A DNA stretch of 64,000 nt, taken from positions 1,488,001 to 1,552,000 of the forward strand of contig NZ_CP072377.1 in the NCBI RefSeq assembly GCF_018128225.1, written 5' to 3'. The notes under the pieces are model-generated. The model saw nothing but the letters and a program-made list of their open reading frames with translations. It was not told where the DNA came from and did no database searches. This stretch comes from Leptotrichia sp. oral taxon 218 (GTDB taxonomy: Bacteria > Fusobacteriota > Fusobacteriia > Fusobacteriales > Leptotrichiaceae). This document shows, piece by piece, positions 1 through 64,000 of this stretch (the stretch's first letter is position 1; every line of letters starts with the position of its first letter). Both the position numbers and the translations under genes were made by a program.

Positions 1-1429
1 GTTGTTCATCTTTTATATTCAAGAATTGTTGATATGAAGCTTCAAACGATAATTTTATCGTTCCAATCGGTCCACTTCTATGTTTTCCAATTATTAATTC
101 CACTTCTTCACCTTTTTCATTTCCTTCACTACTGTTAGCGTTACTACCACTGCTATCATCAGAAGTTTCGCCTTGTTCTTCATCATCAAAATTATTTTTT
201 TTGTAATAACTGTCACGATATAAAAACATCACTAAATCAGCATCCTGCTCTATCGCTCCAGATTCTCTCAAGTCAGACAGCATCGGTCTTTTATCATTTC
301 TTTGCTCAACTCCCCTAGAAAGTTGCGATAAAGTTAAAATTGGTATATTCAATTCTTTTGCAAGAAGTTTTAACGAACGAGAAATTTCTGATATTTCCTG
401 TTCCCTGCTTTTTCTATAACCTTCCTGCGGACTTATAAGCTGCAAATAGTCAATCAAAAGAAAATCTAATTTTCCTTCTGATTTTAATCTACGAGCTGTT
501 GATTTTAATTCCATCATATTTACACTTGCAGAATCTGATATATAAAGTGGCATCTCAGTAATTTCACCAAAAATTTCACCCATTTTAAACATTTCTTCTT
601 TTTTAAGCATATTATCTTTAAGCGATTTTAGTCTTATTCTTGCCATAATTGACAAAATTCTGTCAAATAGCTGCTCATTTCCCATCTCCAAACTGTAGAC
701 TAAAACATGCTTATTTTGTTTTGCAACACTTATCGCAAGATTTAGTGCAAATGCCGTTTTTCCCATAGCAGGTCTAGCTGCAAGAATCATTAAGTCAGAA
801 CCGTGCAGACCTCCTGTCATCTGATCAAAAGCAAAATATCCTGTAGGTATTCCACTCAACTCGCTTGTCGAATTCTGATATTCATCCAGTAACTTTATTT
901 TTTGATCAGCTAATTCTGCAACTCTTATAATATCTTGATGCTGCTTTTTCTTGGAAATTTCAAAAATTTTCTTTTCAGCATCATCTATTATTTTTTCAAT
1001 ACTGCTGTAACTATTTTGCGATAATTTTATAATTTCTTCTCCAACATCAATAAGCTGTCTTTGAATTGATTTTTCTTTTATTATTCTGGCATAAGTTGTT
1101 GCATTTGCCGCTGTTGAAACAACTTCTGTAAAATCGTAAATGGTATCTTCTCCGCCAACTTCTTCCAAAAGGTTATTCTTTTTCAAAAGTTCAACAATTA
1201 CGAGAACTTCAATAATTTTTCCGTTCTCATGAGCTTTTTTCATCTCATTAAATAATATTTTATGACTTCCCTTGTAAAAATCTTCTTCATTTACAATTTC
1301 TAAAATTTCAGACATAATTTTGGGTTTTAAAAATATTGAACCAATTAAACCTTCTTCAGCTTTTATACTGTATGTTTTCTCAGGTAATCCCATTCTCTCA
1401 TCAGTCAAATTTAAATCGTCTATATCCAT
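1..1429 (-). CDS. dnaB: Replicative DNA helicase DnaB (3' end cut by window edge)
   Basis: Ring helicase that unwinds DNA ahead of the replisome and binds primase. I translated this frame directly: it begins MDIDDLNLTDERMGLPEK, continues through the DnaB N-terminal helical domain and linker, then shows the Walker A segment ARPAMGKTAF and the Walker B segment LLIDYLQL. The arginine-rich stretch LSQLSRGVEQR follows. The reading frame is open to base 1, so the last residues lie outside the window. An acidic, Ser/Asn-rich insertion (about 1-210 end of the frame, DDEEQGETSDDSSG) sits where most homologues have a short loop. It lies directly downstream of rplI on the same strand, the usual rplI-dnaB order. 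Confidence 0.95.
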   Translation of the reverse strand, partial: MDIDDLNLTDERMGLPEKTYSIKAEEGLIGSIFLKPKIMSEILEIVNEEDFYKGSHKILFNEMKKAHENGKIIEVLVIVELLKKNNLLEEVGGEDTIYDFTEVVSTAANATTYARIIKEKSIQRQLIDVGEEIIKLSQNSYSSIEKIIDDAEKKIFEISKKKQHQDIIRVAELADQKIKLLDEYQNSTSELSGIPTGYFAFDQMTGGLHGSDLMILAARPAMGKTAFALNLAISVAKQNKHVLVYSLEMGNEQLFDRILSIMARIRLKSLKDNMLKKEEMFKMGEIFGEITEMPLYISDSASVNMMELKSTARRLKSEGKLDFLLIDYLQLISPQEGYRKSREQEISEISRSLKLLAKELNIPILTLSQLSRGVEQRNDKRPMLSDLRESGAIEQDADLVMFLYRDSYYKKNNFDDEEQGETSDDSSGSNANSSEGNEKGEEVELIIGKHRSGPIGTIKLSFEASYQQFLNIKDEQ

Positions 1430-1459
1430 TTTTTTCCTTTACTAAAAAATTTTAAAAAA

Positions 1460-1912
1460 CTATTTTGCTTCCACTTTCACTTTTATACTTCCTTTTACTT
1501 CCGAATGAAGTTTTAACTCAACTGTATGAAGTCCCAAATCTTTCACTCTTGTGCTAGTCGAAATTTTCTTTTTATCAATTTCAATATTTAATTGATCTTT
1601 TATTGCTTCAGAAATTTCCTTTGCTCCAATTGAACCAAAAACTTTTCCGTTTTCTCCAGCTTTAACTTTTAGTACAACTTCTTTTTTTGCAAGTATATCT
1701 TTCAATTCATTTGCTTCCTTTACATCTCTTGCATGATTTTTTTCTATCTTTTCATTTTTTTTCTGTAATTTATTAATGTTTTCTGGTGTTGCCAAAACTG
1801 CTTTATTTTTATTCAACAAAAAATTGTTGGCATATCCATCTTTTACTTCTATAATTTCATCTTTTTTCCCTATTCCTTTAATTGTTTCTGTCAAAATTAC
1901 CTTAATTTTCAT
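1460..1912 (-). CDS. rplI: 50S ribosomal protein L9
   Basis: Structural protein of the large ribosomal subunit that contacts 23S rRNA near the L1 stalk. The 150-residue length is the family norm. The N-terminal RNA-binding domain (MKIKVILTETIKGIGKK, then the YANNFLLNKNKAVLAT segment) is followed by a charged connecting helix and a C-terminal domain with GENGKVFGSIGAKEI. The start ATG is preceded by AGGAG. Thirty bases separate it from dnaB downstream, suggesting co-transcription. Confidence 0.97.
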   Translation of the reverse strand: MKIKVILTETIKGIGKKDEIIEVKDGYANNFLLNKNKAVLATPENINKLQKKNEKIEKNHARDVKEANELKDILAKKEVVLKVKAGENGKVFGSIGAKEISEAIKDQLNIEIDKKKISTSTRVKDLGLHTVELKLHSEVKGSIKVKVEAK

Positions 1913-1957
1913 TTTAAAAATCTCCTTTTATTTTTATTTTTTATTTATTTAATCTTT

Positions 1958-3553
1958 TTATTCTTGATTTTTTTGTTTCAAAATTTTTCCTTCGAAAAAT
2001 TCAGTCATTTTATCCAAAAATTTTTTACTTTCGCTTTTAACCTTATTTCTTAAAACTACGGCTTTTACTTCAATATTAGTTTTACAAACTTTATTTATCG
2101 CTTCTTCTATTTTTCTCTTGTCTTCTCCCATAATTTTATTTTTAATAAAGTCATTTTCAACTTCTATACAAAGCATCTCTTTTTCTATTTCCAAAAAACT
2201 TGCATTTTGAAAATAAAATGGAAAAGCCATATTTAAATTTTCCAACTCATTCATTATCTTTTTAATTCTTTTTCTAAAAATAGAAATATCAATATTTTCA
2301 TTAGATTCTGATTCTGATTCTAATTCTAATTCCATTGTTTCTTCTGCAATTTCTTTTTTAGAATTATCCTCGATTTTTTCTTTTTTCTCAAAACCTTTTT
2401 TAGAAGTTCTATTTGCTTCTTTTAAATAATCAAAAGTTTCTAAATTATCGTAAGATTTTCTTTCATTCTCAATATCAAGATTCTCAAAATCTTCTAATTT
2501 TTTTTCTAAAAGTTTAACTCTCTTATTTTTATACAATTCATAAATCAAGACATACCCAAGAAGTCTTTTATCCTCCTCATACTTAAATTCATTTAGTGTA
2601 AAATAAATCGAACTTACCGTATCAAGCAAAAAATTTACTTTGACTTCTTCACTTTTTCTAAACTGTTCTTTCAAATAATAAGCAAAATCTTTTAAAAAAT
2701 TTTCAATCACTACTCCGTCTTCCCAAATTCTATCAATAAAATCGATAAGTTTTTCTTTATTTGCAAGAAAAATTAAATTCAAAAATTCTCTTAAAAGAAT
2801 TTCTGGAACAACTCCCAATGCCTTTTGCGTCTTTGAAATATCAATTGCTTCCCCAGAATAATTTGACACAACTTGCTCAAAAATTGAAAAGCTATCTCTT
2901 GCACTTCCTTCAGATTTTTTATATATCAAATCCAGACTTTCTTCATCAATTTTAATATCTTCTTTAAAAGCGACTCTTTTCAACAATTTTATTATACCTT
3001 TTTTATCAATTGGCAAAAAATCATATCTTTGACATCGAGAAATAACTGTATCTGGAATTTTATCAATTTCCGTTGTAGCCAAAATAAATATTATATGTGA
3101 CGGCGGTTCTTCTAGTGTCTTTAAAAGTGCATTAAACGCTTCTTTTGTGAGCATATGAACCTCATCAATTATATAAATTTTCTTTCTTCCTTTTACGGGT
3201 CTATAATTTATTTTCTCTTTTAATTCCCTAATTTCATCAATTCCACGATTGGATGCCGCATCAATTTCCACCATATCCATAGAAATTCCCTTACTTATTT
3301 CAACACAGTTTTCACAAACTCCACAAGGAGAATCCGTTACATCTTCACTGTTTAAGCAATTTACTCCTTTTGCAATAAGTCTTGCAATCGTAGTTTTTCC
3401 AACTCCACGAGGTCCGTTAAATAAATAAGCATGTGATAATTTATTTTCTCTCAAAGAATTTTTTATAGCACGAGTTACAAATTCCTGTCCCGCTATTTCA
3501 TCAAAATTTTGAGGACGATATTTTCTATACAATGTAATATTCAATATTCTCAC
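1958..3553 (-). CDS. dnaX: DNA polymerase III subunit tau/gamma (clamp loader)
   Basis: AAA+ ATPase of the clamp loader. It starts at GTG, because the frame meets no ATG before the conserved LYRKYRPQNF. Domain order: Walker A GPRGVGKTTIA near residue 47, the zinc-binding cysteine cluster around CGVCENC, Walker B with DEVHML, sensor segment LATTEIDKIP, and SRCQRYDF. The C-terminal third (about 330 onward) is Lys/Glu-rich and poorly conserved, as in tau. I looked for the A AAA AAG slippage heptamer that makes gamma: A-runs exist near 2385-2405 but not in the right codon register. The gene runs toward rplI-dnaB. Confidence 0.95.
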   Translation of the reverse strand: MRILNITLYRKYRPQNFDEIAGQEFVTRAIKNSLRENKLSHAYLFNGPRGVGKTTIARLIAKGVNCLNSEDVTDSPCGVCENCVEISKGISMDMVEIDAASNRGIDEIRELKEKINYRPVKGRKKIYIIDEVHMLTKEAFNALLKTLEEPPSHIIFILATTEIDKIPDTVISRCQRYDFLPIDKKGIIKLLKRVAFKEDIKIDEESLDLIYKKSEGSARDSFSIFEQVVSNYSGEAIDISKTQKALGVVPEILLREFLNLIFLANKEKLIDFIDRIWEDGVVIENFLKDFAYYLKEQFRKSEEVKVNFLLDTVSSIYFTLNEFKYEEDKRLLGYVLIYELYKNKRVKLLEKKLEDFENLDIENERKSYDNLETFDYLKEANRTSKKGFEKKEKIEDNSKKEIAEETMELELESESESNENIDISIFRKRIKKIMNELENLNMAFPFYFQNASFLEIEKEMLCIEVENDFIKNKIMGEDKRKIEEAINKVCKTNIEVKAVVLRNKVKSESKKFLDKMTEFFEGKILKQKNQE

Positions 3554-3663
3554 TTCTCATTTCTTTTTATGACTGTTTTTATTATATCATTTTTAATAAA
3601 ATTTGTGAACCACAAAAAAATTTTAAATAAATAATAATAATGTAGAATAAATACAAAAAATAA

Positions 3664-3691
3664 AAAATTGGCAGTCCAAACTACCAATTTT
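3664..3691 (-). terminator. Rho-independent terminator of tpx
   Basis: On the minus strand the sequence folds as AUUGGUAGU-UUGG-ACUGCCAAU, a nine-pair stem with one G-U pair and a four-base loop, followed by a run of U. It lies 25 bases past the tpx stop codon. Confidence 0.85.
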
Positions 3692-3715
3692 AAATTTATA
3701 TTTTCACTTTATATT

Positions 3716-4357
3716 TTATTTTTTCATTTTTTGTAAAAAAGCTAATGCTTTGTCTATATCAGCTTCATTTTTTTCATCTTGTGCATATTCTATATATTTA
3801 ACAGTATTATCTTTATCCAAAATGATTAACGCACGAGTAAGAAGACCTTTTTCTTTAATAAACAATCCATTTTGCAGACCAAACTGGTGGTATTTAAAGT
3901 CTGAAACAGCTTTTATTCCATTTATGTCATTTTCTGTACAAAATCTAGCTTGTGCAAATGGTGTGTCTTCTGTAATCGAATAAAATTTTATAGCTGGATT
4001 TTTTTTAGCTTCATCATTCAAAATTTTCGTCTGAAGTGAACAAACTTTTGTATCTAAAGAAGGTGCTGTATACAAAACTTTTATATTTTTATCATCAAAA
4101 ATATTTTTTTCCTCCAATTTTGTATTTACAACTAATGGAACTTGAGTTATTTTGTCGCCAACTTTCAATTTTTTTCCAACGATTGTAATTGGCTCTCCAC
4201 CCATTTTAATTTTCAAATCATTTTCAGATTTTAAACTATTTACATATTCCACATAATTTTTAGAAACACCTTGTGATTCTTCAACTTTACTACTATTTTT
4301 ACTTCCACAAGAAACTATTACAAGTAAAATTAGAGAATTTAAAATTATTTTTTTCAT
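3716..4357 (-). CDS. tpx: Lipoprotein thiol peroxidase (Tpx/peroxiredoxin family)
   Basis: Atypical 2-Cys peroxiredoxin that reduces hydroperoxides using thioredoxin-type donors. The core carries the Tpx signatures: PSLDTKVC with the peroxidatic Cys at residue 106, and FAQARFC with the resolving Cys at 140, followed by GIKAVSDFKYHQFG. Tpx is usually cytoplasmic and about 165 residues. This one has about 45 extra N-terminal residues beginning with a lipoprotein signal (LLVIVSCGSK, lipobox Cys17), so it should be membrane-anchored outside the cytoplasm. It has its own downstream terminator and no obvious operon partner. The family call is firm; the location is inferred from the signal peptide. 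Confidence 0.9.
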   Translation of the reverse strand: MKKIILNSLILLVIVSCGSKNSSKVEESQGVSKNYVEYVNSLKSENDLKIKMGGEPITIVGKKLKVGDKITQVPLVVNTKLEEKNIFDDKNIKVLYTAPSLDTKVCSLQTKILNDEAKKNPAIKFYSITEDTPFAQARFCTENDINGIKAVSDFKYHQFGLQNGLFIKEKGLLTRALIILDKDNTVKYIEYAQDEKNEADIDKALAFLQKMKK

Positions 4358-4470
4358 AAATTTTTTCCTTTATATTTATATTTTTATATTTATATTTTAT
4401 TTTTTATTTTTTTATTATAGCACCAAAAATTCTTTTTTGCAAATACAAATGTTTTTTGGGTTTTATTTTT

Positions 4471-5154
4471 TTATAAATGTAATCTTCGCTTAAATTCCTC
4501 TTTATACGACTTATACGAATATCGTAAAAGTATATTTAAGATAAAAAGCGGAATTGAGGAAAATATTGACCAGGTCATTTTTTGGCTTATTATGAGTTCT
4601 AGCACAAGTAAAAATATTCCGACAAAAAAAATAAAAAAATTTAATATTTTTAATTTATCTGATTTATGCTTATCCCAAACAAATGAAAAAATCAATCCAA
4701 TTACTGTAAATGCCACAACAATCGGAATTCCCAATTTCAAACTCCAAGTCAAGACTTTATCTCCATAATCCAAAATTAAAAAATAACCGCTAAGTCCGAA
4801 AAAGCAAATGAATAAATTTGTTCTCATTCTGTAAGAATCAAGCAAAATAAATAAAAATAAGTCAAAAATTAAAATTGATGGAATTGTGTAATATCCCCAT
4901 TTTAATTTTTTATACATTATAATATTTTGAAAAAGCACTTCTAAAATTGAAATTATTGAAATTGAAAAAAAAGACAAAAATACGGTTTTCTTCACTCTTT
5001 TCATTTTTAATTCATAAATATTTATATTTATTTTTGGATATTCACTTTCATAAATATTTTTTTCCAAATCTTCCATTTGTGGTACAGGTGTTTCACACAA
5101 AGGACACTTTTTTACGCCATCTTCAAGTTCCACGCCACATTTTACACAATACAT
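4471..5154 (-). CDS. Zinc-ribbon membrane protein (DUF6320-like)
   Basis: The first 24 residues form a CxxC...CxxC zinc ribbon (YCVKCGVEL, then KKCPLCETPVP). About six hydrophobic segments follow between residues 53 and 215. The function is unknown. The gene starts 33 bases after the stop of the upstream condensation-domain gene, and this pairing of a zinc-ribbon membrane protein with an alcohol-acetyltransferase-like protein is one I recall from Firmicutes (DUF6320). The two probably act together, perhaps on a membrane lipid or small molecule. The domain-family name is from memory and less certain than the zinc ribbon itself. Confidence 0.7.
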   Translation of the reverse strand: MYCVKCGVELEDGVKKCPLCETPVPQMEDLEKNIYESEYPKININIYELKMKRVKKTVFLSFFSISIISILEVLFQNIIMYKKLKWGYYTIPSILIFDLFLFILLDSYRMRTNLFICFFGLSGYFLILDYGDKVLTWSLKLGIPIVVAFTVIGLIFSFVWDKHKSDKLKILNFFIFFVGIFLLVLELIISQKMTWSIFSSIPLFILNILLRYSYKSYKEEFKRRLHL

Positions 5155-5186
5155 CTCATTTTCCTTTCTTTAATTTATTTATTTTT

Positions 5187-6458
5187 TTAATAATTTGTTA
5201 TAATTTTTGACCTTATTCCCCGCTTTCGCAAATAAATAAAAAAATCTCGTTCTATTTCGTAATTTGTAGTCAAATTCCCAAAGTTTATATATATTTTTTT
5301 TGTATCGCTAATTACTCCAACTTTTACTTTACATCTCTTGCTAGGTGGTGGCAAAAATCTAAATCCCAAAATATATTTTTCGTATTTCGGCTCAATTCTA
5401 AAAATTCCCAAATTTGAAAATCCCGTCGTATATCCCCGCTCGCCGTAATAGTCAAAAATAAATGGAAAAAACATTCGCTTTATAAAATACGGGACTATTT
5501 GTATTAAAATATTCTCAACTGGATTCATCGCTTTATAAATACTTTTGTAAAACTCCTTTTCATTTATTTTAAGAGCAAAATAATTATCCAAATATGTGAT
5601 GATTTCCGAGAGCGAATAAGTCCCAAGACTTGCATCAATGCTTGGTGTTATGTTCATGAAAAAATTTCTGTAAGTATTTTCACAAAAAATTTTTCTCAAA
5701 TCCACAGGAACACCAATAACAATCGGATTTTTCGCACTTGAATATCTATCAAGTAAAATTTTAAAATAAACAGCGAGTAAATATTTTCCAATTGTTGTGT
5801 TATGTTTTTTACTTTCTTTTTTTATTTCACTTAAAAGAATTTCTCCTGTTGTTATATGATACTGACCTTTTTTTAATATCTTTAGTGGCAAATGAAATGC
5901 TGATTTTATTGTCACTTCTTTACTCACTTTTCGCAAATACTTTTCATATGAATTTACATATCCATCTTTTTCAACATTTTTGACTTCTTCAAAATTTTTT
6001 TCTTCTTCTGTTTCTGTGAAAAATTTCGTTTTATTTTTTATAAAAAAATATTTTCGTTCTAAATATTTTTCTATTAAATCTCTAAAAAATATCATAGCTC
6101 CCCCGCCGTCAGTCAAAAAATGAGCAATTTCCACCGAAAGTTTATTATTGTAATAAATTATTCTCAAAGGATTATTTTTTTGAATGTCTGTACATGGATA
6201 AGTTTTTTCTTTTTCGAGCATAAATCCAGTATTTTTTTCTTGAAGATAGTTCCAAAAAATTCCCTTTTTAAGCTCTGAATTAAAAAATGGATATTTTTTT
6301 TCCAAAAAAGGTAATATTTTCTGTAAAACTTCCAAGTCAACATTTTCCAAAAATTTAATGGAAAGTCTAAAACAAGTTGTTCTACCTTCACTTATGATAG
6401 AAGAATAAGTTTTTGCAAAAGCGTCTAATTTATACCAAACTTTTTCATTCTTTCTCAT
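5187..6458 (-). CDS. Condensation-domain (alcohol acetyltransferase-like) protein
   Basis: A 423-residue stand-alone acyltransferase of the CoA-dependent/condensation superfamily. The catalytic HxxxDG motif is visible as AHFLTDGGGAM near residue 112, and the second conserved patch is VIGVPVDLRK near 247. There are no carrier or adenylation domains, so it is not a peptide synthetase module. It is more likely an O- or N-acyltransferase resembling yeast-type alcohol acetyltransferases. It is the first gene of a two-gene unit with the zinc-ribbon membrane protein. The substrate cannot be read from sequence. Confidence 0.75.
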   Translation of the reverse strand: MRKNEKVWYKLDAFAKTYSSIISEGRTTCFRLSIKFLENVDLEVLQKILPFLEKKYPFFNSELKKGIFWNYLQEKNTGFMLEKEKTYPCTDIQKNNPLRIIYYNNKLSVEIAHFLTDGGGAMIFFRDLIEKYLERKYFFIKNKTKFFTETEEEKNFEEVKNVEKDGYVNSYEKYLRKVSKEVTIKSAFHLPLKILKKGQYHITTGEILLSEIKKESKKHNTTIGKYLLAVYFKILLDRYSSAKNPIVIGVPVDLRKIFCENTYRNFFMNITPSIDASLGTYSLSEIITYLDNYFALKINEKEFYKSIYKAMNPVENILIQIVPYFIKRMFFPFIFDYYGERGYTTGFSNLGIFRIEPKYEKYILGFRFLPPPSKRCKVKVGVISDTKKIYINFGNLTTNYEIERDFFIYLRKRGIRSKIITNY

Positions 6459-6670
6459 TCTTTTCCAGCCTTTCTAATTTATAATTTAATAATTTATAAC
6501 TTTTAATTTTTAAAAAAAATTTTTTAGTTTTATATTATTATACAACGATTAATTTTATTTTTCCACACTTATATTTTTTATAACAAAATAGAATTATAAA
6601 TTATAATTATAACATTTGTTTTGAATTAATTAGTTTTACCTCATAATCGTACTTTTTCTATTTTTTTCAT

Positions 6671-7102
6671 AATAAGTATCCTGGACATAATATGCAGAAC
6701 TATGATACAATGACAACAACAGGAGCTTCATTAGGAAAATCTCCTAGAGTTACAAATATTGGATTTAATCAAGATGATAGAAATAAACAAGAAGTAACTA
6801 GAAATACAGTAGTTGGAAATGCTGAAATAGGTAAAACTTCTGAAGGTTCAATAAATAGGGATGTTATGAAAGCTAATGAAGTTACAAAAGATTGCAGTGT
6901 TTGAGAGCTAGTCTATTAAGTATGCTACTAATCCTGATAAGTTGAAAGAAAATTCGAATAAGATTAAAGATAAAATAAAAGACATTACAAAGGCATTGGA
7001 TAATTTAATTCATGTTTCAGAAAAAGAACTGGATATGCAGAGTTAAAATTTAAACCTGATGCATTCATTCGTCAAAAATATAATATGCAAAAAATATATT
7101 AG
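6671..7102 (+). pseudogene. Remnant of a CdiA/filamentous-haemagglutinin exoprotein C-terminus
   Basis: Three collinear pieces in different frames look like one decayed gene. The first (to 6904) has NTVVGNAEIGKTSEGSINRD followed by ANEVTKD, a segment I recognise from the end of the CdiA repeat region just before the toxin domain. After a frame change the text continues SIKYATNPDKLKENSNKI to 7046, then a last piece ending FIRQKYNMQKIY at 7102. There is no credible start or ribosome-binding site. It introduces the array of orphan toxin and immunity genes that follows. The family assignment is by pattern recall. Confidence 0.65.
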
Positions 7103-7111
7103 AGAGGTAAA

Positions 7112-7600
7112 ATGATGAAAAAATTTATAGTTTTTATAATTTCATTAAATTTACTTGGTAGTGAGTTTAAAAAAATGGATGACAATTTTACTAGGAAAAT
7201 GGATTTAAAATATGAAGAATTTATCTAAAAAAATGTTAATCATAAAGACTTTATCACTATTTCAGAAACATCGGGAAATATTATTATCTTTTTTAATCAG
7301 AAGAAAGAAATTAACAAAATCGTTTATTTTAATAAAAATAATAAAATAAAAAGAGAAGAAATTTATAAAAACGCAAATATTTATAAATTGAATATAGCAA
7401 GATATTTATATGGAGAAAATCTGAATGAACAATCAAATATAAAAACTGGTATTGAAAAGGTTGTAGAATATTATAATTATGAAGAAAACAAAATAAAAAA
7501 AATTATAATATTTTCTGGATTAGAAAAAGAATTTGAAATAGAATTTGATGAAATTGGCAATGTAAAGAATATTCTAAAAGAGACGGAGCTAAAAAAATGA
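7112..7600 (+). pseudogene. Secreted/immunity-like protein broken by one nonsense codon
   Basis: A start at 7112 (MMKKFIVFIISLNLLG, signal-peptide-like, preceded by GAGAGG) runs in a single frame to 7600 except for a TAA at 7226-7228. Read through, it is about 162 residues with no recognised domain. The downstream piece alone (from 7388) would lack the signal. Position right after a toxin remnant suggests a former immunity gene. Its stop overlaps the next start (ATGA at 7597), indicating translational coupling. Confidence 0.55.
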
Positions 7601-8393
7601 AAAGGGTTATTTTATTAATAATATTATGTATTGTAAAGAAATAAAAATATTTGGCAGAATACCTGATTATTCTTATGATGAAACAATAATCAATCAGATT
7701 TTTTGTAGTCCAGATAATAAAGATTGTTTAAAAAATCTAACAACAGGTAATGTACCATTATATTATGATGGAAAAACAAATACTTTTATTCATAATGTAT
7801 ATAATCATTATACTACGTATTATTCGTATGATTTCGTTTTAAAATCTAAAAATTATGTTGAAAAAAAAGCTCAGATATATTTTAGAAAGAATAATTATCC
7901 AGAAATTCATTGTTTAAATAATTTAGATGAAGAGTCAAAATCAAAAGTATTAAATTTTTTTTCATTAGACATAGAAAAATATTATATGAATTTATATCCA
8001 ACTTGCATAATAAAGAAAGATAAAGAAAGTAATATTTTGTTTGGAAAATGGGAAATCGAAGATAATAAAGTCTCTCTTGAATTACATTATAATAATTTTG
8101 AAATAAGAAAAATATCTAAAAAAAATAATGAAATATTTAAAATTATAGAAAAAATTGATTCAATAAAGCAAGAAGAAAGTTATTATTGGGTTCCAGATTA
8201 TAATTTTGAATATACAATATTTACTCCTAATAAAATATTGCATAAAAAAGATATCAGTCTTTCTGAAGATGAAGAAAAATTGATTAAGACTTTAAAAATA
8301 TTATTTGAAAATGAATTTCCAAAAGAATATTGGTGTAAATCAAGAATTTTTAATAGTTGTATTGACGAAAAAAATGAGCAGTCAAAAGATTAA
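7597..8393 (+). pseudogene. Immunity-like protein with a 5' frameshift
   Basis: The coupled start at 7597 gives a signal-like MKRVILLIILCIVKK that stops after 15 codons. The long open frame (7626-8393, 255 residues, beginning MYCKEIKIFGRIPDYSYDE) lies in another frame, so a one- or two-base indel near 7620-7640 probably separates signal and mature protein. No known domain was recognised. The mature part contains several Cys and many Tyr. If the internal ATG at 7626 is used the protein is merely cytoplasmic, so the gene may still be partly functional. The ATGA coupling argues for the frameshift reading. Confidence 0.5.
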
Positions 8394-8737
8394 ATAATAA
8401 ATAAAAAATTACATTAAAAAAAAAGAAAAAAGATGTCAGAGAATTATTTTACATTACACCTAAATTTGGGTCACAAAATAGGAGATGCAGTTTTTTTTTA
8501 CATTTTTTCTGTATTCCAAATATTGATTTTTTTGAGCTGTATAGATGTTATATGAGCTTTTTAAATGATATTTTTTATGGTTAGATAAAATATTTTTAAA
8601 ATTCATAGTAAAAGAACAGTAAAACTAAAATTTTTAATTTTTTTCTTTAAAATAGATGAAATTTTTGTTGTGAGATAATACATATGTGACAAGAGTATGT
8701 AAAAAAAGAAAGGTTTCTGGAAAGCGGTGAAACAATA
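8394..8737 (+). other. Non-coding interval carrying the 137-bp repeat
   Basis: No gene is supported here. The interval is dominated by the direct repeat at 8528-8664 and AT-rich filler. The following gene has a plausible Shine-Dalgarno (AGCGGTGAAAC) just before 8738. Confidence 0.6.
8528..8664 (+). repeat. 137-bp direct repeat, copy 1
   Basis: Begins TTTTTTGAGCTGTATAG and ends ATAGATGAAATTT. It matches 16905-17041 at all but one position (G/A near the end). The second copy is the upstream region of rlmB, so this copy is probably a displaced duplicate of that intergenic region. The two copies bracket about 8.2 kb of toxin/immunity genes. Confidence 0.95.
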
Positions 8738-9259
8738 ATGATTATAAAAGACTATAGTGAAGCAAAAAAAATATTTTTACATTATAATGGAAGTTATTTT
8801 CATATGCAAAGAGAGGAGTATCTTGATCAATATATGAAATTTAATATTTCAAAAAAAGAAGAAAGAAAATGGTTAAAAGAAAAAGTAGAGAAAATACTAT
8901 CAACAATAAGTGAAGTGAAGAATATAAACTTAAAATATGATAAATACTGGAATATTCTATATATATTAACTGAAACTTTAGAAGATAATCATCTTTTAGA
9001 TAAAACAATAAGTGCGTTTGAAAAAGATTTAAAATATCTAGATATATTTTCAATTAACATGATATTGGAAATGATTCATGATAATAAAAAAATATGGAAA
9101 AATTTTAAAAAGAAATTAAAAAAAATAATACAAAATAATGATATAAGTAAAAATGAAATTATATCGAAAGAACATAATAAATTAAAGGGAATTCAGTTTT
9201 TGACAGAAGATAAAGTAATAAAAAAATATAGAGAAATTTTATCTAAATTACAAAGTTAA
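8738..9259 (+). CDS. Hypothetical protein, possible immunity protein
   Basis: A 173-residue, all-helical-looking, Lys/Glu/Ile-rich protein starting MIIKDYSEAKKIFLHYNGS. It has no signal peptide, no membrane segment and no recognised motif. Length, cytoplasmic character and location between toxin remnants fit an orphan immunity protein, but the sequence itself does not prove this. It stands alone between the 137-bp repeat and the next toxin fragment. Confidence 0.5.
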   Translation: MIIKDYSEAKKIFLHYNGSYFHMQREEYLDQYMKFNISKKEERKWLKEKVEKILSTISEVKNINLKYDKYWNILYILTETLEDNHLLDKTISAFEKDLKYLDIFSINMILEMIHDNKKIWKNFKKKLKKIIQNNDISKNEIISKEHNKLKGIQFLTEDKVIKKYREILSKLQS

Positions 9260-9278
9260 ATATTAAAATTTTTTTTAA

Positions 9279-10052
9279 CACATAATAAAAAATAACATAA
9301 TCGTCGCTACAAGAAAAGGAGCGACAGTTCTTGAAGAAGGATCTGAATCTATAGGAAATATTAATAATAGGACTCATAGGAGTTCAAATAATTCGCATAG
9401 ATCTACAGGGGAAAAAAGTTACACATTAAATTCAGAAAAATCAAATTGGAAATTTAAACCAGAAATTCCAAGAACACCAGTAAAAACCTCTAATGGAAAC
9501 CATGTATTAGGTAGAAGTAATGAGTGGAGTGTAAATAATACTGTAACTTCTGTTAAAAAAATGGAAACTTCCGGAGTAACGGTAACAACTTCATCTTCTG
9601 CAAGAACGGTAACAGGGTCAATTGGTTCAAATTTGATTACATCAGGAAAGAGTGTAACAACACTGGAAGCACCAAAGAATCCTGTAGTTAAACCGGTTAC
9701 TAAAGTTGAACAGGAAACTGTTCCAATAATAAATGGATTTACAAGTAAACAAATTAAAGAAATGAGTTTAGAAGATTTAAGAAAAATTGGTTCTTCAGAG
9801 ACCACTTCTAGTAATGCTATAAAAATGTTGAAAGGAACAAAAGAAGAAGCATTAAAATTTTTCGAAAGTAGAGTAGTCGGGGAAATAGAAACTAAAGTAA
9901 ATTCTGGAGGAAAAGTAATAAAAATAGGATTCGATAAATTTGGAAATAAATTAACTTATAGAGATTTTTCAGTTATAAATGGTAGTTATCCAACTATTGA
10001 ATTGTTTAAAGGAAGTACAGGTTCATGGGTTACAAAAATTAAATTTCAATAA
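9279..10052 (+). pseudogene. Orphan polymorphic-toxin C-terminal module (5'-truncated)
   Basis: One frame is open from a TAA at 9276 to 10052 but has no start with a ribosome-binding site. Its first ATG (9561) lies inside a Thr/Val/Ser-rich linker. The N-terminal half (RKGATVLEEGSESIGN, then a Ser/Asn-rich stretch) looks like pretoxin exoprotein sequence. The last 100 residues form a compact basic domain (GGKVIKIGFDKFGNKLTYRD, later PTIELFKGS) of the kind seen at toxin tips. I do not recognise the toxin family. Eighteen bases separate it from the next small gene, the usual toxin-immunity spacing. Confidence 0.6.
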
Positions 10053-10069
10053 TAGAAAGGAATCATAAT

Positions 10070-10459
10070 ATGGAAGTTAATTATTATATTACTTCTGAAT
10101 TTGAAAAATATAAGAAATATGCAGAAGAAGGAATTATGGAATTAATAGAACTGAAATTTTTAAATATTTCAAAAGAAGAAGAACAAATTTTAAAAAATCT
10201 TAACATAAATTATAAAATATATAGGAATAAAACTATAAAAATTCAGCTATTGAATTTTATAAACTATATAGTTGAAAAAGATGGGGAGGAAAAAGGAATA
10301 TATATCAAAAAAACAAAAGAATATGAAAATTTTTTTAAAGAAGCAAATATAATTTTTAATAAAAATGAAAAATATGAAAATTTGATAATATCAAAAGATA
10401 AAGTAAGAGTTGAAATTATTATAGAAAGGGATATAAGTAATGTTAAAACAGAAATTTGA
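10070..10459 (+). CDS. Putative immunity protein for the preceding toxin module
   Basis: A 129-residue acidic/basic mixed protein (MEVNYYITSEFEKYKKYAEE) with a good AGAAAGGA ribosome-binding site. There is no signal, membrane segment or known domain. It lies 18 bases after the orphan toxin end and overlaps the next gene by 20 bases, consistent with a toxin-immunity cassette. The role is inferred from position only. Confidence 0.55.
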   Translation: MEVNYYITSEFEKYKKYAEEGIMELIELKFLNISKEEEQILKNLNINYKIYRNKTIKIQLLNFINYIVEKDGEEKGIYIKKTKEYENFFKEANIIFNKNEKYENLIISKDKVRVEIIIERDISNVKTEI

Positions 10460-10721
10460 AAATATTTTTATAAAAAAATGTAGATATAAAGATACAAAAT
10501 TATATATTTATTATAGGCATAAAAATAATAATAAATGTCTGATTTTTTCTAATGTGAAAAGTTTTAAGTCAGTATTTTCTGAACTTTATTATTATGATAG
10601 TCTGTTAAAGAAATTAGAAATAAATGAGTTTTCAAATATGATAAACAGAAATTATAAAGATAATGAAGTATATATAATTGATGGACTGTGGATGAGATAT
10701 ATCATAAAATTCAATGATTAA
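10440..10721 (+). CDS. Small hypothetical protein overlapping the immunity gene
   Basis: A 93-residue Tyr/Lys-rich protein (MLKQKFENIFIKKCRYKD) whose start lies 20 bases inside the preceding gene. The overlap suggests translational coupling rather than a separate promoter. No motif was recognised. It may be a second immunity protein or the remaining half of one. Confidence 0.5.
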   Translation: MLKQKFENIFIKKCRYKDTKLYIYYRHKNNNKCLIFSNVKSFKSVFSELYYYDSLLKKLEINEFSNMINRNYKDNEVYIIDGLWMRYIIKFND

Positions 10722-10756
10722 TGAAAAAATACGGGATAGGTGTAAATGAATAATAA

Positions 10757-11284
10757 ATGATAGAAATAGAAAAAAAATTGAAAAAATTATTAATAATGTT
10801 GAAACAATATTGTAAAGATGAAATAACAATAAAATATTTAAAAGAAAATTTTTTGTATGGTGATAATGAAAAAATAAAGATAATAAAAATAGGATTAGAA
10901 AAAGCATATCATAACAAGGATTATCATGAAGTAGATTTGTTTGTAATGTCGATATTTTGCTTTGAATTATATTCTAAAGAATTTATTGATATATTATGTA
11001 AACTTTCAAAAGAAGAATGGCATTATAAACACGAAGATATTGCAAATATATTTCAGTATATAGGATCACCTAATACAGTAGATTGTGTTTATGAATTAGC
11101 AATTTCAAATTTTGAAAAGTATCGTTGGGATGATAATTTTGCTTTGGTAGGAAAATGTTGTTATGCGTTAGGAAAAATTGGAACACTCAAAGCTAAAAGA
11201 AAATTAGAATTATTATTGAAAAGTGATGAAGAAATAGTAAGAAATTATGTATCAGACGTGTTTGAAATATATGATTTTTCATAG
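10757..11284 (+). CDS. HEAT-like immunity protein, paralogue of 13961-14497
   Basis: A 175-residue helical protein with the segment KEEWHYKHEDIANIF, then ISNFEKYRWDDNFALVGKCC and ALGKIGTLKAKRKLELLL, a HEAT-repeat-like pattern. It is clearly homologous along its whole length to the gene at 13961: DILCKL(S/T)KEEWH, CYELAISNFEKY-type and LLLxSDEE blocks are shared. HEAT-like proteins are common among immunity proteins of polymorphic toxins, so I infer that role. The start has only a weak ribosome-binding site. Confidence 0.65.
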   Translation: MIEIEKKLKKLLIMLKQYCKDEITIKYLKENFLYGDNEKIKIIKIGLEKAYHNKDYHEVDLFVMSIFCFELYSKEFIDILCKLSKEEWHYKHEDIANIFQYIGSPNTVDCVYELAISNFEKYRWDDNFALVGKCCYALGKIGTLKAKRKLELLLKSDEEIVRNYVSDVFEIYDFS

Positions 11285-11291
11285 AGTAGAT

Positions 11292-11443
11292 AGTGTCCAT
11301 AATTTTATACGAAAGTGTCCATAATTTTGTGTAAACTCTCTCACAAACTCTATAAATCAGGATGACACCCCATCATCCTGTTTTTTAATTCTTCGGGAAC
11401 ATAAATTTTTTTATATAAATTCCTAAAATTATACATGGACACT
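11292..11443 (-). mobile_element. Insertion-sequence remnant with terminal repeats (IS256-like)
   Basis: Copies of AGTGTCCATAATTTT occur at 11292 and 11313 and the inverted end TGGACACT at 11436. Between them the minus strand encodes only a short tail, YVPEELKNRMMGCHPDL followed by a stop, which looks like the C-terminus of a transposase. The rest of the transposase gene is gone. The family name is a guess from the end sequence. Confidence 0.55.
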
Positions 11444-11455
11444 CCCTTTTTTTAT

Positions 11456-11797
11456 TTATCTTTCCAAAAATTTTGAAATTAAATCTTTAACTTTTTCATT
11501 AAATTCTTTACTTAAAAAATAGTCTTTTACTTCTTTCTGAATACTGGAAAGTCTAGTTGCAGATTCCATAATTTTAGTAACAGGATTTTCTTTTCCTGAA
11601 CTGAATTTCTTTATATTTTTTTCTTCTAATTTAAATTGCTTTTCAAATTCAAAATATTGTTTTTTTAAAGTCAGTTCTTCTTCAAAATTTAACAATTCTT
11701 CAAAGTTAATTACTGGATAAAACTTATTTTTATACATTCCATAAAGATAAGATTTCTGATTAAATTTCTTAGATTTTAGATTACTTTTTTCTTCCAT
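11456..11797 (-). CDS. Hypothetical 113-residue helical protein
   Basis: The only minus-strand gene in the toxin array. It starts MEEKSNLKSKKFNQKS with a strong AAGGAG ribosome-binding site and is Lys/Glu/Phe-rich, with a probable coiled coil in residues 35-65 (EELTLKKQYFEFEKQF). No known domain was recognised. It lies 12 bases outside the IS remnant end, and a folded non-coding block lies upstream of it. It may be a passenger gene of the lost mobile element. Confidence 0.55.
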   Translation of the reverse strand: MEEKSNLKSKKFNQKSYLYGMYKNKFYPVINFEELLNFEEELTLKKQYFEFEKQFKLEEKNIKKFSSGKENPVTKIMESATRLSSIQKEVKDYFLSKEFNEKVKDLISKFLER

Positions 11798-11865
11798 AGT
11801 TATTCTCCTTTTTTTATATTTATTTATAAAATTTCTATTTAATTTTGTAAAAAATAATATTTTTT

Positions 11866-11965
11866 AGCTCTCTGCAAGAGCGAGTGAACCAACAAATGAT
11901 ATTGCCGATTTTTCGGTAATGTCATTTTTGGTGTAACGAGCTACAACTTACTTTGTAAGTTGTAG
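11866..11965. other. Strongly folded non-coding block (nested hairpins)
   Basis: AGCTC at 11866 pairs with GAGCT at 11938. Inside, AAATGA (11894) pairs with TCATTT (11922) and ATTGCCGA (11901) with TCGGTAAT (11913). A separate hairpin with 11-pair arms follows immediately: CTACAACTTAC-TTT-GTAAGTTGTAG (11941-11965). No gene covers it and the bases are less AT-rich than the surroundings. It could be an RNA leader of the gene at 11797, a mobile-element end or a small RNA. Confidence 0.6.
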
Positions 11966-12013
11966 AAAGATTAATTCAAATTTGACTAATCTATATTAAA
12001 TATAATATAATAA

Positions 12014-12898
12014 AAAGGAATAGGAAATTTTCCATATGTAGTTTCAAATATATACGAAGATAATTCAACAAAAACTACAATAGTTGAAGATCAGGGTATG
12101 TATATTAATAATGGCTGGAATGAAACCGATGAAACAGCATTATATATTTCTGAGTGTAATTCTGATAGTGAAATTAGAGTTTATTATGGTTATGAAGAAC
12201 TTTTTTCTTATTTTTTAATTTACTATTTTGAAAATATCGTTGATTATGCTAACTTAATAAGTTTTGTTGAACAAGAATTGCATAATTATATAGAATATAT
12301 GGAAAAATTTAAAAATTTTAGAATAAATGTTGATTTAGAAGATTTATTTAAAAGAGATAAATTAAGAAATTTCTTATTAAAATATAACGAGAAAGAAAAT
12401 AAATATAATTTGGAGTTTATTAATTATTATACAAAATATATAAATTATTGGGATATTAATATAAAAAAGAAATTTTTTTCTTGTCTTCTTGGAAAAGATA
12501 GGTTAAAAGAATTTATGCTTAACAAAAAGAGAGTTTTTAGAATAAATGTAGTTGATTATTTTCAAATTGAAGAAAAAGAAAAATATTCTGAAATATATAG
12601 AATAGAAATAGAAAATGATATTAAAATAGAATATTATTCAAAAGATTTAGAATATGAAAGTTTTGGAAATGTTGGTTTTTTATACAAAGAGAAAAATTTT
12701 GATATTGAAAATAAAAGTTTAAAAGGGAAGGAATTAAATTTTGAACGATATAGAGATAATAGGGATGAAATGAATGTAGAAAGAATTTCAAAAGAAGATT
12801 TTTTAAAAGAACTTGAAATTATTGTTAATGCTTATGAAGATATTTATAATGATAATGAAGTTCAAAAAATGTTTGAAAACTTTAAAGAAAATTTTTAG
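12014..12898 (+). CDS. Hypothetical protein, probably 5'-truncated
   Basis: The frame is open from 12014 (KGIGNFPYVVSNIYEDN) and contains its first ATG at 12098, which has no separated ribosome-binding site, so the original start seems lost. From 12098 it is 266 residues, Tyr/Glu/Asn-rich, cytoplasmic, without a recognised domain. A promoter-like TTGACT and TATAAT lie just upstream (11982-12010), so some expression is possible. The neighbours on its 3' side are toxin fragments, suggesting an immunity or exoprotein accessory origin. Confidence 0.45.
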   Translation, partial: KGIGNFPYVVSNIYEDNSTKTTIVEDQGMYINNGWNETDETALYISECNSDSEIRVYYGYEELFSYFLIYYFENIVDYANLISFVEQELHNYIEYMEKFKNFRINVDLEDLFKRDKLRNFLLKYNEKENKYNLEFINYYTKYINYWDINIKKKFFSCLLGKDRLKEFMLNKKRVFRINVVDYFQIEEKEKYSEIYRIEIENDIKIEYYSKDLEYESFGNVGFLYKEKNFDIENKSLKGKELNFERYRDNRDEMNVERISKEDFLKELEIIVNAYEDIYNDNEVQKMFENFKENF

Positions 12899-12930
12899 AC
12901 GAAAATATATTTTTACGACAGGTAGCTTAA

Positions 12931-13450
12931 CACAAGAAAGTTTCTAACAAGATATATCACAGTACAGCCTTCATAAATGGAAAATCTAATGAGGAATTGA
13001 TTCAGTCAATGATGGATAATGTAGCTGATGATGTAAATAAATTCAATGTATCAGCATTGTCATTGAGTGACGAAGATAAATTCGGTAAGGGTAGCAATAA
13101 TTACACAAAATATGGTGCAATAGAGCATTTAGGCGGAGAAGTAACTGCAAATTCTACTTCAGGAATAAAGGAGAAAAATGTTAAAAACAGGAAGGATTCA
13201 GAGTTCAGAAGGAGGGATAACATATGTAATCAATTCATCCAATCCTGAAGCTTTTAAGGCCGCAAAAAAAAGTTCAATCTTTGTTGAATTTGATATAGAT
13301 AAAAATATTATTAAACCAGGAGGAAAGGAGAATTGGGGGATAATTCATGGACCAGGTTCTCCAGTTGATAGGCTTAACATAAAAAAAGGATTAGAGGGAA
13401 TTAAAGAGATGCCAAAAGTTTATAATATTGAAATAAAGGGAGAAAAATAA
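12931..13450 (+). pseudogene. Exoprotein/toxin C-terminal fragment with a frameshift
   Basis: The first frame (open from 12931) reads YHSTAFINGKSNEELIQ and later FGKGSNNYTKYGAIEHLGG. Near 13180 the meaningful text jumps to another frame: TGRIQSSEGGITYVINSSN, FVEFDIDKNIIKPGG, then GPGSPVDRLNIKKGL, ending at 13450. The C-terminal part looks like a small polymorphic toxin domain and reminds me of TreTu-type toxins, with low confidence. The next gene begins two bases after the stop, as an immunity gene would. Confidence 0.55.
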
Positions 13451-13451
13451 A

Positions 13452-13775
13452 ATGTCAGAAATTATAAATTTAAAAAATAAAATTGACGATATATTGAAAA
13501 AGAAAATAAAAGAATTTCAATTAAAAAATATAGCAATAGATATCGTTAAAAATAATAAAAATGAATATTATTTAATTTTAGAAAAAGAAAAATATTTAGC
13601 TTCACTAATAATTGCAGAACCTATTTTTGCACCTTATAAAAATATTTGCTTTGAAGTTTATAGAGTGAGTGATGAAAAGATAATTCTATTTTATTATGAT
13701 AATGAAAATACCACTTTGCAGCAAAACGTAGAGCAAATAGATAAGATGTTAGACAAATTTATTGAAATAAATTAA
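13452..13775 (+). CDS. Putative immunity protein of the 13450 toxin fragment
   Basis: A 107-residue protein (MSEIINLKNKIDDILKKK) with a strong AGGGAGA ribosome-binding site inside the end of the toxin frame. A predicted helix is followed by alternating strands (YYLILEKEKYLASLII). There is no known domain. The one-base gap between toxin stop and start makes an immunity role likely by context. Confidence 0.55.
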   Translation: MSEIINLKNKIDDILKKKIKEFQLKNIAIDIVKNNKNEYYLILEKEKYLASLIIAEPIFAPYKNICFEVYRVSDEKIILFYYDNENTTLQQNVEQIDKMLDKFIEIN

Positions 13776-13801
13776 AAAATATGTAATGAAAAAGGAGAAA
13801 A

Positions 13802-13974
13802 ACGGAAAAATTATCAACAAAAGAATACAATGAACTGTATAAAAAGTACTTTTTAAAGAAGAAGGAAAACAAATAACTAGAACATTAGGTGATGGAAAAG
13901 GACTGGAAATATTTAATAAAAATATAAAAGAGATCAATTTTAGAAAGGAAATAATAAAAAATGGAAAAAAATAA
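13802..13974 (+). pseudogene. Toxin tail remnant with frameshift
   Basis: Two short pieces in different frames join plausibly: EKLSTKEYNELYKKYFL and then EEGKQITRTLGDGKGLEIF. The break is in an A/G-rich run near 13857-13866. There is no start codon or upstream domain. It is directly followed by, and slightly overlaps, the HEAT-like immunity gene at 13961, as a toxin end should. Confidence 0.5.
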
Positions 13975-14497
13975 TCTTGAAAAATTGGAAAATTTGATGT
14001 CGAAAAAATATAAAAAACAAATAAGTTTTCAACAATTACAAAAGGAATTTTTAAAAAATGATGATGAAAGAATAGAGTATATAAAAACAGAGTTGGAGAA
14101 AGCATATAATGAAAAAAATGGAAAAAGTATAAACACTTTGATTTTAGCAATATATATGTTTGAATTACATAGTGAAAAATTTGTTGATATTTTATGCAAA
14201 TTAACAAAAGAAGAATGGCATGGAAAACACGAAGACATAGTGTTTTATCTCCAGCAACTAGAATTACCTTCTACAATAGACTGTATATACGAACTAGCAA
14301 TTTCAAATTTTGAAAAATATCAATGGGATGATAATTTTGCATTAGTGAGAAAATGCTGTTTTGCTTTGGGAGACATAAACACTCCTAAGGCGAAAGAAAA
14401 ATTGGAATTATTATTACAAAGTGATGAAGAAATGATAAGAAAACATGCAATGGAGCAATTAAACAGATGTGATTTCACAAATAAAGATGTAGAATGA
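13961..14497 (+). CDS. HEAT-like immunity protein, paralogue of 10757-11284
   Basis: A 178-residue helical protein with an AGAAAGGA ribosome-binding site. It shares DILCKLTKEEWHGKHEDI, YELAISNFEKYQWDDNFALV, then the ALGDINTPKAKEKLELLL segment with the paralogue 3.2 kb upstream. About half of the aligned residues look identical by eye. It follows a toxin tail remnant, so it probably neutralised that toxin. Two related immunity genes beside different remnants suggest cassette duplication. Confidence 0.65.
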   Translation: MEKNNLEKLENLMSKKYKKQISFQQLQKEFLKNDDERIEYIKTELEKAYNEKNGKSINTLILAIYMFELHSEKFVDILCKLTKEEWHGKHEDIVFYLQQLELPSTIDCIYELAISNFEKYQWDDNFALVRKCCFALGDINTPKAKEKLELLLQSDEEMIRKHAMEQLNRCDFTNKDVE

Positions 14498-14688
14498 AAA
14501 GATTAATTATGAAAAAAGAAGAAGAAAGAAATATTTATGCTGTATTTGATGATAAAACAATAAGAGTTTATCAGGCATATAACAATGAAATAGCAGACAA
14601 GGCTTTAAAATTAGGAAAGTTTGGAAGTAAATTCAGCCTTACAAGAATGACATGGATAAAGCCATCATTCTTATGGATGATGAACTGA
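14494..14688 (+). pseudogene. N-terminal fragment of a DUF4291 protein
   Basis: Only the first 64 residues remain: IYAVFDDKTIRVYQAYNNEI and MTWIKPSFLWMM match the conserved opening of DUF4291 proteins (about 190 residues), as I remember them. The frame ends abruptly after WMMN. The start overlaps the preceding stop (ATGA), so it is co-translated with the HEAT-like gene. DUF4291 has no known activity. The truncation fits the general decay of this array. Confidence 0.7.
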
Positions 14689-14717
14689 AAAACTTTTAGA
14701 ATAAAGGATGAATTATA

Positions 14718-14846
14718 ATGGAAGGTTTTCGGAAAAAAGAAGAAAACAATATAGAAATACAAAATATTGGAATTTTAAACAATGGAAAAATAGAAAAAAG
14801 TAAACTATTTTTATTAGAAATTGTTAATACAACGAAACCACAGTGA
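14718..14846 (+). CDS. Small hypothetical ORF, 42 residues
   Basis: ATG at 14718 with an upstream AAAGGATG gives MEGFRKKEENNIEIQNIG and stops at TGA 14844. It may be a short real gene or the start of a lost immunity gene. Nothing recognisable was found in it. The next 80 bases are non-coding. Confidence 0.3.
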   Translation: MEGFRKKEENNIEIQNIGILNNGKIEKSKLFLLEIVNTTKPQ

Positions 14847-14929
14847 AAGTTTAAAATGAAATTTACCAAAATAATAAAGAAATATACTTAATCCAAATAA
14901 AATATTTCAAATTAAGAAAGGGATGTAAA

Positions 14930-15250
14930 ATGAGAATAATAAAAAGAGATAAAAATGAAGAGGAAATAGCAGAAATTTTTGGTATTTATTGGGATGAAGA
15001 AAGAAATCAAACACTTTTTTTGGGGATGACAGATAAATATAGTGGAGTATATGTTTATTCAGAAAGTGAAGTTGAGATTATTGACCCAAATATAAATTTT
15101 AGAACAATTTATCTTTCTGGGCATCTTCCAGGGATATTTCATTGGGCATTAATAGAAAAAGATTTATTAGATGAGGTTATTGACGGTAATTTAGAATTAA
15201 GAAAAAAATTTTTGGACATATTACGTTCAGAGAATGTAATAGATTGGTAA
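14930..15250 (+). CDS. Hypothetical 106-residue immunity-like protein
   Basis: A small acidic protein (MRIIKRDKNEEEIAEIFGIY, later GVYVYSESEVEIIDPNINF) with an AAAGGGATG ribosome-binding site. No signal peptide or known domain was recognised. Its position between the DUF4291 fragment and the EndoU toxin suggests an orphan immunity gene whose toxin has been lost. Confidence 0.55.
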   Translation: MRIIKRDKNEEEIAEIFGIYWDEERNQTLFLGMTDKYSGVYVYSESEVEIIDPNINFRTIYLSGHLPGIFHWALIEKDLLDEVIDGNLELRKKFLDILRSENVIDW

Positions 15251-15753
15251 TTTTTATCCTAAATTGCAATATTAAATGCAAAATTTTTTTAATTTTCTCA
15301 AATTTAATTTCATGTAAAAATCTTTCAAAGGGTGTTGCATATCTGAGAGCAGATAGAAATGTTGGAAATGTGACAGCTCCAATAGACTTTGATAATCATA
15401 TAATAAGCGGAGAAATAAACAGATATGGAGATCCAGTAGGAGGACACAGCACTCTAACTCCAACCGTTAGAATTATCAATGATTTGGGAGTTACATCAAA
15501 TGGAGTTCGTAAAAATAATATTGAGATATTTAATTCAAGAACTAATCAATGGCTTCCGAAGAGATATATAAATACTATGTTTCCAGAATGGTGGACAGGG
15601 AATAGAATAAAAGTTGAAAATGATACGGCGTATAAATTAAGAACTCAGCATCCTACAAATCAATCAAAATGGGAAGGAATTACGCCATCAGGAATTAAAG
15701 TAGAAGGATTCGAATATCCGAGAACAACAGTATTTCCTAAAAAAAATCAATAA
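15244..15753 (+). CDS. Orphan CdiA-type toxin tip: bacterial EndoU nuclease domain
   Basis: EndoU-fold RNases are common toxin tips of CdiA and other polymorphic toxins and cut RNA. The hallmarks are visible: FDNHIISGE with the first His, GGHST with the second, then RIKVENDTAYKLR with the Lys, and the closing TPSGIKVEGFEYPRTTV. The meaningful text starts near 15325 (GVAYLRADRNVGN). The preceding 27 residues, reached only through a TTG at 15244, are not domain-like. The delivery part of the exoprotein is absent, so this is a silent cassette unless recombined onto a full-length gene. The ankyrin gene 14 bases downstream is its probable immunity partner. Confidence 0.75.
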   Translation: MVIFILNCNIKCKIFLIFSNLISCKNLSKGVAYLRADRNVGNVTAPIDFDNHIISGEINRYGDPVGGHSTLTPTVRIINDLGVTSNGVRKNNIEIFNSRTNQWLPKRYINTMFPEWWTGNRIKVENDTAYKLRTQHPTNQSKWEGITPSGIKVEGFEYPRTTVFPKKNQ

Positions 15754-15767
15754 GAAAGGATATTAAA

Positions 15768-16715
15768 ATGAAGTTTAAATTTAAATTTGTGTCTGTAGGA
15801 AATAATAATCTTATTAAAACGAGAGCTGATTGTATTAGTTTAAATAATTCAATACAGGAAAAAAATGTAGCAAGTTATTTAGCAGATATTGAAGAAGATA
15901 TATTAAATGGAAAAATTGATTATAAACATAATATAAAAATGTTGAGAAGTGATGTATATGATGTAAAAACTGGAACTGAAGGATGGGCAGGATATATAGT
16001 AGCGAACAACATGTATCTTTCATTTATTTTTTCTCCAGAAGATAGATATTCGCAGGCGGAAATTTCAAGGAAATCAATGTCAGTACTATTAAAAAAATGG
16101 ACTAAATTTTTAGAAAGAGAACCAGAATTAAATTATGAAGAGATAGTTGAATTGCTTGATAATGAAAATCCTACTGTGTATTCAGAAGCATATTTTGGTA
16201 CATATGAAACTTTTCTGGAAAAATTTGAGGAGGGGCAACAATATGAGGAAGATTTACTATATACTGCTTTTTGCAATTATGAACCTAAAGAAAAATATAA
16301 AATAGTTAAATTTTTATTAGAAAAGGGAGCTTCAGTCAAAAAGAAGAAAGGGGAGGGAATAAACCTGTTTTTCCCATTGTTTAGTAATATATCCTTGGAT
16401 AATAGAAAAACAGATTTAGAAATTACATTGGATTTGTGCAAAATATTACTAGAAAGAGGAGAAAGTTTATCGTCAATAGATATGAATACAGGAGAATCTT
16501 CACTAAATTGTCTTTTTTCAACATACGGGATATTATATCCTGATAAAAAAATGGCACCATTATACAATATAGTATTCTCAGAACCCAATTTAAAAATTTT
16601 ATTTAAAGATAAAAATGGGAATACTTCACTTGATATAGCCAGAAAAAATAGAAGAAAAACAGGTGTGAAATATATGGAAGAATACATTGAAAAATATCAT
16701 TTAACAAAGGAATAA
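15768..16715 (+). CDS. Ankyrin-repeat protein, probable EndoU immunity protein
   Basis: 315 residues with an AGAAAGGA ribosome-binding site. The N-terminal half is unrecognised. The C-terminal half shows ankyrin-type helices: KYKIVKFLLEKGASVKKK, LDLCKILLERGESL and LKILFKDKNGNTSLDIARKN. Ankyrin proteins often serve as immunity proteins in polymorphic toxin loci. The 14-base spacing from the EndoU domain supports that, but no direct evidence exists. Confidence 0.7.
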   Translation: MKFKFKFVSVGNNNLIKTRADCISLNNSIQEKNVASYLADIEEDILNGKIDYKHNIKMLRSDVYDVKTGTEGWAGYIVANNMYLSFIFSPEDRYSQAEISRKSMSVLLKKWTKFLEREPELNYEEIVELLDNENPTVYSEAYFGTYETFLEKFEEGQQYEEDLLYTAFCNYEPKEKYKIVKFLLEKGASVKKKKGEGINLFFPLFSNISLDNRKTDLEITLDLCKILLERGESLSSIDMNTGESSLNCLFSTYGILYPDKKMAPLYNIVFSEPNLKILFKDKNGNTSLDIARKNRRKTGVKYMEEYIEKYHLTKE

Positions 16716-16904
16716 AATATATTACAGAAAAACAGACGGGGAGAACTATCTTGTCCCGAGATACAATGAAAGTCCAGTTTTTTCTTTCAACTTTATACAT
16801 TCCAAATAATTAACACAAAATATTTTGATTATATCAAATTTGCCCATATAACCCCTATAAGCTAAAATTTTCATTTAAGGAATAATTTTTATACTAAAAA
16901 TGAA

Positions 16905-17041
16905 TTTTTTGAGCTGTATAGATGTTATATGAGCTTTTTAAATGATATTTTTTATGGTTAGATAAAATATTTTTAAAATTCATAGTAAAAGAACAGTAAA
17001 ACTAAAATTTTTAATTTTTTTCTTTAAAATAGATAAAATTT
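16905..17041 (+). repeat. 137-bp direct repeat, copy 2
   Basis: Matches 8528-8664 with one mismatch. This copy lies immediately upstream of the rlmB promoter and is probably the original, with the toxin array inserted or duplicated next to it. The rest of 16716-17113 holds no gene that I can support. Confidence 0.95.
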
Positions 17042-17045
17042 AAAC

Positions 17046-17074
17046 AAGACAAAATCATTTTTTTTTGTTATAAT
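17046..17074 (+). promoter_or_regulatory. Sigma-70 promoter of rlmB-putP
   Basis: AAGACA at 17046-17051, a 17-base spacer, then TATAAT at 17069-17074. It lies 40 bases before the rlmB start and just downstream of the 137-bp repeat. Confidence 0.6.
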
Positions 17075-17113
17075 TAATATAAATCACAAAAAGAAAGCGA
17101 GAACGAGAAAAAT

Positions 17114-17812
17114 ATGAAAAAAATCATAGGAATTAATCCTGTAACGGAAGTTTTAAAATCCGATAAAAATATTGAAAAACTTGAAATTTATAAAAAAGTC
17201 AAGAAAGAAACTATAAAAAATATTTTAAATTTAGCAAGTAAAAAAAATATAAAAGTTTTTTATAACGACAAAAGAATTGAAAATTCACAAGGTGTTGTCG
17301 CAATAATCTCAGATTTTGACTACTATGTTGATCTAAACGCATTTTTGGAAAAAGTTTTGAGAAAAGAAAAATCAAAAGTAGTAATTTTAGATCAAGTTCA
17401 AGATCCAAGAAATTTTGGTGCAATAATCAGAAGTGCTGAATGTTTTGGAGTTGACGGAATAATCATTCAAGACAGAAACAGCGTAAAAGTGACAGAAACA
17501 GTTGTAAAATCATCAACAGGTGCTATAGAACATGTGGATATTGTAAAAGTGACAAATATTTCAGATACAATTGACAAATTAAAAAAATATGGATACACAG
17601 TTTATGGTGCAGAAGCTGATGGTGAATGTTACTACTATGAAGAAAAGTATCCAAACAAAGTTTGTCTTGTGCTTGGAAGCGAAGGAAATGGAATGAGAAA
17701 AAAAGTCAGAGAGCACTGTGATAAAATTGTAAAAATTCATTTAAACGGAAAAATTAATTCTTTAAATGTTTCCGTTGCAGGTGGAATTTTACTTTCTGAA
17801 ATAGCTAAATAA
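17114..17812 (+). CDS. rlmB: 23S rRNA 2'-O-ribose methyltransferase RlmB-type (SpoU family)
   Basis: SAM-dependent knotted methyltransferase that modifies a guanosine in 23S rRNA domain V. An N-terminal substrate-binding domain (MKKIIGINPVTEVLKSDKNI) is followed by the three SpoU motifs: NFGAIIRSAECFG near 105, VLGSEGNGMR near 194, and INSLNVSVAGGILLSEI at the end. The 232-residue length fits. It may be another TrmH-family member with a different target base. It is followed after 27 bases by putP, probably in one transcript. Confidence 0.88.
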   Translation: MKKIIGINPVTEVLKSDKNIEKLEIYKKVKKETIKNILNLASKKNIKVFYNDKRIENSQGVVAIISDFDYYVDLNAFLEKVLRKEKSKVVILDQVQDPRNFGAIIRSAECFGVDGIIIQDRNSVKVTETVVKSSTGAIEHVDIVKVTNISDTIDKLKKYGYTVYGAEADGECYYYEEKYPNKVCLVLGSEGNGMRKKVREHCDKIVKIHLNGKINSLNVSVAGGILLSEIAK

Positions 17813-17839
17813 AAAATTATAAAAAATAAGGGAGAAAAA

Positions 17840-19273
17840 ATGAAAGTTGGAATCGAAACATTTATAACATTTGGAGTTTATTTATTATTTTTAATAGGAA
17901 TAGGTGTATATTTTTATACAAAAACAGACACCCACGAAGACTATGTGTTAGGTGGAAGAGGTGTTGGATACTGGGTTACAGCGATGTCAGCACAAGCCAG
18001 TGATATGAGCGGATGGTTGCTTTTAGGATTGCCTGGAGCTGTTTATTTGTCTGGATTAAAGCAAATATGGGTCATTGTGGGTCTTATCATTGGAACATAT
18101 TTGAACTGGAAATTCGTTGCGCCAAAACTTAGAACTCAGACTGAAGAGCATGATGCACTAACAATTCCCACATTTTTATCAAGAAAATCGGATGACAAAA
18201 AAGGATATGTCAAAACTTTTTCTGCTATTGTAATATTATTTTTCTTTACAATTTATTCAGCCTCAGGTCTTGTTTCAAACGGGAAATTATTTGAATCACT
18301 ACTTGGAATTGATTACAAATGGGGAGTTTTAATAGGTGGTGGAACTATTATTATTTATACATTTTTAGGTGGTTACTTAGCTGGAGTTTGGACTGATTTT
18401 TTTCAAGGAATTCTTATGTTTTTTGCAATAATTGTCGTACCTGTCGTTGCATATTTCGTGGTTGGCGGGAACAAAGGAATTGAAACTGCCATGGTTCAAA
18501 AACATATTTCTTTAAATCTTTTAAGATATCCTGAAGCACTTAGTTTACCTGTCATTATTTCAGGACTTGGATGGGGACTTGGATATTTTGGACAGCCGCA
18601 CATAATTGTAAAATTTATGAGTATTAAAGATGTAAACGAACTTTGGAAAGCACGGCTTATTGCAATGGTGTGGGTCATCATTTCCCTTGTCGGTTCAATT
18701 GCAGTTGGACTTACAGGAATGGCACTTTACCCTAATATAAAAACAATTTCAGGTGATGCTGAAAAAATCTTTATTTACATGATTGGTGGACTTTTCAATC
18801 CTTGGGTTGCAGGAATTTTATACGCTGCAATTTTATCAGCCATAATGTCAACAATTTCTGCACAATTATTGGTTGCTTCAAATACTTTGACAGAAGATTT
18901 TTATAAATACATTGTAAAGAGAGAAAAAAGCCACAAAGAGCTTATTTGGGTTGGAAGAATATGTATAATTTTAATTTTTATCGTTGCAACAATTTTGGCA
19001 ATGAATCCAAATTCACAAGTTTTATCACTAGTTTCATATGCTTGGGCAGGTTTTGGAGCTGTATTTTCTCCTGTTATTTTATTCATTTTATACAAGAAAA
19101 ATTTACATTGGAAAAATATATTAATTTCAATGCTTATCGCAACTGTCACAGTTATTTTCTGGAATCAAAGCGGACTTGGAAAAACAGTCTACGAAATCGT
19201 TCCTGGATTTATAATAAATTCTTTAACTTTGTATATTTTGGAAAAATTCAGTAAAAAAAATTCTTCAAATTAA
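17840..19273 (+). CDS. putP: Sodium/proline symporter (SSS family)
   Basis: A 477-residue integral membrane protein with about 13 hydrophobic segments. The family signature SAQASDMSGWLLLGLPGAVY lies near residue 50, and the sodium-site-like segment SAIMSTISAQLLVASNTLTEDF near 335 follows. These match PutP, which imports L-proline with Na+. It carries a GGGAGAAA ribosome-binding site and ends just before a bidirectional terminator shared with the convergent tmk gene. Confidence 0.9.
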   Translation: MKVGIETFITFGVYLLFLIGIGVYFYTKTDTHEDYVLGGRGVGYWVTAMSAQASDMSGWLLLGLPGAVYLSGLKQIWVIVGLIIGTYLNWKFVAPKLRTQTEEHDALTIPTFLSRKSDDKKGYVKTFSAIVILFFFTIYSASGLVSNGKLFESLLGIDYKWGVLIGGGTIIIYTFLGGYLAGVWTDFFQGILMFFAIIVVPVVAYFVVGGNKGIETAMVQKHISLNLLRYPEALSLPVIISGLGWGLGYFGQPHIIVKFMSIKDVNELWKARLIAMVWVIISLVGSIAVGLTGMALYPNIKTISGDAEKIFIYMIGGLFNPWVAGILYAAILSAIMSTISAQLLVASNTLTEDFYKYIVKREKSHKELIWVGRICIILIFIVATILAMNPNSQVLSLVSYAWAGFGAVFSPVILFILYKKNLHWKNILISMLIATVTVIFWNQSGLGKTVYEIVPGFIINSLTLYILEKFSKKNSSN

Positions 19274-19354
19274 CTATAAAAATTTTAAATTTGTTAAATA
19301 ATATTTTATTTAAATAAATTTAAAAATAAAACAATAACAATAAATAAAAGAAAC

Positions 19355-19416
19355 AAAAAATTATCTTAAAATTTCAGAAATATTTTTATTCCTGTCATTT
19401 TAAGATAATTTTTTTT
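19355..19416. terminator. Bidirectional terminator between putP and tmk
   Basis: Perfect arms ATTATCTTAAAAT (about 19360-19372) and ATTTTAAGATAAT (19397-19409) are flanked by an A-run on the left and a T-run on the right, so both converging transcripts end here. The right arm and T-run touch the tmk stop codon. Confidence 0.9.
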
Positions 19417-20092
19417 ATAATTTTTTATTTACAATTTCCATTATTTCGTCATTAATTTCTTCAATAGATTTTAACTTTCCATTATTTACGCAAGAAATTA
19501 TTTCCCAGCTATATTTTAGTGCAAGGCTTTTTGCCGTTTCATATGATTTTCTCAAATACTCTTTATCTTTTTCATGAATATCCTTTTTAATTTCTCCAGT
19601 TATTTTATTCTCCCGATTTTTCATAAGTTCATCACTAATTTCAAAAGGAATATCCAAAAAAAACACAATATCAGGTTTAGGCAAACCAATTTTATTCCAT
19701 TCTAAATCGACTAACCATTTCAAATATTTTTCTTTTTCAATTTCATTATCTATTTTTGGAACTTGATGAATCATATTTGAAATTGTATATCTATCACTTA
19801 TGACTATTCCTCCACCGTTATAAAAATTTTCCCACTCCATTTTATAAGAAGCAAATCTATCGACTGAATAAAGAACTGAAGCCGCATAAGCATTCACACT
19901 TTGAGCTTTTTTTCCAAATTCACCTGCAAGATACATTTTTACTGGTTCCGAAGCTTTACTGTCATAATTTGGAAAAGATATTTTTTTTATTTTTTCTTTT
20001 CCTTTTAAGTTACATAATTTTTTATATAACAATTCTGTCTGCGTCTGTTTTCCACTTCCATCCGTTCCTTCAATAATTATTAATTTTCCCAT
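19415..20092 (-). CDS. tmk: Thymidylate (dTMP) kinase
   Basis: Phosphorylates dTMP to dTDP in dTTP synthesis. The P-loop reads EGTDGSGKQTQT, with Gln in place of the usual Ser/Thr after Lys, a variant seen in part of the family. Further features: ISFPNYDS near 39, SVDRFASYKMEW (nucleotide-binding DR), VISDRYTISN, and the lid segment KKDIHEKDKEYLRKSY. The 225-residue length is normal. It is monocistronic between two terminators. Confidence 0.88.
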   Translation of the reverse strand: MGKLIIIEGTDGSGKQTQTELLYKKLCNLKGKEKIKKISFPNYDSKASEPVKMYLAGEFGKKAQSVNAYAASVLYSVDRFASYKMEWENFYNGGGIVISDRYTISNMIHQVPKIDNEIEKEKYLKWLVDLEWNKIGLPKPDIVFFLDIPFEISDELMKNRENKITGEIKKDIHEKDKEYLRKSYETAKSLALKYSWEIISCVNNGKLKSIEEINDEIMEIVNKKL

Positions 20093-20180
20093 CTTTCTTT
20101 AATTCCTTTTTTATAATTTTTTTATTATACTTTTTTATATTATAACATATTTAAAAAATTTTTTCTAAAATTTAAAAATA

Positions 20181-20226
20181 AAAAAAAGAGACAGTTCTAA
20201 AGAATTATTTTTAGAACTAACCTCTA
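20181..20226 (-). terminator. Terminator of the GHL10 gene
   Basis: On the minus strand, TTAGTTCTAAA pairs with TTTAGAACTG through a long stem that extends to AGAG/CTCT and ends in a T-run. It lies directly after the stop at 20232. Confidence 0.8.
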
Positions 20227-20231
20227 ATTTA

Positions 20232-21464
20232 TTAATTATTCAAACTATATGGTCCTTGTTTCAAGCTATTTGTCGCATTTTTTGGATTTGTCAATAAAGA
20301 TTTATAGCTAAAAAATATACTTCCTTTGACTTCTGGATAATTTCTGTTAAAATTAATTTGATTTACCAATTCTTTTGCATTTTTCCATTCATTTACTTTA
20401 TAGGCAGCTTGTCCTATGTATAAATCAGTATTTGTTTCAGCTGCATATTTACTCCACCATTTTACTAAAGTATTGTATTCAGCAACTTTAAATCCTTGAT
20501 TCCAGTAAATTTGTGGTGCAACATAGTCAATCCAATGATTATTCATCCAAAGTAAAATATCTGCATATAAATCATCATAATTTTGAACTCCAGCCTTCGT
20601 TGCAGAACCTCTTACAGGATCTGTTGAATCATTTCTCCAAACGCCAAAAGGACTTATTCCAAATTCTACATTAGGATTTTCTTTTTTTATTTCTTTGTGC
20701 AATTTTTCAATCAGAGTATTTACATTATTTCTTCTCCAATCTCCAATATTCGAGAATTTTTTCCCATATTTTTGATATTGTTCAAAATCTGGATATTCTT
20801 CATTTTTTACTTTATATGGATAAAAATAATCATCCATATGAACTCCATCAACATCATAATTTTTTACAACTTCAACAATACTATTTACAACATAATTATT
20901 AACTTCTGGGATTCCAGGGTTTAAGTAAACTTTTCCACCATATGTCACAGTCCATTCAGGTTTTTTCTTACCGATACTTTCACTTGATAACTTTTCTCTT
21001 CCACCAGTTGCAGTAAGTCTGTAAGGATTAAACCAAGCGTGAAATTCTATTCCTCTTTTATGAGCTTCTTCCACCATAAATTTTAATGGATCATATCCAG
21101 GATTTACTCCTTGAGTTCCAGTTAAATAACGAGACCAAGGTGCGTATTTCGATGGATAAAAGGCATCAGATTCTGGTTTAATTTGCACAAACACGGCATT
21201 CATATTCCAACTTTTTACATTGTTAAGAATTGAAATAAACTCCGCTTTTTGTTTTTCTACACTAAGACCTGGTTTTGACGGCCAATCTATATTACTTACA
21301 CTTGCAACCCACACACCTCTCAACTCTTTAGGTTTTGCTATTTTTGCATTATCTATTTTTGTTGCATTCTTATTTCCACCAACTACTAAATTAGCGGCAT
21401 TTAGCGATGTCACTGTCAAAATCGAAATTGCTAATAATGACAATTTTTTTACTACTGATTTCAC
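20232..21464 (-). CDS. Exported glycoside hydrolase-like protein, GHL10/DUF187 (YngK-type)
   Basis: A 410-residue protein with a cleavable signal (MKSVVKKLSLLAISILTVTS, then LNA-A). The catalytic-barrel markers of the GHL10 family are clear: ELRGVWVASVSNIDWPSK, NAVFVQIKPESDAFYPSKY, GIEFHAWFNPYR, VDGVHMDDYFYPY with the probable acidic pair, and FGISPFGVWRN. Such enzymes are thought to act on peptidoglycan-related glycans (denuded MurNAc-GlcNAc strands). It probably works in the periplasm or at the surface. It stands alone. Confidence 0.88.
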   Translation of the reverse strand: MKSVVKKLSLLAISILTVTSLNAANLVVGGNKNATKIDNAKIAKPKELRGVWVASVSNIDWPSKPGLSVEKQKAEFISILNNVKSWNMNAVFVQIKPESDAFYPSKYAPWSRYLTGTQGVNPGYDPLKFMVEEAHKRGIEFHAWFNPYRLTATGGREKLSSESIGKKKPEWTVTYGGKVYLNPGIPEVNNYVVNSIVEVVKNYDVDGVHMDDYFYPYKVKNEEYPDFEQYQKYGKKFSNIGDWRRNNVNTLIEKLHKEIKKENPNVEFGISPFGVWRNDSTDPVRGSATKAGVQNYDDLYADILLWMNNHWIDYVAPQIYWNQGFKVAEYNTLVKWWSKYAAETNTDLYIGQAAYKVNEWKNAKELVNQINFNRNYPEVKGSIFFSYKSLLTNPKNATNSLKQGPYSLNN

Positions 21465-21552
21465 TAAAAAACTCCTTTCTGAATATATTTTTCACTATAA
21501 TTTTAATATATTTATTCAATTTTTGCAACTTTTTTTTGGATTTTTTGCAAAA

Positions 21553-22293
21553 TTATAATATATTAAAATCAATTAACACTGGTAAGTGATCAGAAAGTTT
21601 TGTTTGTATAACTTTAAAGTCATTTATTTTTATTTCTTTTGAGCAAAGTATAAAATCAAGTTCTTTTTTAGGCTTCCAACTGGGAAAAGTCGGTTGCGAA
21701 TTTATATTCGAATTTTTTAATCCTGACGCTTTTAAAAACATTGCAAGTTCATCATATCCCCAAAAAGCATTAAAATCTCCAGCGACAATCACAGGTTTTT
21801 TTGTACTTTTTACCAAATCATAGAGCTGAACTATCTGTTTTTGCCGAGTTTTTCCTCCTAGCGCCAAATGTACTAAAAATACTACAACTTTTTCAGTTTC
21901 CGCTTCAATTATAAGTTTTTTCATTCCATTATCTAAGTAATGAAATTTTTTCCTAATTATTTCACCTTTTGAAAGCAGTGCATTTCCCTGTTTACGGACC
22001 ATTGGAAATTTCATATATTTTGAATTTTCTTTATATTTATACTGAAAGACATCATTACTTCTTGTAATTCGTGCAAGCACAGTAGCTTGATTTTTACTTT
22101 TCATTCTAAAAGAACCCAAATCAACTTCTACAAGTCCCACTATATCAGGTTTATATTTATTTATGAGACTTCCAATTTTGTGAATATGCCAGTTTGAGCG
22201 GCCTAAATATCCTCTAATATGTTTAAATGGCTGATTTAAATACTTTCCTGTCCCATACCGTATATTATACAAAAGAAACTTCATTTTCATCAC
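21553..22293 (-). CDS. Endonuclease/exonuclease/phosphatase (EEP) family protein
   Basis: 246 residues with all the EEP fold motifs in order: LLYNIRYGTG (metal-binding Asn), GLVEVDLGSF (metal-binding Glu), VHLALGGKTRQKQ, VIVAGDFNAFWG (catalytic Asp/Asn), ELDFILCSKEI and LSDHLPVLIDF (catalytic Asp-His). It has no signal peptide. The substrate could be DNA, a nucleotide or a phospholipid head group. The true start may be at Met3 or Met5. It follows the O-methyltransferase gene by 16 bases, probably in one transcript. Confidence 0.82.
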   Translation of the reverse strand: MMKMKFLLYNIRYGTGKYLNQPFKHIRGYLGRSNWHIHKIGSLINKYKPDIVGLVEVDLGSFRMKSKNQATVLARITRSNDVFQYKYKENSKYMKFPMVRKQGNALLSKGEIIRKKFHYLDNGMKKLIIEAETEKVVVFLVHLALGGKTRQKQIVQLYDLVKSTKKPVIVAGDFNAFWGYDELAMFLKASGLKNSNINSQPTFPSWKPKKELDFILCSKEIKINDFKVIQTKLSDHLPVLIDFNIL

Positions 22294-22309
22294 TTCTTTC
22301 CACTAATTT

Positions 22310-22972
22310 TTATTTTTTAACTATTCCAACTCCATCTCCAAACGGCAACAAAACAAAATTATATTCATCATTTAATTTTTTAATAAATTCGTTTAATCTT
22401 CTTACAATCGTTTTATATCTTTTTGGAACTTCTTCTTTAGATTTTGCCACAAGCCCACGAAATACAATATTATCAATAAAAATTATTCCATCCTCGCAAA
22501 GCAGTTCATAGCACATCTCAAAAAATTTCAAATACTGACCTTTGGCCGCATCTATGAATATAAAATCATATTTTATATTTTTATCCAATTTTGGTATTTC
22601 TTCAAGTGCATCTCCCATAATCAAATTATTTTTCTCAAAAAGTCCCATTTTTTTAAAATTTTCGACTGCTTTTTCATAACGAATTTCGTCAATTTCTATT
22701 GTAGTCAAAAATCCATCATTTTTATTTGCAATCTGTGCCAAAAAAATTCCTGAATACCCAGTTGCAGTTCCAATTTCCAAAATTTTTTTTGACTTTTTAT
22801 TTTTTGCAGCAAATATCATAAAATTAAGTACATCATCTGTAATTATAGGTACTTTTTTCTCCAAACTTTCTTCTTTTATTTCTTTTATAATCTCATATTT
22901 TTTTGATTTTTTATTTTTTTCACAAAATAAATCTTGTGTATACTTTGATAATTCATTAAAATTTTCTATCAT
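22310..22972 (-). CDS. O-methyltransferase, YrrM/caffeoyl-CoA OMT family
   Basis: SAM-dependent class I methyltransferase. Visible motifs are LEIGTATGYSGIFLAQI (SAM loop), TTIEIDEIRYEKAVENF, and DFIFIDAAKGQYLKFFE with the metal-binding Asp, then GIIFIDNIVFRGLV. The 220-residue length matches the bacterial YrrM group. The bacterial substrate is uncertain; in Bacillus relatives a tRNA role (TrmR) has been reported. It sits 18 bases downstream of the GspF-like gene, at the tail of the minus-strand cluster. Confidence 0.85.
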   Translation of the reverse strand: MIENFNELSKYTQDLFCEKNKKSKKYEIIKEIKEESLEKKVPIITDDVLNFMIFAAKNKKSKKILEIGTATGYSGIFLAQIANKNDGFLTTIEIDEIRYEKAVENFKKMGLFEKNNLIMGDALEEIPKLDKNIKYDFIFIDAAKGQYLKFFEMCYELLCEDGIIFIDNIVFRGLVAKSKEEVPKRYKTIVRRLNEFIKKLNDEYNFVLLPFGDGVGIVKK

Positions 22973-22990
22973 ATTTTTCCTTTTTTATTT

Positions 22991-24010
22991 TTATAGCATT
23001 TCTCCCATTTTAAAAATTGGAAGCATAACTGAAAATATTATTCCACCAATTAATATTCCAATAAAAATTATCGAAAATGGCTCAAACATTTTTAAAAACC
23101 ATTTAATCTTTTCATTTACTCTTTCATAATATATTTCATTCAAATTAAAAAATGAAATTTCCATTTTTCCAGTTCTCTCACCTATCGTTAAAAAACTTCT
23201 GTATTCCGCATCAAAAAAAGTTGTATTTTTAAATGATTTTTGTATACTTTCCCCCTTTTCAATTTTTGAAATAATTTTTTTCAATTCTTTATTTAAAACA
23301 TTACTTTTAGAATTTGAACACATTTCTAAAGATTTCACAAACGATATATTTGTATCAGTCAAAGAATACATATTTCTTGTAAAATTTAAAACACAAATAT
23401 CTTTATACATCTTTCCAATTATTTTTAACTTTAAAAAAAATTTTTCAAAATCTTCTTCATTTTTCTTTTTAAAATAAAAAAACAAAAAATATATAAAAAT
23501 CATCGCACCAAAAAAAAGAATCCAATATTTATCAAAAACTTTACTTATATTTATAACAGTTTTAGTAATTTTTGGCAAATCCTGTCCAATATCCGAATAA
23601 ATTGAAACAAATTTTGGAACAACAAATTTTAGTAATACTGCAACTATTATAATTGCTGTAATAATCACTGTAACTGGATAAATACTAAGTCCTATAATAT
23701 CTTTTTTTATTTTTTGATTAAATTCATATTTTTGATACAGATTTTTAAAAACCAATTCCAAATTTCCAGTTTGTTCTCCAATTTTTATCATTTCTAAAAA
23801 TTCTCTTTCTTGGGTAATTTTATAAAATGCTTTATTTAAAGGTACTCCCTGCTCTATTTGAATTTTAGTTTTTAAAATTTTATTTTTCATTTCGTTTTTA
23901 TAATTTTGAGAAACAATCGTAAGTGTATCAATTAAGCTAATTTTACCGTTTAACAAATAATATACACTTTTTGTAAATGTCAAAAGTTCCTTTTCAGTTA
24001 TTTTCCCCAC
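22991..24010 (-). CDS. Type II secretion / type IV pilus inner-membrane platform protein (GspF/PilC family)
   Basis: 339 residues with two T2SSF repeats (about 9-130 and 205-330) and three membrane segments (near 107-130, 160-178, 308-330). The repeat signatures are EREFLEMIKIGEQTGNLEL and EYRSFLTIGERTGKMEIS. This protein anchors the assembly ATPase and pulls pseudopilins. It belongs with the pilin, PilO-like and secretin genes at 26164-33712, from which it is separated by two sugar-kinase genes. No GspE/PilB ATPase is present in the window. Confidence 0.9.
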   Translation of the reverse strand: MGKITEKELLTFTKSVYYLLNGKISLIDTLTIVSQNYKNEMKNKILKTKIQIEQGVPLNKAFYKITQEREFLEMIKIGEQTGNLELVFKNLYQKYEFNQKIKKDIIGLSIYPVTVIITAIIIVAVLLKFVVPKFVSIYSDIGQDLPKITKTVINISKVFDKYWILFFGAMIFIYFLFFYFKKKNEEDFEKFFLKLKIIGKMYKDICVLNFTRNMYSLTDTNISFVKSLEMCSNSKSNVLNKELKKIISKIEKGESIQKSFKNTTFFDAEYRSFLTIGERTGKMEISFFNLNEIYYERVNEKIKWFLKMFEPFSIIFIGILIGGIIFSVMLPIFKMGEML

Positions 24011-24061
24011 AATAACCTTCCCCCTTTTAAAAAAACTTTTTTATATTTTACTTATATTTTT

Positions 24062-24952
24062 TTATTTTTGTTCTAACGCAATTTTTCCTAATGCAATTGA
24101 TCCAACAAATCCAGCTTCATCTCCTAATCCTGGATAAACAATATAATTTTCAATGTCTTCTAAAATTTCTTTCTTTTGCACATATTCATTTAAAGTTTCT
24201 TGAACATACTTTCTAATTTTTGGGAACAATTGTTTTTGTTTCATAACTCCACCACCCATAATAATTTTTTGTGGTGATAAAATTAAAATATAATTTACTA
24301 ACGCTTGTGCCAAATAATATGCTTCCATATCCCAAACTTCATCAACTTCTGCTAACTCAAATCCTTTTTTACCCCATCTATCTTCAATTGCTGGTCCTGC
24401 TGCCATTCCTTCCAAGCAGTCTTTATGAAATGGACATCTTCCTTCAAATTTATCATCTTTATGTCTTTTTAGTGAAATATGTCCCATTTCAGGATGAGTC
24501 AATCCTTGAACCATTTTACCATCAACGACAGCTCCCGCTCCAATTCCAGTTCCAACTGTTATATACAACACATTTTTTAATCCTTCTCCTGCTCCCCACC
24601 AAGATTCAGCAAGTGCTGCTCCATTTACATCCGTATCAAATTCCATGGGAACATTAAATTTTTCCTTTAATTCTCCAATCATATTAAAATCGCTCCAATA
24701 AGGTTTTGGAGTTTTTGTTATATATCCATAAGTTTCAGAACCTTTTACAGGGTCAATTGGACCAAAACTTCCAACTCCCATCACATCAAATTCTTTATCT
24801 GAAAAATATTCTATAACTTTTCCCATTGTTTCTTCAGGAGTTGTTGTAGGAATACTAATTCTTTCAATCACTTTCCCATCTTCGGTTCCAAGTCCACAGA
24901 TAAATTTTGTTCCTCCAGCTTCTATTGCTGCAATAATTGCCATAACTTTCAC
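24062..24952 (-). CDS. ROK-family sugar kinase (fructokinase-like)
   Basis: Phosphorylates a hexose, probably fructose, in the cytoplasm. It has the ROK phosphate loop AAIEAGGTKFICG, VGTGIGAGAVVDG, and the zinc-site segment LTHPEMGHISLKRH...GRCPFHKDCLEGMAAGPAI, whose His-Cys-Cys-Cys set is typical of the ScrK/GmuE subgroup. IIMGGGVM follows. The start may be Met1 or Met4. It is not linked to sugar transport genes here. Confidence 0.85.
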   Translation of the reverse strand: MKVMAIIAAIEAGGTKFICGLGTEDGKVIERISIPTTTPEETMGKVIEYFSDKEFDVMGVGSFGPIDPVKGSETYGYITKTPKPYWSDFNMIGELKEKFNVPMEFDTDVNGAALAESWWGAGEGLKNVLYITVGTGIGAGAVVDGKMVQGLTHPEMGHISLKRHKDDKFEGRCPFHKDCLEGMAAGPAIEDRWGKKGFELAEVDEVWDMEAYYLAQALVNYILILSPQKIIMGGGVMKQKQLFPKIRKYVQETLNEYVQKKEILEDIENYIVYPGLGDEAGFVGSIALGKIALEQK

Positions 24953-25037
24953 TTCCTTTTCTTTCTTTTTATAAATTAAATTTTAATTTTAATTTTAATC
25001 TCACTTAAATTTCCCACAATAAAACTCCCTTTTTATT

Positions 25038-26030
25038 TTATAAATGTTCTTGCACGGTTTCATAAAAATCTAAAATTTCTTCTTTTGTCGCAGTTGCTGT
25101 TCCAATTTTAGCCACAACTATTCCTGAAGCCATATTTGCAATTTCTCCAGCTTCATACAAATCAGCTCCTGCACATCTTGCTAAAAGAAAAGTCGAAATA
25201 AATGTATCTCCTGCTCCTGTCACATCGTAAACTTCTCTTGCCACCGTCGGTATTCTTTTATGTTCCGTCTCAAAAAGTGAAACTCCTTCTTCACTTCTCG
25301 TAAGTACAACATTTTCAAGTTCCAACTCTTTTTTTAACTGCTCTAATTTTTCTACAATTTCTTCTTCGCTAGAAAATTTTTTCATTCCAAAATAGTCTAA
25401 AATCTCTTTTTTGTTAGGTGTTATTGAAGTTGCCCCAATATAATTTTTAAAATTTTGAGGTTTTGGGTCTACCATTACAACTTTTCCATTTTCTTTGGCA
25501 AGTTTTATAATTTTTTTGGAAAGTCTTTCTGTTAGAAGTCCTTTATTATAATCAGATAACAAAATTGCATCTATATTTTTCAAATCTTCTTCTAACAATT
25601 CTAAAATTTTATCTTGGTTTTCAGATGAAATATCAATATCTTTTTCCCAATCTAGTCGAAGTAACTGCTGCCCTTGTGCTAAAACCCTACTTTTAATTAT
25701 CGTCGGTCGAGAACCATCTTTCACAATTCCAACTGAGTCAATTTTTTTATCTTCCAGCTCTTTTATAAATTTTTCACCATTTGCATCATTTCCCACGACT
25801 CCATATACCGACACACTTGCTGATAGTGAAATTAAATTATTAGCTACATTTGAAGCTCCACCTAATACAAATCGCTCTTTTTCAATGTTCACTACAGGAA
25901 CCGGTGCTTCAGGAGAAATTCTTCCAACTTTTCCAATAAGATATTCGTCTAGCATCATATCCCCAATAACAGCAATTTTTACACTTTTAAACTTCTCAAG
26001 TATCTCTTTAAGCCTTTGAATTGAAATCAT
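25038..26030 (-). CDS. hldE: D-glycero-beta-D-manno-heptose-7-phosphate kinase (HldE N-terminal domain)
   Basis: A PfkB-family kinase of the ADP-heptose pathway for LPS inner core. Features are IAVIGDMMLDEYLIGKVGRI near 21, SPEAPVPVV, LGGASNVANNL, LSDYNKGLLT, and the ATP/anion-hole signature VYDVTGAGDTFISTFLL near 270. At 330 residues it contains only the kinase half; the adenylyltransferase half of bifunctional HldE is absent. That split organisation is known as RfaE1. It implies an outer membrane with heptose-containing LPS. Confidence 0.88.
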   Translation of the reverse strand: MISIQRLKEILEKFKSVKIAVIGDMMLDEYLIGKVGRISPEAPVPVVNIEKERFVLGGASNVANNLISLSASVSVYGVVGNDANGEKFIKELEDKKIDSVGIVKDGSRPTIIKSRVLAQGQQLLRLDWEKDIDISSENQDKILELLEEDLKNIDAILLSDYNKGLLTERLSKKIIKLAKENGKVVMVDPKPQNFKNYIGATSITPNKKEILDYFGMKKFSSEEEIVEKLEQLKKELELENVVLTRSEEGVSLFETEHKRIPTVAREVYDVTGAGDTFISTFLLARCAGADLYEAGEIANMASGIVVAKIGTATATKEEILDFYETVQEHL

Positions 26031-26163
26031 TTTTTTCCTTTCTTTTATTTTTTTTGCTTTTTTATTTTTTATTTTTTTTAAATTTATTTCTTTTTGAATA
26101 TATTTTTATTATACAACATATTTTAATATTTTTCATCAAAAATTTAGAAAAAATTTTTTATTT

Positions 26164-26338
26164 TTATTTTATCAAAAGTGTCTTGTCATTTTGTATAACT
26201 GCTTCAATTTCAATATAAATATCTCTCACTTCTTTATTTGTTCTTCTGTACTTAAAAAGCGGTCCAATTATTGGAATTTTTGAAAGTATTGGCACTCTTC
26301 TCTGCGTCTCTTTACTCACATTTTGCTTTAATCCTCCT
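26164..26338 (-). CDS. Secretin 3' exon (C-terminal 57 residues), downstream of the IStron
   Basis: The minus strand reads GGLKQNVSKETQRRVPILSK, then IPIIGPLFKYRRTNKEVRD, and ends DKTLLIK-stop. This is the end of a secretin domain: the GGL and the VPxLxxIPxxGxLF motif are hallmarks. It has no start of its own. Joined at 26338 to 28225, the frame is continuous with the 5' part and gives a 401-residue secretin. Confidence 0.88.
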
Positions 26339-26480
26339 CTGAACCTCCCACGACTAAAGTCACAGGGTTCTAAAATCTCTAAAAATATTTAAAAATTTTC
26401 TAAGAAGTTTGATAGCTTTACACTACCCTTATTCTTTTAGGTGTGTTCAGCTCACCTCTATTGTATAGGACACTTAAATC
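26339..26480 (-). ncRNA. Predicted TnpB omega-RNA (right end of IStron)
   Basis: In IS605-type elements the guide RNA covers the end of tnpB and the right end, and its guide is the flanking host sequence. Here that gives a scaffold ending GTCGTGGGAGGTTCAG and a guide starting AGGAGGATTAAAGC in the secretin 3' exon. The 5' limit is a guess. The hairpin with TGACTTTAGTCG near the end is visible. Confidence 0.5.
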
Positions 26481-27665
26481 CACAACTTTACTTTTTCTTA
26501 ATATATTTAATGCTCCATTACAATCCGCATTTATGATTTTACCTGTGCTTGTTTGATATAGTCCTCTTTTTATCCTTTTTCCACTGAATATATATTCTTT
26601 TTGATTTTCTTTATCATATATTGGAATTTCATCTCCATCAAAGAAACTTGCTTTTGATGTATAACTCTCTTCTTGCAGTTTAAATTCTATTCCATATAGT
26701 TTACATAGATATATTAGTTTATCTCTTAATTTTCCATATGGTATATTTACAAAGTTCTGATTATTTATGCTTCCAATATTTGATTTTCTTTGAAAATCTT
26801 CATTATATCCTAGAACTATTCTTCCTATATCATTATTAAGACAATAATTTATAATTATTCTTGCTGCTTTTGAAAGATAATCATTTATGCGATTATTTCT
26901 CCTTCTAGCTATTCTCTTTTGCCTTAATGTTATATGCTCTATCTTTTGCTTATCTTTAATGCTTTGCAATTTTGCATTTGTCTTGTTATAGTATTGATTA
27001 ATAGATTTTAATTTTCTGCCGTCTATTAGGAATGAAGCTCCGTTATTTGTAACACAAGTACATAGATTGTCTATACCTAAATCTATTCCTAGTCCATTTT
27101 CTTTGTTTAATTCCCTTTGAACTTCCTCTACTTCATAAGTATATTGAATTTCAAAGTACCTAGAATGTTGTTTTGGTATTATTCTAATCTCTTTTATCTT
27201 CTTGCCTTTTAATACTGGTGGCAGCTTAATTTTAACTTCCTGATGAGTTTTCTTAAACGAATTTGAATAAGGAACTGTCAGAATATCATCTTTTAATCTT
27301 ACAAAACCTATAACAAGAGTTGTAAATCCATCTTTAGCAAGATATTTAGGTAATTTTATATCTTTAAAATTATATTGACCATTCTTAGCAAGTTTTAAAA
27401 GTCCAAAAAACGATTTAAAACTTCCGTCTACTTCTTTTAGAATTTGTTGAGCCATATTAGAATTTAACTTCTTATAGTTCTCACTGTTTTTAAGTATTTT
27501 ATAGTTTTCATTATAACTTAAATACTTTTTATTTTTAAAATAATACTGTCTAATATTATATATAGCTTCATTAGTTAAGTTCTTGGCTATATGAGATAAA
27601 TATTTTAAATTCCTAAACTCCTTTTTACTAAGATGTTTTACTTGTTGTTTTAATGTTAAATACAT
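26418..27665 (-). CDS. tnpB: RNA-guided nuclease TnpB (IS605/IStron type)
   Basis: A 415-residue nuclease with a perfect AAAAGGAGGTGAT ribosome-binding site. RuvC-I is LGIDLGIDNL (Asp195) and RuvC-III is INADCNGALNILR (Asp381). The usual RuvC-II glutamate (as in IVIEDL) is not in place: the site reads IVLGYNEDFQR near 283-292. An alternative glutamate pair occurs in QEESYTSKAS (332-333). The CxxC zinc ribbon is also missing (TSKAS in place of TSxxCS). I recall that a TnpB branch has a relocated RuvC-II glutamate, so this may still be active. Confidence 0.9.
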   Translation of the reverse strand: MYLTLKQQVKHLSKKEFRNLKYLSHIAKNLTNEAIYNIRQYYFKNKKYLSYNENYKILKNSENYKKLNSNMAQQILKEVDGSFKSFFGLLKLAKNGQYNFKDIKLPKYLAKDGFTTLVIGFVRLKDDILTVPYSNSFKKTHQEVKIKLPPVLKGKKIKEIRIIPKQHSRYFEIQYTYEVEEVQRELNKENGLGIDLGIDNLCTCVTNNGASFLIDGRKLKSINQYYNKTNAKLQSIKDKQKIEHITLRQKRIARRRNNRINDYLSKAARIIINYCLNNDIGRIVLGYNEDFQRKSNIGSINNQNFVNIPYGKLRDKLIYLCKLYGIEFKLQEESYTSKASFFDGDEIPIYDKENQKEYIFSGKRIKRGLYQTSTGKIINADCNGALNILRKSKVVDLSVLYNRGELNTPKRIRVV

Positions 27666-27734
27666 AGATAATCACCTCCTTTTCACCAGAGATATTATAC
27701 CATGTATTCTACATTTTATCTGTTTATTTTTAAA

Positions 27735-28224
27735 TATTTTTAAAGTTTTTAAAACCCCACAACAGTGGGAAGCATTGTTCACATAAATACGCTACCATTT
27801 ATGCAGTTCTCTTATGAACTTCTTGTTATCTCTAACAAGCACAGACTATATCTTATCCATATCCTATTTCAAGGACTTAGGCGAAACCACTTCCAATACC
27901 TATCGCTTGTATTGTACTCCCCTCACGAGGGATAGTCGTTGAACTTTCCTTTTCAGGATTAGCTGCTGATTGTCTATTATCATAATGTTTAGGATTTAAC
28001 CTTGCATCATCTAGTATATTTTTTCTGCTTTCGCCACCATCACACCTATACCATTCACTTAGGTATTATGTTGTGGTTATACTAGCTTTAAGAGTTCCCA
28101 GCAGTTCAGTTTCTTTGTTGCACGGTTTTGCTCCGTGTCTACATACAAGTTTCCCTATATGCTTACTAAAATTTTTGTGCAATTCATCTCACGACTAAAG
28201 TCGCGAGTGTTCTTGCACTATTTA
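27735..28224 (-). ncRNA. Group I intron core of the IStron
   Basis: The classical conserved segments are in order on the minus strand: P-like GAACTGCTGGGAACTC (near 28090-28106), Q-like AATCAGCAGCTAA (near 27958-27971), R GTTCAACGACTATCC (27930-27944), and S AAGATATAGTCTGTGC (27840-27855). CTGCTG/CAGCAG form P4 and GACTAT/ATAGTC form P7. A candidate internal guide GTGAG near the 5' end can pair with exon TTTAT, including the expected U-G at the splice site. The second copy shows compensatory changes in peripheral stems. Confidence 0.88.
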
Positions 28225-29255
28225 ATAAATGTTGAACCGCCATCATTCAATGTTATCGTAGTTCGTGTCTGATTTTTTTGTTTTGCTCCAGAAGATTCTT
28301 TATAAGTTGAAGTCAATTTAAAATTACTTATTTCTGTGTCAAGTTTTAACAATATTTTTTTTACTCCATTTATTTTTTTTATTTCTGGAATTATTTTAAA
28401 GACTATTCCCGCTTCTGAAAATATCGGCTCAATGTAATCTTCATTATTTTTAGTCACTTTTTTTTCACCCACAATCACTTCTTCCGTAACTTTTAATTCT
28501 CCTTCTTCCTTTTCCATAATCATAAGTGTCGGCATAGCTTCTATTCTTATATCCCCATTTTCTTTTAACATATTAAAGTCAACTCCTAAAAATTTTCCTC
28601 CCGCAGAAAATATCGAGCCAATTGAAATTTCTCCGTTTAAAAATTTTGCAACCAAATTATTTTTCCCAGCATTTCCAGAATCTGAATTTATTGACCAATC
28701 AATTCCAAGCCGCTCAAATAAATTTGAACTTGTATCAATTATTGTTCCTTTTATTATAACTTGTTCTTTTGGACTGTCAAAAGATTTTATTATCTTTTTC
28801 ATCTCCTCAAATTTTTTCTCATCTCCACTAAAAATAATTTTATTTCCTACACCGATAATTTCAAATTTTTCAAATCCATTTAATGCTTCTGAAATTTCTT
28901 TTGCATCTCTATATTCAAACTCAATTTCTCCTGTCTTATTTTTTATTTCATCTTTTTTATTATTTTCAATCTTTGAACTTTCTATTTTTGGAACTTCTTT
29001 TTTATTATTTTCAATCTTTGAAGTTTGTTTTATCTGTTTAGGTGTCTTATTTTCAGAAGTCTTTACTTGCTTTTGTTGTATGTTTTTATTATTTACACTA
29101 TTATTTTCAATCTTTTTATTTTCTTTCGGCACTTTGTAAATAAATATTTTTTTCATATTTTGCGCATCATTTTTATTTACATAATCCGTAACCTTTGCTG
29201 AAAAAGTATTGCTAAAAAAAATAATGGCATATAAAATAAAACTTATTTTCCTCAT
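28218..29255 (-). CDS. Secretin 5' exon (outer-membrane pore of the pilus/T2SS-like system)
   Basis: 345 residues including a few encoded by the intron before a TAG. Signal peptide MRKISFILYAIIFFSNTFSA, a Lys/Asn-rich linker (about 50-105), a short N-domain (FEYRDAKEISEALNG, GVGNKIIFSG), then the secretin domain (EQVIIKGTIIDTSSNLFERLGIDW, PTLMIMEKEEGELKV, SEAGIVFKIIPEI, TTITLNDGGSTFI). Without splicing the protein stops three codons after TFI and lacks the final strands and the VPxLxxIPxxGxLF motif. With the intron removed, TFI continues into GGLKQ. It is followed upstream by PilO-like and PilM/N-like genes in one operon. Confidence 0.88.
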   Translation of the reverse strand: MRKISFILYAIIFFSNTFSAKVTDYVNKNDAQNMKKIFIYKVPKENKKIENNSVNNKNIQQKQVKTSENKTPKQIKQTSKIENNKKEVPKIESSKIENNKKDEIKNKTGEIEFEYRDAKEISEALNGFEKFEIIGVGNKIIFSGDEKKFEEMKKIIKSFDSPKEQVIIKGTIIDTSSNLFERLGIDWSINSDSGNAGKNNLVAKFLNGEISIGSIFSAGGKFLGVDFNMLKENGDIRIEAMPTLMIMEKEEGELKVTEEVIVGEKKVTKNNEDYIEPIFSEAGIVFKIIPEIKKINGVKKILLKLDTEISNFKLTSTYKESSGAKQKNQTRTTITLNDGGSTFIK

Positions 29256-29272
29256 CTTTCCCCCTTTTACTT

Positions 29273-29797
29273 TTACAATTTTTTCTCAATAAACCCTATC
29301 GAAATTTTAAATTCATCACTTGTAAGCTCAATAAACAATCTTGAAGTATCAATATATCTTTTACTTTTATTAATTAAATACAAAAATTTCCCAAAATCAT
29401 TTAAACTTCCAAAAGTTGTAAAATGGATATATTTTAATTTATATCCGTTTTTCTCCCAAACATTTTCTGCTTTTGAAATTTCTTTCATTTTTAAATCACT
29501 TTCGTGAGCAAAAATATAAATCATCTTTTTAAACTCCGATTCATTTTTTATTGAAAAAAAAGAAAGTCTTTTTGTAAGCATTATAATTTTGTCATAATCA
29601 GCTATATTTTTTTCTTTTTCAAGTGATTTCTCAGTTTCTATTTCAATAATTTTTTTCTCAAACTTTTCTTTATTCTCCAAAAGCATTTTTTTATTTTCCA
29701 AAAGCTCTTTATGTTCATTATATTTTAAATTTAAGTTTATCGCCAAAAAAACTGTAATTACAGCAATTATCATCATTTTTAAATTTATTTTTCTCAT
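29273..29797 (-). CDS. PilO-like pilus assembly protein
   Basis: 174 residues: a single N-terminal membrane segment (MMIIAVITVFLAINLNL, 8-24), a coiled coil with repeated LLENK (33-60), then a small alpha/beta domain (KYIHFTTFGSLNDFGKFLYL, IDTSRLFIEL). This architecture is typical of PilO/GspM inner-membrane alignment proteins. The call rests on architecture and on its place between the secretin and a PilN-like gene, since the sequence itself is diverged. Confidence 0.75.
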   Translation of the reverse strand: MRKINLKMMIIAVITVFLAINLNLKYNEHKELLENKKMLLENKEKFEKKIIEIETEKSLEKEKNIADYDKIIMLTKRLSFFSIKNESEFKKMIYIFAHESDLKMKEISKAENVWEKNGYKLKYIHFTTFGSLNDFGKFLYLINKSKRYIDTSRLFIELTSDEFKISIGFIEKKL

Positions 29798-29824
29798 TTT
29801 ATACTTTTCCCACTTTTCCTAAAA

Positions 29825-31273
29825 TTATTTAATGACATATTCAAACATCGTCGCTTCATCGTTATCTTTTAAATATCCAAGTTCAGAATTGGGATATTTT
29901 TTCAAAATACTATTTTCAAATTTTTCAAAATTTTCAAAATTTTTTAACTCGCCAGAAACCGTCCACTTTGAATTTTCATAATTAATTTTTGTATAATCTA
30001 CCCCTTTTTTACTGTTTTCAACTAAAAATTTTATATATGAATAAAACTCATCTCGCTCAATCGAATTATCAATATCTTTTAATATTTTTAATTCTTTCGT
30101 ATAATCAGGAATTTCTTCGTCTTTCTTTTTCAAATAATTTTTTTCCAAAATTTTCGTCTGAACTTTTATATTTTCGTTTTCTTTTTTTAATTTTTCATTA
30201 TTCATAAAATTACTCAAAAGAAAATATCCAAGAAACAAAAATAAAACTGTCGCCACATCCAAAATTTTTATCTCTTTCAAACTTTTTGCATCAAAAAAAC
30301 TTTCATTTTCCACGAAATTTGGAGTTTCAAAAAGTTCACTACCTGAAAAAATTGTTTTAATTTCTTCTTCCGTATCAGTAAAAACAATCATATCTCCAAA
30401 GTCAAATTCACTAATTTCTTCAATATCAGAAAGTCTTAACTCAACTTTTTCCAATTCCGTTATCTTCTCATCAAAAATTACCATGCGTAAACTATTTTCT
30501 TCCCCAATTTGAAAAATTTCAATTTTTTCACTTTTCAAATTTTCATTTTCCAAACTTTCTTTGTCTATAGTTTGTTCAACACCAATATCTTCTATTTGAA
30601 CAATTTTAATTTCTTCATCTTCTTTTTTATTTTTATTTTCTTTTTGATTTTCAAAAAATAAATTTTCTTCTTTATTTTTTTCTTCTTCATAATTATTTTT
30701 GTTTTCTTTCTGATTTTGATTTTGACTTTCACTTTCAAATTCTAAATTTTTATTTTTATAAAAATTATAAATTGCTTGAAAATCAATTTTTATTTCTGAA
30801 ATTTTCAAAAAATATTTTTTTACTATTTTTTTTAATCTTGAAATTTTATTTTTCTCCAAATAAAGATTCAAATATTCATCGTTTACATAATCCAAAATAA
30901 ATTTTTTGCAAACAAATTTATTATTTTTAAAAATTTTTTTTGTTTCATAATTTTTATTTTTATTTTTATTTTCTTTTTTATTTTCTTCTTTATTTTCGTT
31001 TTTATCTTCTTCATAATTATTTTTCTTTTTGTTTTTATTTTTTTCTTCTTTATAATTTTCAAAATTTTGAAAATTTTCAAAATCAAAATATGAAAAATGC
31101 AAAATAAAACTGACTTCCACATTTTTTTTAAATTCCGTTTTGTCAAAACTATTTTCTTCCAAAAAATTTTCCAAAACATTTGATAATTCCTGATTTTCAT
31201 AAAAATATATTTCATTTTCATAAAAAAGATAAATTTTATTTTCGCTTCTTAAATATATCTTCAAACTTTCCAA
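29825..31273 (-). CDS. PilM/PilN (GspL)-like platform protein with low-complexity insertions
   Basis: 482 residues. The C-terminal third is PilN-like: membrane segment VATVLFLFLGYFLLSNFM (about 340-358), then a coiled coil (KKENENIKVQTKILEKNY) and a small domain (YTKINYENSKWTVSGELKNF). The N-terminal two-thirds resembles a reduced PilM/GspL actin-like domain, interrupted by long Glu/Asn/Lys tracts (residues 75-110 and 180-225) that are nearly repeats of KNKEEN-type units. Such low complexity may come from repeat expansion. It joins the pilin and PilO genes by gaps of 12-27 bases. Confidence 0.7.
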   Translation of the reverse strand: MESLKIYLRSENKIYLFYENEIYFYENQELSNVLENFLEENSFDKTEFKKNVEVSFILHFSYFDFENFQNFENYKEEKNKNKKKNNYEEDKNENKEENKKENKNKNKNYETKKIFKNNKFVCKKFILDYVNDEYLNLYLEKNKISRLKKIVKKYFLKISEIKIDFQAIYNFYKNKNLEFESESQNQNQKENKNNYEEEKNKEENLFFENQKENKNKKEDEEIKIVQIEDIGVEQTIDKESLENENLKSEKIEIFQIGEENSLRMVIFDEKITELEKVELRLSDIEEISEFDFGDMIVFTDTEEEIKTIFSGSELFETPNFVENESFFDAKSLKEIKILDVATVLFLFLGYFLLSNFMNNEKLKKENENIKVQTKILEKNYLKKKDEEIPDYTKELKILKDIDNSIERDEFYSYIKFLVENSKKGVDYTKINYENSKWTVSGELKNFENFEKFENSILKKYPNSELGYLKDNDEATMFEYVIK

Positions 31274-31285
31274 AAAATTCCTCCT

Positions 31286-31823
31286 CTATTTTAAAATTTC
31301 ACTGCTCAAAACACTCATTTCCACAAGTGTTGCATTTTTTCGCTTAAAAGAAATTTTCTCTTTATAAAAAATTTCCATATCCAAAATTTTTCTTTCAAAA
31401 ATAACTTCCAAATCACCATAAACTGTATTTTTATCAAGTGGCAAAAAATATTCATTTTCACTACTGTTTTTAATACTTTTTACAGTAAATCCACCAATAC
31501 TTTGCGCATTTTTTGGCAAAAATATCAAATTTTCTGCTCTCAAATTATTTTCTACTTTTTGTAAATTCGTATCAAAATAAAATTCTTCTTTTTCTATTTC
31601 AACCTGATTATTCTCAAAAGTCACGCCATTTTTCACAAATCTTTTCGCATTCTCCAACTCTTTTTCAACAAAAGTTTTTTTATCTAATTTTTTTTCTGTA
31701 TTTTTCAAAAAAACTACATCCGATTTCTGTTTTACAAAAAATATAAAATTTGTCGAAAACACAGTTATCATCGAGAGTGCAATTAACACATAAATAAGAC
31801 TTGCTCCTAAATTTTTTTTTCAT
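31286..31823 (-). pseudogene. Minor pseudopilin gene, out of frame at an A9 tract after the start codon
   Basis: ATG at 31823 (with GGGGA upstream) is followed by nine A residues and then runs into a wrong frame. With eight or eleven A the frame reads MKKNLGASLIYVLIALSMIT, a prepilin leader with Gly-Ala cleavage site and hydrophobic helix, continuing to 31286 (167+ residues). As given, translation could only begin at an internal GTG without the cleavage site. The body (NNLRAENLIFLPKNAQSIGG, ILDMEIFYKEKISFKR) fits a GspK/PilX-like minor pilin. It could be slippage-controlled, broken, or a sequencing error. Confidence 0.6.
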
Positions 31824-31842
31824 TTTAAAAAATCCCCTTTTA

Positions 31843-32304
31843 TCATATTTTCACAACTCTAATTTCATCTTTTCCAAAATTTTTTATTTTTATGACAAGA
31901 ATTTCGCCAATTTTTTCAAATTCTAAATTTTCTAAATTTGAAATCACTGTTCTACTTCCAAAACTACTTTTATTTTCCGTATCCGAAATATACATTTTTT
32001 TATTTTCAAATTCAATTTTATATAAGATTCCATCTGTTTTATAAATAATTTTATTTTTAAAAATATGAATATTTTTATTTTCATTTTCATAAAAAAATTC
32101 ATCTTTATCTCTATTTTTTAAATTTTCCACAATTTTATCCAACGAAAAATACAAATTTTCATAACTTTTTTGATTATTTTTTTTCATTTTCTCAATTATG
32201 ACAACTCTTTTTAAAAAAATCGAAACTACAAAAACTATGACTGAAAATAAAAACATACTTAGCATAATTTCCAAAAGCAAATAACCTCTTTTTTTATTTT
32301 TCAC
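31843..32304 (-). CDS. Prepilin-like protein (minor pseudopilin)
   Basis: 153 residues with a type IV prepilin leader: MKNKKRG, cleavage after Gly, then YLLLEIMLSMFLFSVIVFVV with the required Glu at position 5 of the mature protein. A beta-rich C-terminal half follows (KYKIEF-type strands, GSRTVISNLENLEF). It is the fourth of five pilin-type/peptidase genes in a row, and is likely a GspJ-like minor pilin. Confidence 0.82.
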   Translation of the reverse strand: MKNKKRGYLLLEIMLSMFLFSVIVFVVSIFLKRVVIIEKMKKNNQKSYENLYFSLDKIVENLKNRDKDEFFYENENKNIHIFKNKIIYKTDGILYKIEFENKKMYISDTENKSSFGSRTVISNLENLEFEKIGEILVIKIKNFGKDEIRVVKI

Positions 32305-32349
32305 AATTTTCCTCTTTTCAAATTTATTTAAATTTATTTTAAATTTGCG

Positions 32350-32775
32350 CTATAAAAAATTTGGAAAATAATAATCGTTCATTTTATTTGCAATTATTTT
32401 AAAAATATATTCTTTTTCGCCTTTTTCATTCAAATAAAATCCATCTGTTTTTTCAATTTTTATTTGAATTTTATTTTTTGTAAAATCAATATTTTTTAAA
32501 ATCTGATATTTTCTCTCAATCAAAAATTTATTATAAAAATCGTTTGTATTTGAAATTTCATATTTTCCAGAAAAATTATTCACTTCTTCATATTTTTTAT
32601 CTTTTATAAGCTCAATCATATTTGAAATTTCTATATTTTGAGTATTTATATTATCTATTTTAGTATTTATCTTTAAGGTTTTTAAGAATAAATTTGATAG
32701 TGGAACAATTGCAAGTGTTACAAAAAACATTGAAATCAAACTTTCAACTAAAGTTTCCCCCTTATCTTTTCTCAT
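32350..32775 (-). CDS. Prepilin-like protein (minor pseudopilin)
   Basis: 141 residues beginning MRKDKG, with cleavage after Gly and ETLVESLISMFFVTLAIVPL (Glu5 present). The remainder is a small alpha/beta pilin head with KIQIKIEKTDGFYLNEKGEK near the end. It resembles GspI/PilV minor pilins. It lies 60 bases downstream of the prepilin peptidase. Confidence 0.82.
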   Translation of the reverse strand: MRKDKGETLVESLISMFFVTLAIVPLSNLFLKTLKINTKIDNINTQNIEISNMIELIKDKKYEEVNNFSGKYEISNTNDFYNKFLIERKYQILKNIDFTKNKIQIKIEKTDGFYLNEKGEKEYIFKIIANKMNDYYFPNFL

Positions 32776-32835
32776 TTTTTTATTTTTCCCCTTTTCCCTT
32801 CTTTATCTTTTCTATTTTCTCTTTTAATTTTTCTT

Positions 32836-33293
32836 TTAATCAAAAAATATTTTAAAATGATTAAAAAATATGTAACTCACAATAATAAACGGTGCAAACG
32901 GAATATATTCATATTTTTGAAGTTTCTTAAAAAATAATAAAAATAATACAATAATTCCTGAAAAAATATATAAAACTGTATAAAATTTAAAAATATTTTC
33001 TACTCCATTGTATCGAAATAATCCACCTATTCCCATCATAAGTTTCACATCTCCAAAGCCAATCAAACTTTTTTTAAAATAATCTTCCAAAATATAAAGT
33101 GCCAACAATGGCATTAAATATCCACTTGCTCCCAAATAATAATTTCCCAGATCATTAAATTTAACAGCAGAAAATAATCCTATTAGAACTAAAAACAAAA
33201 TATCTCTGTCATATATCAGCTTTTTTTTCACATCATTTACAAAAATACTAAAAATGCAAAATACTTTAAAATCAACAAAAAAATTACTATCAT
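32836..33293 (-). pseudogene. Short prepilin peptidase (A24 family) with an apparent frameshift
   Basis: The catalytic half is clear: IGFGDVKLMMGIGGLFRY carries the GxGDVKL aspartate. The long frame starts only at a GTG (33231) without ribosome-binding site. Upstream, ATG 33293 overlaps the pilin stop (ATGA) and encodes a hydrophobic MIVIFLLILKYFAFLVFL before a stop. One extra T in the T5 run near 33243-33247 would fuse it to VNDVKKKLIYDRD, matching the first-aspartate region of short A24 peptidases. Either a real frameshift or a sequence error. Confidence 0.65.
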
Positions 33294-33712
33294 CTCTTTA
33301 TCTCTTCTCCAGGAAAAGCCTTACTGCTAGCGTCAATTTTAGCAAAAATTTCACCATCCTGATAAATTATTTGTCCTTGAATATTACCAATTTTAAATTT
33401 TCCACTATTATCCAGTCCAATTCCAAGTTTATTCAAATTTCCCTGCTCCGTCAAAATCTCCTGCAAATTTTTGGGTGCATCTCCGCTATGATCAATGCTC
33501 CAAGATGTTGTCGTGTTATTTAACTCAGAAATCGCACCAATAACTTTACTCCTATTAGCTTTGTTCAAGTATTTTCCAACTTGCGGTATTGCAATCGCAG
33601 AAATTATCGTAATAATTGCCACGACCAATATCACTTCAATAAGCGTAAAACCTTTTTTTGCTTTTTTGCCAAAGGTTTTTTCACTCTTAATCTTTTCAAT
33701 TTTCCCATTCAT
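33290..33712 (-). CDS. Major pseudopilin (GspG/PilA-like)
   Basis: 140 residues, strong AGGAGG ribosome-binding site. Prepilin leader ending AKKG, then FTLIEVILVVAIITIISAIA with Glu5, followed by IPQVGKYLNKANRSKVIGAI and a small beta domain (GKFKIGNIQGQIIYQDGEIF). It is the first gene of the pilus operon and is preceded by a good promoter. It probably forms the pilus or pseudopilus shaft. Confidence 0.9.
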   Translation of the reverse strand: MNGKIEKIKSEKTFGKKAKKGFTLIEVILVVAIITIISAIAIPQVGKYLNKANRSKVIGAISELNNTTTSWSIDHSGDAPKNLQEILTEQGNLNKLGIGLDNSGKFKIGNIQGQIIYQDGEIFAKIDASSKAFPGEEIKR

Positions 33713-33750
33713 TTTTTTGCCCTCCTTTTTATTTAATTTTTTATTAATTA

Positions 33751-33779
33751 TTTATACAATATTTTTTAAATTTTGTCAA
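33751..33779 (-). promoter_or_regulatory. Sigma-70 promoter of the pilin operon
   Basis: On the minus strand TTGACA (33774-33779), a 17-base spacer and TATAAA (33751-33756), 39 bases before the pilin start. A 9-bp inverted repeat, GTCAATGTT at 33775 and AACATTGAC at 33803, overlaps the -35 box and could be an operator. Confidence 0.75.
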
Positions 33780-33831
33780 TGTTTTTTTAATTTTTAATTA
33801 TTAACATTGACAAAAAACTCAAAAATTAATT

Positions 33832-33866
33832 AATAAAAAAAATAATAAGAATAAAATCTTATTATT
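33832..33866 (-). terminator. Terminator of the glutamine-type ABC transporter
   Basis: Perfect 10-bp arms AATAATAAGA and TCTTATTATT (33841-33866), followed on the minus strand by a run of T. It lies 64 bases past the stop of the ATPase gene. Confidence 0.85.
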
Positions 33867-33929
33867 TTCTCAATAATTCTTAAATAAATATATTCATAAT
33901 TATCTTTTTTAATTTTAAAAATAAATTTT

Positions 33930-34649
33930 TTATAAAACTTTTAAAAAATTCTGAGTTCTCTCATTTTTTGGATTCAAAAACACTTCTTCAGGTTTTCCCT
34001 GCTCCACAATTTCACCATCAGCCATAAAAATGACTCTGTCACAAACTTCCCTTGCAAATCCCATTTCATGCGTCACAACAATCATTGTCATTCCTTCTTT
34101 AGCCAAATCCTTCATAACTTTCAAAACTTCTCCAACCATCTCAGGATCTAATGCACTTGTCGGCTCATCAAACAGTAATGCTTCCGGTTTCATAGCGAGA
34201 GCTCTTGCAATTGCCACTCTTTGTTTTTGCCCACCAGACAAACTTGATGGATAAACATCGGCTTTATCTAAAAGTCCAACTTTTTCAAGCAGTTCTTTTC
34301 CCAATTTTATAGCTTCTAGCTTTGTCACTTTTTTTAGCGTTACTGGAGCTAAAATTATATTTTGCAAAACTGTTAAATGTGGAAATAAATTAAAATTTTG
34401 AAAAACCATTCCAACTTTTTCACGAAATTTGTCAATGTTCAAATTTTTATCCGCAAGGTCAAATTCATCCACGCAAATATGTCCGTCAGATAGTTCTTCA
34501 AGCCCATTTATACATCTTAAAAATGTACTTTTCCCCGAACCTGACGGCCCAATCACACTTATTGCTTCCCCTTTTTCTACATAAAGGCTTATATCTTTTA
34601 AAACAACATTATCTCCATACTGTTTTTTCAAATTTTCTACTTTAATCAT
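33930..34649 (-). CDS. Polar amino acid ABC transporter ATP-binding protein (GlnQ-like)
   Basis: 239 residues, the family length. Walker A is [12 protein letters not shown] near 36, Q-loop [13 protein letters not shown], signature [17 protein letters not shown] near 134, Walker [14 protein letters not shown] and the H-loop VTHEMGFA. It energises the fused binding-protein/permease encoded just upstream, whose stop overlaps this start (ATGA), so the two are co-translated. Confidence 0.93.
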
Positions 34650-36178
34650 ACTTTTAACTTATCCTCCACTTTCTTGAACAATTTAGACAATAATTTAATT
34701 ACTATATAGTAAATTGCCGCAACTATAAGCATCGTTTCAAATGTTTTAAAATTAGTTTTATAAGCAACTTGCCCTTCTTTCATCAAATCTGCCACTCCAA
34801 TTACAACTAATAAGGAAGTATCTTTTAGTGAACTTATAAACTGATTTAAAATGGCAGGAATCATATTTTTAATAGCCTGTGGCAAAATTACTTTGGTCAT
34901 CGACTTGTTAAAAGAAAGCCCCAAACTTCTAGCCGCTTCCATTTGTCCTTTGTCAATAGCCTGTATTCCGCCTCTAAAAATTTCAGCTAAAAATGCTCCA
35001 GCATTTAATGCAATTATAATTATTCCAGAAACTTCAGGAGACAGCATTCCTGGCTCACTGCTCAAATGAAATGTGAATTTTAAAAGTTTTGGAAGTAATG
35101 GCACAACTCCAAAATAAAAGAATATTGTCTGAACCATAAGCGGAGTTCCCCTTATTAAATCAATATATTCTTTTCCTAAAAATTGCGAAACTTTTATCAT
35201 TTTAGAATGAAAACCTTTTTTATCTGTCGGCACAAAATTTAAATATCCTATTCCTAAACCAATCAATGTTGCAAAAAATAACGAAACAACTGTAATATAA
35301 ATAGTAACTGCAAGTCCTCTTAAAAACTTTAGTCCGTAACCAGTCAAAATTCCCTTGTAGGAATCAATAACTCCAGCAATTCCGCCTTTTTCCACAGTTT
35401 TTCCACCTTTAGTGTATCTATCCACAATTTTTTGATATTCGCCATTTTGTCTTAAAGTCTTCAAACCTTTGTTAAACTCTTCCAGCAACTCTTTGTGAGT
35501 CCCCTTTTTTACCATAAATCCATTTCCAACATTTGTCAACTTTCCAGTTCCAACTTTTAACTGCGTATCTGGATCTTGATTTAAAGTATACAAAACTACT
35601 GGCAAATCTTCAAATCCTGCATCAGCCTGTTTATTTTCAACCGCCTTTAACATTGAAACTGTATCATCATAAATTCTTACTTCAGATTTCCCTTTCAAAT
35701 TTTCTTGAACATATCTTTCTCCTGCAGTTCCACTTTTAACCGCAAGTCTTTTTCCAACCAAATCTTTTCCAGTTTTTATCGTATTATTATCTTTATGAAC
35801 TATCGCAACAATTCCTGTATCGTAATATGGATCAGAAAAATCAACAACCTTTTTTCTTTCCTCGGTAATGTTCGCTCCCGCAATCGCACCATCAATTTGT
35901 CCAGATTCCATCGCAGGAATAATTCCTCCAAAATCCATCGGCTGAATTTCCACTTCAAATCCTTGAGTTTTCGCCACCGCCTTCATCAAATCCACATCAA
36001 TTCCCTTATCCACATTATTCTCCTTAAAAGAAAACGGCGGATAAATCAAATCTACTGCAATAATATATTTTTTACCTGTCTTTGCATTTGGATTTTTTGC
36101 ATCTTTTTTTCCACAAGCTGTAAAAAATATTAAAATTGTCAATACTAGCGACACTAAAACTAATGTCCTTTTTTTCAT
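34646..36178 (-). CDS. Fused substrate-binding protein/permease of a polar amino acid ABC transporter
   Basis: 510 residues. A lipoprotein-type signal ([12 protein letters not shown]) is followed by a type 3 solute-binding domain (about 36-260: [55 protein letters not shown]). A permease domain runs from 285 to 505, with the coupling segment [20 protein letters not shown] and [17 protein letters not shown]. Such fusions occur in glutamine/polar amino acid importers. The binding domain would be tethered outside the inner membrane. Confidence 0.92.
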
Positions 36179-36393
36179 TCTTCCTCCTAAATTTCAAATT
36201 AAAATTTCTTCTAAAAATAATCAAAACTTTCTCAATGCATAAATTTTACTACAAAAAAAATATATTGTCAAAGAAAATATAATCAAATTTATAATAAAAC
36301 TTTTAAAATTTTGATGAAAAAAAATGACTAAAATGATATAATTTATTTGATAATAAAAAATTTTAATTTAATAATTTGATAAGGAGTATAAAA

Positions 36394-37626
36394 TTGAAAA
36401 CAGAAGTAACTGTTATTGGCGGTGGAGCAGCTGGACTTATGGCAGCGATTACTGCTAAAAAAAATGGAAGAGATGTCGTTATTTTAGAGCGAAAAGATAG
36501 AATTTTGAAAAAAGTTTTGGTCACGGGAAATGGACGATGTAATTTGAGTAATGTCAATGCAACAAATGAAAATTACTTTGGGATTGAAAAACAAAAACAG
36601 GATATAAATCATATTTTAAATAATTTTTTGCCAACTGATGTAATTGACTTTTTTGAAAATAAAGTTGGAATCATTTGCAACGAAGAAAGTCGTGGAAAAC
36701 TTTATCCACTTAGCGGACAAGCTGCGTCAATTGTAGATGGACTAAGATTCTATGCACAAAATCTTGGAATTCCAATTTATACTGATTTTTATGTCACAAA
36801 AGTCACAAAAGAAATGTTTGAATTTAAAATTTTTTCCGAAGATAAAAGACAAATTAACTCGAAAAAAATAATTCTTGCAACAGGCGGAATTTCTTATCCT
36901 GAACTTGGTTCAAACGGAAGTGGCTACCAAATTGCAGAAAATTTTGGTCACAGTTTAACAAAACTTGTGCCAACAATTGTTCAGCTAAAAACTGAAAAGC
37001 ACAAAATAAAAGGATTGCGTGGAATAAAATTAGATGCAAAAGTCAGCGCTTTTGGAAAAAATGAAGATAAATTTGAGAAAATTTGTACCTATGAAGGAGA
37101 GCTGCTATTTACTGATTACGGAATTTCAGGAAATGTAGTCTTTAATATTTCTTTTGTTTTTCCACTTTACAAAGAAGTTGAATTTGAAGTTGATTTTATG
37201 CCAAAATTTGATTATAATAATCTTTTTACGATTTTGAAAAAGAGACGGGAAATACTAAAAAATATGACAATGGAGCAATATTTTAATGGAATGATTAACA
37301 AAAAATTAGGTCAATTTTTGACTAAAATGTCGGGAATTCCAAAATTGTCAAAAAATATTTCAGAACTTACCGACAATGAAATAAAAAAAATATGTACAAT
37401 TTTAAAAAAATATAAAATAAAAATATTGGATACAAACGGCTTTAAAAACGCACAAGTTACCGCCGGCGGAATTCCTTTGAGCGAAATAAATCTAGAAAAT
37501 TTGGAGTCAAAAAAAACAAAAGGGCTTTATTTTGCTGGAGAAGTTATGGATGTCTACGGTGAATGTGGTGGATTTAACTTACATTGGGCCTGGGCGAGTG
37601 GAAAATTTGCTGGAGAAAATGTTTAA
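36394..37626 (+). CDS. FAD-dependent oxidoreductase, BaiN/HI0933-like
   Basis: About 410 residues. I place the start at TTG 36394 because AAGGAG precedes it by seven bases. The FAD Rossmann motif VIGGGAAGLMAAITAKKNG is followed by the family-specific VTGNGRCNLSNVN, IILATGGISYPELGSNGSGY, and the C-terminal GEVMDVYGECGGFNLHWAWASG. Members are flavoproteins of uncertain reaction; some act in bile-acid dehydroxylation-like reductions. It overlaps the search space of, and reads directly into, the next FAD enzyme gene. Confidence 0.87.
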   Translation: MKTEVTVIGGGAAGLMAAITAKKNGRDVVILERKDRILKKVLVTGNGRCNLSNVNATNENYFGIEKQKQDINHILNNFLPTDVIDFFENKVGIICNEESRGKLYPLSGQAASIVDGLRFYAQNLGIPIYTDFYVTKVTKEMFEFKIFSEDKRQINSKKIILATGGISYPELGSNGSGYQIAENFGHSLTKLVPTIVQLKTEKHKIKGLRGIKLDAKVSAFGKNEDKFEKICTYEGELLFTDYGISGNVVFNISFVFPLYKEVEFEVDFMPKFDYNNLFTILKKRREILKNMTMEQYFNGMINKKLGQFLTKMSGIPKLSKNISELTDNEIKKICTILKKYKIKILDTNGFKNAQVTAGGIPLSEINLENLESKKTKGLYFAGEVMDVYGECGGFNLHWAWASGKFAGENV

Positions 37627-37651
37627 TGAAAAAAATGTGAAAGGAAAAGAA

Positions 37652-39262
37652 ATGCTTAAAATTAATAATATAAAAATGCCTGTAAAACATAACGAGAACG
37701 ACTTAAAAAATGTTGTCTGCAAACTTTATAAAATTAATAAAAATGAGATAAAAAGTTTTGAAATTGCAGGACAGGCGATTGATGCCAGAAAAAAAAATAA
37801 TGTTGTCTTTGTTTATGCTATAAATATCGAGCTTGAAAACGAAAAAAAATTTGAAAATATTAAAAATATAAAAAAATTTGAAAAACAAATTTATTCTATT
37901 TCAAAAATAGAAAATTTTTCTGAAAATGAGAAAATAAAAAGACCCGTTGTAGTTGGAAGCGGACCTGCTGGCATTTTTGCGGGACTTGTGATGGCTGAAG
38001 CTGGACTTAAACCGATTATTATTGAGCAGGGAAAAAATGTCGACGAGAGAAAAAAAGATGTCTACAATTTTTTTAAGACAAGAAAATTGAATAAATATTC
38101 AAATGTACAATTTGGTGAAGGTGGAGCTGGCACTTTTTCTGACGGAAAATTAAACACTAATACAAATAATTTTAGAATGCAAAAAATTTATGATGAACTA
38201 ATTTTAGCAGGAGCCGAGAAAAAAATAAGTTACATGTCAAAACCGCACATTGGAACGGACAAACTTATTGGAATTATGAAAAACATAAGAAAAAAAATTG
38301 AAAGTCTTGGCGGAGAATATAGATTTTGCACAAAACTTACAAAAATTAATTACAAAAATAATAAATTGAAAGAAATTGAAGTTGAAGATTTAAAAAATAA
38401 AAAAAAATATACTATTTCAACAAATATTGCAGTTTTGGCAATTGGACATAGTGCAAGAGAAACTTTTCATATGTTAAACGAAGAAAAAGTTCAAATGGAG
38501 CGAAAAATTTTTTCTGTGGGAGTTAGAATCGAACACAAGCAAAGCATGGTAAATAGAGCTCAATACGGAAAATTTGCTGATAAGTTGCCATCTGCCGAGT
38601 ACAAATTAAATGTCAAAACTTCTAATGGAAGAGGAGTTTACACTTTTTGCATGTGTCCCGGCGGAGTTGTAGTACCGTCTGCAAGCGAAGAAAATAGGTT
38701 AGTTGTAAATGGAATGAGTTATTCTAAAAGAAATCTAGAAAACGCAAATTCGGCAATTTTAGTAAATGTTTTTCCAGATGATTTTGAAGGAAATTCAGTT
38801 CTTGCTGGGATTGAGTTTCAGCGAAAATTGGAAGAAAAAGCCTTTATTCTTGGTGGAAGTGACTACAAAGCTCCCGTTCAGCTATTTGGAGATTTTTTAA
38901 ATAATAAAGTTTCAAAAAAATTAGGAAATGTAAAGCCAAGTTACCTTGCAGATTACAAATTTGCCGACTTAAATCAGATTTTTCCTGAATATATAAACTC
39001 TTCTCTAAAAGAAGGAATCACGCTTATGGACAAAAAAATAAAAGGATTTGCAAATTATGATGCCATTTTAACTGGTGTGGAAAGTAGAAGTTCATCTCCT
39101 GTAAAAATTCCAAGAAATGAAAAATTTTTTGCCAATATTGAAGGAATTATGCCTTGTGGAGAAGGTGCTGGATATGCTGGTGGAATAATGTCTGCTGCCG
39201 TTGATGGAGTGAAATGTGCTGAATTTGTTATTGACTATTTTCAAAATTTGACGAATAAATAA
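37652..39262 (+). CDS. FAD-dependent dehydrogenase (COG2509-like)
   Basis: About 536 residues from ATG 37652, which has AAAGGAAAAG upstream; earlier in-frame ATGs lie inside the preceding gene. An N-terminal alpha/beta domain (to about 125) precedes the FAD motif VVGSGPAGIFAGLVMAEAG. NVQFGEGGAGTFSDGKLNT and VLAIGHSARETFHML follow, with MPCGEGAGYAGGIMSAAVDG at the end. The substrate is unknown. The close spacing (25 bases) to the BaiN-like gene suggests one operon and perhaps related redox chemistry. Confidence 0.85.
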   Translation: MLKINNIKMPVKHNENDLKNVVCKLYKINKNEIKSFEIAGQAIDARKKNNVVFVYAINIELENEKKFENIKNIKKFEKQIYSISKIENFSENEKIKRPVVVGSGPAGIFAGLVMAEAGLKPIIIEQGKNVDERKKDVYNFFKTRKLNKYSNVQFGEGGAGTFSDGKLNTNTNNFRMQKIYDELILAGAEKKISYMSKPHIGTDKLIGIMKNIRKKIESLGGEYRFCTKLTKINYKNNKLKEIEVEDLKNKKKYTISTNIAVLAIGHSARETFHMLNEEKVQMERKIFSVGVRIEHKQSMVNRAQYGKFADKLPSAEYKLNVKTSNGRGVYTFCMCPGGVVVPSASEENRLVVNGMSYSKRNLENANSAILVNVFPDDFEGNSVLAGIEFQRKLEEKAFILGGSDYKAPVQLFGDFLNNKVSKKLGNVKPSYLADYKFADLNQIFPEYINSSLKEGITLMDKKIKGFANYDAILTGVESRSSSPVKIPRNEKFFANIEGIMPCGEGAGYAGGIMSAAVDGVKCAEFVIDYFQNLTNK

Positions 39263-39282
39263 ATTTTTCAAATTAAAATAAA

Positions 39283-39318
39283 AAAAGAGTGTAATTTTTT
39301 ATATACACTCTTAAATTT
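39283..39318. terminator. Bidirectional terminator
   Basis: AAGAGTGTA (39285-39293) pairs with TACACTCTT (39304-39312), with A-run before and T-run after. It separates the plus-strand FAD gene from the converging HhH-protein gene. Confidence 0.85.
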
Positions 39319-39331
39319 TTTATTCTTAAAT

Positions 39332-39919
39332 TTAATCAATAAATTTTATTTTATTTTCTATTTCTGAATATCTTTTACTTCCGATAATTTTTTCTAAATC
39401 TAAATTTGAGCGAATACTTCCGTTCTCAAGTTCCAAAAGTATTTTTTTTATTTCTTTTGCTGTAAATCCAATTCTTTTTAATTCTTTTTCACCGCATTTA
39501 TTAATATTATATTTTGCAATTTCTCTGCCATAATTTTCTTTTGGATTTTTTATTTTTTCTTTATCAACAAAAAGATATTTTTTAGAAATTTCCAATCCCG
39601 ATTTTCCAAATCTTTCAACATTTTTCATATCTTCAATATCTAAAATTATTCCAGTTTCATCTCGAAATTTTATAATGTTATCCGCCTTTGACTTCGAAAA
39701 TCCTAATTTCAATAAATCCGCATATTCAACACTGTTTACATCAAATTTTTTCTTTTTTTTAGTCAAATCGCTGTTTTCTTTAGCTTTTTCTTTTTTATAA
39801 TTGACTTCTTTACTAATTTCAACATTCGGCTTATTTTTATCCTCAATAAAAAGTCTAAAAAAATTTCCCACAATTAAAAGCACAATAAAAATAATAATAT
39901 ATTTTATTTTCATAATCAA
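39332..39919 (-). CDS. Membrane-anchored helix-hairpin-helix protein (ComEA-like)
   Basis: 195 residues: an N-terminal membrane segment (IKYIIIFIVLLIVGNFF), a Lys-rich linker, then two helix-hairpin-helix units (DVNSVEYADLLKLGFSKSKA with IIKFRDETG; YNINKCGEKELKRIGFTAKE). This layout resembles ComEA, which binds incoming DNA outside the membrane in competence. In view of the pilus-like locus a DNA-uptake role is possible, but no ComEC is in the window and the repeats are diverged. Confidence 0.65.
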   Translation of the reverse strand: MIMKIKYIIIFIVLLIVGNFFRLFIEDKNKPNVEISKEVNYKKEKAKENSDLTKKKKKFDVNSVEYADLLKLGFSKSKADNIIKFRDETGIILDIEDMKNVERFGKSGLEISKKYLFVDKEKIKNPKENYGREIAKYNINKCGEKELKRIGFTAKEIKKILLELENGSIRSNLDLEKIIGSKRYSEIENKIKFID

Positions 39920-40000
39920 ATCCCCCCAGATTTTTTTATTTTTTTAAATTATATTTTCAAAACTTTAATTTTTTTATTTTTTTAATTTAATAAATTTTAT

Positions 40001-41179
40001 TTAATTTTCAAATTTACTAAAAAATCTTTTTATTTTATCTTTAAATGATTTACCTTCTTTATAATTTTTATTTTCTAGCGAACCATCAAATTCCCTTAAA
40101 ATATTTTTTTGTTTTTCAGACAAATTTGTTGGAGTTTCAATTTTTATTCTAATTATTTCAGAACCTTTTCTAGTTCCATAACTTATTCCTTTATCCCTCA
40201 ATTTATATTCTTTTCCATTTTGTGTGCCTTCAGCTATTTTTATTTTTACTTTTCCAGAAAGAGTTGGCACTTCAATTTCTCCCCCTAAAATTGCTGTTGT
40301 AATTCCAACTGGAACATCACAATAAATATCAAGTCCTTCTCGCTCAAATATTTCATGTTTTTTAACCGTTATAAATATGTATAAATCTCCGTAGATTCCA
40401 TCATTTCTTCCAGCATTTCCGCCATCTCTTACAACAAGTCTTTGACCAGTTTCCACTCCAGCTGGTATTTTTATTTTTCTTGTAACTGTTTCATGTTCCA
40501 CTCCAGTTCCATGACAATGACTACAAACTTTTTCAGGTACTTTTCCAGTTCCGTGGCACATATCACATTCTTGTGTCATAACTTGCATTCCAAAAATAGA
40601 TCTTTGCTGCACTCTTATATGTCCAGAACCATTACATTTAGTACAAGTTTTCATATGACTTCCAGCTTCTGCTCCAGAGCCGTGACAATGTTTACATTTC
40701 CCATCTCTTTTATATTTAATCTCTTTTTCTACACCATTTGCAACTTCTTCCAATATTAAAGTAAGATTATATCGTAAATCTTCTCCTTGATTAACTTTTG
40801 GACCTTGACTTCGGCTTCTTCCACCTCCACCAAAAAAGCTTCCAAAAATATCTCCCAAATCTTCAAAATCAAATCCTTGACCATTTCCAAATCCGCTAAA
40901 GCCACCAAAACCACCAGCTCCGGCTCCACCAGCACCATTTTCAAATGCCGCATGTCCATATTGATCATAAGCTGCTTTTTTCTGTGCATCTGACAAAATT
41001 TCATAAGCCTCATTTATTTCTTTAAATTTTTCTTCCGCATCCTTTTTTTCAGCATCTGACGAATTAGCAAATTTATCTGGGTGATATTTCATCGCCGCTT
41101 TTCTATACGCCTTTTTTATATCTGATTCACTTGCATTTTTTGCTACTCCAAGCACTTCATAATAATCTCTTTTTGCCAT
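40001..41179 (-). CDS. dnaJ: Chaperone DnaJ (Hsp40)
   Basis: Co-chaperone stimulating DnaK ATPase. The J domain (1-70) has the invariant HPD in KYHPDKF. A Gly/Phe-rich linker follows (about 78-115), then four CxxCxGxG zinc motifs ([32 protein letters not shown]), the substrate-binding C-terminal domains and a basic tail. The 392-residue length is standard. It lies downstream of dnaK but separated from it by an epimerase-like gene. Confidence 0.96.
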
Positions 41180-41291
41180 TTTTCAATTACACCTCCTTTT
41201 TTTCAGAGATGTACTCCTTTCTTTCGCATTATTTTGCTTTTATTTCAATGTTTCAAAAAAGAGTTTCTCTCTTTTTTATCTGTATAATTTT

Positions 41292-42173
41292 TTATAATTT
41301 CCCTTCAATCACTAATTTTGCAGTAAAAATCTTATCTTTTTCCAATTTTAATATTCCTTTTTTCTCTTCCAGTTTTCCTGTGCAATCTTCAAAATCTGAA
41401 ATTCCATACCAAGGTTCTATGCACACAAACGGTGCTTTTGGCTTGCTCCAAAATGCAATATAAGGAAATCCGTTATATTCAACACTCAATTTTTTAGAAT
41501 TTTTACTATTTTTTATTGTAACTTTTTCTGATTTCAAATCATCGAATATTATCGCATCATCATCAAAAACCTTTTCAGTAATCTTCAATTTATTCTCATT
41601 GTTCAAGCAATCAGCTTTTTCATCTAAAACAAGCCCTTTTTCATTCAATTTATATTTCTTTGAAGTCTCATTTTTCTCAAATTCCAAATAATAATCACTC
41701 AATTTTATGTCATCATTTACATCAAGTGCAAATGCAGGATGTGTTCCAAGTGAAAAATACATATCAGAATTATTTTTATTTACAACATTGTACTCAATTT
41801 CCAAAGTATTTCCAACAATTGTATAAGTTATAAACAATTCAAAATCAAATGGATACTTCTCCAAAGTTTCCTTATTTGAAGAAAATCTAAATTTCAAAGA
41901 ATTTTCAGTCTTCTCAACCAGTTCAAAATCCTCAGTCCGAGCAAACCCATGCCGTGTAGAAATTTTATATTCTTTTCCGTTGTAACTATAAGCCCCATTT
42001 TTTATAGTCCCAACAAACGGAAATAGCACAGGCGAACTAGCAGCCCAAAACTCAGGCTTCCTGTCCCACATAAACTCTTCTCCATTTACTTTATAACTTT
42101 GTAATTCTGCTCCTCTATTTGCAACTGCAATTTCAATATTTCCATATTTTAGGGTATTTATTGTACTTTCCAT
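41292..42173 (-). CDS. Aldose 1-epimerase family protein (GalM/YeaD-like)
   Basis: About 293 residues from ATG 42173, which has AGAGGAT upstream; a longer frame to 42230 lacks a ribosome-binding site. It matches the bacterial LacX-like group: IAVANRGAELQSYKVNGEE, MWDRKPEFWAASSPVLFPFV, STRHGFARTEDFEL with the catalytic His, FSLGTHPAFALDV and the PFVCIEPWYGISDF end. It likely interconverts sugar anomers. Its insertion between dnaK and dnaJ is unusual. Confidence 0.83.
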   Translation of the reverse strand: MESTINTLKYGNIEIAVANRGAELQSYKVNGEEFMWDRKPEFWAASSPVLFPFVGTIKNGAYSYNGKEYKISTRHGFARTEDFELVEKTENSLKFRFSSNKETLEKYPFDFELFITYTIVGNTLEIEYNVVNKNNSDMYFSLGTHPAFALDVNDDIKLSDYYLEFEKNETSKKYKLNEKGLVLDEKADCLNNENKLKITEKVFDDDAIIFDDLKSEKVTIKNSKNSKKLSVEYNGFPYIAFWSKPKAPFVCIEPWYGISDFEDCTGKLEEKKGILKLEKDKIFTAKLVIEGKL

Positions 42174-42272
42174 CTTTAACACATCCTCTATAAAGAATTT
42201 ATTTTTATATAACTTTAATTCCAAATCCAATAATTCCAGATACTTTTTTAAAAATCAACTATTTCTACAAAA

Positions 42273-42294
42273 GAAGGAGAAAAACTTCCCCTTC
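42273..42294 (-). terminator. Terminator after dnaK
   Basis: On the minus strand GAAGGGG-AAGTTTTT-CTCCTTC folds into a seven-pair stem (one G-T pair) followed by TTTT. It would separate hrcA-grpE-dnaK from the epimerase and dnaJ. Confidence 0.65.
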
Positions 42295-42343
42295 CTTCAT
42301 AATATTCTTATTTAAATTTCTTATTTTTTAATCAATCAGCTAA

Positions 42344-44191
<1,848 letters not shown>

Positions 44192-44269
44192 TCAATTTAT
44201 TTAATTTTTTTATAAAAGTATTATTTTAAATCCAATTTTTTGAATTTTCAAATTATAACTTTTACAAAA

Positions 44270-44833
44270 TTACTTTTTATTAACTGTTACCATCGCTGGT
44301 CTAATAACTTTTCCTTTCAATTTATATCCTTTTTGGAACACTTTCACAATAACATCATTGTCTAAATTTTCCACATTTTCAGTCATCATCGCTTGATGTT
44401 CATAAGGATTAAACTTCACACCTTCTGCTGCTTCCAATTCTTCAACACCTTCTTCAGTCAAAAGATTTCTCAGATTCCTCAAAATCATATTAACTCCTTC
44501 AACCAATGCGTCAAAGTTTTTAGTTTCAGCAGAAGCTTGTTCAGCTCTTTCTAAATTATCAATATTATCTAATAATTTTGTAATAATACCTTCCGAAGCA
44601 TATTTTTTCATTTCAGCAACTTCATTTTCTTTTCTTTTTGTGAAGTTTTGAAATTCAGCTAATTTTCTTGTATAAGAACTCTTCCATTCTTCCAAGTCCG
44701 CCTCAAGTTTTGCGATTACTTCGCAAGGATTTTCTTCTTTAACTTCTTTTTCAGAATCATCAGCTTTAGCTTCTTTAGTTTCTTTATCTAGTGTTTTTTT
44801 TGATTCTTTGTCTTTTGATTTTTCTTTTTTCAT
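44270..44833 (-). CDS. grpE: Nucleotide exchange factor GrpE
   Basis: 187 residues: an acidic/basic N-terminal region (Lys/Glu-rich, 1-35), a long dimerising helix (EADLEEWKSSYTRKLAEFQN, then FTKRKENEVAEMKKYASEGI), and the C-terminal beta domain with GVKFNPYEHQAMMTEN and VFQKGYKLKGKVIRPAMV, the family signature. It releases ADP from DnaK. It lies between hrcA and dnaK as usual. Confidence 0.95.
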   Translation of the reverse strand: MKKEKSKDKESKKTLDKETKEAKADDSEKEVKEENPCEVIAKLEADLEEWKSSYTRKLAEFQNFTKRKENEVAEMKKYASEGIITKLLDNIDNLERAEQASAETKNFDALVEGVNMILRNLRNLLTEEGVEELEAAEGVKFNPYEHQAMMTENVENLDNDVIVKVFQKGYKLKGKVIRPAMVTVNKK

Positions 44834-44850
44834 TCCCCTCTCACTTTCTT

Positions 44851-45855
44851 TTATTTATTTTTTTTTAACAACTGCTGCACTTCTTCTGAAACATATTCAA
44901 CAAGTCCAACTGTCTTTGAATATTCCATCCGCTTTGGACCAATTACTCCCATCATTCCTTTCGCATCTCCAAAAGTGTAAACTGAAAATACAAAAGAAAA
45001 ATCTTCTAGTCCAGCAATTCCCAAATCTTCTCCGAAAATAACATTTACTTCACCATCTTTATATTTATCCATTTGAATAAATTGTGAAAAAATATTTTTC
45101 AAATCATTTGGACTATTAAACAATTTTGCTCGACTTACAACTTTTAAAATATCGTTGCTCTCAAATAAATTTGAACTACCTTCAAAAAATAGCTTTCCTT
45201 CATTTAAAGACTTTTCTTCTTCCAGCTCTTCTGGAATAAATAAATCCATATTAACTAAAAAATCTTTTAAATCCGACAAAGTAAAAACTGAATTACTATT
45301 TTTTATTTTTTCATTTAAAAAATTATTTATTTTATCGATTTCTTCCTCACTTACAGGATTTTCCAAATAAATGTTAAGACTCTTTGTCAAAAATGTATCC
45401 ATTACAACTACGGCTAAAATATTTGTGTCATTTATATAAACAAGTTGAACTTTTTTTATGACTTCCTGCCGAATTGAAGGTTCTAATACAACCCCCGCAT
45501 ATTGGCTAATTTTTGACAATAACCTCGAAGTCTCCTCAAAAATCGCATCTATTTGATTCATTTTCTTGTTGTAAGTTTCAAAAACTTTTGCTTTTTCTTC
45601 TTGAGAAATATCTCTTATTTTCAAAAGCTCTTCGACATATAGTCTATACCCTTCACTCGTAGGTATTCTTCCGGAAGAAGTGTGAGTTTTCACAATTAAC
45701 CCTTTATCCTCTAAATCTGCCATCGCATTTCTAATTGTGGCTGACGAAACACCAATATTATATTTTTTTTCAAGCGTCCTCGAACCAACACTTTCACCAA
45801 AATCTAAATAATGCTTGATAATCGCCTTTAAAATTAATTGCTCTCTCTCATTCAT
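44851..45855 (-). CDS. hrcA: Heat-inducible transcription repressor HrcA
   Basis: 334 residues. The N-terminal winged helix (ESVGSRTLEKKYNIGVSSAT, then IRNAMADLEDKGLIVKTHTS, SGRIPTSEGYRLYVE) is highly conserved. The C-terminal dimerisation part ends with FGDAKGMMGVIGPKRMEYSK. It represses its own operon by binding CIRCE, which is present 23 bases upstream of the start. Confidence 0.95.
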   Translation of the reverse strand: MNEREQLILKAIIKHYLDFGESVGSRTLEKKYNIGVSSATIRNAMADLEDKGLIVKTHTSSGRIPTSEGYRLYVEELLKIRDISQEEKAKVFETYNKKMNQIDAIFEETSRLLSKISQYAGVVLEPSIRQEVIKKVQLVYINDTNILAVVVMDTFLTKSLNIYLENPVSEEEIDKINNFLNEKIKNSNSVFTLSDLKDFLVNMDLFIPEELEEEKSLNEGKLFFEGSSNLFESNDILKVVSRAKLFNSPNDLKNIFSQFIQMDKYKDGEVNVIFGEDLGIAGLEDFSFVFSVYTFGDAKGMMGVIGPKRMEYSKTVGLVEYVSEEVQQLLKKNK

Positions 45856-45877
45856 TTTAACACCCTTTCCTTTTTTG

Positions 45878-45904
45878 TTAGCACTCTAACATAGCTAGTG
45901 CTAA
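45878..45904 (-). promoter_or_regulatory. CIRCE operator (HrcA binding site)
   Basis: TTAGCACTC - nine bases - TAGTGCTAA. This matches the consensus TTAGCACTC-N9-GAGTGCTAA at all but one position. It lies between the hrcA promoter and start codon. Confidence 0.95.
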
Positions 45905-45914
45905 TCACAAATAT

Positions 45915-45943
45915 ATAATAATATATTTTTTACTTTTTGTCAA
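45915..45943 (-). promoter_or_regulatory. Sigma-70 promoter of the hrcA operon
   Basis: On the minus strand TTGACA (45938-45943), a 17-base spacer, then TATTAT (45915-45920). CIRCE begins a few bases downstream and would block transcription start. Confidence 0.85.
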
Positions 45944-46021
45944 GACTTTTTTTTAATTTTTTTAAAACTTTTTTATGAATATATAAAATATGTCAAAACA
46001 GGCAAATTTAACTCAAAAACA

Positions 46022-46050
46022 TTGACTTTTATATATTTTTATTATATAAT
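46022..46050 (+). promoter_or_regulatory. Sigma-70 promoter of small RNA copy 1
   Basis: TTGACT (46022-46027), a 17-base spacer and a perfect TATAAT (46045-46050). The predicted start is near G46057. Confidence 0.8.
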
Positions 46051-46056
46051 TATATT

Positions 46057-46165
46057 GCAGGTAGGGAGACTTACGCTGTATATCTGTGATGTCACTGAAT
46101 GAAAGTTTAAGCGTTATTTAAGAACGCCAGCCACAGAGCGCCACCATTTAGGTGGTATTTTTTTT
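46057..46165 (+). ncRNA. Structured small RNA upstream of a DUF3800 gene, copy 1
   Basis: A roughly 100-nt transcript with its own promoter and a terminator (CCACC-ATTTA-GGTGG then T-run, 46141-46165). Conserved pairings with copy 2 are TCTGTG (46083) with CACAGA (46132), and stem GCGTT-ATTTAAG-AACGC (about 46110-46127). The gene starts 16 bases beyond the terminator. Candidate RNAs upstream of DUF3800 genes have been described as the DUF3800 RNA motifs; I recall this but cannot say which class, if any, this is. Confidence 0.75.
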
Positions 46166-46180
46166 GAAAGGATTTTTTTT

Positions 46181-46864
46181 ATGGATATATTTGTCTATTC
46201 GGATGAATCTGGAGTTTTTGATGTTAAACATAATAAATATTATGTTTACGGCGGAGTAATTTTTTTGAATAAAAATGATAAAGATGTGGAAAACAGAAAA
46301 TATAAAAATATTGAAAAAAGTTTAAGAGAAAATAATAACTATTTAAAAAATAAAGAAATAAAAGCTTGTATATTAACTGGAAAACAAAAGTATAAAATTA
46401 TGAATGCAACAAAAAAAGTTATAAAATTTGGCGTTATAATAAACCAAAAAGAAATACACCCAAAAATTTTTGAAGATAAAAAAAATAAACAACGATACCT
46501 AGATTACGCTTACAAAATTGGAGTCAAAAATTGTTTAAAAAAATTGATAGCCGAGAAAAAAATATTAAAAGAAAAAGTAGAAAATATTTATATTTTCGTT
46601 GATGAACATTCAACAACAATAAATGGAAAATATGAATTTAAAGAAGGATTAATACAAGAATTTAAAAGCGGAACTTTTAATTCAAGCTATGAAGTATACA
46701 CAAAACCTATTTTTAAAAACTTAAAACATTTAGAAGTAAAATATTGCAATTCCGAAAAAACACCTATGATAAGATTAGCCGACATTACATCCAATTATTT
46801 ATATAGCGGTGTTTTAAACAACAAACCTATACAAGATACAATTTATTTAAAAATGTTACCTTAA
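46181..46864 (+). CDS. DUF3800 protein (predicted RNase H-fold)
   Basis: 227 residues with an AAAGGA ribosome-binding site just beyond the small-RNA terminator. The DUF3800 hallmarks are present: IFVYSDESGVFD at the N-terminus (acidic pair), YIFVDEHSTTING in the middle and MIRLADITSNYLYSG near the end, giving Asp/Glu residues that could form a nuclease-like centre. The family has no settled function. It is frequent in mobile regions and near structured RNAs. It lies outside the predicted element at 47025, between the hrcA promoter region and the left repeat. Confidence 0.85.
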   Translation: MDIFVYSDESGVFDVKHNKYYVYGGVIFLNKNDKDVENRKYKNIEKSLRENNNYLKNKEIKACILTGKQKYKIMNATKKVIKFGVIINQKEIHPKIFEDKKNKQRYLDYAYKIGVKNCLKKLIAEKKILKEKVENIYIFVDEHSTTINGKYEFKEGLIQEFKSGTFNSSYEVYTKPIFKNLKHLEVKYCNSEKTPMIRLADITSNYLYSGVLNNKPIQDTIYLKMLP

Positions 46865-47024
46865 ATAAATAAAAAAATACATAGAAAGCTATATTTTTTA
46901 TGAATTAAAATAAATATTTCAAAAATTTTGTGATTTAATAATCGATTTTTGAGAATATTCATAATTTTATATAAATATACACACATATTATCAGTAATAA
47001 AAAGATATGTTACCCATATGGCAA

Positions 47025-47051
47025 CATATCTAAAAAGGAGTTATGAAGAAA
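47025..47051 (+). repeat. Left end direct repeat (putative attL core)
   Basis: CATATCTAAAAAGGAGTTAT continuing to GAAGAAA, matching 58941-58967 with one mismatch. It is the 3' arm of a perfect hairpin (AGATATGTT pairs with AACATATCT) followed by GGAG and an ATG, so it could also be a conserved leader rather than an att core. Confidence 0.7.
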
Positions 47052-47102
47052 CAACATCCTTTTTAAAGAAAACCTAGTAAAATAAGGGCTAAATTTAAAA
47101 AA

Positions 47103-47122
47103 TAGTCCAACATTAGTCCAAC
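47103..47122 (+). promoter_or_regulatory. Paired 11-bp repeats (putative integrase arm site, left)
   Basis: TAGTCCAAC occurs at 47103 and 47114, exactly one 11-bp step apart. The same arrangement occurs at 58774 and 58785 at the other end. Tandem 11-bp arm repeats are typical of Tn916-like integrases. Confidence 0.6.
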
Positions 47123-47240
47123 AAGAAATTATGAGAACAAAATCTCTAATTTTATAAAAAAATTCAACATTATCTGTAAATTTTAAAAACAGAAAATCCA
47201 ACTAGAAACAATATTAAATTTAGTTATTATATCATTTTTT

Positions 47241-47273
47241 CTCACTATGTTAATTTAGATAGTGAGTTTTTTT
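47241..47273 (+). terminator. Rho-independent terminator near the left end
   Basis: CTCACTAT pairs with ATAGTGAG, followed by seven T. It insulates the element from transcription entering at the left end. Confidence 0.8.
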
Positions 47274-47281
47274 CTTGTAAG

Positions 47282-47367
47282 AGCCGATTTAAGAGTTTAT
47301 TTTTGTTATTCAAGGGAAAATATCAAAAATAAGTTTAAATGCTCTCTACGGGGCTTATACAGAGTTA
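47282..47367 (+). repeat. 86-bp direct repeat, copy 1
   Basis: AGCCGATTTAAGAG...ATACAGAGTTA matches 54487-54571 at about 79 of 86 positions. The two copies flank the toxin-antitoxin and membrane-protein half of the element (about 7.2 kb). Neither copy is coding. Confidence 0.85.
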
Positions 47368-47560
47368 TCCGAGATTGTATTTTTGACATAGTCTGTGAGA
47401 TAAAGGCACAGTATTTTGCAAAGCTATCCCTATAAGTATGGCACTATTTTCTTGATTCTAATTAGTGTGGCTTTGAAATACAAATAATTTTTTTTGAGAA
47501 AATTAGCAACCATTAATTTAATTTGTATAAATTGTTGTAAAAATTATGAAATTAAAAATC

Positions 47561-47589
47561 TTGACTTCTATATTTTTTTATTATACAAT
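47561..47589 (+). promoter_or_regulatory. Promoter of small RNA copy 2
   Basis: TTGACT (47561-47566), a 17-base spacer, TACAAT (47584-47589). It has the same layout as copy 1. Confidence 0.75.
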
Positions 47590-47595
47590 TATATT

Positions 47596-47696
47596 GCAGA
47601 TAGGAGACTAGACTGTATATCTGTGTAACTGAATGAAAGTTTAAGTGTTATGTAAGAATACCAGCCACAGAGCCACTATTATAGTGGTATTTTTTT
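47596..47696 (+). ncRNA. Structured small RNA, copy 2, upstream of a GNAT toxin-antitoxin-like pair
   Basis: Starts GCAGATAGGAGAC like copy 1, keeps TCTGTG...CACAGA, and has GTGTT-ATGTAAG-AATAC where copy 1 has GCGTT-ATTTAAG-AACGC. The C-G to U-A and G-C to G-U changes preserve the stem. It ends with CCACT-ATTAT-AGTGG and a T-run. Here it precedes a different gene family, so the RNA is not tied to DUF3800 alone. Confidence 0.72.
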
Positions 47697-47715
47697 AATA
47701 AAAGGAGTGATTTTT

Positions 47716-47901
47716 ATGGCTACAATAAGTTTTTTTAGAACACCAGAATTTAAGACAGATAAAGAAATTGATGGTTTAATAAAAGCCTTAGAGAATGATA
47801 GAAAGCCTAATTTAACAGATGTAAAAATAAGAACAATTACTGATGAAAAGGAAATAAAGGAATTATTGGGGTTAAATGATGGAAAAGATAACGTTGAGTG
47901 A
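47716..47901 (+). CDS. Small antitoxin-like partner of the GNAT protein
   Basis: 61 residues from ATG 47716 (AAAGGAGTGA upstream): MATISFFRTPEFKTDKEIDG, acidic at the end (KELLGLNDGKD). Its 3' end overlaps the GNAT gene by 26 bases. A short acidic protein coupled to an acetyltransferase fits a type II antitoxin, but no known DNA-binding fold is evident. It follows small RNA copy 2 directly. Confidence 0.55.
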   Translation: MATISFFRTPEFKTDKEIDGLIKALENDRKPNLTDVKIRTITDEKEIKELLGLNDGKDNVE

Positions 47902-48454
47902 ATTGTTGAAATATGATACAGAGGAAAATATAAAAAATAAATTTTTAAATAATTTTAAAAGTTTAGAAAACAATGATATAGAAAAATTTTTACATAACCG
48001 AGCAATTGAATTTGAGAAAAAATCTGTTTCAACAACTCATTTAGTATTTAACAACAAAAAATTAGTTGGTTATTTATCGTTGTCAAATAAAAGTTTAATT
48101 TTATCCAAAGAACGATTTGAAAAATTAAGTAATAGCCGAAAGAAAAAATTAATGCAAAGTGGACAAATACTTGAAAATGGACATTTAGCTGTAAATAGTT
48201 ACTTAATTGGACAATTAGGAAAGAACTATAATTTAGCAAAAGAAGAACAAATAAAAGGAAAAGACTTGCTCTCATTTGGATTCAATTTATTGCTGGAAGT
48301 AAAAAAAATAATGACGGCACGTTATGTTTGGCTAGAATGTGAAAATTCTGAAAAACTTATAAATTTTTATAGAACGTTTGGATTTGAAAAAGTAGATGAT
48401 TTTATTTCTGAAGATGGATTTGTTGTTATGATAATGAAGTTGGATGAAAAATAA
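47876..48454 (+). CDS. GNAT-fold acetyltransferase, probable toxin
   Basis: 192 residues. GNAT features are LVFNNKKLVGYLSLSNKSLI, the acetyl-CoA region around LAVNSYLIGQLGKNYNLAKEEQIKGKDLL, and YVWLECENSEKLINFYRTFG with the closing FGFEKV. It resembles TacT/AtaT-like toxins, which acetylate aminoacyl-tRNA and have an alpha/beta loop like this. It overlaps its small partner. Whether it is a toxin is inferred from context. Confidence 0.7.
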   Translation: MMEKITLSELLKYDTEENIKNKFLNNFKSLENNDIEKFLHNRAIEFEKKSVSTTHLVFNNKKLVGYLSLSNKSLILSKERFEKLSNSRKKKLMQSGQILENGHLAVNSYLIGQLGKNYNLAKEEQIKGKDLLSFGFNLLLEVKKIMTARYVWLECENSEKLINFYRTFGFEKVDDFISEDGFVVMIMKLDEK

Positions 48455-48515
48455 ATACTACTGATTATTATATGGTAATGTTTTTTTATAAAATATTCAA
48501 AGGAGTGATTTTTTT

Positions 48516-48794
48516 ATGCCAACGGTTAGTACAAGTATAAAAATAGATGCCAAAACAAAGAAAGAAGCACAAGAATTATTTAAAGATATGGGAATGAGTT
48601 TAACTGCAGCAATAAATATATTCTTGAAACAGGCAGTAAGAGAGCAGAGAATACCTTTTTATGTTGGAGAGCCAAAATATAAGGAAGAAGTTTATCAAGC
48701 TATGAAAGATGTAGAACAAGGTAAGAATTTGAGCAAGTCTTATCATAGTGCTAGAGAAATGATAGAGGATATTTTGAAAGATGAAGATGAATAA
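48516..48794 (+). CDS. RelB/DinJ-family antitoxin
   Basis: 92 residues. The ribbon-helix-helix start VSTSIKIDAKTKKEAQELFK and GMSLTAAINIFLKQAVREQR is the RelB/DinJ signature. The C-terminal tail wraps the toxin. It is preceded by AAAGGAGTGA and overlaps the toxin gene by 14 bases. It should repress its own operon when bound to toxin. Confidence 0.9.
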   Translation: MPTVSTSIKIDAKTKKEAQELFKDMGMSLTAAINIFLKQAVREQRIPFYVGEPKYKEEVYQAMKDVEQGKNLSKSYHSAREMIEDILKDEDE

Positions 48795-49065
48795 GTATAA
48801 TTTAAAATATACAAATAGGTTTTCTAAAGATTTAAAATTAATAAAAAAGCGTGGGTATAATCTAAAATTACTTGAAAAAGTAGTTGAAATATTGATTAAT
48901 CGTGAAAAATTGTCTGTAAAAAATAAAGATTATGCTTTAAAAAATAAATATTTAGGGTATCGTGAGTGCTGTATAACATCTGATTGGTTGTTAGTATATA
49001 AAATAAAAGGTGAGGAATTAATATTTCTAACAACGAAAACAAAAACTCCGAGCAGTTTATTTTAA
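48781..49065 (+). CDS. YafQ/RelE-family mRNA interferase toxin
   Basis: 94 residues: KYTNRFSKDLKLIKKRGYNL, then ECCITSDWLLVYKIKGEELI and a C-terminal TKTKTPSSLF. This fits the YafQ branch, which cuts mRNA in the ribosome, although the usual catalytic His at the very end is missing here (Ser-Ser-Leu-Phe). That raises the possibility of reduced activity. It is co-translated with the RelB-type antitoxin. Confidence 0.85.
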   Translation: MKMNKYNLKYTNRFSKDLKLIKKRGYNLKLLEKVVEILINREKLSVKNKDYALKNKYLGYRECCITSDWLLVYKIKGEELIFLTTKTKTPSSLF

Positions 49066-49241
49066 TAAAAAATTTGGAATCACAATTATTAATTTAGCTG
49101 TGATTTTTTCTAAAAATTATTTTTTATAAATCAAAAAAATCAAACAGTATCGTTTTGGTAGACTTTTTCATTTCAAGGCAAGGTATTTTTTTTAACGAAC
49201 GCTATAAGGCTGTTACACGGATATACGAGCGAATAACAAAA

Positions 49242-49266
49242 GGGCCTTACTCAAAAAATAAGGCCC
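49242..49266 (-). terminator. Terminator-like hairpin after the XRE regulator
   Basis: GGGCCTTA pairs with TAAGGCCC around a nine-base loop; on the minus strand it is followed by TTTTG. It also lies downstream of the YafQ gene, so it may serve both directions. Confidence 0.7.
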
Positions 49267-49341
49267 AAATTTAAAATCTATTTTTAGAAAACACATCACT
49301 ATTTTCTTAATTTTATTTTATAACTTTAAATGTAATAAATT

Positions 49342-49668
49342 TTATTTAAATTTTTCTTTAAAAAAGGCATTTTGAATCTTATTGAATAACTCTTCTTTTT
49401 CCTTAAAATCTATATTTTCATTATTAAAGAACGATATAATAGATGATTCTAAATTACTGGAATCTTTATTTATACCGTATAATATGTATTCAGGTGAAAC
49501 ATTATATAAATTAGATAACTTAATTAAACTCTCACTATTTATTTTCCTCTCGTTATTTTCATATCGTGAAATAGCACCAGCAGATGATTTTATTTTTCTA
49601 GCCACTTCTTCCAAAGAAAATTTATACTTTTCTCTCAAACTCTTTAATCTTTTTCCTACATTTTCCAT
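49342..49668 (-). CDS. XRE-family HTH regulator
   Basis: 108 residues with a canonical Cro/CI helix-turn-helix (RLKSLREKYKFSLEEVARKI, then SAGAISRYENNERKINSESL) and a short C-terminal helical region. It is divergent from the AbiE operon, with a 21-bp palindrome between them (49705-49725), a likely binding site. It may control the AbiE genes and itself. Confidence 0.85.
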   Translation of the reverse strand: MENVGKRLKSLREKYKFSLEEVARKIKSSAGAISRYENNERKINSESLIKLSNLYNVSPEYILYGINKDSSNLESSIISFFNNENIDFKEKEELFNKIQNAFFKEKFK

Positions 49669-49704
49669 AGTAATTCTCCTTTAAAATCAATAAATTTTAC
49701 CATA

Positions 49705-49725
49705 AAATTGATATTTTATCAATTT
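49705..49725. promoter_or_regulatory. Palindromic operator, copy 1
   Basis: AAATTGATA-TTT-TATCAATTT, perfect 9-bp arms, in the divergent region between the XRE gene and the AbiE pair. An identical palindrome lies at 51372. Confidence 0.75.
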
Positions 49726-49875
49726 AATTGAAATAATAATGATAAATTTTATTTTTATGGTACAATTATTTTACTAATTACCAAATAAATAAAAGATATA
49801 AAATTTGAATAAAATCTTGACAATTACTCTTTAAAATATTAAAATTAAAGTGTAATAGTAAAGGTAGTGATAATT

Positions 49876-50475
49876 ATGTTAAAAATTACAAATGATAAAT
49901 TAAATAATTTTTTTGAAAATAGTACTATAATAACAGTTAAGAAAGCAGAAAAAATTGGTATAAAAAGACAGACACTTTCTAATTTATGTAAAAAAGGGAT
50001 TTTAGAGAGAGTAAAGCAAGGGGTTTATCAGAAAAGTGATACAATTACAGATGAATTTATGAAAATACAAAAAAATAATAATGTGATTTTTTCAAACACA
50101 ACCGCTCTATACTTTCATAATTTAACTGATAGAGTGCCAAATACGATTTCAATAACAGTTCCACAAGGTTACAATGTTTTACATATTACGAAAAAATTTG
50201 AAAATTTGAAAATTCATTATGTGAAAAAGGAAATATTTGAAAGTGGAAAAATTGAAACTTTGAGTAAAATGGGTGCTAAAATTTATATTTATGATAAAGA
50301 GAGAACGATATGTGATATTATAAAAAATAAAGAAAAAATTGATGTAGATGTATTCTCAAAGGCACTAAAATTATTTTTTAAAGATAAAGATATAAAAGTA
50401 AGAAAATTAATAAAATATAGTAAAGAATTGAAAGTTGAGAAAAAAGTAAGAGAATATTTGGAGGTTTTGATATGA
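49876..50475 (+). CDS. AbiEi-family antitoxin (type IV)
   Basis: 199 residues from ATG 49876. The winged-helix start (KKAEKIGIKRQTLSNLCKKG, then ILERVKQGVYQKSD) is typical of AbiEi, and TALYFHNLTDRVPNTISITV is the family core. It represses the operon and counters the AbiEii nucleotidyltransferase encoded immediately downstream with a four-base overlap. Type IV pairs give phage abortive infection or stabilise mobile elements. Confidence 0.88.
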   Translation: MLKITNDKLNNFFENSTIITVKKAEKIGIKRQTLSNLCKKGILERVKQGVYQKSDTITDEFMKIQKNNNVIFSNTTALYFHNLTDRVPNTISITVPQGYNVLHITKKFENLKIHYVKKEIFESGKIETLSKMGAKIYIYDKERTICDIIKNKEKIDVDVFSKALKLFFKDKDIKVRKLIKYSKELKVEKKVREYLEVLI

Positions 50476-51305
50476 CATCAGAAAAGTTAAAAGGGAAAAT
50501 AAAAAGTTTTTCAGAAAAAAATAATTTAAAAGCACAGGAAGTATTACAAATGTATTTTTTTGAAAGATTTTTGACTCGATTAGAAAAATCAAGATATAGA
50601 GCGAAATTTATAATAAAAGGTGGATTTTTAATTTCATCAATTATTGGTATACAAAATAGAACAACGATGGATATTGATACAACAATAAAAGGACTTCCAG
50701 TAAAAGAGGAAATTATTAAAGAAATAATATTGAAAATTTTAAGTATCGAAGTAAATGATGGAATAGAATTTGTATTGGGAAAAATAGAAAATATAAGAGA
50801 AATATCGGAATATGAAAATTATAGATTACATTTGACAGCAAATTTTGAGAAAATAAAGAATCCATTAAAAATTGATATTACAACAGGAGATGTCATAATT
50901 CCATCAGAAATAGAATATTCATACGAAACAATATTTAAAGAAAAACTAAATATTTTGGTTTATTCATTGGAAACATTGATTGCTGAAAAGTATGAAACTA
51001 TAATAAAACGAAATATTACAACAACGAGATTGAGAGATTTTTATGATATTTATATGATTTTTAAATTGAAAAATGATAAAATAAATGTAAATAACTTGAA
51101 ACAAGCGATTAGGGAAACGGCAAAAAATAGAAATTCAACAGAAGAAATATTAGAAAGCAAGGAAATTTTAGAAGATATTAAAAATGATGAATATTTGAAT
51201 AAACAATGGAATATTTATAAAAATGAAAATAAATATGTTGATAATATACAATTTTCTGAAATTTTGAAATTACTAAATAAAATAGCAGATATTGTACAAG
51301 AATAG
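50472..51305 (+). CDS. AbiEii nucleotidyltransferase toxin
   Basis: 277 residues. The nucleotidyltransferase active site is visible: FIIKGGFLISSIIGIQNRTT followed by MDIDTTIKG (GG...S and DxD). The middle has KIDITTGDVIIP and the family-specific ETLIAEKYETIIKRNITTTRLRDFYDIY. AbiEii toxins transfer nucleotides to tRNA or other targets. It is co-translated with AbiEi. Confidence 0.9.
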   Translation: MTSEKLKGKIKSFSEKNNLKAQEVLQMYFFERFLTRLEKSRYRAKFIIKGGFLISSIIGIQNRTTMDIDTTIKGLPVKEEIIKEIILKILSIEVNDGIEFVLGKIENIREISEYENYRLHLTANFEKIKNPLKIDITTGDVIIPSEIEYSYETIFKEKLNILVYSLETLIAEKYETIIKRNITTTRLRDFYDIYMIFKLKNDKINVNNLKQAIRETAKNRNSTEEILESKEILEDIKNDEYLNKQWNIYKNENKYVDNIQFSEILKLLNKIADIVQE

Positions 51306-51371
51306 AATACTCCATTATTTTTCTAAATTTTTCATAATAATTCTACTTTAAAATTAATAAATTTAATCATA

Positions 51372-51392
51372 AAATTGATATTTTATCAATTT
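51372..51392. promoter_or_regulatory. Palindromic operator, copy 2, with promoter
   Basis: The same AAATTGATA-TTT-TATCAATTT palindrome as at 49705. It is followed by TTGACA (51406-51411), a 16-base gap and TATAAT, driving the small HTH gene and perhaps the membrane operon. Confidence 0.72.
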
Positions 51393-51465
51393 AATTGAAG
51401 CTGTCTTGACAAACTTTTAATTTATGGTATAATTATTTTACCAATTAGCAAAAAGGAGAATAGAG

Positions 51466-51663
51466 ATGAAAAAGAATCTTTTAAAATCAAAAATGAGTTT
51501 ACACGAAGACAACAATAAAACACTTGCACATAAATTAAAAATAACTCCTTCAGCATTTTCAAGAAAAATAAATGGAACTAGTAATTTTACTATTGAAGAA
51601 ATGAAATTTATTAGGAAAGAATATGAGTTGAGTGATGTTGAGTTTTTGGATATTTTTTTTTGA
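51466..51663 (+). CDS. Small Cro-like HTH protein
   Basis: 65 residues with a helix-turn-helix (EDNNKTLAHKLKITPSAFSR) and the C-terminal YELSDVEFLDIFF. It resembles the 72-residue protein at 57366, both ending in LxxIFF. A good AAAGGAG precedes it. It is probably a phage-type regulator acting at the palindrome upstream. Confidence 0.7.
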   Translation: MKKNLLKSKMSLHEDNNKTLAHKLKITPSAFSRKINGTSNFTIEEMKFIRKEYELSDVEFLDIFF

Positions 51664-51766
51664 TAATTAATTTGCTATTTGGTAAATTTTAAAAAAGGAG
51701 ATGATAATTTAATCGAAACATATTTTTATATCAAATAGAAAATTAAATTAGAATAGGAGTGAAAAA

Positions 51767-52126
51767 ATGGATAAAAGAAAAATTTGGGAGCAATACTATA
51801 ACGATAATGATGAGAATAATAAAAATAATGGAGAAGAAAATAGCACTCAATCAGATGTTAAAAGAAAAGAGATATTAGAACAGTATTATGATAAAAATAA
51901 GGACTTAAGCGATGAGAATGTAGGGCTAAAATATATAGGATTAGTTTTTGTTGATGTTATATTATTAAATATTATGACTGCTCTTGGTTTTGGAATATTT
52001 GCGAGTCTAACTGGTTATGATAGTCATTGGTTTATTGCTATTATTTTGTGGGTAATTGATGTGTTTGTATTAGCATTATTTTTAAAAACTGTAAGTCAAA
52101 CTATAAGATATTTAAAAAAAATGTAA
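51767..52126 (+). CDS. Unrecognised two-helix membrane protein with an internal repeat
   Basis: 119 residues. The cytoplasmic N-terminus contains a duplicated motif, KRKIWEQYYNDN (3-14) and KRKEILEQYYDKN (about 33-45). Two membrane segments follow (YIGLVFVDVILLNIMTALGF and IAIILWVIDVFVLALFLKT). No family was recognised. It is the first gene of a four-gene run (51767-54456) of membrane or membrane-anchored proteins unique to this element. Confidence 0.6.
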   Translation: MDKRKIWEQYYNDNDENNKNNGEENSTQSDVKRKEILEQYYDKNKDLSDENVGLKYIGLVFVDVILLNIMTALGFGIFASLTGYDSHWFIAIILWVIDVFVLALFLKTVSQTIRYLKKM

Positions 52127-52159
52127 TTAAAAGGATAACTTTAAAGAAAGGAACTTTTT

Positions 52160-52693
52160 ATGGATTTGAATTTAGATTTTTACTTTTTATTCACTATTGT
52201 ATTTTTTATTGTTTGGTTTTTTATAATTAAAAAAATTGAAATGGAAAAAGAAAACAATCTTAATGAGTTAAATAATTTTATTATGAAAAAGATGAGAGAA
52301 GTTAATAAAAGTAACTATTATGAATTAAAATATATCGAGGGATTAGAATTTCAAAAAGAAGAAAAAGTTTATGCTAAAATTTTAAATAACAGATTAGAAA
52401 TTGGAAATTCGGATAAAAAAGAATTTTTAGATTTTGATAAAATTAAAATGATTGATTTTAATATAAGAGAAGAAGAATATGAAGATGTCATTTCAAATAC
52501 TCTTGTAAAACATATATTTTTATGGAGTGAATTGAAAATATCGTATTTAGACAATAATGAAAATATTCAAAAAATAATATTTGAAGACAGAAATTTTACA
52601 ATTGAAAATTCTGAAAAAATTATAGAAAAAAGTTTTTTCTATTGTGAATATTTAGGGAAAACTTTAAAAAAGAGGATTCCTCATTTGAAATAA
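52160..52693 (+). CDS. Unrecognised membrane-anchored protein
   Basis: 177 residues: one N-terminal membrane helix (FLFTIVFFIVWFFIIKKI, about 9-26), then a soluble part rich in Glu/Lys/Asn (EGLEFQKEEKVYAKILNNRL; IKMIDFNIREEEYEDV). No known domain was recognised. It sits 34 bases after the preceding gene with AAAGGAAC as ribosome-binding site, probably in the same transcript. Confidence 0.55.
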   Translation: MDLNLDFYFLFTIVFFIVWFFIIKKIEMEKENNLNELNNFIMKKMREVNKSNYYELKYIEGLEFQKEEKVYAKILNNRLEIGNSDKKEFLDFDKIKMIDFNIREEEYEDVISNTLVKHIFLWSELKISYLDNNENIQKIIFEDRNFTIENSEKIIEKSFFYCEYLGKTLKKRIPHLK

Positions 52694-52732
52694 AATTAAT
52701 CAAAAAATTAATTATAAATTTAAGGAGAAATT

Positions 52733-53623
52733 ATGAAAAATGATTTTTTTATCAAATTGGCTAAAAAAGATGAGAAAATGACTTTATTGAAAATAGCAAC
52801 ACTTCTATGTTTTATTGTACATACGATGATGTTGGTAAATTCGGAATCTATTCATCTTGTTCATTATTATATCGGTAAATATGAAAGAGCTAGTATTTTC
52901 TATTTAATGGATTATCCAATGTATTTTCTATCATATTTTTTAGTGTACTTTTTATTTGAAAACACATTAATAATCATCTATTTAAAATTTAAAGTGAATG
53001 GAGAAATAGATAAATTTTTTAAACTAAATTACATACTATTAGTTCTAACAATGGGATTTTATTCATTAAGCACAATATTTATGGTTTCTTTTATCATAAG
53101 TATTTATAAATGTTTTGAATTTGCTAAAACATTTTCAAAAAATAAAGAAAACTTGTTATTTTCAATATTAGGTTTTTTTACTATTTTCTTTACTTCAATG
53201 TTATTATCTAAGATTGATAACTCTTTTTTTAAAATTTTAGTTTCATTACTAGGAATTTTAGCAATATCAAGTATTTATCTATATAGTAAAAAAATAAATA
53301 AAGTTCCAAGTTTAAATTATGTTTTTTTACTTTTAACCGAAATATGCTTTTTAACTAAAATTTTAGATTATGAATATGAATTAGTTAGTTTTACAGGATT
53401 GTGGCTATTAATTATCACAATAATTGTGAATTTAAGAGTTATTTACCCTAAAATAAAATCTTATACAGATTTTAGTAAAATTCAAAAAATCATAATAATT
53501 ATAGGTATTTTATTTAGTTTGTTTTCTAAAGTATACACAATCAAAAAACAAGAACAAATTGAAACTATTTCAAAACAGGAATCTAATACTAACAATTCAA
53601 ATGAAAATAATACTTCGGAATAA
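52733..53623 (+). CDS. Unrecognised polytopic membrane protein
   Basis: 296 residues with about seven membrane segments (for example LLKIATLLCFIVHTMML, YFLVYFLFENTLIIIYL, LLISVL-type near 145-165 and IIIIGILFSLFSKVYTI) and a Ser/Asn-rich C-terminal tail. No family was recognised. It resembles integral components of export or defence operons only in topology. Gap to the preceding gene: 39 bases. Confidence 0.5.
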   Translation: MKNDFFIKLAKKDEKMTLLKIATLLCFIVHTMMLVNSESIHLVHYYIGKYERASIFYLMDYPMYFLSYFLVYFLFENTLIIIYLKFKVNGEIDKFFKLNYILLVLTMGFYSLSTIFMVSFIISIYKCFEFAKTFSKNKENLLFSILGFFTIFFTSMLLSKIDNSFFKILVSLLGILAISSIYLYSKKINKVPSLNYVFLLLTEICFLTKILDYEYELVSFTGLWLLIITIIVNLRVIYPKIKSYTDFSKIQKIIIIIGILFSLFSKVYTIKKQEQIETISKQESNTNNSNENNTSE

Positions 53624-53649
53624 AAATATGGAGAAAAGGAATAAAAAAT

Positions 53650-54456
53650 ATGAATAATAAAACAAATATTCGTAATTTAATATTTGGAATTATAATGGGA
53701 TTGATTGCTATATTTAATATTTTTGAGTGGACTAATTTTATAATTAAGTATAGCAAGCAAAATCCAAAAGTTTCAAAAGTTAAAAAAATAAAAAAGAAAA
53801 CTAATAAACACAATAACAATAATACAGAAAATGATATTGAATATGAAATAAAATCAGGATATAAATACAAAAAATCTAATGGAGAAAGTTCAACCTTTAC
53901 TCCGAGAAATCTTGGATATGCTGAAAGCCTACTTAATAATCAAGTTTCATACGACAGTTTAAGAGAAGAATACTGTAGAACAGTAAACGAAATTGTTAAG
54001 GTTGATAATGGAATAATGCCAGGTACAACTAAACCTTTTGAAGAAGTAACCTATACTCAAGTAGATGACGCTTATAGAGAACATTTACAAAAAATAGCAC
54101 AAATTAGACAAGTATTTGATACAATTTATGGAAATGATAATGATTTGGAAAATGGAGCAGGTTGTCATTATACTGGAACTCATTGGAATAATGCAAATTC
54201 ACAGTATAAAGCAAAACAATTTTATGATCGTTCTATAATTAAATACCTTAATAATCACGGTTACGGTATAAAAAATAATGCTAGTTCCACTCTTAAAAGA
54301 AAAGAAAAAAATCTAAATAATGAAAGAGAAATTGAAATTGAAAGAACAATTGACGAAACAATAAATCAAATTGATGGAACAACAAATCAAATTGACCAAA
54401 CTCAAAATAATAGTTCAACAAATTCAGATAAAAGCGATGCTGAATATTCAGAATAG
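53650..54456 (+). CDS. Unrecognised membrane-anchored protein with a conserved-looking luminal domain
   Basis: 268 residues. One N-terminal membrane helix (NLIFGIIMGLIAIFNIFEW) is followed by a Lys/Asn linker, then a soluble domain containing GTTKPFEEVTYTQVDDAYRE, ENGAGCHYTGTHWNNANSQY and KQFYDRSIIKYLNNHGYG. The tail has two NQID repeats (INQIDGTTNQIDQTQ). The His/Cys/Trp-rich patch could be a metal or catalytic site, but I recognise no family. It ends the four-gene run. Confidence 0.5.
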   Translation: MNNKTNIRNLIFGIIMGLIAIFNIFEWTNFIIKYSKQNPKVSKVKKIKKKTNKHNNNNTENDIEYEIKSGYKYKKSNGESSTFTPRNLGYAESLLNNQVSYDSLREEYCRTVNEIVKVDNGIMPGTTKPFEEVTYTQVDDAYREHLQKIAQIRQVFDTIYGNDNDLENGAGCHYTGTHWNNANSQYKAKQFYDRSIIKYLNNHGYGIKNNASSTLKRKEKNLNNEREIEIERTIDETINQIDGTTNQIDQTQNNSSTNSDKSDAEYSE

Positions 54457-54486
54457 AAAACAAAAGAGAAAATTTTTTATTGTAAC

Positions 54487-54571
54487 AGCCGATTTAAGAG
54501 CTTATTTTTGTTATTCGAGGAAAATATCAAAAATGAGTTTAAATGCTCTCTACAGGGCTTATACGGAGTTA
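54487..54571 (+). repeat. 86-bp direct repeat, copy 2
   Basis: AGCCGATTTAAGAGCTTATT...ATACGGAGTTA; partner of 47282-47367 with about seven differences including one gap. Confidence 0.85.
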
Positions 54572-54590
54572 CAAGTGCATATCTTAATCA

Positions 54591-54620
54591 ACAGGGCCTC
54601 TAAAAAATGAAAGGCCCTGT
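54591..54620 (+). terminator. GC-rich hairpin, probable terminator of the membrane operon
   Basis: ACAGGGCCT pairs perfectly with AGGCCCTGT, followed by ATTTTG. The T-run is weak. Confidence 0.6.
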
Positions 54621-55104
54621 ATTTTGTTGCAAATTTATTTATTTTTAGTTTTCTCATCCAATTTTTCAATGATTTCTTTATAAAGGCTTGGTTTTTTCAA
54701 ATATTTTTTCATTTAGCAATTTTAAATTTATTATATAATCTATCTAATAAATAAATTTTTTGAAATAAAATAGGATAAATTTTAGCATTTTAGAGCGTTA
54801 AAATAATTGTTGGTACATTTTATCCAAAAACTTTTTGAATCGCTTTCTACCCCCATTTCCGCTCGAATTAAGGACAAAAAGAAATCCTCTCATACTTAAC
54901 CTTTTTGGTCAAAAGCAATCAAGCAAAAAATAATTTTATAAAATAAATTTTTAGTTATTAGAAATTAAAAATAAGTAATTTATTTTGAATATTAAGTAAG
55001 AAATGAGATACAAAAATTTGCAACTTATTTAAAAAAAAATTGGTTAGAAAATATAAGAAAATAAGAAAAAGTAAATCAATAAAATAAATTTAGAAGTTAA
55101 AAGT

Positions 55105-55135
55105 AAAGAGTGTAAAAATACAGACTACACTCTTT
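55105..55135 (-). terminator. Terminator after the element repressor
   Basis: AAAGAGTGTA pairs with TACACTCTTT on the minus strand; the downstream T-run is interrupted (ACTTTT). Confidence 0.65.
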
Positions 55136-55202
55136 TTGAATATCTTTTCTTATTTTTTTAATAATAAGTAATGCTCTATTTTTTCTATATTCTTTTTTTA
55201 AC

Positions 55203-55856
55203 TTATTTTTTATCCTCAAAATCTTCAAAAAAATCAAAATCTTTTGTATTATTATTTTCTGTATTATCATTTTCAAGTAAACGTACTTGTGTATCATTAT
55301 CAATTTTTTTTATATGGTTATCCATATCTTTAAAAAACATATAAGAATAGTCAATAAGAATATTTCTTAAAAATTGTATTTGAAACTGAAGATTATTGAT
55401 TGTCCAGTAAATATTCACAAGATATTCAGGGTCAGAACTTCTTATATTAAAAACATTCTTTTCTTCATCAATGTAAATTTCAAATCCAACTGCTTCTAAA
55501 AATTTTAAAATGTGATAAATAAATTGCTTTCCTTTTGATATAGATAAAAATTTTTCATCATTAGTGGAAAAATCATAATTTTCAATATCTATATTAGGTT
55601 CTTCTTCTGAGAAAAAATCCTTAAAAAACCTATCACTATTTCTATCTTCTAAAAAGTTACGTATAGGTACTTTAAAAAAATCAGCTAAAACTCTTAGATT
55701 TTCTATACTTGGAGTATTTAACCCTTGTTCATATTTAGTTATCATTGCTAATGAAATTCCAGTTTTTTCAGCTAATCCTCTTTGAGTAAGATTCTTTTTT
55801 TTTCTCAACTCTTTCAATATTTCCTTAAAATTTTCCTTAAATTTTGTTTTTGCCAT
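55203..55856 (-). CDS. CI-like XRE repressor of the element
   Basis: 217 residues from ATG 55856, which has a strong AGGAGG upstream. An N-terminal helix-turn-helix (KNLTQRGLAEKTGISLAMIT, then KYEQGLNTPSIENLRVLADF) is joined to an acidic C-terminal region with FFSEEEPNIDIENYDF. The C-terminal half does not show the Ser-Lys LexA protease pair clearly. It is divergent from the Rep operon, whose promoter carries a TATCCA palindrome, so it probably controls replication/excision genes. Confidence 0.8.
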   Translation of the reverse strand: MAKTKFKENFKEILKELRKKKNLTQRGLAEKTGISLAMITKYEQGLNTPSIENLRVLADFFKVPIRNFLEDRNSDRFFKDFFSEEEPNIDIENYDFSTNDEKFLSISKGKQFIYHILKFLEAVGFEIYIDEEKNVFNIRSSDPEYLVNIYWTINNLQFQIQFLRNILIDYSYMFFKDMDNHIKKIDNDTQVRLLENDNTENNNTKDFDFFEDFEDKK

Positions 55857-55885
55857 ATTCTTCCTCCTAATTTTTAAATACAGTA

Positions 55886-55914
55886 TTGACAATTTTATAA
55901 AATCGTGGTATTAT
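55886..55914 (+). promoter_or_regulatory. Promoter of the Rep-integrase operon
   Basis: TTGACA (55886-55891), a 17-base spacer, TATTAT (55909-55914). The repressor gene diverges 30 bases to the left. Confidence 0.8.
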
Positions 55915-55929
55915 ATCCATAGGTGGATA
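55914..55929. promoter_or_regulatory. Putative operator of the element repressor
   Basis: TATCCA-TAGG-TGGATA, a perfect palindrome overlapping the -10 end of the Rep promoter. A further TATCCACC half-site lies at 55965. Confidence 0.65.
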
Positions 55930-56145
55930 GATATAAACAGAACCTTTATTTTTTGAACCTAATGTATCCACCCACATAGGAATATTATATATTGTTTTGA
56001 ACTAATAGTCAAGAAATTTTGTTTTCTCTCTATTATTAAATAGTGGTGTAGAGGAAAAGAAAAATTAAAATATTTTTAACTCAAAATTATAATCTTTTTT
56101 GTAAAAGGTAGGGGTAGAAAAATTAAAAAAGGAAAGTGATAAGGA

Positions 56146-56913
56146 TTGAACAGGGAAGAAGAGTATATTGGGTATTATAAGAAAAGCATTGAAATATATG
56201 AAAGAGAAGATTTTAAAGATATTATTTCTAAAAAGAAATTATTGAATGTGAAAAATTGTTATAATGAGTACTTATATTGGTATGAACATCCAGAATGGCC
56301 TCATAAAATTTTTAGATGTAAAAAATCATTTTGTCCTATATGTGATATGAAAAATAAAAGAATGATGTACTATAAGCATAAAGACAGGGCCTTAAAGCTA
56401 GAAAAGAAATATAACTTGTTTATACTAGTCTTAAATGGTAATAATGTTGAAATTAAAACTGATAAGATAAATAAGGAAATAAAGGATAACAATGAAAAGT
56501 TAAAAATATTATTAAGCAGGCCCTTTATTGAGAAAGTTGTGAGAGGATATTTTAAAGTAATTGAAATTAGTTATACTTACTATGATTCACTTCCACATAT
56601 TCATATTATTTTATTTACAATAAGAGGCATATACAAACATTTCAAGATGAGTGAATTTAAGAATATGATTACACAAGAATGGAGAAATTTAAAAGGATTC
56701 AATGCAAATGTGTATTTAAAAAGTTTAGGAACAAAGGAAAAAATAGAAAAGGAGGTCTCTTATTTGACAAGACATAATAAAAAACAGTTATATAATTTGC
56801 TTAATTTAGATAGTAATGTCGTTAAGGTTCATTTAGAAGTAATTCAGAATAAAAGATTTTTTGTTTGGAGTAAAAATATATTAAAAGAACTGAAATTAAA
56901 TAGCTATACTTAA
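56146..56913 (+). CDS. Rolling-circle replication initiator (HUH, Rep_1-like)
   Basis: 255 residues from TTG 56146 (GGAAAGTGATAAGGA upstream). A zinc motif RCKKSFCPICDMKNKRMMYY near 65 precedes motif I (NLFILVLNG), the HUH motif LPHIHIILF near 157, and motif III EVSYLTRHNKK with the probable nicking Tyr. This layout is that of pUB110-type plasmid Rep proteins. It implies that the element can replicate as a circle after excision. Confidence 0.82.
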   Translation: MNREEEYIGYYKKSIEIYEREDFKDIISKKKLLNVKNCYNEYLYWYEHPEWPHKIFRCKKSFCPICDMKNKRMMYYKHKDRALKLEKKYNLFILVLNGNNVEIKTDKINKEIKDNNEKLKILLSRPFIEKVVRGYFKVIEISYTYYDSLPHIHIILFTIRGIYKHFKMSEFKNMITQEWRNLKGFNANVYLKSLGTKEKIEKEVSYLTRHNKKQLYNLLNLDSNVVKVHLEVIQNKRFFVWSKNILKELKLNSYT

Positions 56914-56938
56914 ACGTAAGCAAGGAAAGGAGAAAAAA

Positions 56939-57088
56939 ATGGATGAAAAAGATGATATGAAGAAGTCCATTGAAAAGCATTGTCTTGAGTGCTGGGATGA
57001 TGATGAGCAAAAAGTTATAGATTGCCAATATAAAGATTGTCCTTTGTGGAAATATAGACTAGAAGAGTTGAAAAATTCAAAAAAATAA
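56939..57088 (+). CDS. Small phage-type Cys-rich protein
   Basis: 49 residues (MDEKDDMKKSIEKHCLECWD) with a strong AAAGGAG ribosome-binding site. The cysteine pattern HCLEC...DCQYKDCPLWKYR matches a small protein common in phages and integrative elements, with the DCPLWPYR-type ending. It probably binds zinc; its role is unknown. It lies 26 bases after rep, in the same operon. Confidence 0.7.
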   Translation: MDEKDDMKKSIEKHCLECWDDDEQKVIDCQYKDCPLWKYRLEELKNSKK

Positions 57089-57365
57089 GAATTTGTGAAA
57101 CCTATATGTGAAGTTATTAAGAATAATTTACACAGATAAATTAAGTAATAAAAGAATTAGGCAACGAATGATTAAGAATCAAGACAAGAATATAAAAAAA
57201 ACTTTAAATTACTAAGTAAATTAGTTAGGAGTTGAAAAATAGAATGAGTGTTGATAAAAAATAAAAGGAAGGACTTTATAAAAGCCCCTCGCAACCACTT
57301 TTATTCTATCACACTCTTCCAATTTAATAAAGAAATTTTTGAAAATGAAATGGAGAGTGATTTAA

Positions 57366-57584
57366 TTGAATTTAGAATTAAAAAAAGAAATGTATAATAT
57401 TTTGAAAGAAAAGATTAGAGAGAAAAAATTGAGTTATAAAAAGTTATCTGAAAAAATGAGAATTTCAGAGAGTGGATTTAATAAGAAAATAAATGGAAAG
57501 TATTTTTTTACACAAGAAGAAATATTTTTGTTGAAAAAGATATTGAAATTAAAAAATTCTGAATTAATACAGATATTTTTTTAA
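57366..57584 (+). CDS. Small Cro/excisionase-like HTH protein
   Basis: 72 residues from TTG 57366 with GGAGAGTGA upstream. It contains the helix-turn-helix LSYKKLSEKMRISESGFNKK and ends LIQIFF. It is paralogous in layout to 51466-51663. Between rep and int it is a likely excision or lysogeny regulator. The 280 bases before it contain no gene that I can support. Confidence 0.65.
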   Translation: MNLELKKEMYNILKEKIREKKLSYKKLSEKMRISESGFNKKINGKYFFTQEEIFLLKKILKLKNSELIQIFF

Positions 57585-57670
57585 ATAAATATATTGCAAT
57601 GAAAGAAAAATAATATTAAAATTATAAAGTAGATAATGCTTTTTAGTTGGATTTTCAGAATGGAGAAAAT

Positions 57671-58735
57671 ATGAAAAAGTATAAAAATGCAAATGGTACA
57701 GGGAGTATAACAAAAGTTAAAATAAATAGAACGAATCCTTTTAGAGTTAGAGTTACTAATCCTGTAACTAAAAAAAGACATTCTTTGGGATATTTCAGCA
57801 CTAAAAAAGAAGCAACAGAAATATTAAATAAATATTTTAATAATCCTTACAATTTAGAAAATCATAGAATTAAATTTAAAGATTTGTTTGAGTTATTTAA
57901 AAACAGTAAAAAAGATATTGTTGCTAAAAATACTTTGAACAGTTACATCAATAGTTTTAAACGATGTAAAGAATTACATAATCTGGTTTTTAAAGATATT
58001 AGCACTCCAGTATTGCAAAATCTAATAAATGATTTAAATTGTAGTATTTCAACTAAAAGTATAACAAAAGGATTTTTAAAAATTTTTTGGGACTATGCGA
58101 GAGAAATAGACATATTGGAAAAAAATAGAACAGAATTTATAAATTTACCAAAAGAAACTGAAATCAAAGAAAAAAAACCTTTTAATTATGATGAAATAGA
58201 AAAATTATGGGAAAACACGGATATAATATGGGTAAAATATATTTTAATTATGATTTATACAGGTATGAGAATCGAAGAAACTGTAGAATTGAAAAAGGAA
58301 AATGTAGATTTACAGCAGGAATTTATACACGGTGGAAATAAAACTAGAAAAGGGAAAAATAGAAGCATACCTATTCATAAAGATATAGTTGAAATTATAA
58401 AAGAGCTTTACGAGAACAGTCCAACAGATTATTTGATATACAATGATAAATGGATATTCAGTAAAAAAAAGAATGAGAATAAGCCTTTAAGAAAAAATTA
58501 TTTTCGTGAGAAATTTTATAAAACATTGGAAACTTTAAAAATTAATAAACATAAACCTCACGATTGCAGAAAAACACTAGCGACACTTATGAGTAATCAA
58601 AAAATAAATAATATTGTGATAACAGATATAATGGGACACGAAAATATTACGACAACAAAACAATATTATATTCAGACAGATAAACAAAAACTAAAGTTAT
58701 CAATGAATAGTTTAAATTTTAGAAAAACTTCATAG
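57671..58735 (+). CDS. int: Tyrosine recombinase / integrase
   Basis: 354 residues from ATG 57671 (TGGAG upstream). An AP2-like arm-binding N-terminus (GSITKVKINRTNPFRVRVTN, HSLGYFSTKKEATEILNKYF), a SAM-like core domain, then the catalytic domain: IYTGMRIEETVEL (Arg I), KPHDCRKTLATL (His-x-x-Arg), MGHENITTTKQYY (His and nucleophilic Tyr). It would recombine the 27-bp repeats, one of which lies 205 bases downstream. Confidence 0.92.
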   Translation: MKKYKNANGTGSITKVKINRTNPFRVRVTNPVTKKRHSLGYFSTKKEATEILNKYFNNPYNLENHRIKFKDLFELFKNSKKDIVAKNTLNSYINSFKRCKELHNLVFKDISTPVLQNLINDLNCSISTKSITKGFLKIFWDYAREIDILEKNRTEFINLPKETEIKEKKPFNYDEIEKLWENTDIIWVKYILIMIYTGMRIEETVELKKENVDLQQEFIHGGNKTRKGKNRSIPIHKDIVEIIKELYENSPTDYLIYNDKWIFSKKKNENKPLRKNYFREKFYKTLETLKINKHKPHDCRKTLATLMSNQKINNIVITDIMGHENITTTKQYYIQTDKQKLKLSMNSLNFRKTS

Positions 58736-58759
58736 AAAGCCTTAATTATAGGCTTTTTT
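58736..58759 (+). terminator. Terminator of the integrase gene
   Basis: AAAGCCT pairs with AGGCTTT, followed by a T-run, overlapping the stop region of int. Confidence 0.85.
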
Positions 58760-58773
58760 CTTGACATTAGTTT

Positions 58774-58793
58774 TAGTCCAACGCTAGTCCAAC
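58774..58793 (+). promoter_or_regulatory. Paired 11-bp repeats (putative integrase arm site, right)
   Basis: TAGTCCAAC at 58774 and 58785, 11 bp apart, the same unit and spacing as at 47103 and 47114. Confidence 0.6.
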
Positions 58794-58940
58794 GGATAAG
58801 GTAAATGAGTACCTTTTTATGAAAAATTACAAATAAATAAAAAAACTAAAAAAATGAAAAAGATAACTGAATACCTTTTTGGTACTGTATTATCTTGTTT
58901 TGTAAGAAATGGCAAAAAAAATATGCTACCCTTGTGATAG

Positions 58941-58967
58941 CATATTTAAAAAGGAGTTATGAAGAAA
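58941..58967 (+). repeat. Right end direct repeat (putative attR core)
   Basis: CATATTTAAAAAGGAGTTAT continuing to GAAGAAA. It forms the 3' arm of a 10-bp hairpin (AAATATGCTA with TAGCATATTT). The hairpin changes relative to the left copy are compensatory. Confidence 0.7.
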
Positions 58968-59057
58968 AAAGTTTTCACTTTTTCTATTGGTCACTAATGA
59001 TTATACACTAATATCATTAGAAAATCACTTTTTATTTATTTGTTTTTAATTTGAATA

Positions 59058-59219
59058 CTACTTTTTTTTCGGTTTTCCACAAGTTGAAGTTCCTGAACAT
59101 CTGCAGCAATCTGTTCCACATAAATTTTTATTTTTTTTATAATCTTTATAAATTTTTCTAAATACTGCAAAAGCTACTAAAAGTGCTATTATTCCAACTA
59201 TTATTGTTTTTATCATCAT
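59058..59219 (-). CDS. FeoB-associated Cys-rich membrane protein
   Basis: 53 residues (MMIKTIIVGIIALLVAFAVF), with one membrane helix and a Cys-rich tail (LCGTDCCRCSGTSTCGKPKK). GAGGAAAT precedes the start. Small proteins of this type often follow feoB and are annotated as FeoB-associated Cys-rich proteins. They may handle Fe2+ or form part of the Feo complex. It starts 15 bases after the feoB stop. Confidence 0.85.
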   Translation of the reverse strand: MMIKTIIVGIIALLVAFAVFRKIYKDYKKNKNLCGTDCCRCSGTSTCGKPKKK

Positions 59220-59234
59220 AATATTTCCTCTTTT

Positions 59235-61430
59235 CTAAACTAATAATCTTGCAATGTTGAAAAATAATGTTGATACCACATATGGTAACACTAACAACAT
59301 TGACACTTGAAATGCTAATAATTTCCATCCAAATTCTTGTTTTAAAGCTCCCATTGCTACGGCACATGGCACTACCAAAAGGACATACAGCATAAATGAG
59401 TATGCTCTTAGCTGACCATATTTGTCACTCCACAAGCTTCTAATTGCTGGAATGATGTTTCCACCTGCATCTTGGTCAAGCTCCTCCTGACTTTTCATTT
59501 CCAATGTCGTAATTTTGAAGGTTGCAATATGTCCTAATGATTTTACTGACTCTACTGCTGCTCCTCCCAATCCAACTACTTGATCTTTTAAATCTGATAC
59601 AAAATTATATTCTTTTTTCTCATCATCTCCTTGAGATAATAAAATTTGTCCTAAAAATCCAACTACTGTTTCTTTTGCAATGATACTTGGCACAATAGAA
59701 GCTACAGGTTCCCATCTGTCACCAAAACCAGTTGGCTTGAATACAGGCTGAACAACTTTTGCTGCTTGACCTATATATGAACTTTCAGCATCTCCTTTAT
59801 TTGGGAAATATTGGAAGAACCAGATAATTAACAGGATTCCTAAAACTATTGTAGTTGCTTTTTTTATGTAAGAAAAAGTTCTTGATCTCATATTGCTCCA
59901 GACAGCTTTTGCACCTGGAAGTCTATATGGCGGTAATTCTATAAGTAACTCTGTGTTGTTTCCTTTAAAGTATTTAAATCTTTTTAATATAAAAGCTACT
60001 AAAAGGGCCATAAATACACCAAAAACATAGATTGAAACTACAACTAAAGCTGCATTTTTACTGAAAAACGCCGCTGCAAGTAATGAATAAACCGGCAGTC
60101 TTGCTCCACATGACATAAATGTTGCGATAACTCCTGTCAATCTTCTTGTTTTTTCATCTTCCAATGTTCTTGTTGAATAAATTGCTGGAACTGTACATCC
60201 AAATCCGATTAGCATTGGGATGAATGCTTTTCCTGAAAGTCCAACTTTTGTCATCATTTTATTTAAAATAAATGCAACACGAGCCATATATCCGCTTTCT
60301 TCAAGAATTGCCATGAAGAAGTAAATAAAGAACATAAGTGGAACGAATGTCAATACTGAACCTACACCAGCCAAAATTCCATCAAGTATAAAACTGCTTA
60401 ACCAATCTGGCACCCCTTCAATGGCGTGACCCACATATTTTATGACAAAGTTACTAAAGAACCCATCAATCCAGTCGATAAACGGCGAACTTCCATCAAA
60501 TACGATTACGAAAACAGCATAAATTATAGCAAGAAATGCTATTCCACCAAAAAACTTATTCAAAAGAACTTTGTCAATTTTATCAGTTAATGCAAATTTA
60601 TCTCCAGTACCTCTTTTTAGGTTCATCGAGATAATTCCACGAACGATTCCATATCTCTCTCTTGCCAAAGCATCTTGAGGTTCGATTCCGTAACGATTTT
60701 CAATATTTTTCTTTTCAGTTTCTCCGATATTTGAAACACTTACTCCAAATTCAGTTTTTACTCTTGCCGCTACATTGGTATCATCTTCCAAAATTTTAAT
60801 TGCTAGCCATTCTACTGGATATTTTTCTAAAACTTTTTCATATGATTTATCATTTTCCAATTTATCCTTCAAACTTTTAATATTATCTTCGATTTCCTTT
60901 TCAAATGGCAATCTATGCTGTATTTTTTTATCTGAAGAATTTTTTTTGTAAAGTTCTACAGCTTTTTCCATAAGTTTGTCTACTCCAGCTCCAGATCTTC
61001 CACTTGTGAACATAACTGGAACTCCCAATTGCTTTTCAAATTTTTCTATATCCAATTGATAGCCAATTCTTTTAAATTCATCTTCAAAGTTAAGTGCCAT
61101 CACAACTGGAATATCAAGTTCCTTTAATAAAGCAGTCAAATAAATATTTTTTTCAAGCGATGTCGAATCTAGTACATTAATTATCACATCAACTTTTTCA
61201 TCCAGCAAAAAATCTCGTGAAACTCTTTCTTCTGCCGTACTCATTGATAAATTGTAAATTCCTGGCAAATCAATTAATTTTACATCTTCATCTCCAACTG
61301 AAAAAAATACTTCTTTTTTTTCAATTGTTACTCCCGGCCAGTTCCCCATCTTTAGACTGGCGTGTGAAATTTGATTGATTAACGCTGTTTTTCCAACATT
61401 TGGGTTTCCGACAAATGCTACATTTATCAT
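59235..61430 (-). CDS. feoB: Ferrous iron transport protein FeoB
   Basis: 731 residues. The N-terminal G domain has GNPNVGKT (8-15), DLPG and NFED. A GDI-like domain precedes the membrane core (from about 285). The core has the two Gate motifs, with GFGCTVPAIYSTRTLEDEKT containing the conserved Cys, and the SCGARLPVYSLL segment. It imports Fe2+ driven by nucleotide binding. feoA overlaps its start (ATGA). Confidence 0.96.
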   Translation of the reverse strand: MINVAFVGNPNVGKTALINQISHASLKMGNWPGVTIEKKEVFFSVGDEDVKLIDLPGIYNLSMSTAEERVSRDFLLDEKVDVIINVLDSTSLEKNIYLTALLKELDIPVVMALNFEDEFKRIGYQLDIEKFEKQLGVPVMFTSGRSGAGVDKLMEKAVELYKKNSSDKKIQHRLPFEKEIEDNIKSLKDKLENDKSYEKVLEKYPVEWLAIKILEDDTNVAARVKTEFGVSVSNIGETEKKNIENRYGIEPQDALARERYGIVRGIISMNLKRGTGDKFALTDKIDKVLLNKFFGGIAFLAIIYAVFVIVFDGSSPFIDWIDGFFSNFVIKYVGHAIEGVPDWLSSFILDGILAGVGSVLTFVPLMFFIYFFMAILEESGYMARVAFILNKMMTKVGLSGKAFIPMLIGFGCTVPAIYSTRTLEDEKTRRLTGVIATFMSCGARLPVYSLLAAAFFSKNAALVVVSIYVFGVFMALLVAFILKRFKYFKGNNTELLIELPPYRLPGAKAVWSNMRSRTFSYIKKATTIVLGILLIIWFFQYFPNKGDAESSYIGQAAKVVQPVFKPTGFGDRWEPVASIVPSIIAKETVVGFLGQILLSQGDDEKKEYNFVSDLKDQVVGLGGAAVESVKSLGHIATFKITTLEMKSQEELDQDAGGNIIPAIRSLWSDKYGQLRAYSFMLYVLLVVPCAVAMGALKQEFGWKLLAFQVSMLLVLPYVVSTLFFNIARLLV

Positions 61431-61648
61431 TCTACCACCTCAATCTCTACCTTTTCTGCTAAATTTTCACTAAGCACAATTTTTGTTTCTACTGTCTTGA
61501 TTAAAATATTTCCATTTGCAATATTTTCAATTTTGCAGACATCTCCTCTACAAAGTCCTAAACTAAGTAATCTTGTGTCAAGCTTTTTTTCAATAATATT
61601 TTTCAAAAAAAACTTGTCTCCTACTTTTCCTTGTAATAAAGTCATCAT
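61427..61648 (-). CDS. feoA: Ferrous iron transport accessory protein FeoA
   Basis: 73 residues from ATG 61648, chosen because AGAGGAG precedes it; a longer frame to 61669 lacks a site. It is an SH3-like fold: LLSLGLCRGDVCKIEN, NGNILIKTVETKIVLSENLA. FeoA binds the FeoB G domain. No Fur-box was seen upstream. The 61670-61965 interval is AT-rich and gene-free. Confidence 0.92.
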   Translation of the reverse strand: MMTLLQGKVGDKFFLKNIIEKKLDTRLLSLGLCRGDVCKIENIANGNILIKTVETKIVLSENLAEKVEIEVVE

Positions 61649-61965
61649 AATCACTCCTCTAAAATACAAATTAATTTCTCTAAAATAATTTTATTTTCAA
61701 AATATAAAATACTTGTTCAATATTATATTTTGTTTATCAAAACTATTTTATACTTTTTTTGAAATTTTTGCAAGTATTTTTAAAAAAAATATATATTTAA
61801 TTATAAAAATATAATAACCTAAATTTTTTGAATATAAAATATTTTTTTATCAAATTTTTTTATTTTTAAAATTTTTTTTTATTTAAAAAATAATAAAATT
61901 TGCAATTAAACAAAAAAAGATATAAAATAGATTATATAAAAATCTTAAAAAGAAGGGAATATACT

Positions 61966-62571
61966 ATGATCATTGGTATTACAGGGGGAATTGGAAGTGG
62001 AAAAAGTACTGTCAGCCGAATTTTAAAAGATAAAGGGTTTTGTTTTATTGACTTAGACATAATTTCTCATGATGTTATTCAAGATTCAAAAATAAAAGCA
62101 GAACTTTTTAAAAATTTTGGAAGTGAAATTTTTGACAAAGAAGAGATTTCAAGAAAAAAATTGGGAAAAGTCGTCTTTGAGGATAAAAATAAATTGGAGA
62201 GATTAAATTCTATTATGCATCCTGAAATTTTAAAAAGAATGCGAAAAAAAATTGAAAAAATTAAAGAAAAAATTGTATTTGTGGAAATTCAGCTGCTTTT
62301 TGAAGTTGGATGGGAGCGTGAATTTGACTTAATTTTACTTGTTTGGTCTGATAAAAATACCCAAATTAAGAGAGTTTTGGCTAGAGATAAGCGGAGTGAA
62401 AATGAAACAAAAAATATAATAAATTCTCAAATTTCTTTAGACGAAAAAATAAAAAAAAGCGATTATGTCATTGAAAATAACAACGATAATTTAGAAGATT
62501 TAAAAAATAAAATAGATAATTTTATTAATTTTTTAGAAACTAAACTAAATTTTGAAAAAAAAGAGGTGTAA
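61966..62571 (+). CDS. coaE: Dephospho-CoA kinase
   Basis: 201 residues from ATG 61966 (AGAAGGGA upstream). The P-loop IGITGGIGSGKSTVSRIL opens the protein. The CoA-binding residues are in FIDLDIISHDV, and VFVEIQLLFEVGWEREF and VWSDKNTQIKRVLARD follow. It performs the last step of CoA synthesis. The next gene begins two bases after its stop. Confidence 0.93.
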   Translation: MIIGITGGIGSGKSTVSRILKDKGFCFIDLDIISHDVIQDSKIKAELFKNFGSEIFDKEEISRKKLGKVVFEDKNKLERLNSIMHPEILKRMRKKIEKIKEKIVFVEIQLLFEVGWEREFDLILLVWSDKNTQIKRVLARDKRSENETKNIINSQISLDEKIKKSDYVIENNNDNLEDLKNKIDNFINFLETKLNFEKKEV

Positions 62572-62572
62572 A

Positions 62573-63382
62573 ATGAAAAAAACAATATTATTAATTACTT
62601 TGGCTATTGTAGCTAGTCTAGCTGGTCTTATAGCTTGGCTTTCTGTACCGTTTAATATTCTTATAATTGGAAGTGACGCTTATGCAAATCAACCAACAAA
62701 AGGTTCAAGAAGTGACGGATTAATTCTTGTTAGAGTTGTACCACTTACAGCTCAAATTAAAATGGTTTCAATTCCCAGAGATTCTTACGCTGAGATTCCT
62801 TGCGAAAATTATAAAATGGACAAAATTACGCACTCTCACGCTTTTGGAGGAACTCCTTGTACTGTGGAAGCTGTAGAAAAATTGCTTGATGTAAAAGTTG
62901 ATTACCATATTTTATTTAGATTTGAAAATGTTATGGATATCACAACAATGATTGGCGGAGTTGATGTTGTTGCAAATCACACATTTAACCAAGATTATTT
63001 TGATCAGGAAGTTTTTCACTTTAACAAAGGACAAGTTTATAACTTAAAGGGACGACAAGCACTTGCTTATACAAGACATAGAAAAAGTGATACGGCTTTT
63101 AAGCGGGATGAAAGACAGCGACAAGTTATACAAGGAATTGTGCAAAAACTTTCAACTCCTTCAGGATGGAAATATATTCCAAAAGTTTTGGATTACGCCA
63201 AAAAAAATATGGAAATTCAAGTAAATCCTATAAAAGCTCTAAGTGCTGCACCTGCAATTTTATTACATCATCCAATTGAACAACATGAACTGCAAGGAGA
63301 CGGACGAATGATTAATGGTGTTTATTACTATATCTTAAACGATAATTCACTAAACGACATAATTTATGATTTTCAAAATTAA
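62573..63382 (+). CDS. LytR-CpsA-Psr (LCP) family protein
   Basis: 269 residues from ATG 62573 (AGAGGTG upstream). An N-terminal membrane helix precedes the LCP domain: FNILIIGSDAYANQ, SRSDGLILVRVVP, KMVSIPRDSYAEIP, ALAYTRHRKSDTAFKRDERQ with the conserved Arg/Asp. LCP enzymes transfer polyprenyl-linked glycans to the wall. In a Gram-negative relative the acceptor is unclear. An IStron begins 27 bases after its stop. Confidence 0.88.
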   Translation: MKKTILLITLAIVASLAGLIAWLSVPFNILIIGSDAYANQPTKGSRSDGLILVRVVPLTAQIKMVSIPRDSYAEIPCENYKMDKITHSHAFGGTPCTVEAVEKLLDVKVDYHILFRFENVMDITTMIGGVDVVANHTFNQDYFDQEVFHFNKGQVYNLKGRQALAYTRHRKSDTAFKRDERQRQVIQGIVQKLSTPSGWKYIPKVLDYAKKNMEIQVNPIKALSAAPAILLHHPIEQHELQGDGRMINGVYYYILNDNSLNDIIYDFQN

Positions 63383-63409
63383 ACAAAATTTTTTAAATTA
63401 TTTTTTTAT

Positions 63410-64000
63410 TAAATAGTACAAGAACACTCGCAACTTTATTCGTGAGATGAATTGCACGAAAATTTTAGTAAGCATATAGAGAAACTTGTATGTAGACACG
63501 GAGCAAAACCGTACAACAAAGAAACTGAACTGCTGGGAACTCTTAAAGCTAGTATAACCACAACATAATATCTAGGTAATAATATATGGTATAAGTGTGA
63601 TGGTGGCGAAAGCAGAAAAAATATACTAGATGGTGCAAGGTTAAATCCTAAACATTATGATAATAGACAATCAGCAGCTAAGCCTGAAAAGGAAAGTTCA
63701 ACGACTATCCCTCGTGAGGGGAGTACAATACAAGCGATTGGTATTGGAAGTGGTTTCGCCTAAGTCCTTGAAATAGGATATGGATAAGATATAGTCTGTG
63801 CTTGTTAGAGATAACAAGAAGTTCATGAGAGAACTGCATAAGTAGTTAGCGTACTTATGTGAACGACGCTTCCCGCTGCTGCGGGGTTTTAAAAACTTTA
63901 AAAATATTTAAAAAATATTACTTTTTAATAGATAAAATGTAGGATATATAGTATAATATCTCTGATGAAAAGGAGGTGATATCTATGTATTTAACTTTAA
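63410..64000 (+). mobile_element. Second IStron copy (3' part beyond the window)
   Basis: It begins directly after TTTAT (63405-63409) with TAAATAGTACAAGAACACTCGC, nearly identical to the left end of the copy in the secretin gene. The intron core is complete: P GAACTGCTGGGAACTC (63526), Q AATCAGCAGCTAAGCC (63669), R GTTCAACGACTATCC (63696), S AAGATATAGTCTGTGC (63786). Compensatory stem changes include CCCAC/GTGGG versus CCCGC/GCGGG. tnpB starts at 63985 after AAGGAGGTGAT. It is intergenic, so its host transcript is not interrupted here. Confidence 0.9.
63985..64000 (+). CDS. tnpB: tnpB of the second IStron (start only)
   Basis: ATGTATTTAACTTTAA encodes MYLTL, the same start as the first tnpB, with a perfect ribosome-binding site at 63971. 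The rest lies outside the window. Confidence 0.9.

Follow-up and report, generated by a model that had tools for sequence, protein, structure and literature searches.

Two copies of a DUF3800-I small RNA in Leptotrichia: a possible RNA-restrained nuclease pair and its relic with exchanged cargo

In a 64,000-nucleotide stretch of DNA from Leptotrichia sp. oral taxon 218 (the window; contig NZ_CP072377.1, positions 1,488,001 to 1,552,000), two copies of one small RNA stand in front of different genes. We lean, modestly, towards explaining them as a type III-like pair, in which an RNA restrains a nuclease, and a relic of such a pair with exchanged cargo. The unit would be the DUF3800-I small RNA, which brings a promoter and a terminator of its own, and its normal partner would be a DUF3800 protein, RNase HII-like by model. 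A single promoter would yield much RNA and, by terminator read-through, little mRNA; the RNA would bind the nuclease and keep it switched off as long as the balance is not upset, for example by infection. Copy 1 would be such an RNA-nuclease pair, with its gene intact. Copy 2 would be a relic, in which DUF3800 has been replaced by a GNAT toxin-antitoxin operon and RelB-YafQ, attached downstream of the terminator; the RNA's promoter would drive the GNAT operon, presumably by read-through. We consider it most likely that the RNA restrains the nuclease because of the analogy to AbiF/RCd22 and because the RNAs persist without the protein, and the wider pattern suggests the same.

The two copies share a layout on the plus strand: a σ70-type promoter, the RNA, an intrinsic terminator, a ribosome-binding site and a gene. 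The earlier note had described two promoter-RNA-terminator units before different genes, and this is confirmed in the window. In copy 1, a promoter scan finds TTGACT-17-TATAAT (46022..46050); the RNA runs from GCAG at 46057 to the terminator U run (46057..46165; RF02969 at 46050-46168, 84.7 bits), a terminator scan places the stem at 46140..46156, followed by a T run, and the ATG at 46181 opens the gene for a 227-aa DUF3800 protein. In copy 2, the promoter is TTGACT-17-TACAAT (47561..47589), the RNA starts with GCAG at 47596 (47596..47696; RF02969 at 47589-47698, 89.8 bits), the terminator stem lies at 47672..47688, and the ATG at 47716 opens a 61-aa ORF overlapping the gene of a GNAT protein. 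Similarity between the copies starts ~7-12 nt upstream of the -35 box, so the promoter is part of the repeated unit. Taken alone, promoter matches are no evidence and were rejected as such (20 in the window, against a shuffle mean of 14.7); terminator-like sites are above chance (3, against a shuffle mean of 0.3), and neither RNA is a chance match, with RF02969 E values over the window of 9.8e-12 for copy 1 and 9.1e-13 for copy 2. A whole-genome search found no third copy, only these two.

The earlier note had pointed to published DUF3800 RNA motifs, and both copies indeed fall in one: with the full model, their scores lie far above the gathering threshold (44.2 bits) of Rfam family RF02969, DUF3800-I RNA, which Rfam types as sRNA and which reportedly goes back to Weinberg and colleagues in 2017. 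Both pass, copy 1 with DUF3800 adjacent and copy 2 without; gene-first loci and the exchange of cargo behind the RNA are seen here as well. The claim that the RNA structure is under selection, made from the two copies, holds in a larger set. The RNA core was found in 72 of 78 RNA loci (L132-L137 lack it), 59 remained after removal of near-duplicates, and 55 distinct RNAs were aligned after several ends had been trimmed and L012, L014, L016 and L043 left out; L014 is a decayed RNA, and its omission favours the structure count. RNAalifold assigns 29 pairs to this alignment, and both sides have changed in 19 of them, as high a count being reached in 0 of 500 shuffles; 97.7% of cells are paired (slid controls reach at most 49.1%), in a set selected mostly via the core pattern. 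Between the window copies, the proposed paired changes stand in part: the terminator change from CCACC/GGTGG to CCACT/AGTGG is a double change, and in the stem change from GCGTT/AACGC to GTGTT/AATAC one pair has changed on both sides (C-G to U-A), the other being a wobble (G-C to G-U); a copy in a related genome (G073) has GTGTT/AACAC. Directly before the RNA, a promoter with at least 9 of 12 matches is present in 50 of 59 RNAs, compared to 3.8% of letter shuffles. Sequence evidence speaks strongly for a discrete RNA of ~100 nt that has a start and a stop of its own.

What might such an RNA act on? The protein encoded behind copy 1 (46181..46864, plus strand; PF12686, E 9.4e-11) is predicted to be an RNase HII-like nuclease: an AlphaFold2 model, built with an alignment of 34 RNA-linked proteins, has a pLDDT of 92.6, and its top Foldseek match is RNase HII (1eke_A; E 5.4e-6, probability 1.00, TM 0.57). 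RNase HII has four catalytic acidic residues in DE-D-D order. D8, E9, D141 and D201, present in the window protein and invariant in the 34 proteins, may correspond to this quartet. A sequence search of solved structures gave no match up to E 1 for the DUF3800 protein, PADLOC none up to E 0.01 for DUF3800, the small ORF, GNAT, RelB or YafQ, and NCBIfam none for DUF3800, the small ORF or GNAT. The accessible text of an earlier report describes an RNase H fold of a DUF3800 protein, from a model, and a TPR-DUF3800 protein that accompanies Cas12a2 (PMC10910872).

The DUF3800 protein would normally be the partner of the RNA, judging by how often the two occur together. Profile A2, built from 34 of 37 DUF3800 genes (the near copies L024, L028 and L050 were left out), fetched 36 viral loci; in 34, a strong RNA match lies immediately upstream of the gene. 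These pairs are not independent: A2 was made from proteins linked to the RNA, the RNA pattern had already turned up 11 of the 36 contigs, and several loci barely differ from one another. In the remaining two, L207 has a weak RNA match before the gene (26.2 bits, E 0.0036), by eye an intact divergent RNA, and L208 begins at the DUF3800 gene, leaving no upstream DNA to score. A PF12686 search of 21 genomes of the phylum gave matches in 6; the RNA precedes five of these proteins, and no such RNA was found in the flanks examined of the sixth (G073, L075) or of a distant DUF3800 in another genome (G110, L166).

The same pairing would be seen if the RNA were not a restraint but a cofactor or guide that the DUF3800 nuclease needs for activity, the two forming a joint RNA-protein effector. 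The RNase HII-like predicted fold, the lack of any subfamily protein without the RNA where flank was present, and the TPR-DUF3800 protein found with Cas12a2 (PMC10910872) are all compatible with this proposal. It nevertheless appears unlikely, if worth keeping in mind: the 55 aligned RNAs contain no variable guide-like stretch, their long unpaired part being by eye the most conserved, and RNAs persist where the protein is gone. In a protein-profile search of 22 genomes, chosen mostly for their orphan RNAs, 12 had no match and G074 had fragments only.

Gene order bears on another alternative, in which the RNA is a cis-acting leader (a riboswitch or attenuator) for whatever gene lies beyond its terminator. 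In the 37 listed DUF3800 genes, the start codon is never more than 36 nt past the U run, as a leader would show, but a divergent branch has the RNA behind the gene. A divergent DUF3800 query found six viral loci with RF02969 behind the gene in 6/6 (model R1 detects three of these RNAs; the other three rest on the Rfam model, 68.2 bits); in L134 to L137, the RNA begins 15 to 79 nt past the end of the DUF3800 frame and has a promoter-like site of its own in all four, with 10-11 of 12 matches; and the gene-first order recurs in Streptococcus phage Javan73. This order makes a leader acting only in cis unlikely and was the ground on which that reading was rejected; the RNAs without DUF3800, several of which have no same-strand gene close downstream, and the Rfam type sRNA also speak against it, leaving it very improbable.

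Type III toxins have a ToxN kind of fold, whereas the best fold match of the DUF3800 model is RNase HII. The type III-like layout proposed in the earlier note is borne out for copy 1, in which an RNA and a protein gene would form one transcription unit under one promoter, with a terminator between them. The accessible text of PMC12373285 describes the type III systems ToxIN, TenpNI and CptNI, to which AvcID can be added. Antitoxins of the ToxIN type are repeats; there is no tandem repeat inside either window RNA body, a short A+T repeat at 46029-46056 lying in the promoter. Also unlike type III systems, the DUF3800-I RNA is found behind the gene as well. The pair falls outside the type III definition because its RNA has no repeats and its protein has an RNase HII-like fold, yet a type III-like RNA-toxin pair fits DUF3800-I best, and it may work like type III. 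A close analogue is AbiF/RCd22 of a Clostridioides difficile prophage, which, in the portion of its description available, combines a promoter, an RNA of ~100-130 nt, an intrinsic terminator and a promoterless toxic gene; AbiF is toxic and is neutralised by RCd22 RNA in cis and in trans (PMC12373285). The two differ in that the AbiF toxin is an Abi_2 protein, the DUF3800 protein being RNase HII-like by prediction, and in that RCd22 has two repeated motifs and the window RNAs no tandem repeat (PMC12373285, same portion). Full-text literature searches, which returned mostly titles and abstract openings, gave no statement on the function of DUF3800-I RNA. Near-obligate pairing, two gene orders and an RNase HII-like fold suggest a testable role for it, as an RNA antitoxin or an RNA cofactor. 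The broader proposal, held tentatively and at somewhat less than even confidence, is that DUF3800-I represents a new toxin class, an RNase HII-like nuclease neutralised by a structured, single-unit RNA antitoxin on either side of the gene, carried on phages, satellites and plasmids, and with orphan RNAs that persist as immunity once other toxin-antitoxin cargo has taken the nuclease's place.

If the RNA belongs with DUF3800, why does copy 2 precede a different gene? The answer appears to lie in a 12-kb integrative element, recognized by its integrase, its 27-base flanking repeats and its occupation of the same site in relatives. Its attL (47025..47051, plus strand) shares 26 of 27 bases with attR (58941..58967, plus strand; located by repeat comparison with relatives), which adjoins a feoB-like gene that we take to encode FeoB from reading its protein; this gene follows attR in 8/8 element copies with that DNA. 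A left-end region common to relatives (47052..47560, by sequence comparison) leads to copy 2, 0.5 kb inside the element; copy 1 lies outside, just left of attL. Beyond the GNAT operon come, on the plus strand, a RelB/DinJ antitoxin (48516..48794; PF04221, TIGR02384) and a YafQ/RelE toxin (48781..49065; PF15738, TIGR02385); on the minus strand, an HTH protein behind the cargo slot (49342..49668; in 8 of 13 mapped element copies); on the plus strand, AbiEi and AbiEii (49867..51305; family matches); on the minus strand, an HTH repressor-like protein (55203..55892; PF01381); and, again on the plus strand, the Rep_1 replication protein (56146..56913; PF01446) and the phage-type integrase (57647..58735; PF00589). 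A left-end query matches at least once in all 13 genomes of the genus searched; in nine, the two ends share a contig, at a distance of 9 to 13 kb. The two window copies would probably stem from elements that inserted one after the other at a single attachment site, with copy 1 left over from the earlier one; G075 has such a tandem.

Among the 13 element copies mapped, some of them partial, the RNA is present in seven and absent from six, and the gene behind it changes. The slot holds the RNA with the GNAT operon and RelB-YafQ in the window, G074 and G073a; with DUF3800 in G069; with a CapRel-like gene in G073b and G078; and with RelB in G075, in a remnant on the left side of a second element. 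The RNA's -35 box is still there in G080 and G076, the RNA is absent, and the sequence that follows the terminator in G075 comes next: from the alignment, this is a deletion of the RNA with RelB-YafQ retained. The best solved-structure match of the G078 CapRel-like protein (97% identical to that of G073b) is PDB 7ZTB, over residues 17-350 of 354 (E 7.6e-25). That structure comes from the study of CapRel SJ46, a fused toxin-antitoxin for which the accessible part of the description names no RNA partner (PMC9712102), in contrast to the RNA in front of the CapRel-like gene here. Because the slot's gene varies among relatives between shared flanks, cargo exchange in the element slot is the best explanation for copy 2. 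A dispersed repeat behind the cargo was considered as well and rejected: the genome has one full and six short partial copies.

Most GNAT genes of this kind stand without the RNA. The 61-aa ORF (47716..47901, plus strand; no Pfam match), a putative antitoxin, precedes the GNAT acetyltransferase gene (47876..48454, plus strand; PF13673 at the cut-off, 23.6 bits), whose product is a putative toxin; a small gene that overlaps or adjoins a GNAT gene is the layout of type II GNAT toxin-antitoxin systems, and in all 19 loci read the GNAT gene comes after such an ORF, of about 54-79 aa. The GNAT protein has no match up to E 0.1 in a sequence search of solved structures. In 98 genomes of the phylum there are 39 GNAT matches in 21 genomes; the RNA stands in front of three, each 100% identical to the query, and beside none of the other 36. 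Read upstream, 16 other GNAT loci had the RNA in none, and six of the 16, the closest relatives (L080-L084, L098), carry, by eye, TTGATT and TATAAT boxes upstream of the small ORF. This promoter is missing from the three RNA-GNAT copies, in which the ribosome-binding site follows the terminator, so the GNAT operon should depend on the RNA's promoter and, presumably, on read-through of its terminator. The window would then show a toxin-antitoxin operon coming under a foreign small RNA's promoter and terminator, and such promoter capture may be one way for defence cassettes to be swapped within a mobile element.

The earlier note had raised a second possibility, a regulatory RNA that recruits different effectors; in general form, such an RNA would serve unrelated toxin-antitoxin or defence genes. 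Within the genus, every gene other than DUF3800 that follows the RNA is toxin-antitoxin or defence-like (the GNAT pair, CapRel-like, RelB), and elsewhere the orphan L054 has a SocA-like antitoxin nearby and a Mycoplasma prophage RNA lies near AbiEii. However, the genus genes are alternative cargo of one slot; the two RelB-YafQ versions in G080 and G076 lack the RNA, the G075 RelB has, by eye, its own promoter and its RNA promoter a shortened spacer (score 6 of 12), and the great majority of GNAT matches do without the RNA, as noted above. Outside the genus, ten proteins near nine orphan RNAs were searched against Pfam: two integrases, a dockerin protein, an NrtR-like regulator, a serpin, the SocA-like antitoxin and four proteins without a family. 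A general link to toxin-antitoxin genes is disfavoured because these neighbours are mostly of other kinds. The recruitment of different effectors is thus not supported, and a general partnership with toxin-antitoxin genes, which the cargo comparison led us to reject, is highly unlikely; what changes is the gene in one element slot.

How common are RNAs without an intact DUF3800? A DNA pattern made from the RNA core hit 17 viral and 39 genome records; L032 and L047 did not match model R1 and were excluded, so that 54 loci remained. An intact gene follows the RNA in 32, a broken one in five (L021, L045, L056, L058, L062; some breaks sit in metagenome assemblies and may be errors), none in 14 (with 256 nt to 10.7 kb of DNA examined around them), and three are cut by the sequence end (L025, L038, L052). 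No intact DUF3800 thus stands beside the RNA in 19 of the 54, a count that is biased, as the pattern needs an intact core and misses decayed RNAs; L019 repeats L016, and L069 repeats L027. The 14 RNAs without DUF3800 score 64.2-112.0 bits, compared to 46.0-112.5 for the 32 with an intact gene, and those beside the broken genes L021, L045, L056, L058, L062 and L129 also score well (74.1-107.3 bits). Decay is seen in G074: its RNA before a broken DUF3800 scores 49.3 bits, with TCGACT as the -35 box and stem pairs lost, and is identical to the window copy at 87 of 105 positions (50 of 56 in its flank); the RNA of its GNAT operon is intact (89.6 bits).

Such orphans may have a use of their own. 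Positions are identical in RNA versus flank at 88/98 versus 44/62 between the GNAT and CapRel versions and at 95/103 versus 48/64 between CapRel and RelB, with no RNA excess between GNAT and RelB (84/98 versus 54/62). Copy 2 may therefore have its own use, since orphans score like paired RNAs and the RNA is more conserved than its flank in two of three comparisons. One candidate use is immunity: an orphan RNA would be kept to neutralise DUF3800 brought in by a phage or element, a form of anti-addiction. That viral contigs, a satellite phage and a plasmid carry DUF3800-I is in keeping with it, as are the retained fold of the orphans and their conservation above flank in two of three comparisons, but the RNA has been deleted in G080 and G076, and copy 2 could persist only because its promoter drives the GNAT operon. 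We consider this immunity doubtful, and read the relic as kept mainly since its promoter is needed, with protection from incoming DUF3800 as the alternative.

The RNA occurs in 11 of 98 genomes of the phylum, in 14 copies, a count whose filters may miss weak matches. It is rare in samples of two other classes, with 7 of 391 genomes in one (of which one scores under the cut-off of the family) and 5 of 398 in the other, each sample including a centre genome chosen for having the RNA; the match at L133, at 39.9 bits, is under the Rfam threshold. The RNA-first pair with DUF3800 is carried by satellite phage Javan632 and by a Lactobacillus gasseri plasmid. Mycoplasma prophages carry the RNA without DUF3800, and in one of them (L154) the neighbour is confirmed as AbiEii. 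The RNA loci of kin genomes are the same as those in the Oceanivirga miroungae and Streptobacillus notomytis records.

In one relative's genome (G075, locus L140), two integrative elements stand in tandem and share a single att site; the left member of the pair has been pared down to the DUF3800-I RNA, RelB, an HTH gene and an integrase remnant. The window's own element (attL 47025..47051 to attR 58941..58967) has an internal repeat: 100 nt of its left end, 47268-47367, recur near its middle at 54473-54571 with 92% identity. Phage integrase genes adjoin several RNAs, whether these are orphans, with no intact DUF3800 gene beside them, or follow the gene (gene-first); examples are L007 (1783-2802) and L023 (1744-2910), both identified with Pfam, and L136, identified by eye.

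A single Aerococcus genome (G103; its loci include L054 and L127) has the RNA three times, once accompanied by DUF3800 and twice as an orphan. The two orphans resemble each other, and in both the first stem is shortened; a convergent SocA-like antitoxin gene lies 3' of one of the two (L054).

In a viral record (L016, repeated as L019), a DUF3800-I-like RNA (3871-3965 in L016; 64.2 bits) has no DUF3800 gene with it, and inspection by eye revealed none of the usual terminator; the surrounding stretch seems rich in further structured RNAs. In two other viral records, Skipping-rope RNA (RF02924) immediately follows a gene-first DUF3800-RNA pair on its 3' side (L172, 3354-3431; L173, 2328-2411). 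Mycoplasma prophages L154 and L153 carry, 3' of an orphan DUF3800-I RNA, a stretch (6170-6310 in L154) where a unit of roughly 40 nt occurs, as judged by eye, in about three imperfect copies; these look like a repeat-type RNA, and the gene that follows them is convergent (AbiEii in L154). Viral contig L021, read by eye, has a frameshifted DUF3800 gene behind the RNA and, on the opposite strand 1.0-1.6 kb 3' of the RNA core, a protein related to the putative GNAT toxin of the window.
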